A DNA stretch of 36,134 nt, from positions 1-36,134 of the forward strand of contig CAIMSI010000022.1 in NCBI GenBank assembly GCA_903844115.1. Direction: 5' to 3'. The position numbers and the translations under genes were made by a program. This DNA comes from an uncultured Actinomycetes bacterium (GTDB taxonomy: Bacteria; Actinomycetota; Actinomycetes; Nanopelagicales; Nanopelagicaceae). The notes below the pieces were generated by a model. The model had not been told where the DNA came from and did not search any database. It saw only the letters and a program-made list of their open reading frames with translations. Below are positions 1-36,134 of the stretch, piece after piece; positions within the stretch are counted from its first letter, which is position 1, and each line of letters starts with the position of its first letter.

Positions 1-1477
1 CACAGGGCGTCAAAAACACTATTACTCTGTTTATCAAAAAATGGTAGTTCGTGGCCGAGATTTCAATGAGATTTATGATCTGGTTGGGATCCGTGTCTTG
101 GTGGAGAATGTGCGTGATTGTTATGCAGTTCTTGGAGCCATACATGCTAGGTGGAGCCCAGTTCCTGGAAGATTTAAAGATTACATCGCGATGCCTAAAT
201 TCAACCTGTATCAGTCTCTCCACACAACAGTCATAGGTCCTACTGGTAAAGCGGTCGAGATTCAGATTCGAACTTTTGAGATGCACTCGCGTGCTGAATT
301 TGGAATTGCAGCACATTGGAAATACAAAGAGAAGAAGAATGGCGAAGAACCGCAAGATCCCAACGTGCTCTGGTTAAAACAGCTCCATGAATGGCAGCAG
401 GAGACTGAAGATGCAAATGAGTTTTTAGAAGCACTTCGATTTGATCTCAAGACACCTGAAGTATTTGTATTTACTCCTAAGGGGAGTGTCATCGCTCTTC
501 CGGCAGGGTCAACCCCCGTTGATTTCGCATATGCAGTTCATACCGAAGTCGGTAGCCGATGCGTGGGAGCTAAGGTAAATGGAAAACTTGTTCCTCTGGA
601 ATCGCATCTTGTAAACGGTGATGTCGTTGATGTTGTTACGAATAAGAACCCGACAGCTGGACCGAGTCGCGATTGGCTCAACTTCGTAGTCTCCCCGCGA
701 GCTCGTTCCAAGATAAAGGCCCATTTTACAAAGGAACGAAAAGAAGAGGCGATTGATGCTGGTCGGGAATCTTTAGCTCGTCAGATGCGCAAGGCTGGGC
801 TTCCACTACAAAAAATCTTTGCTGGTCAGGCCATTCTCGAACTTTCCCATGATCTGCATTATCCAGATATTGAATCTCTATATGCGGCGATAGGAAATGG
901 TCACGTTTCAGCGCCATCCATCACTGAAAAACTTACACACCTATTCTCCGATGAACCAGTTCATGCAGAGTCCAGTGTCGATCATTTTTCCAGTCCTACG
1001 GCACGCGAGATCCCGGCTCGTTCTTCTTCCGGAGTAGATGTTGAAGGTGTCGGTGATGTAATGGTGAAGCTTGCACGGTGCTGCACTCCAGTGCCTGGGG
1101 ATGTCATTACAGGTTTTGTAACTAGAGGCAGTGGTGTTTCTGTGCACCGAGATGATTGCATAAACATCGTGGACCTGATTGAAAATCAAGGCGATCGAAT
1201 TGTAAATGTGAAATGGAATTCAGCTGCAAAATCAGTATTCCTGGTAAATATTCAAGTAGAGGCACTAGACCGAAATCGTTTGCTCTCTGATGTAACGCAA
1301 GCCTTATCTGATCAGCACGTAAATATCTTGAATGCGGCCGTCTCGACTTCAAAAGACCGAGTTGCAATTTCCAGATTCACATTTGAAATGGCTGATGCCT
1401 CACATTTGGACTCCGTCATCGGAGCCGTGCGAGGCATCAAAGGTGTCTACGATGTATATCGCGTGACCAATAACTAG
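1..1477 (+). CDS. relA: (p)ppGpp synthetase/hydrolase Rel (RSH), 3' part only
   Basis: The reading frame is open from base 2, so the gene begins upstream and only its C-terminal part is here. Upstream of the first ATG (41) the frame reads TGRQKHYYSVYQK, which is Rel synthetase-domain sequence, so that ATG is not the start. In order: the end of the synthetase domain (YQSLHTTV, then EIQIRTFEMHSRAEFGIAAHWKY, bases about 210-330), a TGS domain (about 458-640), a helical region, the conserved-cysteine (zinc-finger-like) domain with RCCTPVPGD (about 1073-1099) and a C-terminal ACT domain (about 1235-1474). Long RSH enzymes make and usually degrade the alarmone (p)ppGpp on starved ribosomes. The HD hydrolase domain lies outside the window, so hydrolase activity cannot be judged. 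The gene converges on a DUF349 gene, with only 8 bp between the stop codons. Confidence 0.97.
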   Translation, partial: TGRQKHYYSVYQKMVVRGRDFNEIYDLVGIRVLVENVRDCYAVLGAIHARWSPVPGRFKDYIAMPKFNLYQSLHTTVIGPTGKAVEIQIRTFEMHSRAEFGIAAHWKYKEKKNGEEPQDPNVLWLKQLHEWQQETEDANEFLEALRFDLKTPEVFVFTPKGSVIALPAGSTPVDFAYAVHTEVGSRCVGAKVNGKLVPLESHLVNGDVVDVVTNKNPTAGPSRDWLNFVVSPRARSKIKAHFTKERKEEAIDAGRESLARQMRKAGLPLQKIFAGQAILELSHDLHYPDIESLYAAIGNGHVSAPSITEKLTHLFSDEPVHAESSVDHFSSPTAREIPARSSSGVDVEGVGDVMVKLARCCTPVPGDVITGFVTRGSGVSVHRDDCINIVDLIENQGDRIVNVKWNSAAKSVFLVNIQVEALDRNRLLSDVTQALSDQHVNILNAAVSTSKDRVAISRFTFEMADASHLDSVIGAVRGIKGVYDVYRVTNN

Positions 1478-1485
1478 TTTTTAGC

Positions 1486-2775
1486 TTATTTGTTGAAGTC
1501 AGTTAAACCTTTTTGAGCTTCATCCAACCAAACTTTACGAGCGGCAGCAGCCTCGCGCAGGGATTGTGCTTTAGCTGTATTGCCTTGAGATTCTGCCTTA
1601 GCAGCCTTCTCTTCATATTCTTCGATTGCATCAATCAGACCTTGCACGACATTATTGGCGCGAGCGATTGCCGTAGGGTCACTTCTGCGTGCATGCTCTT
1701 CGTGCAACGATTCAATTTCAGTTTCGACCTTTGCAAATCGTGCGTCAAAGGCAGCTCGCTTGGATCGCTCTGTCATTCCAATTTTGGACCACTTCTCGCT
1801 CAGATCGCGAAACTTCTTACGAGCCGTATTGATGTCACTGACTGGAAGTATTGCCTCAATCTCGAGAATGAGTTCTTCACGCTTTTTGAGATTCTCACTC
1901 ATCGTGCCCTGGCGCTTTTCAAGGTCTGCGTTCTTTGCGGTGAAAAATTGGTCCTGAGCAGCTTTGAATTGTTCCCACAATTTGGCATCAACACTTTGTT
2001 TTCCTCGCCCAGATGCTTTCCATGAATCCATAAGCTCTTTAAATCTTTTTGCCGTCGGCAACCACTCTTTAGAAGTAGCAAGTTTCTTCGCCTCTGTAAC
2101 AATTTCTTCTTTTTTGGACGCAACGGCTGCTGATGTAGCTTCTAGTTGCGAGAAATGGGTACGTCGGCGCTTATCAAATTTATTGCGAGATGCGGAAAAA
2201 CGCTTCCATAGCGCAGCATCCGCCGGCTTATCTAAACGTGGTGCAGCCTTCCACTCATCCAGAAGCGTTTTAAGACGCTCCCCAGTAGCCTTCCAACTTT
2301 CAGAAAGGGCTAGAGACTCAGCCTCTGAAACAATCTTTTCTTTTACGGCAAGAGCTTCGACTCGCTTCGCTTCTTTTGCGATTTTCTCTGCCTCTTTGCG
2401 TGACTCATAAGCCGCACGGTGTCCCTCAATAAGATCAGGAATCTGCTCAACAGAGCGGGCTAAGGTAGCTAAATCCCCAACGCCGTTGAGGTTTGCAATG
2501 TGCTGACGAAGTTTATTTACAGCTTCGTGAGCATCGGAAGGTACTAGTGCCCCGCTCTTGATGCGCGCAGCCAACAAAACGACCTCAGATGCTGCGGCTT
2601 CAAATTTACGAACAAAATATGCCAGCGCTTCTTCCGCGCTCTTTCCAGGATATGAACCAACAGCTCGCTCACCTTCGGGAGTTCTTACGTACACAACACC
2701 ATCTTCGGCAACTCGTCCGAATTGGGATGGATCTCCAACAAGTGCTGATGCTGGGGAGAATGTTTCTTCTGTCAT
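1486..2775 (-). CDS. DUF349 domain-containing protein
   Basis: A predicted all-helical, highly charged cytoplasmic protein of about 429 residues. At least three DUF349-like helical repeats are visible, each with a W-K/S-x signature followed by x-L-W-x-x-F or a similar motif: roughly residues 155-210 (DEWKAAPRLDK, ALWKRF), 232-285 (DSWKASGRGKQ, KLWEQF) and 312-352 (EKWSKIGMTERS). A conserved N-terminal cap (residues 1-60, GRVAEDGVVYVRTPEGER) matches the actinobacterial form found near rel. The function is not established; long coiled-coil-like stretches suggest binding to proteins or nucleic acid. The start is supported by a strong Shine-Dalgarno on the minus strand (AAGGAG, 2783-2788 read in reverse) 6-7 nt before the ATG. 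It is the only minus-strand gene in this half of the window. Confidence 0.9.
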   Translation of the reverse strand: MTEETFSPASALVGDPSQFGRVAEDGVVYVRTPEGERAVGSYPGKSAEEALAYFVRKFEAAASEVVLLAARIKSGALVPSDAHEAVNKLRQHIANLNGVGDLATLARSVEQIPDLIEGHRAAYESRKEAEKIAKEAKRVEALAVKEKIVSEAESLALSESWKATGERLKTLLDEWKAAPRLDKPADAALWKRFSASRNKFDKRRRTHFSQLEATSAAVASKKEEIVTEAKKLATSKEWLPTAKRFKELMDSWKASGRGKQSVDAKLWEQFKAAQDQFFTAKNADLEKRQGTMSENLKKREELILEIEAILPVSDINTARKKFRDLSEKWSKIGMTERSKRAAFDARFAKVETEIESLHEEHARRSDPTAIARANNVVQGLIDAIEEYEEKAAKAESQGNTAKAQSLREAAAARKVWLDEAQKGLTDFNK

Positions 2776-2811
2776 GACTTACTCCTTCGGTTGCGCGTTA
2801 CTCGGATGCAT

Positions 2812-2843
2812 TTCTCGTTTCAGGTTCTCGTTTCAGGTTCTCG
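2812..2843. repeat. 13-bp tandem repeat, about 2.5 copies
   Basis: Two exact tandem copies of TTCTCGTTTCAGG (2812-2824 and 2825-2837) are followed by a partial TTCTCG (2838-2843). They lie in the 217-bp divergent region between the DUF349 gene and the MBL hydrolase. The core AGGTTCTCG also occurs in the 11-bp array before aroC. Nothing else is recognised in 2776-2992 apart from the DUF349 ribosome binding site; TAGGCT at 2946-2951 is a possible -10 for the downstream genes. Confidence 0.85.
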
Positions 2844-2992
2844 AGATACTGGAGGTGCAAGAGAGCTTCGTTATGGGCTTGTAGGTGGTTGATATGGAGG
2901 AAGGCTACCCGTTCGGGGAAAGGTAGGAAAGTTCACGCTTAAAAATAGGCTCAAACCGGAGCGTGGGAGAGATCGGCTGGCATGATGGCCCC

Positions 2993-3682
2993 ATGATCGC
3001 AGAGTCCGTCGTCGCAGATTACTTTGCGACAAACTGTTGGATTCTGGCCCCGAGTCGCAATTCCGAATGCATCATTGTCGATCCAGGAATTTCAATGCCC
3101 TCGATTCTGGCACGAGTGAAGGAAATAACCGGCAAATACAACCTTAAGCCCGTAGCGGTCCTGCTCACTCATGGACATTTTGATCATACATTTTCTGTTC
3201 TTCCCGTTGCAGATGGATATGACATCCCGGCAATGATTCACAGCAAAGATCGGGGACTACTTACTAATCCTATGAAGGCTCTTGCGCCGGGAGGACCTTC
3301 ACAGCAACTAATTACACAATTCGGAAGTGCCACATTTGCAGAGCCCAAAACTGTTGTTGAATTTCAAAGCTCTGAGAAGATTTCACTAGCAGGCTTGCCG
3401 ATTGAAATTACTCATGCGCCCGGGCACACTGCTGGCTCCACATTCTTTATTGTAAATAGCGAGCTACTCGTATCCGGAGACGTTCTTTTCGAGGGTTCCA
3501 TCGGACGGACAGATCTTCCGACTGGTTCGGCTGTTGAAATGCGTAAAACCTTGAAAAATCTAATCTTGCCCCTGGATGATGAGCTAATTGTCCTGCCTGG
3601 GCATGGCCCTCAAACTACAATTGGTCGTGAGCGCAAGAAGAATCCATACCTGACTGATGAATTTTTAGATTCACGAGCATGA
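2993..3682 (+). CDS. MBL-fold metallo-hydrolase (glyoxalase II-like)
   Basis: A metallo-beta-lactamase-fold protein of 229 residues from the ATG at 2993. The metal site is complete: T-H60-G-H62-F-D64-H65, then HAPGHTAGS, then SGDVLF, then VLPGHGP. GSIGRTDLP is typical of the glyoxalase-II/YcbL-like group, so hydrolysis of thioesters such as S-lactoylglutathione analogues is plausible, but the substrate is unknown. The frame is open to a GTG at 2963, but alignment with the family (M-I-x(n)-NCW-I-L) favours the ATG; neither start has a well-placed Shine-Dalgarno. It lies 9 bp before hisS, the usual actinobacterial order, and probably shares its transcript. Confidence 0.9.
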   Translation: MIAESVVADYFATNCWILAPSRNSECIIVDPGISMPSILARVKEITGKYNLKPVAVLLTHGHFDHTFSVLPVADGYDIPAMIHSKDRGLLTNPMKALAPGGPSQQLITQFGSATFAEPKTVVEFQSSEKISLAGLPIEITHAPGHTAGSTFFIVNSELLVSGDVLFEGSIGRTDLPTGSAVEMRKTLKNLILPLDDELIVLPGHGPQTTIGRERKKNPYLTDEFLDSRA

Positions 3683-3691
3683 GGGGGAGTG

Positions 3692-4948
3692 ATGAGTAAG
3701 TTCCAAGCACCTAAAGGCGTGAGCGAATATTTCCCCGAGCGCTCCAAATATTTTGAATTTGTTCGAGAGACAATTATTGATTCGGCCAAACTCAGCGGCT
3801 ACCAGCTGATGGAACTTCCGGTTTTTGAGGATACCGAACTCTTCACGCGCGGAGTTGGAGAGTCCACAGATGTTGTCTCTAAAGAGATGTACACCTTTGA
3901 AGATCGTGGTGGTCGTTCAATTACTTTGCGCCCTGAAGGAACTGCCGGAGTAATGCGTTCTGTCATTGAGCACAATCTGGATCGCGGTCAATTGCCAGTA
4001 AAAGTTTGGTACTCAGGTCAATTCTTTAGGGCCGAGCGTCCTCAGGCCGGTCGCTATAGACAGTTTTATCAAGTCGGAATTGAAGCGATAGGTTTACAAG
4101 ATCCAGAGATTGATGCCGAAGTGATATCTGTTGCAGACGCAGCTTTTAAGCGGTTAGGAATTTCTGATTATCATTTAGAAATTACTTCATTGGGAGATTC
4201 CCTCACACGTGAGCGCTATACGAAGGAACTGCGAGCATTTATCGCCACGCTAAAATTAGATGAGACAACTGCCGAAAGAGCAAAACTGAATCCTCTTCGG
4301 CTATTTGACGATAAGCGCCCTGAAATACAAGAAGCTATGGCTACAGCACCAATTTTGATGGATTACTTAACGCCAGAGAGTGCAGCGCATTTTTCTCGCG
4401 TAAAGGAATGTTTGGAGTTATTTGGAATTTCTTATCAAGTGAATAACCGCATGGTCCGTGGTTTGGATTACTACACAGGGACTGCTTTTGAATTCGTGCA
4501 CCACAAACTCGGCGCACAATCAGGAATTGGTGGAGGCGGTCGTTACGACGGTTTAATGGCGCAGCTTGGTGGCGCTGATCTATCCGGAATTGGATTTGGT
4601 TTAGGCGTTGACCGCATACTCATGGCATGTGAGGCAGAGGAAATATCTCTTCCGGCTGACATGACGCTTTCGTTATTTATTGTGCCAATGGACGAGGCTT
4701 CAAAACGCCAAGCGGTGCTCTGCGCCCGTGAACTGCGATTGCATGGGATTTCGGTCGACGTTGCATATGGTGATCGCAATCTGAAAAGCGGAATGAAAGC
4801 CGCCGATAAATCCGGAGCCAGATTCGCCCTGGTACTTGGCGAGGATGAAATTGCCTCAGGTCGGGCTCAACTCAAGAATATGCAAACGGGGGATTCCTTC
4901 TCCGTTACGATTCGAACCTTGCACGATGACCTTCTTAAGGTCCTTTAG
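3692..4948 (+). CDS. hisS: Histidyl-tRNA synthetase
   Basis: Class II aminoacyl-tRNA synthetase that charges tRNA-His; 418 residues, normal for bacterial HisRS. Motif 2 is seen as FRAERPQAGRYRQFYQVG, preceded by LRPEGTAGVMR. The histidine-specific RGLDYYTGTAFEF loop and motif 3 (GGGGRYDGL, then GIGFGLGVDRIL) follow. The C-terminal about 90 residues form the anticodon-binding domain (SLFIVPMDEA, then GVDRI-distal DKSGARFALVLG). The frame allows a GTG start at 3689, but the ATG at 3692 is better spaced from the purine-rich Shine-Dalgarno (AGGGGG, 3682-3687), which overlaps the stop of the preceding gene. Confidence 0.98.
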   Translation: MSKFQAPKGVSEYFPERSKYFEFVRETIIDSAKLSGYQLMELPVFEDTELFTRGVGESTDVVSKEMYTFEDRGGRSITLRPEGTAGVMRSVIEHNLDRGQLPVKVWYSGQFFRAERPQAGRYRQFYQVGIEAIGLQDPEIDAEVISVADAAFKRLGISDYHLEITSLGDSLTRERYTKELRAFIATLKLDETTAERAKLNPLRLFDDKRPEIQEAMATAPILMDYLTPESAAHFSRVKECLELFGISYQVNNRMVRGLDYYTGTAFEFVHHKLGAQSGIGGGGRYDGLMAQLGGADLSGIGFGLGVDRILMACEAEEISLPADMTLSLFIVPMDEASKRQAVLCARELRLHGISVDVAYGDRNLKSGMKAADKSGARFALVLGEDEIASGRAQLKNMQTGDSFSVTIRTLHDDLLKVL

Positions 4949-4996
4949 TCGGGGCTACCCGTCTGACTCGTTTGAACTATTAGTGGAGATTACTTG

Positions 4997-6769
4997 ATGT
5001 TAAGAACACATGATGCGGGAACCCTACGTAAGAGTGATGTAGGCACAACAGTCACCTTGGCTGGCTGGGTGTCACGACGACGCGATCATGGTGGTGTTGC
5101 ATTTATTGATCTTCGAGATTCAACTGGCGCTGTACAGGTTGTTATTAAGGATGAAATCGCCGGTGCACTTCGTGCTGAATGGTGCGTTCTGATTACGGGG
5201 GCGGTTACAGCTCGACCAAGTGGTAACGAAAATACAAATATCCCAACAGGTGACATTGAAATCGATTGTTCAAAGCTCGAGGTCCTAAGCGAAGCTGCGG
5301 CATTGCCATTTCAAATTGATAGTGGCGAAGTTGTTAACGTTTCAGAGGAAGTTCGATTGAAGTATCGCTATCTGGACCTACGACGTGAAGGACCTTCAAA
5401 AAACTTAAGACTTCGTTCAAAGGTAACATCTGCCATTCGCGGAGTTATGGATGATTTGGATTTCTTGGAAATCGAAACCCCGTATTTAACGCGCTCGACC
5501 CCGGAAGGTGCCCGCGATTTCTTGGTACCCGTGAGGCTGCAACCCGGATCATGGTATGCATTACCTCAGTCTCCTCAACTTTTTAAGCAGTTACTCATGG
5601 TTGCTGGAATGGAACGTTATTACCAAATTGCGCGTTGTTTCCGTGATGAAGATTTCCGTGCTGATAGACAACCCGAATTTACACAACTCGATATTGAAAT
5701 GTCTTTCGTCGACCAAGCAGATGTTTTAGCCGTCGCTGAAAAAGTACTCTCGAAAGTATTCAAAAGTGTAATTGGTTATGAAATTCCAATGCCGATCGAG
5801 CACATGACATATGCCGAAGCCATGCGTCGTTATGGATCAGATAAACCAGACTTAAGATTTGATAACGAAATTGTTGAGGTCAAGGACTTTTTCGCAGAGA
5901 CATCTTTCAGAGTTTTCCAAGCCGATTATGTTGGCGCTGTAGTTATGCCCGGTGGTGCAAATTCACCTCGACGCGAACTTGATGCGTGGCAGGATTGGGC
6001 AAAAGCGCGTGGTGCTAAAGGGTTGGCTTACATTCTCGTGCAGGAGGACGGATCTCTTGCGGGTCCTGTAGCTAAAAATCTTTCTGAGAAAGAAGCAGGG
6101 TCGATTGCTGCCCACGTAAAAGCAAAACCAGGCGATGCAATCTTTTTTGCTGCCGGAGAACGATCTTCCTCCCAGGCACTTCTGGGAGCAGTGCGCTTAG
6201 AAATTGGAAAACGATGCAATCTTATTGAAGAAGGTAGCTGGAAATTCTTGTGGGTTGTTGATGCTCCTATGTTTGAACCGGTCGATGTTCAAAACCCTGC
6301 ATCGGGTTGGACGGCAGTTCACCATCCATTTACAGGGCCAAAGCCAGAGTTTGCTGCAACCTTCGACAAAGATCCAGCAGGCGCTCTTGCCTACGCATAT
6401 GACATTGTTTTGAACGGTAGTGAAATCGGTGGTGGATCAATTCGTATTCACGATCGCACAATGCAGCAAAGAGTATTTTCAACAATTGGTCTCAGCGATT
6501 CTGAAGCGCAAAGTAAATTCGGATTCCTCCTAGAGGCATTTCAATATGGGCCACCACCTCACGGTGGAATTGCACTTGGCTTGGATCGACTTTGCGCGCT
6601 GCTCGCAGGTGCCGAATCAATCCGCGAAGTTATTGCATTCCCTAAAACGGCAAGTGGCGGTGACCCACTCACGGGAGCCCCAACTCCTATCACGCCTGCT
6701 CAACGCAAAGAGGCCGGAGTTGATGGACTGCCTGGAACAACAGGTTTATCTGGAGAAGATAAGAAATAA
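4997..6769 (+). CDS. aspS: Aspartyl-tRNA synthetase
   Basis: Bacterial-type class IIb AspRS of 590 residues that charges tRNA-Asp. An N-terminal OB-fold anticodon-binding domain ([21 protein letters not shown]) precedes the catalytic core with [20 protein letters not shown], motif 2 ([19 protein letters not shown]) and motif 3 ([16 protein letters not shown]). The GAD-type insertion characteristic of bacterial AspRS lies between motifs 2 and 3 (roughly residues 285-415). A TTG at 4994 is in frame just before the ATG at 4997; the ATG gives the family N-terminus [11 protein letters not shown] and lies 8 nt after GGAG (4985-4988). Whether it also mischarges tRNA-Asn cannot be told from this window. 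Confidence 0.98.
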
Positions 6770-6772
6770 TTT

Positions 6773-7426
6773 ATGAGCAAGTACAACCGGAGTTTGTCTA
6801 TTGCAGGCTTACTTGCGATTTCTGTTCTTCTCACGAGCTGCGCTCAACCTTCCAAAATTTACGCGAGCGATAAAAAAGAAGGAGTTTACTTCGCGCTTCC
6901 TCAAGGATGGAAAAAGATTGAACAGTTGCAACTAGCTGCGCAAGAAGCCAAATCCACTGCGACGGGTGCTGCTGATCGAGCTGCCTCCGTCTTGTGGCAA
7001 GAGGCTTATTCTCCTAACCATCGTGTAGATGCCAAAGCCGTACTGAGCCTTGTAACTCCTGATTTTCCAATTGTCTATGTGAGGGTTCGATCGCTATTGG
7101 GAGATGAAATCAATTCTGTTTCGTATAACTCTTTGCGCGATCTCGTCGTTCCTCTGACAGGTTGGGTCAACCAAACTGTAAAAGCGCCTAAGTTTGATAT
7201 CTTTAATGACGAAGAGAAGGTTGAAAAGGGAGCTCGGGGAATCCATAGTGTTTTCCAGTTCACGCAAACCGATGGAACTTCTCAAACAATCGATCAGACC
7301 TCGTTGCTCTCAACTGACCATGCCACTATTTACGTTCTACTTATTCGTTGTTCAACGTCGTGTTATGACAAGCAGAGGGGTGCACTTGAAAAAATCGCAA
7401 CCTCATTCACAGTCAGGGGTAAGTAA
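6773..7426 (+). CDS. Predicted lipoprotein of unknown function
   Basis: A 217-residue protein with a lipoprotein signal peptide: positive N-terminus (MSKYNR), hydrophobic core (residues 8-20) and lipobox L20-T21-S22-C23, predicting lipidation at Cys23 and anchoring on the outer face of the membrane. The rest is soluble, starting with GVYFALPQGWKKI, a pattern seen in other actinobacterial lipoproteins; I recognise no catalytic motif. A pair of cysteines near the C-terminus (RCSTSCYDK) could form a disulphide. It starts 3 bp after aspS and its stop overlaps the start of the FtsH-like gene (TAATG), so the two are likely translated together. A role as a partner or sensor for that protease is only inference. 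Confidence 0.85.
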   Translation: MSKYNRSLSIAGLLAISVLLTSCAQPSKIYASDKKEGVYFALPQGWKKIEQLQLAAQEAKSTATGAADRAASVLWQEAYSPNHRVDAKAVLSLVTPDFPIVYVRVRSLLGDEINSVSYNSLRDLVVPLTGWVNQTVKAPKFDIFNDEEKVEKGARGIHSVFQFTQTDGTSQTIDQTSLLSTDHATIYVLLIRCSTSCYDKQRGALEKIATSFTVRGK

Positions 7427-9657
7427 TGAGCGAAATCGAGAGTAAAAGCCGGCCCCGTGATACCGATAGAACCACTCGCGTACACCTGTCGGCATTTGAT
7501 CGGTTCAAGTTCCTTATTTTCTTTGGCTTAGTATTTATCACCCTTGTTTGGGCAGAAATGTCCAACAATCCGATCCTAAGTTTCTCCGATTCGGTCAATC
7601 AAAATTTGAGCTCACGTTGGTGGTTGCTTGCCCTCGCCGCAATTGAAGTAATAAGGCAATTACATTTTCTTGCTGCTGAAGTTGTAGCTCCTTATCATGG
7701 CGCCTGGTTAAAGTATTTCTCAGCAGTCGATTCAACTTTAAAGCGTCTCAGTGACTGGAATCGTTTCCGGCTCTCACGTGTTATTAAGTGGCTCCTCTTT
7801 GTATGTTTGATAGCAATCGTTCTAGGGGCTTATTACAAACAAAGCCCTGTGACTGCTCTCTTCTTAGCACCGAAGGCGCTCTGGAGCGCTATGCCAATGC
7901 TCGGTCAATTGGCCTTCGCTGTCTTCTTTGTCCTCATTCAATTTTTCGCAATGTTTTGGTTTCTCAGCAAAGGCGGAATTGATACATATTTCCCCGATGA
8001 TATTCGTACACGGTTTTCAGATGTGTGGGGACAAGATCACGTTCTCAATCGGATTCGAGAAAACTTACTATTCCTTGAATCGCCGGAAGAAATTGAAAAA
8101 CACGGTGGATATGTTCCGGGTGGTCTATTGCTCTGGGGACCTCCGGGAACTGGAAAGACGCTTATGGCCGAATCCATGGCCGGTGAAACGGGCAAGCCAT
8201 TCGTGTTTGTTGACCCAGGTGCTTTTAACAATATGTTTTTCGGAGTTGGCGTACTAAAGGTTAAAAGCCTATTTCGTAAATTACGGAAGCTTGCCCTTCG
8301 CTATGGCGGAGTAGTTGTTTTCTTTGACGAAGCTGACTCACTAGGAAACCGTGGTATCTCCACGCAACAAGGTCGATATGCTCTAAACGACACCTCTTGT
8401 CATGGTGGAAATTATCTTTCTGATGCTGCTACCTCATTGATCGTGCGCGATAGGTTTGTTGCGAACTCAGCTATGGGCGGAGGAGGGGGCATGGGAACTC
8501 TCCAGGCTCTTCTTACTGAATTATCTGGATTGAAAAAGCCAAGAGGTTTCTTTAATCGCGTTGTGCGGCGCACACTTGGGTTACGCCCGAAGTTGCCGCC
8601 GAAGTATCGAATTCTTGTCGTGATGGCAACGAATCTTCCAGAGGCCCTAGATGAAGCTTTACTTCGTCCTGGCCGCATTGATCGTATGTATCGGGTTGGT
8701 TATCCAAGCAAGGCTGGTCGAATTCGTACCTACAACGGTTACCTCGATAAGGTTTCACATCTTCTCAGCGTTGAAGAGGTAGACAAATTAGCGACCATCA
8801 CGCCATATGCAACTGGTGCAACAATCAAGGACACAATAAATGAAGCTTTGATTATCGCTATTCGCGACGGTCGTACCTCGATTACCTTTACAGATGTTAT
8901 TAAGGCAAAACAGCTCAAGGAGCTTGGGCCCGCCGAGGATGTTGAATATATTGAACGTGAACGACATGCAGTTGCGGTTCACGAGGCATGTCATGGTGTT
9001 ATGGCATATCTCATGCGCCACCACATGTCGATTGATTTGGCCACAATCGAAAAAGGTTCCGATTACTTAGGAATGGTTGCTTCGATTCCACCTGATGATC
9101 AGTTCACGCGTTGGCGCACAGAGTATGAAGCCGACATTCTTGTTTCATTGGCCTCTCTTGCCGGAGAACGTATGTTTTTTGACGGGGACAATTCATCCGG
9201 TGTTTCGGGGGACTTGGAAAGTGCTACTACCGTGGCCAGCTTCATGGAAGGTCATTGGGGAATGGGCTCAACAATCAGTTCCCACGCTTCAAACCGTAGA
9301 TTTGAAGTTGGAGCACCTGGGGGCGGCAAAGGAAAAGATGAAGGTGCTCGCGAGCTTCGACATGCACTAGCAGACCGGATTGAGGACAATTTATCTGGGT
9401 TACTAGCCAAGGCCGAGACTGTTCTGAGAGATAACAGATCTAAAGTACTTTCATTGGCGCATGCTTTAGAGATATATAAAACTATTTCTGGAGAGGATGT
9501 CGTTGCGGTGATGGAGGGCGGTAAAGGTCCGCTGGTTGATGGAGCTCCCTATAAGAACGCGGAAAACCTCGATGCCATTGAGAAATATCACGAGGCAACA
9601 GTGACTGCCCATAAGGGACACGAGAAACCTGCGGTTCAGATTCCGACTTTCGGGTAG
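7426..9657 (+). CDS. Divergent membrane FtsH-like AAA+ zinc metalloprotease
   Basis: A 743-residue membrane protein. About four hydrophobic segments occupy the first 185 residues (roughly 29-43, 65-82, 122-137, 159-181), unlike classical FtsH with two segments flanking an external domain. The AAA+ module follows: Walker A GPPGTGKT (238-245), an FtsH-like pore loop (NNMFFGVG), Walker B VVVFFDEAD (296-304) and the second region of homology ending LLRPGRIDR. Two insertions relative to FtsH are visible after DEADSLGNRG and after LLTELSG. The M41 peptidase part is intact: H519-E-A-C-H523 and the third zinc ligand, probably D596 in SGVSGDLESAT. It should unfold and degrade membrane or cytoplasmic substrates using ATP. 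An AGGGG ribosome site (7415-7419) precedes the start. A paralogue of FtsH rather than FtsH itself is the likeliest reading. Confidence 0.9.
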   Translation: MSEIESKSRPRDTDRTTRVHLSAFDRFKFLIFFGLVFITLVWAEMSNNPILSFSDSVNQNLSSRWWLLALAAIEVIRQLHFLAAEVVAPYHGAWLKYFSAVDSTLKRLSDWNRFRLSRVIKWLLFVCLIAIVLGAYYKQSPVTALFLAPKALWSAMPMLGQLAFAVFFVLIQFFAMFWFLSKGGIDTYFPDDIRTRFSDVWGQDHVLNRIRENLLFLESPEEIEKHGGYVPGGLLLWGPPGTGKTLMAESMAGETGKPFVFVDPGAFNNMFFGVGVLKVKSLFRKLRKLALRYGGVVVFFDEADSLGNRGISTQQGRYALNDTSCHGGNYLSDAATSLIVRDRFVANSAMGGGGGMGTLQALLTELSGLKKPRGFFNRVVRRTLGLRPKLPPKYRILVVMATNLPEALDEALLRPGRIDRMYRVGYPSKAGRIRTYNGYLDKVSHLLSVEEVDKLATITPYATGATIKDTINEALIIAIRDGRTSITFTDVIKAKQLKELGPAEDVEYIERERHAVAVHEACHGVMAYLMRHHMSIDLATIEKGSDYLGMVASIPPDDQFTRWRTEYEADILVSLASLAGERMFFDGDNSSGVSGDLESATTVASFMEGHWGMGSTISSHASNRRFEVGAPGGGKGKDEGARELRHALADRIEDNLSGLLAKAETVLRDNRSKVLSLAHALEIYKTISGEDVVAVMEGGKGPLVDGAPYKNAENLDAIEKYHEATVTAHKGHEKPAVQIPTFG

Positions 9658-9666
9658 TCTCTGCTT
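9655..9666 (+). promoter_or_regulatory. Candidate -10 element for leaderless DUF948/alaS transcript
   Basis: TAGTCT (9655-9660) matches the actinobacterial -10 consensus TANNNT. Exactly 6 nt separate it from the ATG at 9667, and no Shine-Dalgarno is present, so transcription would begin at or next to the start codon. The first three bases of the element are also the TAG stop codon of the FtsH-like gene. No convincing -35 is visible. Confidence 0.5.
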
Positions 9667-9945
9667 ATGGGTCCAGGTGGAATAGCAACAATTATTGCCG
9701 CATCTTCTCTGCTGGTAATTGCATTGGCAGTGTCATACACCGTGATTCGAGTTTCCCGTTTAATCGATGAAGTAAAGAAGACAGTCAACAGCGTCAATCG
9801 CATCACTTCTACCGCCGAGGCAATGACGGGCAAGGTAGCCGGTGCAATAAATGGCATTCTAGATAAAGAGAGCAGCGTTATGAAGCTTCTCGGCACACTT
9901 GCGAGTTTTGCTGGTCGACGAAGCTCCAACAAGGACCACGATTAA
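9667..9945 (+). CDS. DUF948-family small membrane protein
   Basis: A 92-residue protein with one N-terminal membrane segment (about residues 5-25, IATIIAASSLLVIALAVSYTV) followed by an amphipathic helical stretch (RLIDEVKKTVNSVNRITSTAE) and a short charged tail. This is the layout of DUF948 proteins, which sit immediately upstream of alaS in many actinobacteria. The biochemical role is unknown. It ends 3 bp before the GTG start of alaS and probably shares its transcript. No ribosome binding site is present before its ATG; see the -10 element just upstream. Confidence 0.85.
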   Translation: MGPGGIATIIAASSLLVIALAVSYTVIRVSRLIDEVKKTVNSVNRITSTAEAMTGKVAGAINGILDKESSVMKLLGTLASFAGRRSSNKDHD

Positions 9946-9948
9946 TCC

Positions 9949-12633
9949 GTGAATTCAGCAGATATACGTTCCAGATGGTTACGCTTTTTCGAAAGCGGCA
10001 ATAGTCAAGGGCTTACTCATACGGTGGTTCCATCGGCCTCACTAATCGCCGATGATCCAAATCTCTTACTTGTTAATGCTGGCATGGTGCCGTTCAAACC
10101 TTATTTTCTAGGTGAAGTTAAACCCCCGTTTGTGCGAGCTACTTCAGTGCAAAAATGTGTGAGAACACTGGATATTGACGAAGTCGGAAAGACAACTCGT
10201 CACGCTTCGTTTTTCCAAATGTGTGGAAACTTTTCCTTCGGAGATTACTTTAAAGAAGGTGCCATCACGATGGCATGGGAATTGCTGACTAAGCCTATTT
10301 CCGAAGGTGGTTACGGATTCCCGGAAGAGCGTTTATGGGTAACTGTCTATTTGAATGATGACGAAGCGGCAGATATTTGGCACGAAAAGGTTGGTGTGCC
10401 TCGCGAACGAATTCAGCGTCGAGGTATGGCAGATAATTTTTGGTCAATGGGTGTTCCAGGACCGTGTGGGCCGTGTTCAGAAATCTATTACGACAGAGGA
10501 CCTGCATACGGCAAAGAAGGCGGGCCAATTGCCGATGAAGATCGTTACATGGAAGTTTGGAATCTGGTTTTCATGCAGAACACTCGGGGCGAGGGCGGAA
10601 GTAAAGACGATTTTCCAATCGTAGGGGAGTTGCCGGCCAAGAGTATCGATACTGGGCTTGGCCTTGAAAGAATGGCTGCCCTCTTGCAAGGCGTTGAAAA
10701 CATTTACGAAATAGATACAACGATGCAAATTCTTAGCAAAGCTTCGGAGTTGTCCGGAGTGAAATATGGTCAAGATAAGAAAAATGACATCGCACTGCGC
10801 GTTGTTGCGGATCATGCTCGTACAGCGATGATGTTAATTGGCGACGGAGTTCTCCCTGGCAATGAGGCACGTGGTTATGTATTGCGCAGAATGATGCGTC
10901 GCACGATTCGAAATATGCGAATTCTCGGGGCTCCCGATCACAACACCTCAGAACTGATTACGGCGGCAATTGGAGCAATGGGGCCTCAGTACCCAGAAAT
11001 CATCACTGACTCTAAAAGAATTATGGATGTGGCGGTAGGAGAAGAAGATTCGTTTTTGCAAACTCTGAAATCTGGAACTCAAATTTTCGATGTAGCAGTC
11101 GGCGATGTCCAAAAAACTAAGAGCGCGAAATTGACTGGCGATACTGTCTTCAAGCTTCACGACACATATGGGTTCCCGTTTGACCTGACTCTGGAAATGG
11201 CGACCGAGCAAGGGCTTAACGTTGATGAAGAAGGTTTCCGTCGCTTGATGAAGGAACAAAAAGATCGAGCGAAAGCGGATGCAAGGTCCAAAAAGACTGG
11301 GCATGCTGACGTAAGTGAATTCCGCAAAATATTTGACACTGTCGGTGCGACAGACTTCTTGGGATACTCAGAAATATCGGCTGAAGCAACGCTGAAAGCA
11401 ATTCTTGTTGACGGTAAAAGTGTGCAAGAAGCTCGAGTAGATGAAGATGTAGAAATTATTTTAGATAGAACACCTTTCTATGCTGAAGGCGGCGGTCAGC
11501 TTGCCGATGGCGGTCTCATCACTCTTGCTAACGGGGCAGTCATCGAGATTGATGATGTCCAAAAACCTCTGCCTGGTTTATTTGTGCATCGAGGACGAGT
11601 AATTAGTGGAGCAGCTACAAGCAACACTTCAGTTTTGGCGACTATTGATAACGAGCGTAGATTGGCAATTTCCAGGGCTCATACTGCAACGCATATGGTG
11701 CATAAGGCGTTTCGTGAAATCCTAGGGGAAACTGCAACCCAGGCTGGTTCGGAAAATGCTCCCGGTCGCTTCCGTTTTGATTTTCCTTCGTCCGGAACGC
11801 TACCGCTCTCAGTCATGCACGATGTTGAAGATCGAGTTAATTTATTATTGATTCAGAACCTTTCAGTTACGGCGCAAGAGATGACACAACCAGAAGCCAA
11901 GGCCATTGGAGCAATGGCACTATTTGGCGAGAAGTACGGCGACACAGTACGAGTGGTGAGTGTGGGTGACTGGGCTCGTGAATTGTGCGGGGGTACACAC
12001 GTGAGCTCTTCAGCAGAACTTGGTTTAGTCAAACTTCTTGGTGAATCATCAATTGGTGCCGGGGTTCGCCGAGTAGAAGCACTAGTTGGTTTTGATGCCT
12101 TCAATTTCCTTGCGAAGGAACATGTGCTTCTCAACTCACTTACTGAAATTATTAAAGGGGCTCGAGTCGAAGATCTTCCAGAGAGAATTTCTGACTTGCT
12201 TGAGAAAATGAAGAGTATTGAAAAGGAGTTGGCTACTCTCAAATCCGCGCAGGCTTTGGCAGGATCTGCGGCCCTTCTTGATTCAGCTGAACTACATGAA
12301 GGAATCACTGTAATTTTCCAACAAATTGCCCAAGGTATTTCAGGTGATGATATGCGCACCATTGCTCTTGATTTGCGTAACCGTAATCCGAAGAGTGTCG
12401 TAGGACTTCTATCGGAGAACGATGAAAAGGTGACCTTAGTTGTTGCTGTCTCCGATGGTGCTCGCGAAGTCGGAATAAAAGCAGGCGCGCTAGTTAAAGT
12501 AGGTTCTGTGATTCTCGGCGGAGGCGGCGGTGGAAAAGATGATTTTGCTCAAGGTGGTGGAGTAACTCCGGCAAATATCGATGATGCTATTCGTGAGATG
12601 AAGGCAGCTCTGCGGTCAACAGTAGGTAAATAA
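9949..12633 (+). CDS. alaS: Alanyl-tRNA synthetase
   Basis: Full-length AlaRS of 894 residues. The class II catalytic core carries [26 protein letters not shown] and [25 protein letters not shown] tRNA-recognition helical domain follows. The editing domain has its zinc ligands intact: H578-T-A-T-H582 and C680-G-G-T-H684, so mischarged Ser/Gly-tRNA-Ala should be cleared. The C-terminal DHHA1/C-Ala domain ends in the glycine-rich loop [15 protein letters not shown]. The start is a GTG at 9949, 3 bp after the DUF948 stop, giving the family N-terminus ([15 protein letters not shown]). The TAA stop overlaps the ruvX ATG by one base. Confidence 0.98.
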
Positions 12634-13070
12634 TGCCTACAGTAGCGAAGGGACGCAGACTCGCTTTTGATTATGGTGATGTGCGTATTGGTGTTGCGCT
12701 CTCAGATGCTTCAGGGTTATTAGCAACTCCGTACGGGGTAATTTTGACGATGCAAGATCCTCTTGCGGCCATACGTAAGATTGTTGAAGAGTTTGAGCCT
12801 ATCTATTTTGCTGTCGGAATCCCGCGTCACCTTTCCGGCAACCCAAGTGCAAAAATGGATTCAGTGGAAGAATTTATTACAACCCTTGAGTCAAATTTTT
12901 CGATACCAATTGTGAGAATTGATGAACGACTGAGCACCATTTCGGCGGCGCGTAGTCTTCGGGATTCCGGTAAGAATGCAAAAGATTCCAAAAGCTTGAT
13001 TGATGCAGCAGCTGCGGCGACAATTCTTGAAATAGCCCTCGCACAGGAAAAGCAGAACTCTGATGAGTAA
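12633..13070 (+). CDS. ruvX: RuvX/YqgF-family RNase H-fold nuclease
   Basis: A 145-residue RNase H-fold protein. The first acidic catalytic residue lies in AFDYGDVRIGVALSD (D13), followed by the family signatures YFAVGIPRHLSGNPS, RIDERLSTISA and the C-terminal DAAAAATIL. YqgF/RuvX proteins act in 16S rRNA 5'-end processing and/or as putative Holliday junction resolvases. The gene overlaps alaS by one base and mltG by eight, the usual actinobacterial alaS-ruvX-mltG-aroE arrangement. Confidence 0.95.
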   Translation: MPTVAKGRRLAFDYGDVRIGVALSDASGLLATPYGVILTMQDPLAAIRKIVEEFEPIYFAVGIPRHLSGNPSAKMDSVEEFITTLESNFSIPIVRIDERLSTISAARSLRDSGKNAKDSKSLIDAAAAATILEIALAQEKQNSDE

Positions 13071-14076
13071 TCGCAGCGCTGTAAGGCCGTATGTTTTGGC
13101 AGCGCTTTTTGTAGCTCTCGGCTTTAGTATTTTCACAGCAACGCGTCCCACGCATGAATTTCCAAGTAACGCGCCCGGAAAAGAAGTAATTGTCCTTGTT
13201 TCAGATGGCGAAACTGGAAGTTCAATCGGTATGGATTTGGCCAGGCTCGGTGTAATTAAGGAGTCATCTACATTCCTGACTCTAGCAAATCGAGACCGCA
13301 GGGCCGTTGGCATCTCGCCAGGTAGCCACCGAATCTCCACCCACATGACATCCACGCAAGCTCTAGATCAATTACTAGACCGCAAACGTTTTACTCATTT
13401 GGTTAATATCCTAGAGGGCTCAACTTTTTCGGATGTATTAAAGATAGTTTCAAAAGATCCCAATATTGTTGGCGTAAAAGCACGTTCCCTAAAGTCAGTA
13501 AAACCCCCACTCAATAATGTCGGAAATAGTTTGGAGGGTCAGCTTTTCCCTGCTTCGTATTCATTCGCTCAGGGAACATCTTTATCCCAAGCAGTACAAA
13601 GTATGTTAGATAAATTTTCAACACAGATTGCAACCACTGATCTTGCAAAAGGTTATTTGAAATACACGCCCTATCAAGTGCTCACCATTGCCTCCATGGT
13701 CCAAATCGAAGGCGATCCGACGGACTACGAGAAAGTGGCTGGGGTTATTTACAATAGGTTGCGCATCGGAATGGCACTTCAATTGAATTCAACTGTGCAA
13801 TATGCAGCTGGATTGCGGGGACAGATTGGACTTTCAGCGGCAGCGACCAAGATTGACTCACGCTACAACACCTACAAATACACGGGTTTACCACCAACCC
13901 CAATATCAAATCCAGGGATCCCTGCAATCCGAGCTGCACTTCACCCGGCGGTACACGATTACCTGTATTTCATAACCGTAAAACCGCACGACACTAGATT
14001 TACGAAGGATTACACTCAGTTTGAAAATTGGGTAACCGAGTACAACAAAAATCGAGCAGCGGGGCTATTTAAATGA
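13063..14076 (+). CDS. mltG: Endolytic murein transglycosylase MltG (YceG-like)
   Basis: A 337-residue membrane-anchored cell-wall enzyme that cleaves nascent glycan strands and limits their length. There is one N-terminal membrane segment (about residues 9-27, YVLAALFVALGFSIFTA) and an extracellular LysM-like region (about 45-105). The YceG catalytic domain has the putative catalytic E216 in SMVQIEGDPTDYEKVAGVIYNRL, and the conserved block TGLPPTPISNPGIPAI. It overlaps ruvX by 8 bp and aroE by 4 bp. Confidence 0.95.
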   Translation: MSNRSAVRPYVLAALFVALGFSIFTATRPTHEFPSNAPGKEVIVLVSDGETGSSIGMDLARLGVIKESSTFLTLANRDRRAVGISPGSHRISTHMTSTQALDQLLDRKRFTHLVNILEGSTFSDVLKIVSKDPNIVGVKARSLKSVKPPLNNVGNSLEGQLFPASYSFAQGTSLSQAVQSMLDKFSTQIATTDLAKGYLKYTPYQVLTIASMVQIEGDPTDYEKVAGVIYNRLRIGMALQLNSTVQYAAGLRGQIGLSAAATKIDSRYNTYKYTGLPPTPISNPGIPAIRAALHPAVHDYLYFITVKPHDTRFTKDYTQFENWVTEYNKNRAAGLFK

Positions 14077-14873
14077 TGAAAGCAGCAGTACTCGGTTCAC
14101 CTATTCAGCATTCACTTTCACCCTTCATTCATAACCGCGCTTATGAAATTCTCGGAGTTGAGGGACAGTACGAAAAATTTGATGTTAACGCCGAACAAAT
14201 TGCAGAATTCCTAACTTCCAAGCGACTTGATGACTGGATGGGATTTTCCCTGACGATGCCATTAAAGGAAGTGGTGCTGGGTTTGGGATTCGATGTTGAT
14301 GTTCGAGCCAGAAAGATTCACTCGGTCAACACTCTTCTGCGTGTGGGGAATTCTTATAAAGCTTTATCTACCGATGTTTTAGCCTTCGATCGAATCCTTG
14401 ATGGAATTGAATTCAGTAAAGTTGCAATAATTGGTGGAGGCGGAACGGCAAGAGCGGCTCTCGGGGCTCTTGATGGCCGGATAGGTGAAGTGACTCTTCT
14501 CCAGAGAAGTGCAAAAAGAAATGACGTACTCACCGGATGCGTTGACACCACAAAACTTGATTTTTGCTCCATGCAAACCTCACTTGAATCCTTTGATTTA
14601 GTAATCTCAACCACACCGTCTGGCGCCTCGGATATTTTGGCACCATCGATTCCCAAATCACCAGGGACTCTCATTGAAGCCTTGTACAAACCTTGGCCCA
14701 CGTTAATTTCGCAAACGTGGACAAGTTCTGGCGGCCGGGTCATACACGGATTAGATCTTCTTGTTGAACAGGCTCTGGATCAAGTCCAATTGATGACAAG
14801 CCGTTCCTTTGACTATACGTCGATGCGCAAAACTCTTTTAGCAGATGTTCTGGAGCATAACTCAAGCCTCTAA
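14073..14873 (+). CDS. aroE: Shikimate dehydrogenase
   Basis: NADPH-dependent reduction of 3-dehydroshikimate to shikimate, step four of the chorismate pathway; 266 residues. Shikimate-binding serines lie in HSLSP (14, 16). The catalytic lysine is K65 in LTMPLK (usually T-x-P-H/L-K) and the partner aspartate D101 in STDVLAF. The Rossmann nucleotide loop is IIGGGGTARAAL (about 119-130). The start ATG at 14073 overlaps the mltG stop (ATGA); an ATG at 14076 is the alternative. It is separated from the other aro genes by the prepilin peptidase gene. Confidence 0.95.
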   Translation: MMKAAVLGSPIQHSLSPFIHNRAYEILGVEGQYEKFDVNAEQIAEFLTSKRLDDWMGFSLTMPLKEVVLGLGFDVDVRARKIHSVNTLLRVGNSYKALSTDVLAFDRILDGIEFSKVAIIGGGGTARAALGALDGRIGEVTLLQRSAKRNDVLTGCVDTTKLDFCSMQTSLESFDLVISTTPSGASDILAPSIPKSPGTLIEALYKPWPTLISQTWTSSGGRVIHGLDLLVEQALDQVQLMTSRSFDYTSMRKTLLADVLEHNSSL

Positions 14874-14904
14874 GAACTTGTGATTGTTGGCTTTCACACG
14901 AAGT

Positions 14905-14916
14905 TACTCTGCTGGA
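14905..14916 (+). promoter_or_regulatory. Candidate -10 element for leaderless prepilin peptidase transcript
   Basis: TACTCT (14905-14910) fits TANNNT and lies 6 nt before the ATG at 14917. TTGTTG at 14884-14889 could serve as a -35 with a 15-bp spacer. No Shine-Dalgarno precedes this ATG. The placement supports both the start choice and a leaderless mRNA. Confidence 0.5.
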
Positions 14917-15327
14917 ATGAATCAAGCCGTAATAATTTTATTCGGGACGTTATTTTCATATACCGATCTCAAGCGCCATGTTATCCCGAATAGATTTCTG
15001 GCTCTGATGCTCCTCGTAATCCTTTTTAAGATGATTTTTACTCACGAATTGCAGCAACATCTCGTCTTTGGCTTATCAGCAATTTCTGCCTTAACAATCT
15101 TCCAGTGGATATCGGGAGGTGTTGTTGGGATGGGGGATATTAAGTACCTTGCTCTGCTCAGTCTTCTGATTGGGTCATTCACAGTTTTTGTGAAGGGTCT
15201 TGAGTATTCATTCATTGCCGCTTCAATCATGGCCCTTGTCGTATTCATTCATACCAGTTCAATAAAGGCATCAATCCCTTTGGCTCCGCCTATTAGCTTG
15301 GGATTCTTACTGGCGTTAATTATTTAG
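14917..15327 (+). CDS. Minimal A24 prepilin peptidase (CpaA/TadV-like)
   Basis: A 136-residue multi-pass membrane protein with both catalytic aspartates of A24 peptidases: D17 in YTDLKRHVIPN and D74 in GMGDIKYLA. It lacks the N-terminal methyltransferase domain of PilD, so it is a CpaA/TadV-type enzyme that would cleave leader peptides of type IV or Flp pilins. No pilin or pilus gene is present in the window. The frame stays open to TTG at 14884; the ATG at 14917 is preferred because it begins immediately before the first hydrophobic segment and has a correctly spaced -10. A prepilin peptidase beside aroE/aroC is a conserved actinobacterial arrangement. Confidence 0.88.
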   Translation: MNQAVIILFGTLFSYTDLKRHVIPNRFLALMLLVILFKMIFTHELQQHLVFGLSAISALTIFQWISGGVVGMGDIKYLALLSLLIGSFTVFVKGLEYSFIAASIMALVVFIHTSSIKASIPLAPPISLGFLLALII

Positions 15328-15338
15328 TTCCCCATTAG

Positions 15339-15404
15339 TCTCGCAAGGTTCTCGCAAGGTTCCCGCAAGGTTCCCGCAAGGTTCCCGCAAGGTTCTCGCA
15401 ATGA
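15339..15404. repeat. 11-bp tandem array, six units
   Basis: Consecutive 11-bp units TCTCGCAAGGT (15339-15349, 15350-15360), TCCCGCAAGGT (15361-15371, 15372-15382, 15383-15393) and a degenerate sixth TCTCGCAATGA (15394-15404). They occupy nearly half of the 140-bp gap between the prepilin peptidase and aroC and end 63 bp before the aroC ATG. The period is close to one DNA helical turn. There are no spacers, so it is not a CRISPR. The rest of the gap holds a TGCA-AATA-TGCA dyad (15405-15416) and the strong aroC ribosome site. Confidence 0.95.
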
Positions 15405-15467
15405 TGCAAATATGCAACGAGATAGGGATGATTTCTGCAAGAATAGCCCTCTAGATTTGGAGGAATC

Positions 15468-16652
15468 ATGTTGCGTTGGTTGACTGCTGGTGAATCGCAT
15501 GGTCCTGCACTTTCAGCAATTATTGAAGGGCTTCCGTCTCATGTGCAGATTACATCTGCCCAAATCGATTCAGATTTGCAGCGAAGGCGCCTTGGTTATG
15601 GAAGAGGAGCGCGACAGAATTTCGAGGCTGATGTAGTCACAATTCTTGGAGGAATCAGACACGGGCAATCACAAGGTGGCCCGATTTCGATACAAGTGGG
15701 AAATTCGGAATGGCCAAAGTGGGAAAAGGTGATGTCAGCTGATCCTGTAGATTCGCAAGTATTAGAAGCACTTGCACGAAATGCTCCACTCACAAGGCCC
15801 CGGCCTGGACATGCAGATCTTGTAGGCATGCAGAAATACGATTTTGATGATGCACGCCCCATTCTTGAACGTGCAAGTGCGCGCGAAACTGCGGCGCGCG
15901 TTGCACTGGGTGCAGTTGCTAGAGCATTCTTAGAACAATCGATAGGTGTGCAAATAGCGTCACATGTTATTTCTATTGGCGCTGTTGAGATACCGGAAGA
16001 TTTCCCAACTCCTGGATTTGATCAAAGAGCACGAATTGACGCAGATCTAGTGCGTTGCGCCGATCCTGTTACGAGTGCCAAAATGATTGTGGAAATTGAT
16101 GCTGCTCATGCCGATGGTGACACTCTTGGAGGAGTTGTCGAAATTCTTGCGTATAACCTTCCTCCCGGTTTAGGTTCGCACACTCATTGGGATCGACGAC
16201 TAGATGCCAGGCTTGCTGGTGCAATGATGGGTATCCAAGCCATAAAGGGCGTAGAGCTAGGCGACGGATTTCGCACGGCCAAACGACGGGGTTCAGTTGC
16301 TCATGATGAAATAGAGCCAGGAATCCACGGAAAGATTGTGCGTCGAACAGATCGCGCTGGAGGTACTGAAGGCGGAATGACCAACGGTGAGATATTGCGA
16401 GTGCGAGCAGCCATGAAGCCTATTTCTACAGTGCCGCGCGCATTAGACACGATCGATGTAACTACTGGCGAGCCGGCTAAAGCAATTAACCAACGCTCAG
16501 ATGTTTGCGCTGTTCCGGCGTCAGCAATTGTCGCTGAGGCAATGTGCGCCTTAGTTTTAGCAGATGCGGTTTTGGAAAAATTTGGTGGCGATTCAGTCGG
16601 GGAAACAAAGCGCAATTTTGAGTCGTATATGGCCCACTTGCGGATTAAGTAG
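15468..16652 (+). CDS. aroC: Chorismate synthase
   Basis: FMN-dependent lyase that converts 5-enolpyruvylshikimate-3-phosphate to chorismate; 394 residues, typical length. Family signatures: [16 protein letters not shown] (start), [52 protein letters not shown], and [22 protein letters not shown]. The start has one of the best ribosome sites in the window (GGAGG, 15459-15463, 4 nt before ATG). It heads the aroC-aroK-aroB-aroQ group and, with the tandem array just upstream, probably marks a transcription start. Confidence 0.98.
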
Positions 16653-16657
16653 TTTTT

Positions 16658-17167
16658 ATGCCTTTTGCAATTTTAATTGGACCTCCAGGCGCTGGTAAGT
16701 CGACGGTGGGAAGGGCCCTAGCCAAGCGGCTAGCAGTGGATTTTCATGACACTGATCATCTTGTGGAGGAACACGCAAAGAAAAAGATCAGCGAAATATT
16801 CGTTGAAGATGGAGAAAGCGTTTTTCGGGCTATGGAAGAAGTTCAAGTGGCATACGCGCTAGAACATTGCACCGGAGTCATCTCATTAGGAGGTGGAGCG
16901 ATTATGAGTGTTGAGACTCAAGAATTGCTTGCTCCTTTAAAGGAAAAAGTGATTCTCTTAGAGGTGAGCATTTCTCAAGCCGCACCACGTGTGGGTTTTA
17001 ATAAGGATCGACCGATGTTGATGGTCAACCCCCGGCAACAGTGGCAAGCGCTGCTCGAAAAGCGATTACCGATTTATCGATCACTTTCCAGTTTCTCTAT
17101 TTCAACTGATTCAATGAAACCGGTTGAAGTTGCCGAGAAGATTGCCGCGTATTTGGAGAAAAAATGA
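16658..17167 (+). CDS. aroK: Shikimate kinase
   Basis: Phosphorylates shikimate at O3 with ATP; 169 residues. Walker A is GPPGAGKST (8-16). Shikimate contacts are visible as DTDHLVEE, FVEDGESVFRAMEE and the SLGGGAIM loop, and the lid region has FNKDRPML. It starts 5 bp after aroC and its TGA overlaps the aroB ATG by 4 bp, implying coupled translation. Confidence 0.97.
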   Translation: MPFAILIGPPGAGKSTVGRALAKRLAVDFHDTDHLVEEHAKKKISEIFVEDGESVFRAMEEVQVAYALEHCTGVISLGGGAIMSVETQELLAPLKEKVILLEVSISQAAPRVGFNKDRPMLMVNPRQQWQALLEKRLPIYRSLSSFSISTDSMKPVEVAEKIAAYLEKK

Positions 17168-18216
17168 AACATATAGCCGTCAGCGCTGAGCACGAATACC
17201 GTGTTCATCTCAATGTGCACTTCGAAGGTGTTCTCAACGAGATAAGCCAATCCCACAGCAAAGTTTTTGTTATTGCTCCGCAATATATTGTGGACAATTA
17301 CCACCTAACGCAATTTCTGCACGCGCTAGATAATACGACCCTATTTGTGGTCCCTGATGGGGAGCACCAAAAGGACATCTCGGTCATTGATCAAATTTGG
17401 CAAGGCATGGGAGAAGCTGGCCTAACTCGAAGCGATGCACTGGTTGCTATTGGTGGGGGAGCGACAACAGATCTCGGCGGATTTGCAGCGGCAACCTGGT
17501 TGAGGGGAGTGGCTTGGTATGCAATCCCAACTACTTTGGCAGCAATGGTGGATGCTTCAGTGGGCGGTAAGACTGGAATAAATAGCCACATTGGAAAAAA
17601 TCTTATCGGTTCTTTTCATTCCCCACGTGGAGTTCATATCGACCTACGTTTCTTGAAGACGCTTTCAGACAGGGATTTTGCAGCAGGACTAGCTGAGGTG
17701 ATCAAGGTTGGTTTTATTCGCGACTCAGAAATTCTCGATATTTTGCAAAGCCACAATAACGTTTCGAAGGCTCATGAAGTTTCTGAGGAGCTTATATTTC
17801 GCAGCATTGTTGTGAAGGCGGATGTAGTTTCCCAAGATTTCCAAGAGAGCAAACTACGAGAAATACTCAACTACGGACATACCTTCGGGCATGCAATCGA
17901 GAAGATGTCTCACTATGAGATTAGGCATGGTGAGGCGGTTTCAGTCGGACTTGTCTTCGCTGCCGAGCTCTCTGGAAAGCTATTAGGACTCAAAGAAGAA
18001 GTCATTGAACTACATCGCTCAATCTTGCAACAATATGATCTTCCCACGTCCACAAAGATGCCATTCGCTCCGATTCTAGAATTGATGCGCTCAGATAAGA
18101 AGGCAAGAGGTTCATCACTTCGATTTATAGGTCTAAACAGTATCGGGAGCCCCCATTGGCTTGAAGATGTAACCTCCGACATTCTTGAAACCACTTATGA
18201 GAGAATTGCTGAGTGA
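17164..18216 (+). CDS. aroB: 3-Dehydroquinate synthase
   Basis: NAD- and metal-dependent cyclisation of DAHP to 3-dehydroquinate, step two of the shikimate pathway; 350 residues. The NAD-binding segment is VAIGGGATTDLGGFAAATWLRG, followed by IPTTLAAMVDASVGGKTGIN. Expected metal ligands are E178 (GLAEVIKVG), H239 (NYGHTFGHA) and H255 (RHGEAVSVG). It overlaps aroK and aroQ by 4 bp each. Confidence 0.97.
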   Translation: MKHIAVSAEHEYRVHLNVHFEGVLNEISQSHSKVFVIAPQYIVDNYHLTQFLHALDNTTLFVVPDGEHQKDISVIDQIWQGMGEAGLTRSDALVAIGGGATTDLGGFAAATWLRGVAWYAIPTTLAAMVDASVGGKTGINSHIGKNLIGSFHSPRGVHIDLRFLKTLSDRDFAAGLAEVIKVGFIRDSEILDILQSHNNVSKAHEVSEELIFRSIVVKADVVSQDFQESKLREILNYGHTFGHAIEKMSHYEIRHGEAVSVGLVFAAELSGKLLGLKEEVIELHRSILQQYDLPTSTKMPFAPILELMRSDKKARGSSLRFIGLNSIGSPHWLEDVTSDILETTYERIAE

Positions 18217-18653
18217 AAAATACGAAGGTCTTAGTACTCAACGGTCCCAATCTTGGGCGACTAGATTTACGCGACACCTCAATTTATGGAAACCTTGATT
18301 TTCCAGCTTTGAAACTATTCATAGAAAAATGCGCTGTGGATGTTGGTTTGGTGGCAGATGTTCGGCAAAGTGATAGCGAAGTAGACATTATTCAATGGCT
18401 TCATGAGGCTGCTGAGGCAAAAATCCCTGTGGTTATCAATCCGGCGGCATTCACTCATTACTCCTACGCAATCCGAGATGCAGCGGAAATGTTGAGTGTC
18501 CCTTTAATTGAGGTGCACATCAGCAATCCACTGCGCCGTGAAGAGTTTCGCCATACATCAGTTATTTCTGGAATAGCAACGGGAACAATTGCCGGATTTG
18601 GCCCAGATTCCTATCGCCTTGCGCTCATCGCGCTCAAAGATCTGCTCAAGTAG
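18213..18653 (+). CDS. aroQ: Type II 3-dehydroquinate dehydratase
   Basis: Dehydrates 3-dehydroquinate to 3-dehydroshikimate; 146 residues, the usual size of the dodecameric type II enzyme. The active-site loop carries LNGPNLGRLDLRDTSIYG with catalytic R20 and Y25, followed by INPAAFTHYSYAIRDA and the substrate-binding H102 in EVHISN. The start is a GTG overlapping the aroB stop (GTGA). In Mycobacterium a pepQ gene separates this gene from efp; here it is absent. Confidence 0.96.
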   Translation: MKNTKVLVLNGPNLGRLDLRDTSIYGNLDFPALKLFIEKCAVDVGLVADVRQSDSEVDIIQWLHEAAEAKIPVVINPAAFTHYSYAIRDAAEMLSVPLIEVHISNPLRREEFRHTSVISGIATGTIAGFGPDSYRLALIALKDLLK

Positions 18654-18657
18654 TACC

Positions 18658-18672
18658 AATACCTCGGGTATT
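18658..18672 (+). other. Small perfect hairpin in the aroQ-efp gap
   Basis: AATACC-TCG-GGTATT forms a 6-bp stem with a 3-nt loop just after the aroQ stop. A run of seven T lies 19 nt further on (18692-18698), too far for a standard intrinsic terminator. TATTCT (18669-18674) inside the right arm also fits a -10 element that would give efp a leader of about 38 nt. It may be a weak terminator, a promoter, or neither. Confidence 0.35.
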
Positions 18673-18718
18673 CTTCGGGGCTGGTAAATCATTTTTTTGA
18701 AAAGAACGGGTTGAAGAC

Positions 18719-19279
18719 ATGGCAACAACAAATGACCTTAAGAATGGAATGACCCTCGACATCGATGGTCAACTCTGGACTGTTATCGAGTTCCAACATG
18801 TAAAGCCTGGAAAAGGCCCTGCCTTTGTCCGCACGAAGATGCGCCAGGTACTCACGGGCAAGGTTGTTGAAAAGACATTCAATGCCGGAGTCAAAGTAGA
18901 AGTTGCAGTACTCGAGAAGCGGGATATGACATTCCTATATCGCGATGGTGATGACTTTATGTTTATGGATGCTAAGAATTTTGATCAGATTTCAGTACCT
19001 GAGTCGGTTGTTGGTGATTCTGTAAACTTCATGTTAGAAAATTGCGAGGCAATCGTTGCTATGCACGAAGGAAGTCCTTTATATATAGAGTTAAACGCAT
19101 CAGTTGAACTCGTTGTTACGTACACCGAGCCTGGACTCCAAGGCGATCGCTCCTCTGGTGGAACTAAGCCTGCAACTGTGGAGACAGGGATTACTGTACA
19201 AGTTCCACTTTTCATAAAACAGGATGAGAAAATCTTGGTGGATACTCGTAATGGGTCTTATCTCGGCCGCGCTAATTAA
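18719..19279 (+). CDS. efp: Elongation factor P (PGKGP-loop subfamily)
   Basis: Relieves ribosome stalling at polyproline; 186 residues in three beta-barrel domains. The tip of domain I reads H-V-K-P30-G31-K32-G33-P34, the palindromic PGKGP loop of the actinobacterial subfamily, in which the tip lysine is known to work without modification. This fits the absence of epmA/epmB or deoxyhypusine-type genes nearby, though the window is too small to exclude them. Domain III has the family block [19 protein letters not shown] and the end [10 protein letters not shown]. No good Shine-Dalgarno is seen, but the N-terminus matches the family exactly. Confidence 0.97.
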
Positions 19280-19300
19280 CGCGATAGGGATTCTAAAAAT

Positions 19301-19708
19301 ATGAGCGCAAGGCGCAAGGCTAGAAAGCGTGCGTTGGACTTTCTTTATGAGGCCGATATCCGCAAGGCGCTGGCGCTGGATCTCTTTCATAGCAGGCCTG
19401 TTTTAGAGCTTTCCGAAAGTGTTTATGTCGAGGTCTTATTGAACGGCGTCACCGAGCACCTGTCGAAAATTGATGAGCTCATTATTACTTATGCACAGGG
19501 ATGGGATTTGGATCGAATGCCATCCATTGATCGCAACCTCTTACGGATTGCTCTGTTCGAAATTTTATGGAAAGAAGAGCTTGATGACAAAGTGGCCGTG
19601 TCAGAGGCTGTTTCTTTGGCGAAAGAACTTTCAACAGATGAATCCTCTGGCTACATCAACGGAGTACTTGGTCGGATCATCGCTCTTAAGCCTTCTTTGG
19701 CGTTGTAA
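19301..19708 (+). CDS. nusB: Transcription antitermination factor NusB
   Basis: All-helical RNA-binding factor that joins NusE/S10 at boxA for rRNA antitermination; 135 residues. Signatures: RRKARKRALDFLYEADIR at the N-terminus, then WDLDRMPSIDRNLLRIALFEILW and VAVSEAVSLAKELSTDESSGYINGVLGRI. It follows efp by 21 bp, with a weak AGGGA ribosome site (19286-19290). Its last 23 bases overlap, tail to tail, the 3' end of bldD on the other strand. Confidence 0.96.
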   Translation: MSARRKARKRALDFLYEADIRKALALDLFHSRPVLELSESVYVEVLLNGVTEHLSKIDELIITYAQGWDLDRMPSIDRNLLRIALFEILWKEELDDKVAVSEAVSLAKELSTDESSGYINGVLGRIIALKPSLAL

Positions 19709-20198
19709 AGAGTAATCCGTAAGCCTCTAATCCAGACTGAAGTTGGGAATGTGGAATTTGAACCGCGGCCGACAAAGCGAGAGAGTCAGAAGCGCGAACC
19801 GATAGAACTTCACCGTTCCAGTCTCGTCTTGCGTTGCAGATACTGCTAATAAAGCGTTGCAAGGGAGCAAGTGAGGGTTCTGGAGAGTCTTTAACCCGGC
19901 GGATATCGAAGGTGAGCCGGTCTGCTTTGACTTCCAATGGTGGGGTTATGCCGAGCAATTCATCTAGGGGAACTTTATAAAAGGCAGCGAGTGAGATTGC
20001 TTTGTTGAGGGACAAGGCGCGGTCGCAGCGTTCATAAGAGCCAATAACAACGGCCTTCCATTTCCCAGAAGAAGCCTGTTCTACATCCTTAAGGGTCCAG
20101 CCTTTGGATTTTCGGATTCTGCGTATGGAAGCGGCGAGGGCTTCGATGGTCGGTGCGTCAATGGTGAGCGAACTAAGTTCAGTTTTATTTTTATTCAT
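19686..20198 (-). CDS. bldD: BldD-family c-di-GMP-responsive transcription regulator
   Basis: A 170-residue regulator, nearly the length of Streptomyces BldD (167). Residues about 17-85 form an XRE-type helix-turn-helix (SIRRIRKSKGWTLKDVE, then GSYERCDRALSLNKAISLAAFYKVPLDELL). The C-terminal domain carries the complete BldD c-di-GMP signature RxD-X8-RxxD: R124-x-D126 and R135-x-x-D138. In Streptomyces, c-di-GMP-bridged BldD dimers repress development genes; the role in this organism is unknown. It sits between nusB and pyrR as in Streptomyces, but here points the opposite way. The ATG at 20198 is preceded by TACCGT at the leaderless spacing. Confidence 0.92.
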   Translation of the reverse strand: MNKNKTELSSLTIDAPTIEALAASIRRIRKSKGWTLKDVEQASSGKWKAVVIGSYERCDRALSLNKAISLAAFYKVPLDELLGITPPLEVKADRLTFDIRRVKDSPEPSLAPLQRFISSICNARRDWNGEVLSVRASDSLALSAAVQIPHSQLQSGLEAYGLLFTTPKKA

Positions 20199-20210
20199 GC
20201 GTGGACGGTA
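20199..20210 (-). promoter_or_regulatory. Candidate -10 element for leaderless bldD transcript
   Basis: On the minus strand TACCGT (20210 down to 20205) fits TANNNT and is separated by exactly 6 nt (20204-20199) from the ATG at 20198. No Shine-Dalgarno is present. No convincing -35 is visible. Confidence 0.5.
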
Positions 20211-20250
20211 GCCCTCGTGGCGAAATTACGCTTTTTCTATCCACAGGTGG

Positions 20251-20256
20251 TATTTT
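20251..20256 (+). promoter_or_regulatory. Possible -10 element for the pyr operon
   Basis: TATTTT fits TANNNT and would place the transcript start near 20263, giving a leader of about 60 nt that contains the complete PyrR hairpin. The -35 is unconvincing, so this is weak. The element lies inside the dyad GGTA-TTTT-TACC (20249-20260). Confidence 0.25.
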
Positions 20257-20296
20257 TACCCCCGCAAGGCAGTCTGTTTTAAAACCCTTTAACGAT

Positions 20297-20320
20297 CCGT
20301 CCAGTGAGGCGGCGAAGGAG
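20297..20320 (+). promoter_or_regulatory. PyrR-binding RNA hairpin next to the pyrR ribosome site
   Basis: The transcript can fold CCGUC-CAGUGA-GGCGG (20297-20312): a 5-bp stem, including one U-G pair, closing the hexaloop CAGUGA. This fits the PyrR anti-antiterminator loop consensus CNGNGA and its GUC/GGC flanks. The Shine-Dalgarno AAGGAG (20315-20320) begins 3 nt after the stem, and ATG is at 20326. No terminator/antiterminator pair is visible. The layout therefore suggests translational repression: UMP-bound PyrR would hold the hairpin and block ribosome entry, as described for mycobacteria. Confidence 0.75.
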
Positions 20321-20325
20321 CTTAG

Positions 20326-20853
20326 ATGAGTGCTATTTTGGAGTCGGCCGACATAGATCGCGCCTTAAAACGTATCTCCCATGAAATTATTGAACGCAAC
20401 CACGGTCTTGAATCAGTGGTGCTGCTGGGAATCCCAACACGAGGAGCGTTTTTAGCAACACGCCTGGCGCAGATACTTAAAAGCTTAGGCAACGAAGTTC
20501 CGGTGGGAACTCTGGATATCACGATGCATCGCGATGATCTTCGACTTCGTCCGCCGCGACCACTTTTATCCACGCTTCTTCCACCTGGGGGAATTGAAGG
20601 CAAGCACGTTGTTCTAGTTGATGACGTTCTCTTTTCCGGTAGAACAATCCGCGCAGCTTTAGATGCACTGGGTGAATTGGGCAGACCAAAGACCGTCCAA
20701 TTGGCAGTCCTGGTTGATAGAGGCCATCGCGAGCTACCAATTCGGGCCGATTATGTGGGAAAGAATTTACCAACATCTTCCAATGAAAGCGTCAAGGTTT
20801 CATTGCTAGAAGTAGACGGTCATGATTCTGTGGAAATCACTGGTGCACGATGA
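20326..20853 (+). CDS. pyrR: PyrR bifunctional pyr regulator / uracil phosphoribosyltransferase
   Basis: A 175-residue type I phosphoribosyltransferase with the PRPP loop [21 protein letters not shown] and the PyrR-specific segment [12 protein letters not shown]. PyrR binds pyr mRNA when UMP is high and may also convert uracil plus PRPP to UMP. It heads an uninterrupted pyr gene run and overlaps pyrB by 4 bp. The candidate RNA target lies directly before its own ribosome site, so autoregulation with coupled control of the downstream genes is likely. Confidence 0.96.
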
Positions 20854-21800
20854 AGAATCAACTACTGTCAATAAATGACTTGTCGCACGAAGATGTGATT
20901 GCGATATTGGCTACAGCAACCCAGCTTGAAAAGATTACGACTGGCCCAACGAAGAAGTTACCAACGTTACGAGGTCGAACTGTGGTCAATCTCTTTTTTG
21001 AAGATTCTACTCGGACTCGTATTTCATTTGAGACAGCAGCAAAGCGACTGTCGGCTGATGTAATAAATTTTTCTGCAAAAGGTTCAAGTGTCAGCAAAGG
21101 TGAGAGTTTGAAAGACACTGCTCAAACGCTCCAAGCAATGGGGGCGGATGCGGTTGTTATTAGACATGGCTCATCGGGGGCAGCCCAGCGCCTAGCCGAC
21201 TCTGGTTGGATAAATGCAACAGTAATTAATGCTGGAGATGGAACTCACGAACACCCGACACAAGCGTTGCTTGATGCATATACAATTTCGAAGAGGTTTC
21301 CTGACAATAATCGGGACTTCTCGTCACTTAAAATCGCGATTGTAGGAGATATTCTGCACTCCCGCGTGGCTCGCTCAAATGTGTTGCTCTTAACGATGAT
21401 GGGCGCCAAGGTAACCTTGATAGCTCCTCCTACATTGCTTCCTGTTGGAGTTGAAAAATGGCCCGTGAATATTTCGTATGATCTTGATGCCGAGCTAGAG
21501 TCTTTTGATGTAGTAATGATGCTTCGAATTCAATTAGAACGTATGAGCAATTATTATTTTCCTAGCGAAAGAGAATATGCACGCCGTTATGGCCTCAACG
21601 AAACAAGGCTAAAGCGTATGAAGAAAAATTCGATAGTAATGCATCCAGGGCCAATGAATCGCGGTCTTGAGATTTCAGCGGCTTCTGCTGATTCTGCGCG
21701 TTCGGTGATAATTGATCAGGTCGGTAACGGTGTTGTTACTCGGATGGCCGTTCTATATTTACTCCTTGGCGGGGCGACACTTTCGGAGGTTCTCTCATGA
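20850..21800 (+). CDS. pyrB: Aspartate carbamoyltransferase catalytic chain
   Basis: Condenses carbamoyl phosphate and aspartate, the committed pyrimidine step; 316 residues. The carbamoyl-phosphate signature is S53-T-R-T-R57 in [13 protein letters not shown], with K83 on the 80s loop ([11 protein letters not shown]) and H135-P-T-Q138. The aspartate side has MMLRIQLER and a conserved MHPGPMNRG. No pyrI regulatory chain is present. It overlaps pyrR and pyrC by 4 bp each. Confidence 0.97.
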
Positions 21801-23086
21801 AGTACACATTAAAGAACGTCTCATTGCCAAACGGTGATCGCACAAATGTCGTGGTATCTGGGGAATTAATCAGCGCGATAGGACAGAGCACTGAAGGTGA
21901 AGTAATTGATTGCACAAACCTCATGGTTCTTCCTGGTCTTGTAGATTTACATACGCATCTGCGTGAACCTGGAAAGGAAGATTCTGAGACGGTTTTATCT
22001 GGTTCACAATCTGCAGTAATGGGTGGCTTTACCGCGGTATCAGCTATGGCCAATACCTCTCCAGTTGCCGATACGGCAGGAGTTGTTGAGCAAGTATTTC
22101 GACTCGGGAAAGAAGCAGGTTTGTGCGCGGTTTATCCGGTAGGAGCTGTCACTGTTGGGCTAGCGGGAGAACGTTTAGCCGAACTAGGGGCTATGGCCGA
22201 CAGCGCAGCTCAAGTTCGGGTCTTCAGCGACGATGGAAAATGCGTCAGTGATCCATTAGTGATGCGACGCGCATTGGAATATGTAAAATCATTCAACGGT
22301 GTTATCGCCCAGCATGCGCAAGATCCTAGACTTACTGAACACGCGCAAATGAACGAGGGTGAGGTTTCCTCTCGCTTAGGACTGAGCGGATGGCCAGCGG
22401 TTGCCGAGGAAGCGATTATTGCTAGAGATATTCTTCTTGCAGATCACGTGAAAAGTCGCTTACACATTTGCCATCTCACCACAAAGGGTGGTGTTGAACT
22501 GGTGCGATGGGCAAAGTCCCAAGGAATTAACGTAACTGCCGAAGTTACTCCACATCATTTACTTCTAACAGATGATTTGGTAGAAAGTTATGACCCTGTA
22601 TATAAAGTAAATCCACCTCTGCGCACTTCGCAAGATGTTATGGCTTTGCGAGCAGGGCTTGCCGATGGCACAATCGATATCGTTGCGACCGACCATGCAC
22701 CACATCCGGCAGAAGAAAAAGAGTGCGAATGGAGCGCAGCCTCCTTTGGAATGCTTGGGTTGGAGACCGCCTTGTCGGTGGTTGCCAAAACTATGGTGAG
22801 CGAAGGTTTGATGAGTTGGGAAGACGTTGTCCGAGTTATGTCTACCAATCCCGCTCGTATCGGTGGATACGCAAGGCAAGGACAGCAAATCCTTGTTGGA
22901 TCGCCAGCAAATCTGACAGTGATTAATCCCACCGAAAGCTGGAGCGTGGATAAGGAGAAGTTGCTATCAAAAAGTCGAAATACTCCGTTCCATGGTCATG
23001 TTCTGCCGGTTAAGGTTGTACATACAATCTTTGAAGGCGTGATTGTTGTGAAAGATGGAAAATTGACAGGTAAGAAGCATGAGTAA
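21797..23086 (+). CDS. pyrC: Dihydroorotase (class I)
   Basis: Cyclises carbamoyl aspartate to dihydroorotate; 429 residues of the amidohydrolase superfamily. Metal-binding residues are H52-T-H54 in [21 protein letters not shown], and D299 in VATDHAPH. The substrate-binding MANTSPV segment is near residue 90. The length and HLREPG motif indicate the longer class I enzyme rather than the E. coli type. It overlaps pyrB by 4 bp and carA by 8 bp. Confidence 0.97.
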
Positions 23087-24209
23087 GGCATACCTAGTTC
23101 TCGATGACGGCGCAATTTTTGAAGGTGAATCTTGGGCTTGCTTGGGCGAGACATTTGGTGAAGCAGTCTTCTCAACAGGTATGACCGGCTATCAAGAAAC
23201 ACTTACCGATCCGTCGTATCACAAACAGGTCGTAATCATGACGGCGCCTCACATTGGAAATACCGGAATGAATCATTTCGATCAGGAGTCTAAGAAGATT
23301 TGGGTTTCTGGGTTTGTTGTGAGAAATCCTTCTCCTCGTGTGAGTAATTGGAGATCGGAAATTTCCCTTGAAGATTCTTTGGTGGATGCTGGTGTAGTCG
23401 GCATTCAAGGCGTTGATACGCGCGCGATAACTCGACATTTGCGCGATAGAGGTTCAATGCGTGTCGGAATATTTTCTGGTGAAGTTCATTCTCGTGAACA
23501 AATGGTAATCAAAGTTCGGCAATCACCTGTAATGAGTGGAGCATTTCTGGCTGCGGATGTTTCAACTCAAGAGAAATACATTGTTCCTGTGCCGGCAGGT
23601 GTAACTAAGAAATTTGTTGTGGCGGCTCTTGATTTAGGAATTAAGTCCGCTACGCCGCGACATATGGCACAACGCGGTATCGAGGTTCATGTTTTCCCAG
23701 TTTCATCCAACAAAGAAGAGATTCTTGCTATCAACCCGGATGGTGTATTTCTATCCAATGGCCCAGGAGATCCCGCAGCGATGACGGAAATGGTTGAACT
23801 GGTGAGAGAATTTCTTCTCGACTCAATGCCACTATTTGGTATCTGTTTCGGTCATCAAATATTGGGACGAGCTTTAGGTTTTGAGACTTATAAATTGCCA
23901 TTTGGTCATCGGGGAATTAATCAACCAGTACAAAACATAAAAGACGGAACTGTTGAAATCACCGCGCATAATCATGGGTTTGCGGTAGCTGCGCCGATTG
24001 ATTCAAACTTCACGACTGTTTTTGGCGCCGGATATGTGAGCCATATTTGTCTCAATGATGGCGTTGTCGAAGGTCTTGAGTTACTTGAGCGACCAGCGTT
24101 TAGCGTTCAATATCATCCCGAATCAGCCGCGGGTCCTCACGATGCTTCATATCTTTTTGATCACTTCGTGGACATGATGGCGAAGGAGAAGGCGAAACAC
24201 CATGCCTAA
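23079..24209 (+). CDS. carA: Carbamoyl-phosphate synthase small (glutaminase) chain
   Basis: Supplies ammonia from glutamine to CarB; 376 residues. The N-terminal CPSase small-chain domain ([15 protein letters not shown]-like, then [14 protein letters not shown] and [14 protein letters not shown]) is followed by a class I glutamine amidotransferase domain with nucleophile C256 (FGICFGHQ) and H346/E348 (QYHPES). It overlaps pyrC and carB by 8 bp each. Confidence 0.98.
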
Positions 24210-27200
24210 AGATCCTTCGATTAAGAGTGTTTTAGTAATAGGTAGTGGCCCGATTGTCATCGGCCAGGCATGCGAGTTTGACTATTCAGGAACGCAAGCG
24301 TGCCGAGTGTTACGCGAAGAAGGTGTTCGAGTAATTCTGATCAACTCTAATCCTGCGACTATCATGACCGATCCTGAGTTTGCCGATGCTACATACATAG
24401 AGCCAATCACAACTGAGATTATCGAAAAGATTATTGCAAAGGAAAGGCCTGACGCGGTACTTGCAACGCTTGGCGGACAGACTGCGCTGAATGCAGCCAT
24501 GGCGCTAGATCAATTAGGAATATTTGAAAAGTATGGAACTAAGCTCATCGGAGCTGATATACCTGCGATTAAACGTGGAGAAGATAGAGATATCTTCAAA
24601 AAAATTGTGGCAAAAATTGGGGGAGAGTCTGCGCGTTCTGCAATTTGCCATAGTCTTGAAGACTGCTATTTAGCAGTAAAAGAATTGAATTATCCGGTGG
24701 TGGTGCGCCCCTCATTCACCATGGGTGGTTTGGGTTCGGGAATCGCATTCAATCGAGAAGAACTTGATTTGATCGCTGGCGCAGGATTGCGCCATAGCCC
24801 AACAACGGAAGTTCTCTTAGAAGAATCAATTCTTGGATGGAAAGAATATGAGCTCGAAGTTATGCGCGACCATAAGGACAATGTTGTCATCGTCTGCTCC
24901 ATTGAGAATGTAGATCCTATGGGCGTTCATACGGGCGACTCCATTACGGTGGCTCCGGCTCTAACGCTTACGGATGTGGAATATCAAAAGTTGAGAGACC
25001 TTTCGATCAAAATCATACGTGAAGTCGGGGTGGCAACTGGTGGTTGCAACATCCAATTTGCTGTCAATCCGGTAGATGGTCGGATCATTGTTATTGAAAT
25101 GAATCCTCGCGTTTCTCGTTCTTCAGCCCTTGCCTCCAAAGCAACTGGTTTTCCTATCGCGAAAATTGCCACGAAATTAGCAATTGGATACAGCCTGGAT
25201 GAAATTCAAAATGACATCACTCGGAGTACCCCTGCCTCATTTGAGCCAACTCTTGACTATATAGTTGTCAAAGTTCCTCGCTTTGCCTTTGAAAAATTTC
25301 CAGAGGCAGACCCTCGTTTAACAACAACTATGAAGTCAGTTGGCGAGGCAATGGCCATAGGTCGAAGTTTTCCAGAGGCTCTTCAAAAGGCTCTGCGCTC
25401 GGTGGAGAAAAAAGGAACTTCGTTCTCGTGGACAACGCCAGCTCTATCAAAGGAAGCACTTGAGTCGGCTGTTGGGATACCAACAGAGTTTCGCCTTCAA
25501 CAGGTCCAACAGTTAATGGCTTTAGGGTCAACGGTTGAAGATCTACACAATCTCACAAAGATTGATCCTTGGTTCTTGTCTCAAATTGAATTAATAAATC
25601 AAATCGCAGTTGAAATCAGGCAAGCATCAGACCTCAGCTCTGAGATTCTTACCCGAGCAAAGCGTTATGGGTTCTCCGATTTTCAAATCAGTGAATTGCG
25701 CGGAGTAAGTGAGAGCGAAGTACGAGTAGTCCGTCATCGTCTGGGAATACTTCCAGTCTATAAAACAGTTGACACTTGTGCGGCCGAATTTGAGGCGCAC
25801 ACGCCTTATCATTACTCAACATATGATTTAGAAACTGAAGTAATTCCGCGCACAAAGCCGGCAGTGATCATCTTGGGCAGTGGGCCGAACCGTATTGGTC
25901 AAGGCGTTGAGTTTGATTATTCTTGCGTACATGCTGCATTCGCTCTCAAAGCGGCGGGTTATGAGACCATCATGATTAACTGCAACCCTGAAACTGTATC
26001 TACCGATTATGACACTTCTGATCGATTGTATTTTGAACCGCTCACATTGGAAGATGTATTAGAAGTAGTACATGCTGAAACTTTGGCAGGCCCCGTACTT
26101 GGTGTTATCGCTCAACTTGGCGGACAAACACCACTGGGACTAGCCCGTGGGTTGATGGAAGCCGGTGTGAAGATTCTTGGAACTAGTCCAGATTCGATTG
26201 ACCTGGCTGAAGATCGTGGCCAATTCGGTAAAGTACTCGATGACGCCCACCTGGTAGCTCCGAAATATGGAATGGCTCATTCATATGCCGAAGCGCTCAC
26301 AATTGCTCATGAAATAAGTTACCCGGTCTTGGTTCGTCCATCATTCGTTTTGGGTGGCCGTGGAATGGAAATAGTTTACGACGATGAATCATTGAAGGGT
26401 TTTATCGAACGCGCTACTGAGATTACCCCGAACCATCCGGTTTTGATTGATAGGTTTTTGGATGATGCGATTGAAATTGATGTTGACGCACTTTACGATG
26501 GTAAGGAACTTTTCCTTGCTGGTGTAATGGAGCATATTGAGGAAGCTGGAATTCATTCAGGAGACTCTGCCTGTGTTTTACCGAGTGCCTCTCTCAACAC
26601 CGATATGTTGATGCAAATCAGAGAAGCGACCTTCAAGATAGCTTCTGGCGTTGGGGTTCGTGGATTAATCAATATTCAATTTGCAATCACGAGAACTGGT
26701 CCAGGTGAAACTGGGACCCTTTATGTTCTAGAGGCTAATCCACGTGCATCGCGAACCGTTCCGTTTGTCAGTAAGGCAACGGGAAATCCGTTAGCCAAGG
26801 CGGCAGCCCTTATTTCGGTTGGTAAAAGTATTTCTGACTTGCGTGGAGCTGGAGTCCTACCGGATTCCGGTGATGGCCTGGCACATGGTATTTCGGTGAA
26901 GGAAGCAGTTCTCCCGTGGAATCGATTCCGCCGCGTAGATGGGACTGGGGTTGATTCAGTTCTTGGTCCGGAAATGCGATCAACCGGTGAAGTGATGGGA
27001 ATAGCCAATACTTTCGGAGAGGCATACGCAAAAAGCCAAACCGCCGCATTCGGTGCGCTTCCAACGAACGGAAATGTATTCCTATCTTTAAGTGAGCGAG
27101 ATAAGCAAGGGTCGGTTGAACCAGCTCGCACGTTAGTGAACCTTGGTTTCAATCTTTTTACTACGGGTGGTACTCATGATTTCTTATTGGAAAATGGAGT

Positions 27201-27471
27201 TGCATCAACACAGGTGCGAAAGAATTCAGATGCAACTAGTTCGGGGCCCTCGGCTGTCGATATTATTACAAACGGGACCGTCCAATTAGTTATCAATACA
27301 CCTCTTGGTCGCGGCACGCGCCACGATGGTTGGCTGATCAGAACTGCATCGGTTCAACGTCAGATTCCTATAATCACGACTATCGCAGGATTTAAAGCCG
27401 CCGTTGCGGGGATATCCGACATCACAAAAAGCGCTTTCTCAATTAAATCTATCCAAGAGTGGTCAGCATGA
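24202..27471 (+). CDS. carB: Carbamoyl-phosphate synthase large chain
   Basis: Makes carbamoyl phosphate from bicarbonate, ammonia and two ATP; 1089 residues. The two homologous halves are clear: the first begins [21 protein letters not shown] and has GGQTALN and [20 protein letters not shown]; the second begins [20 protein letters not shown] and has [12 protein letters not shown] and [20 protein letters not shown]. The MGS-like allosteric domain occupies about the last 140 residues ([16 protein letters not shown], then [18 protein letters not shown]). The product feeds pyrimidines and arginine. It overlaps pyrK by 4 bp. Confidence 0.98.
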
Positions 27472-28322
27472 GCGCAATAAATCCCCGCGCTTTGCAAACT
27501 TCTGCCGAAGTTTTGAGTAATAAAAAAGTTGGCGCATATCACCATATGGTCTTTGCTGTGGATGGGCTAGCGCAAAATGCGCGACCTGGAAATTTTGTTG
27601 CTATCGCAGTTGGGGGAGAAGCCTCCTCACTTGTGTTGCGGCGCGCGTTTGCAATTTATCGATCCTCAGATAAGGGCAGCGCCGGTGGCGTAATAGAACT
27701 TGTGATTGCACCACACGGACAGGGAAGTAAGTGGCTGGCTTCTAGAGAAGTGCACGATCACGTCGATATGGTCGGCCCACTTGGCACATCCTTTGGAATC
27801 CCTACCGAACCGGTTCGCGCTTTATTAGTCGGAGGTGGCTACGGATCGGCTCCATTATTTGGATTGGCCGAAGTTCTTAAGTCACGTGGATGTCGCGTTG
27901 ACATGGTTCTCGGAGCTAGCACGGCAGGCAAGATTTATGCCCCGCTTGAAGGCAAGCGTTCAGTTTCATCCATGACGTTAACGACAGATGATGGATCCGT
28001 TGGAATTGAAGGAAAAGTTAGCGATGCGCTGCCACAACTCATCACGGAGAACGAGTCTGAGATTATTTATTCTTGTGGTCCCATGGCGATGCTTAAGGCT
28101 ATCCAAGAAATTGCTGACAAATACAAGCTAGTTCATCAAGCATCTGTGGAAGAAAGCATGGCCTGTGGAATTGGCGTGTGCATGACGTGCGTAGTGCCGA
28201 TACGAAGGGAAGATGGAATTGTAAGAATGACAAGGACATGTATCGACGGCCCAGTCATGGATGGTGCCAGCGTTGTCTGGGACAGTAATCGAAAAATCCC
28301 TGAAGGTACGTGGGGCGCTTGA
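27468..28322 (+). CDS. pyrK: Dihydroorotate dehydrogenase electron transfer subunit PyrK
   Basis: FAD and [2Fe-2S] subunit that passes electrons from PyrD to NAD; 284 residues. The N-terminal FAD-binding barrel includes [11 protein letters not shown] and [10 protein letters not shown]. The NAD-binding part has [17 protein letters not shown] and [12 protein letters not shown]. The iron-sulphur ligands are C233-x4-C238-x2-C241-x16-C258. The ATG at 27468 overlaps the carB stop (ATGA) and is preferred over the in-frame GTG at 27459. Its presence makes the neighbouring PyrD a class 1B enzyme. Confidence 0.94.
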
Positions 28323-29254
28323 TGTTTAACTATTCAACGAAGATCTCTGGAACCTCGCTACCCAATCCGATTCTTACCGCGAGCGGCTGCGCCGGCTCAG
28401 GCAAAGAACTATCGCAATTTTTTGCATTAACGGAAATTGGTGCGATTGTAACCAAATCAATTATGTTGAAACCAAGGAGTGGGCGAGCCACCCCCCGCAT
28501 GGCAGAAACTCCAAGCGGAATGCTTAATTCGATAGGTTTACAGGGCCCCGGGATAGATCTTTTCCTAGAAAACGATATACCGTGGTTGCAATCGCAAGAT
28601 GCACGAATCATCATTAGCATCGCGGGTGAAACCGTTGATGATTACGCGGTGCTAGCTCGGCGCGTTCGAGCTCTACCCAATGTTGTTGGTATTGAAGTGA
28701 ATATTTCGTGCCCTAACGTAGAGAACCGAGGAATGGTTTTTTCATGCCATCCAGAGACCGCTCGCGCGGCTATTGAAAACGTACGGCGCAATGTAGGAGG
28801 CGACTTACCCATTATTGCAAAGCTCTCACCAGACGTTACTGACATTGCGATGATCGCAAAAGAAGTAGTGAACGCAGGAGCAGATGGACTTGCGCTGATC
28901 AATACAGTGCTTGGAATGGTGATCGATGTGAACACGATGAGACCAAAGCTTGCGCAAAAAACAGGAGGATTATCGGGTCCGGCAATTAGACCAATAGCAG
29001 TGCGTGCGATTTATCAAGTGCACGAATCTCTTCCGAAAACTCCAATCATTGGAATGGGTGGAGTTGCTACCGGCGTTGACGCCCTTGAACTTGTTCTAGC
29101 CGGAGCCAGCGCTATTTCAGTTGGTACTGCAACCTTTGGAAATCCTACGGCGGTAATGAAGGTCAAGGATGAATTGCAAGCGTTGCTCTTGGAGCGGGGA
29201 TTTACCAATTTCAGTGACGCGGTTGGTTTTGCTCATCGCCCGGAGAATGGATAG
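28322..29254 (+). CDS. pyrD: Dihydroorotate dehydrogenase catalytic subunit, class 1B
   Basis: FMN enzyme that oxidises dihydroorotate to orotate, soluble and paired with PyrK; 310 residues. The class 1 catalytic cysteine is C130 in EVNISCPNVENRG (class 2 membrane enzymes use serine). FMN-binding segments include NPILTASGCAGSG, SIMLKPRSGRATPRM, NSIGLQGPG and GMGGVATGVDALELVLAGASAISVGTA. The start ATG at 28322 overlaps the pyrK stop (TGATG); an in-frame GTG at 28310 lies inside pyrK and is less likely. Confidence 0.97.
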   Translation: MFNYSTKISGTSLPNPILTASGCAGSGKELSQFFALTEIGAIVTKSIMLKPRSGRATPRMAETPSGMLNSIGLQGPGIDLFLENDIPWLQSQDARIIISIAGETVDDYAVLARRVRALPNVVGIEVNISCPNVENRGMVFSCHPETARAAIENVRRNVGGDLPIIAKLSPDVTDIAMIAKEVVNAGADGLALINTVLGMVIDVNTMRPKLAQKTGGLSGPAIRPIAVRAIYQVHESLPKTPIIGMGGVATGVDALELVLAGASAISVGTATFGNPTAVMKVKDELQALLLERGFTNFSDAVGFAHRPENG

Positions 29255-29262
29255 GAATGGTT

Positions 29263-29955
29263 ATGTCACAGTCGCCGATCATTTTGGCGCTAGATACACC
29301 GCACCTTGATAAGGCCTGCGAGTGGATTGAAGCGACAAATGAAGTTATCAAGGTTTATAAAACTGGTCTTGAATTTTTCCTCACACACGGAGAGACTGGA
29401 ATAGCTCGTTTGCGCGAGGTTGGAGATTTTGATCTATTTTTAGATCTCAAACTCCACGATATTCCTAATACGGTGGCATCGGCGACAAAAGCCATTGCGC
29501 ATATAAATCCTCGCTTTCTTACCGTTCATGCTTCCGGCGGTAAAGATATGGTGCGCTCGGCTGTGGAGGCTGCTCCTCACATAGATATTACGGCAGTCAC
29601 AATTTTGACGTCGTTATCTGAAATTGATTTACAAGAAATTGGTTTTGCTGAGGATGCACTTCAATCCGCTGTGAGTTTAGCCAAGCAATCGGTTGTAGCC
29701 GGAGCACGCGCAATTGTTTGCTCCCCGCTAGAAGTGCGGGCCATACGACTTGCAGTTGGAGATTCTCCAACAATTATTACTCCTGGCGTGCGCCCAGCGG
29801 GATCAGATCTCGGAGACCAAAATAGAGTGATGACTCCGGCAGATGCGATCAAAGCTGGTTCCACATTGTTAGTTATCGGCCGTCCAATTACTTCGTTAAC
29901 CGATTCGCGTTTGATGTTGGATAAAGCGCGCGAGATAACTGATAGCACGCGCTAA
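29263..29955 (+). CDS. pyrF: Orotidine-5'-phosphate decarboxylase
   Basis: Decarboxylates OMP to UMP, the last step; 230 residues. The catalytic D-x-K-x-x-D array is D61-L-K63-L-H-D66-I-P-N, with GLEFFLTHG before it and PGVRPAGSDLGDQNRVMTPADAI near the phosphate site. Two ATGs are in frame (29257, 29263); the second is correctly placed 6 nt after AGGA (29253-29256). The TAA overlaps the next ATG by one base. Confidence 0.97.
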   Translation: MSQSPIILALDTPHLDKACEWIEATNEVIKVYKTGLEFFLTHGETGIARLREVGDFDLFLDLKLHDIPNTVASATKAIAHINPRFLTVHASGGKDMVRSAVEAAPHIDITAVTILTSLSEIDLQEIGFAEDALQSAVSLAKQSVVAGARAIVCSPLEVRAIRLAVGDSPTIITPGVRPAGSDLGDQNRVMTPADAIKAGSTLLVIGRPITSLTDSRLMLDKAREITDSTR

Positions 29956-30842
29956 TGAGTCCAGATCGCAGACCAAATCCTCCCGTACTCTCAGCGGAGC
30001 AAAGGCGTGCGAACCTACTCTTAGCAAAAGCAGCCCGCATTGAAAGGGCGTCTGTGAAAGAAGCAATCACCACCAATACAATCTCCATATTTGATGCAAT
30101 TAATGATCCCCGTGAATCAATACAGAGAATGAAAGTGTTGGACCTTTTGGGTTCCATACCCGGAGTTGGTCCGGCCCGAGCACAACTTATTATGGAGCGG
30201 AAGAAGATATCTTTAACCCGTAGAATTGGTGGACTGGGTGCACACCAATTACGAGCTCTGCGCAAGGAGGCGGGAATTATGAAGCTAGATCCTAAACAGG
30301 GTTCCCTCGTTGTGATGTCCGGGCCTGGAGGCGTTGGGAAGAGCACAATTACTGCATATCTAAAAAATGACCCTCGCTTTTGGGTGAGCGTTTCTGTTAC
30401 GACAAGAGCGCCACGTGTTACCGAAAAAGATGGTGTGGATTATTTTTTTGTAACAGAGAACAAGTTTGATCAACTGGTCGCTAGCAACGAATTTCTTGAA
30501 TGGGCAAACTTTGCAGGTGCCAGGTATGGAACTCCTAAGACTCCCGTAAATGAGTGGCGAGAACTAGGAAAGCACGTTCTTCTAGAAATCGAAATTGATG
30601 GGGCGAGGCAAATTCGAAAAACTGATCCGACTGCCAAACTGATCTTCATTGCGCCTCCCTCCTGGGAAGAACTTGAAACCAGACTTGCCAACCGGGGGAC
30701 GGACTCTCCAGAGAGGCGAGAAGCCCGACTAGCCCTTGCGCGCCAGGAGATGGCAGCGGCAGCAGAATTCGACTTTACTATCGTGAATGAGCAGGTCGAG
30801 GGCGTTGTAGCCCAGATGGTATCCTTGGCAACTGCGCCATAA
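29955..30842 (+). CDS. gmk: Fused actinobacterial integration host factor (mIHF) - guanylate kinase
   Basis: One continuous 295-residue frame encodes two proteins that are normally adjacent but separate in actinobacteria. Residues about 1-107 are mIHF, a nucleoid DNA-binding protein: LSAEQRRANLLLAKAARIERASVK, then RMKVLDLLGSIPGVGPARAQLIM and SLTRRIGGLGAHQLRAL, the H2TH-type region. Residues 109-295 are guanylate kinase (GMP to GDP): P-loop GPGGVGKST (123-131), SVTTRAPRVTEKDGVDYFFV, LEIEIDGARQI and the lid with LANRGTDSPERREARL. There is no stop between them. However, an ATG at 30279 (M109) has a strong upstream AAGGAGG, so free Gmk may also be made. Confidence 0.93.
   Translation: MSPDRRPNPPVLSAEQRRANLLLAKAARIERASVKEAITTNTISIFDAINDPRESIQRMKVLDLLGSIPGVGPARAQLIMERKKISLTRRIGGLGAHQLRALRKEAGIMKLDPKQGSLVVMSGPGGVGKSTITAYLKNDPRFWVSVSVTTRAPRVTEKDGVDYFFVTENKFDQLVASNEFLEWANFAGARYGTPKTPVNEWRELGKHVLLEIEIDGARQIRKTDPTAKLIFIAPPSWEELETRLANRGTDSPERREARLALARQEMAAAAEFDFTIVNEQVEGVVAQMVSLATAP
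30264..30281 (+). promoter_or_regulatory. Internal ribosome binding site and start for stand-alone guanylate kinase
   Basis: AAGGAGG (30264-30270) lies inside the fused gene, encoding part of R-K-E-A at the mIHF end. Eight nt later comes ATG (30279-30281), in frame, at codon 109. Initiation here would give a Gmk of 187 residues, a normal size. It is one of the strongest Shine-Dalgarno matches in the window. Confidence 0.6.
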
Positions 30843-30877
30843 GAGATTTGCGTACAAGAGAGTTATAAGGGGTCACA

Positions 30878-31159
30878 GTGTCTAATTTGTCTGCGAACGA
30901 CGGAATCACCAATCCTCCTATCGATCAACTTCTCGATAAGGCTGGTTCTAAATACAGTCTCGTCCTCTACGCTGCAAAGCGTGCGCGCCAAATTAATGCT
31001 TATTATTCACAACTTGGTGAAGGCCTTCTTGAATATGTTGGTCCGCTTGTCGATACATACGTTCATGAGAAGCCTCTCTCTATCGCTCTTCGCGAGATTA
31101 ATGAGGGTTTACTCACCATCGAAAATCTCGAACCAAAGAGCACCGAAGCTTCAGCATAA
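30878..31159 (+). CDS. rpoZ: RNA polymerase omega subunit
   Basis: A small RNA polymerase assembly subunit that clamps the beta' C-terminus; 93 residues. Recognised by [31 protein letters not shown] and the following [12 protein letters not shown], plus the actinobacterial C-terminal [18 protein letters not shown]. The start is GTG with AAGGGG (30867-30872) 5 nt upstream. The gap of 35 bp after gmk is the largest between 20326 and 36001. Confidence 0.95.
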
Positions 31160-31173
31160 TTTCGCGGTGAGCA

Positions 31174-32394
31174 ATGACTGCGCCTGCTTCTAAGATATCA
31201 AGGGAAATTATCCTTGGTGTAGGTGGAGGAATATCTGCTTACAAAGCTTGTGATTTATTGCGTCGACTTCAAGATGCCGGCTTTCTTGTCTCAGTCATCC
31301 CCACTCGTGCGTCTCTGAATTTTGTTGGTAAGGCCACTTGGGAAGCTCTATCCGGTCGACCAGTGCAAGATGACCTTTGGAATAACGTTCACGAAGTACC
31401 ACATATTGTATTAGCCAAGAAAGCTGATGCGATAGTTATAGCTCCTGCCACGGCTGACCTCATTGCGCGAATAGCATCAGGGCGCGCGGATGATTTTTTG
31501 ACTAATGTTATTTTGGCTTCCACTGCGCCTCTGATTGTTGTCCCTGCGATGCACACAGAAATGTGGCTAAACGCTTCAACGGTGGCAAATGTCGCAACAC
31601 TTCGCGGCCGAGGAATAACTGTTCTTGATCCAAGTGTTGGAAAGTTAACTAGTGGTGATGTTGGCATCGGACGATTCCCCGAGAGCGCGCAAATAGTGAG
31701 AGAAGTTGAAGAGAAATTGCATCACAAGTCAGATTTGCGCAATCGTAAGGTGCTCATTAGCGCCGGCGGAACTCGTGAGGCGATTGATCCCGTCCGCTAT
31801 ATTGGCAATCTTTCATCAGGTAAACAAGGAATTGCTCTTGCGATTAATGCAGCTTCCAGAGGAGCATCAGTTTCTCTTGTTATTGCTAATTCTCAAGATA
31901 CAGAGATTGAAGGCGTTGAAGTAGTACACGTAACTACGGCGCAACAGATGAACCTGGAAATGCAAAACCGTTTTACGGGAACTGACATTGTCGTAATGTC
32001 TGCAGCGGTGTCGGATGCTAGACCAGCATCACCATCATCAACAAAATATGCAAAAGGTGAACTCACATCTATTTCACTTGTCGAGAATCCCGACATCATT
32101 GGCACTCTCGCCCTTAAAAAGGTGAAGGAGTTTGTCATTGGTTTTGCGGCTCAGACCGGAAGTGACTCAATTATTAGGGCACAAGAAAAATTGCGGGCAA
32201 AGAATCTTGATCTTATATATGTAAATGATGTCTCTGGCGGAGATATATTCGGGAAAGATGATACCGAAGGCACCATTCTCGACGTGGAGGGCAAGAAAAC
32301 AGAATTCTCTCGCAATTCAAAGATGACACTTGCGAGTCAATTGTTCAGTATCGCTATCGATAAGTTAGGTTACGCCAATGACAACACGAACTAA
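31174..32394 (+). CDS. coaBC: CoaBC: phosphopantothenoylcysteine synthetase/decarboxylase
   Basis: Two consecutive steps of coenzyme A synthesis; 406 residues. The N-terminal flavoprotein CoaC (about 1-185) has [18 protein letters not shown], the active-site His in EVPHI and PAMHTEMW in place of the PxMNxxMW motif of E. coli. The loop that holds Cys158 in E. coli (ACGD) reads [12 protein letters not shown] here. The C-terminal CoaB (about 190-406) has [32 protein letters not shown] and the [15 protein letters not shown] segment. GGTGAG (31166-31171) precedes the ATG. The 3' end overlaps metK by 17 bp. Confidence 0.96.
32366..32377 (+). promoter_or_regulatory. Candidate -10 element for leaderless metK transcript inside coaBC
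   Basis: TAGGTT (32366-32371) fits TANNNT and is followed by exactly 6 nt before the metK ATG at 32378. It lies in the last codons of coaBC, so it would be an internal promoter of the operon. An AGG within it could alternatively act as a weak ribosome site. Confidence 0.4.
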
Positions 32395-33580
32395 GCGCCT
32401 TTTCACCTCGGAATCTGTCACCGAAGGCCATCCAGATAAGATGGCGGACCAGATTTCCGATGCAATTTTGGATTCGTTGCTTAGTCAGGATTCAAAGAGT
32501 CGTGTCGCCGTGGAAACGTTGATAACAACCGGGCAAGTACACGTTGCTGGCGAGGTGACCACGAACGGCTATGCAGACGTTATGTCAATTGTTCGAGATA
32601 CGGTTTTGGCTATTGGTTACGATTCTTCGGAAAAAGGTTTTGATGGAAACTCTTGTGGAGTTTCACTATCGATTGGACAACAATCTCAGGACATCGCCCA
32701 AGGCGTTGATTCTGCCTTTGAAAAACGCGTTACTTCATCGGTAGATCCTTTGGATTTGCAGGGCGCGGGAGATCAAGGCTTGATGTTTGGTTACGCCTGT
32801 GATGACACGCCGCAGTTGATGCCACTTCCGATTCACCTGGCTCATCAACTTTCCATGAGGCTTGCACAGGTACGTAAGAGTGGTGAGCTCGCATATCTTC
32901 GTCCAGATGGCAAGACTCAAGTCACAATCGAGTACGACGGTGATAAAGCGGTAGCGCTCAATACAGTTGTTATTTCTTCTCAGCATGCAGCTGATGTCGA
33001 TCTGGAGAAGAAACTTGCGCCAGATATCAAACGGCTAGTAATCGACCCCATAATCGCTGATCTAAAGATCAAGACAAATGATGTCCGCACATTGATAAAT
33101 CCGACTGGCCGTTTTGTAATAGGTGGACCAATGGGCGATGCAGGTTTAACTGGCCGCAAGATTATTGTCGACACATATGGTGGAATGGCACGCCATGGTG
33201 GAGGCGCTTTCTCCGGTAAGGATCCTTCGAAGGTGGACCGATCAGCGGCTTATGCCATGCGATGGGTTGCAAAAAATGTTGTCGCTTCTGGACTTGCTAC
33301 GCGTTGTGAAGTTCAAGTTGCGTACGCAATTGGAAAAGCACAACCGGTAGGGCTCTTTGTGGAGTGTTTTGGAACTGAAAAAGTTCCGGTTCTCCAGATC
33401 GAGGCAGCGATTGAATCAGTATTTGATTTGCGTCCTGCAGCTATCATTCGGGATCTTGATTTGCTTCGCCCCATTTACGCTAAAACTAGTAGCTACGGAC
33501 ATTTTGGTCGGGAGTTACCAGAATTCGCATGGGAAAAAATCGACCGTGCATCAGCTCTGCAATCAGCTGTTAAAGGTTGA
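32378..33580 (+). CDS. metK: S-adenosylmethionine synthetase
   Basis: Makes SAM from methionine and ATP; 400 residues. Signatures: [24 protein letters not shown] with H18 and D20 at the ATP/magnesium site, [16 protein letters not shown] (methionine/ATP loop), and the P-loop-like [23 protein letters not shown]. It overlaps coaBC by 17 bp and ends 6 bp before priA. No SAM riboswitch can be present, since the start lies within coaBC. Confidence 0.98.
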
Positions 33581-33586
33581 CAAATC

Positions 33587-35431
33587 GTGGCTCTGATAAA
33601 GCCACTTAAGCTGCGCGCACAAAAAGTTGCAGTGAGGAAAGTTAAGGCGCCTTTAAACCCAGTTGCACGAGTAATTGTTGATACAAAAGTCTTCCATCTA
33701 GATGAGCCTTATTCTTACCTGGTTGGTGAAGAGATCTCATCCACTCTTTGCGTCGGGTCTATAGTGAAGATTCCCTTTGGCAATTCACTCACCGAGGGAA
33801 TTGTTATCGATCGAAACGGCACTGACCCAACTGCAGGACTCAAGTTCATCGACGCCCAAATTTCAACAACTGCGCCGTTGACCTCAGCGCAGATTTCATT
33901 CTTCCAAGAGGTTGCAAAACGTTATGGATGCTCATTGTGGGATGTTCTCCGGTTGGCGTTACCCTCTTTTTCAAGTACGGGGGAGAAAAAAGCTAAAATT
34001 TCACCAACAGTAGCCGTAGCTCAAGGCGCGGGTGCTCGAGGCGTTGCTATTACTGTAAAGCAGGGTTCCTTGATTGTTGAGGAAGTCTTACGGATTTCGC
34101 GTCTGCAATCTGATTCCAAAACTGTGGTGATTGTGCCGGATAGCAAGAGTTTGCAGAAGTTCTCGCAGATTGCAAACGTACTTCTTCAGGCCGAAAGCGC
34201 TAAGAGCCTGAGATACGCAAATTATCTAGAAGCAAATTATTTGAATGACGGGATTGTAGTAGGTCTGCGAAGTTCGATATTTCTTCATCTGAATCCATCT
34301 GATCAACTCATCATTGTGGACGAGGCAGATTCGAATCTTTATGAACGGCATATGCCCACCTACAACGTTCGAGATTTAGCTTTAATGCGGGCTACCGAGC
34401 AGAAGGTGATTTTCATGAGTGCCTGTCACTCGTTGGAAATCGAAAGGCTCATCGATGTGGGCTACCTGGATTCCCAGGAAGTTGGAACCTATGGACGTTC
34501 TATATTGAGTGAATCTACTTCCACTTCCCATGCTGTTATTTCAGAGGGGCTCAAGCGTGGAAATGTTCTGATCCTTCACGCAAACGTAGGCTATGTTCAA
34601 AGTTTTGCCTGCCAACATTGCCGCAATTTGGCCATATGTTCGTGCGGAGAGAAACTTTTGCTAGGTCGCGATAATAAGTCCACGGTTTGTCCAATGTGCG
34701 GAGCAAAATCGGCGAATTGGAAATGCTCGTACTGTGAAAAATCTCTTCCACGTTCACTCTCAAAGGGAGTCATAAAAAGGGCTGAAGATTACGGACGTTC
34801 TTTCCCCAATGTGAGGGTTATCTCTGCAAGTGCACAATCTCCCATTCAAGAACTACCGGCCGAACGCACTTTGGTTGTTGCCACTCCAGGCATGGAACCT
34901 GAAGGTATATATGCAGCAATTTGTTTAATGGATGGAGAACAAGTCTTCGGACGAACTGGTCTTCGCAGCGATGAACAAGGTCAGTTGTTGTGGAGCAACG
35001 CATTGTGCAAGTTGGCCAATAATGGTGAAGTCTTTGTATCTCTTGCCAAAGAGCATCCAGTTGTCCAGGGACTCACTCGTAATTCGTGGCGACGAACACA
35101 TCTCTCAGAGATTGCTGCCCGCTCTTCGGCGCAGTTGCCACCGGAATATCGCCTGATTTCGATTGAAGGTGAGGGACTGGAAATAGGGAACTTACCTGTG
35201 ATTTTTGAAGAGATGATGGATAGTGGAGAAATTCGCACGATTGGTCCGATAGGTCCGATCACTCCTATCAATCCAACTGACCGACTGGCTGGAACCTCGC
35301 GTCTGATTGTGAAATACCCAGTTTCACTCGGCTCTATCGTCGCGCGTAAAGTATATGAAATCAATCGTGTGCGCAGTTTGCAAGGCCGTAAAGTGTTTCG
35401 GGTGTCAGTAGACCCTTATGAGTTCATCTAG
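33587..35431 (+). CDS. priA: Probable primosomal protein N' (PriA), helicase-deficient form
   Basis: A replication-restart factor of 614 residues, shorter than E. coli PriA (about 730). The N-terminal 3'-DNA-binding domain is recognisable (ARVIVDTKVFHLDEPYSYLVGEE, VKIPFGNSLTEGIVI). No Walker A (GxTGSGKT) exists: the corresponding stretch reads QGAGARGVAITV. A DEAD Walker-B-like motif remains at 245-248 (IIVDEADSNLY). The zinc-binding region is intact with eight cysteines (C342, C345, C351, C353, C368, C371, C380, C383). Actinobacterial PriA homologues are known to lack key helicase residues, so it is probably a structural loader rather than a motor. It starts with GTG, 6 bp after metK. Confidence 0.9.
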   Translation: MALIKPLKLRAQKVAVRKVKAPLNPVARVIVDTKVFHLDEPYSYLVGEEISSTLCVGSIVKIPFGNSLTEGIVIDRNGTDPTAGLKFIDAQISTTAPLTSAQISFFQEVAKRYGCSLWDVLRLALPSFSSTGEKKAKISPTVAVAQGAGARGVAITVKQGSLIVEEVLRISRLQSDSKTVVIVPDSKSLQKFSQIANVLLQAESAKSLRYANYLEANYLNDGIVVGLRSSIFLHLNPSDQLIIVDEADSNLYERHMPTYNVRDLALMRATEQKVIFMSACHSLEIERLIDVGYLDSQEVGTYGRSILSESTSTSHAVISEGLKRGNVLILHANVGYVQSFACQHCRNLAICSCGEKLLLGRDNKSTVCPMCGAKSANWKCSYCEKSLPRSLSKGVIKRAEDYGRSFPNVRVISASAQSPIQELPAERTLVVATPGMEPEGIYAAICLMDGEQVFGRTGLRSDEQGQLLWSNALCKLANNGEVFVSLAKEHPVVQGLTRNSWRRTHLSEIAARSSAQLPPEYRLISIEGEGLEIGNLPVIFEEMMDSGEIRTIGPIGPITPINPTDRLAGTSRLIVKYPVSLGSIVARKVYEINRVRSLQGRKVFRVSVDPYEFI

Positions 35432-35440
35432 AATTCTGCT
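35429..35440 (+). promoter_or_regulatory. Candidate -10 element for leaderless def transcript
   Basis: TAGAAT (35429-35434) fits TANNNT closely and is exactly 6 nt before the def ATG at 35441. Its TAG is the stop codon of priA. No Shine-Dalgarno precedes def, and no strong -35 is seen. Confidence 0.55.
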
Positions 35441-36001
35441 ATGCCTATCCAACCCATTCGATATTTTGGCGATCCGGTCCTCACGACTCCGGCTACACCA
35501 GTGACCACCTTCGACAAGGAGTTGCGCACTTTGGTCGCTGATTTGATTGAAACCATGCAAGATGCACCAGGCGCAGGGTTGGCAGCTCCACAAATCGGAG
35601 TTTCATTGCGTGTATTTGTTTGGGATGTCGATGAGGCCGTGGGGCATCTGATCAATCCGAGCCTTGACCTGGGTGATGAATTGCAGGAGGGCGAAGAAGG
35701 CTGTCTAAGTTTTCCCGAGCTGCGATATAGCACTCCTCGCGCCATGCGAGCAGTGGCCAAAGGATTTAACATGCATGGAGAGCCAATAACGGTGGATGGA
35801 ACTGAGTTCTTGGCGCGTGCTTTACAACATGAAACGGACCATCTGGACGGGATTCTCTTCATCGACAAGTTATCGGCGCAAGACAGGAAATTGGCAATGA
35901 AAGAGATCCGGGAGAGCGATTGGTTTGGCGAAGCATCAAGCGCTGGAGGATTACCAACACTTAAGATTTCACCTCATGCCACTCGTGGCTTAGGGTTCTA
36001 G
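35441..36001 (+). CDS. def: Peptide deformylase
   Basis: Removes the N-formyl group from nascent proteins; 186 residues. All three motifs are present: GAGLAAPQIG (44-53), EEGCLSFP with metal ligand C88, and QHETDHLDG with H130, E131 and H134. It is followed by fmt, whose product formylates the initiator tRNA, so the two opposed steps of N-formylmethionine use are encoded together. Confidence 0.97.
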   Translation: MPIQPIRYFGDPVLTTPATPVTTFDKELRTLVADLIETMQDAPGAGLAAPQIGVSLRVFVWDVDEAVGHLINPSLDLGDELQEGEEGCLSFPELRYSTPRAMRAVAKGFNMHGEPITVDGTEFLARALQHETDHLDGILFIDKLSAQDRKLAMKEIRESDWFGEASSAGGLPTLKISPHATRGLGF

Positions 36002-36004
36002 AAG

Positions 36005-36052
36005 ATTCTCCAAAGAATTGTCTAAAGAATTGTCTAGAGAATTGGTTCAGGG
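36005..36052. repeat. 12-bp imperfect tandem repeat, three to four units
   Basis: Units ATTCTCCAAAGA (36005-36016), ATTGTCTAAAGA (36017-36028), ATTGTCTAGAGA (36029-36040) and a decayed ATTGGTTCAGGG (36041-36052) fill most of the 57-bp gap between def and fmt. The fmt ribosome site (AGGGG, 36049-36053) falls in the last unit. Confidence 0.85.
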
Positions 36053-36058
36053 GATTCA

Positions 36059-36134
36059 TTGAAGATTGCCATAGCTAGCTCATCACCAGTTGGAATTCCG
36101 GTGCTTGCTAGCTTATTAAGTAGTAATCATGAAG
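36059..36134 (+). CDS. fmt: Methionyl-tRNA formyltransferase, 5' end only
   Basis: The last 25 codons of the window start with TTG at 36059 and read (M)KIAIASSSPVGIPVLASLL. This matches the Fmt N-terminus (RIVFAGTPxxAVPxLxxL), although the usual G-T-P is replaced by S-S-P. AGGGG (36049-36053) is 5 nt before the TTG. The position after def supports the call. The remainder lies beyond the window, so activity cannot be assessed. Confidence 0.8.
   Translation, partial: MKIAIASSSPVGIPVLASLLSSNHE

Follow-up and report, generated by a model that had tools for sequence, protein, structure and literature searches.

An mIHF-guanylate kinase gene fusion with a conserved internal start, predicted to give a fused and a free kinase

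In M. tuberculosis the gmk and rpoZ genes come after mihF, and deletion of mihF had polar effects such that the complementing plasmid needed both downstream genes (PMC6155035). In the window (the whole stretch of DNA analysed, 36,134 nucleotides) mIHF and guanylate kinase (Gmk) are instead read as one gene, which raises the question of what is made from it: a single fused protein, or a fusion together with a free kinase. The original prediction held that the two domains share one frame without a stop and that an AAGGAGG 8 nt before an in-frame ATG (30279) allows two products. The elements that it named are in place: the frame is open, both domains score above the curated cut-offs of their families, the AAGGAGG has the spacing given, and the two frames are 295 and 187 aa long. 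The features are as follows.

29257..29955, forward strand: pyrF, the upstream operon partner (NF001273, 220.7 bits)
29955..30842, forward strand: fused mIHF-Gmk open reading frame, 295 codons (295 aa), ATG start, open throughout
29982..30269, forward strand: mIHF domain (actinobacterial integration host factor, H2TH), residues 10-105 (NF041260, PF22525)
30264..30270, forward strand: internal Shine-Dalgarno sequence AAGGAGG, coincident with the K104-E105 codons (duplex -12.2 kcal/mol)
30279..30281, forward strand: internal start codon ATG (M109), after an 8-nt spacer (30271-30278) that follows AAGGAGG
30279..30842, forward strand: predicted second product, a free guanylate kinase of 187 aa, proposed from the conserved start
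30300..30830, forward strand: guanylate kinase domain, residues 116-292 (TIGR03263), with the P-loop GPGGVGKST intact
30878..31159, forward strand: rpoZ, the downstream neighbour (TIGR00690, 75.2 bits)

The gene order around the fusion is pyrF, fused mIHF-Gmk, rpoZ, coaBC and metK, the pyrF stop and the fusion ATG share one base (TAATG), and no stop codon lies between the two domains. The mIHF domain matched NF041260 (actino_IHF) with 84.9 bits against a cut-off of 60 (model positions 3-100 of 102) and PF22525 with 62.3 bits. The window protein departs from the usual form of mIHF, which stands alone with approximately 105 residues, in that no stop follows the domain; as NF041260 is a model of the equivalog_domain type, the fusion leaves the domain's membership intact. 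The kinase part matched TIGR03263 (guanyl_kin) with 213.8 bits against a cut-off of 160.45 (model positions 1-178 of 180), and the predicted 187-aa inner product encloses this match completely. Its translation contains GPGGVGKST (pattern GxxGxGK[ST]), TTRAPR and EFLEWANFAGARYGT, which we take to be the P-loop and the GMP-binding motifs. The adjacent arginines of the mIHF RRxxGLG motif, R89-R90, are present, and with these in place the domain may bind and bend DNA. The motif reads RRIGGLG (30219-30242), as compared with RRVRGLG in the solved sIHF and RRLRGLG in the solved mIHF; the third arginine of this region is absent from the family's fused forms that were compared.

In the genome of the window (1.44 Mb, 144 contigs, 98% complete) the fusion and NF041260 each match once, at the same place (the NF041260 match is 29982-30269), and Gmk is present in one copy. 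A search of this 98% complete assembly with NF041260 found no second, free mIHF; hence the claim that mIHF is joined to Gmk agrees with the genome's single mIHF lying in the fusion. A separate HU-type protein is encoded. GMP to GDP kinase activity is expected of the Gmk domain, since it is the only Gmk in the genome.

We searched 151 genomes of the window's family, a group of small-genome actinobacteria, and 251 from its order (all placed in the same family). The stop-free fused frame is the rule in the genera g1, g2, g3, g4, g5, g7, g8, g11, g13, g15 and g16, and single-contig genomes with only one match each are among the fused ones; two adjacent genes were found in g6, g9, g10, g12, g14 and g17. 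The join is open in all 80 species of the window's own clade (clade X; the four genera g1, g2, g7 and g15) and in all 33 species of the sister clade (clade Y; g3, g4, g5 and g16), that is, relatives share the loss of the stop on which the original prediction was built. Its concern about an assembly error, or a stop lost in a single genome, is settled by the open join in more than 100 other genomes. A tree was built from CarB, PyrD, CoaBC and MetK (2190 columns). Its earliest branches are split genera (g14, g6, g9 and g12); inside them lie three groups, two of them fused (g3/g4/g5/g16, and g1/g2/g7/g15 with 99% SH-aLRT) and the third combining the fused g8 with the split g10 and g17. By our own counting on this tree the distribution within the family fits three gains of the fusion, or one gain and two losses. 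In two g17 genomes (L095 and L096) mIHF and Gmk are in the same frame and the sole barrier is a TAG directly before the gmk ATG (AGG TAG ATG), i.e. one base change away from a fusion.

A class-wide search identified the fused frame in a second family (f31), where all sampled members have it save for one or two whose matches are fragmentary, and in family f29, genus g89. The f31 fused protein is 78% identical to WP_223172673.1, a single CDS of Microbacterium sp. NIBRBAC000506063 (Microbacteriaceae), and this similarity points to f31 being Microbacteriaceae. WP_223172673.1 (298 aa) is annotated in RefSeq simply as gmk/guanylate kinase; as in the window, mIHF and Gmk are in one frame between pyrF and rpoZ, but it belongs to a separate lineage, has a longer linker and lacks an internal start at the join. 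In the g89 fusion (L167 and L168) the linker is different and the join carries no internal start. The expectation that the fusion would be unusual did not hold, given that the fused state occurs in most genera of the family and in Microbacteriaceae. Tsukamurella carries mihF and gmk as the usual two genes. A Microbacterium record labelled as a plasmid (L246; NZ_CP072877.1 437280-443092) contains gmk, rpoZ, metK and a pyrF whose annotation is split in two, and from this gene content it is probably a piece of the chromosome; two Fic-family genes lie between its gmk and rpoZ. None of the papers searched describes an mIHF-guanylate kinase fusion. A fused gene of this kind is already in RefSeq as plain gmk, and the new part of the finding is the internal start.

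For each fused gene every in-frame ATG, GTG and TTG was listed, and the best pairing of the 14 upstream bases with a generic 16S tail, which may differ from that of the window's own genome, was computed. An NTG at residue 108 or 109 together with a duplex of -5 kcal/mol or stronger is present in 75 of the 80 clade X species, against 22 of 80 for the next-best independent two-codon interval elsewhere in the gene. Under a synonymous null, with codons drawn from each genus's own usage and species treated as independent, 22.2 would be expected; at ≤-7 kcal/mol 50 were observed and 14.8 expected, and at ≤-9 kcal/mol 33 and 8.6, respectively. At fourfold third bases the species agree with median identities of 0.28-0.39; these sites are thus saturated, and shared ancestry explains little of the conserved start. 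Moreover, in a subset with pairwise fourfold identity <0.42, 41 of 44 species have it (14.1 expected); saturation and such thinned subsets lessen the concern about species independence in the null without removing it. Column 108 reads GTG or TTG in 80% of the species with Val or Leu there, the highest of 34 Val/Leu columns (next 54%), and shows 6 changes on the tree compared with 10 for the median column. Of the 18 Glu columns, none uses GAG more often than column 105 (93% of clade X). Because the fourfold sites are saturated and the conserved start lies above the null, selection keeps the internal start; protein constraint alone as the source of AAGGAGG is ruled out by the same two results. 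In these sequences the Shine-Dalgarno and start codon of the putative internal in-frame start are kept beyond protein constraint in clade X, and the idea of two products is strengthened accordingly by a predicted ribosome site that selection has conserved.

Conservation of the AAGGAGG itself was only partly borne out: a Shine-Dalgarno sequence plus NTG is kept across clade X, but AAGGAGG or CAGGAGG with ATG109 is confined to five species, the window's own and its four closest sisters. Elsewhere in clade X most species have GTG, TTG or ATG at 108, and about half of g2 has ATG at 109; all 21 g2 species have TTG108 or ATG109, and one of them has both. Five g1 species (L031, L034, L044, L054 and L056) have lost the start, which is therefore dispensable rather than essential. 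Pairing in g15 is mostly weak (-5.2 to -7.4 kcal/mol; three are stronger). Four of the 33 clade Y species have an internal start, as do none of the nine from f31 (Microbacteriaceae-type). Among 32 starts ranked, all from the window, the internal site pairs most strongly and the start of the fusion itself (-1.9 kcal/mol) is one of the weakest, and this weak pairing may mean that little full-length product is made; in some g1 species the codon used for the long form is less certain (several GTG/TTG picks). Around the internal start the RNA has mean z values of +0.15 (residue 108) and +0.77 (residue 105), no clear reduction in structure, and elsewhere the gene is equally open; a promoter and terminator scan around the mIHF/Gmk join gave sites no commoner than in shuffles. 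In clade Y, 24 of 33 species (e.g. L077 and L065) have a TANNNT hexamer at a distance of exactly 6 bases upstream of the mIHF start codon, as do 5 of 9 early-branching split genomes, but at this spacing only 5 of 80 clade X species have it; the spacing is as for a leaderless transcript that would start at the mIHF ATG.

An AlphaFold2 model of the fusion (22 sequences) has both domains confidently folded (mean pLDDT 92.5, pTM 0.66). The last mIHF helix spans residues 96-108 and is followed by the linker, so that a start at 108/109 would give a clean Gmk. The pLDDT falls to 72-77 over residues 101-120, among the least confident parts of the model, as expected for two separate domains on a short flexible linker. 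The best match among solved structures is M. tuberculosis Gmk (1znw, TMt 0.90); for the mIHF part the nearest solved structures by sequence are SCO1480 (4itq/6bek) and mIHF (6tob). Median identities within g1 are 60% for the mIHF part and 71% for the Gmk part, and with the synonymous sites saturated this indicates that both are under purifying selection.

We consider it likely that this is one gene with two products, a fusion and a free Gmk, left by the merging of neighbouring operon genes. The conserved pair mihF-gmk would have turned into one gene in the window's family, and translation from 29955 would give the 295-aa fusion, in which each domain does its ordinary job. In clade X a second ribosome-binding site and a start at 108/109 would add a free Gmk of approximately 187 aa. 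The long form would supply all mIHF and the short form would be an ordinary Gmk; the cell's one mIHF would then come with a kinase attached, and a large share of Gmk would be free. A merger of adjacent, almost overlapping genes is the probable origin of the fusion, which would be tolerated rather than needed, and the kept internal start would let Gmk output be set apart from that of mIHF. The sequences show the frame and its conservation, the selection on the internal start and the single gene copies; use of both starts, activity of both domains and the reason for the arrangement are what we infer from them. The long form is probably the only product in clade Y and Microbacteriaceae; there it must serve as Gmk, and Gmk would consequently tolerate an N-terminal domain.

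An alternative that we regard as unlikely is that only the fusion is made in clade X as well, the internal start being a relic or a by-product of conserved Lys/Arg-Glu codons that read AAGGAG. The C-terminal motif of mIHF does favour K/R-E at this place, and g3, g4, g5, g16 and Microbacteriaceae have the fusion without such a start; however, NTG and GAG are well above synonymous expectation at saturated third positions, and in g2 the start shifts between 108 and 109 without being lost. Free mIHF could also be made if the internal Shine-Dalgarno provoked a +1 frameshift, as happens in prfB, or if a protease cut the linker, one of the regions that the model predicts with least confidence. We hold this to be highly improbable: a +1-frame stop at most four codons from E105 is found in 26 of 26 g15 and 20 of 21 g2 species, but it mostly follows from an A after NTG or ATG, it is not conserved in g1, the genus with the strongest Shine-Dalgarno, where the distance runs from 1 to 39 codons, and the slow codon and slippery site known from prfB are both absent.

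The joining could, on the other hand, have a function of its own, with mIHF recruiting Gmk to the chromosome, or with Gmk, on binding guanine nucleotides, altering how mIHF binds DNA. Such a tether strikes us as improbable, even with the fusion present in more than one actinobacterial family, persisting in many species, and both domains conserved. Split genera exist in the same family, the model gives no sign of fixed domain packing (its pTM is low relative to its pLDDT), the clade X start would free Gmk from mIHF, and because mihF and gmk already lie side by side, they could merge without any functional reason. The link between GMP/GDP state and the nucleoid that had been suggested is unsupported for the same reasons, as the split genera manage without a fusion and the predicted domains are separate on a flexible linker. 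A wider version, in which the sole mIHF and sole Gmk are one molecule in much of the family, with one start in some genera (where neither would exist in free form) and two in others, and the coupling has consequences (such as chromosome-bound Gmk or nucleotide-dependent DNA binding), seems unlikely to us. Since fused and split forms alternate among close relatives and the genes are adjacent in any case, we judge the fusion to reflect mainly gene merging in compact genomes.

Set beside known systems, the mIHF domain resembles mIHF and sIHF (Rv1388 of M. tuberculosis and SCO1480 of Streptomyces) in its domain of approximately 100 residues, its RRxxGLG motif and its operon position before gmk and rpoZ, and differs in always being joined at its C-terminus to Gmk. 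The kinase is like Rv1389 of M. tuberculosis in its complete domain, P-loop, TTR motif and fold; the long form adds an N-terminal DNA-binding domain, and the predicted short form would be an ordinary Gmk. Bacterial and phage cases of one gene with two products include Cas11b (PMC11899642) and the second endolysin of Ms6 lysA (PMC3111421), C-terminal parts made alone from a second in-frame start; the window's gene differs in that its long form joins two unrelated housekeeping proteins and its putative inner start lies at a former gene border. The locus would thus offer a natural example of two housekeeping genes of an operon collapsing into one, after which selection retained a ribosome site where the genes had met, as an internal start. 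Relatives with only the fusion, only split genes, or the fusion plus internal start allow each state to be compared directly, the sister lineages without the start being built-in controls. Annotation as plain gmk can make the mIHF gene look missing and leaves the inner start unrecorded. Finally, the internal start is often followed by A (30279-30282 in the window; g15; g2), and the resulting NTGA forms an overlapping +1-frame stop like the stop-start overlap ATGA; this may be a remnant of the border between the former genes.
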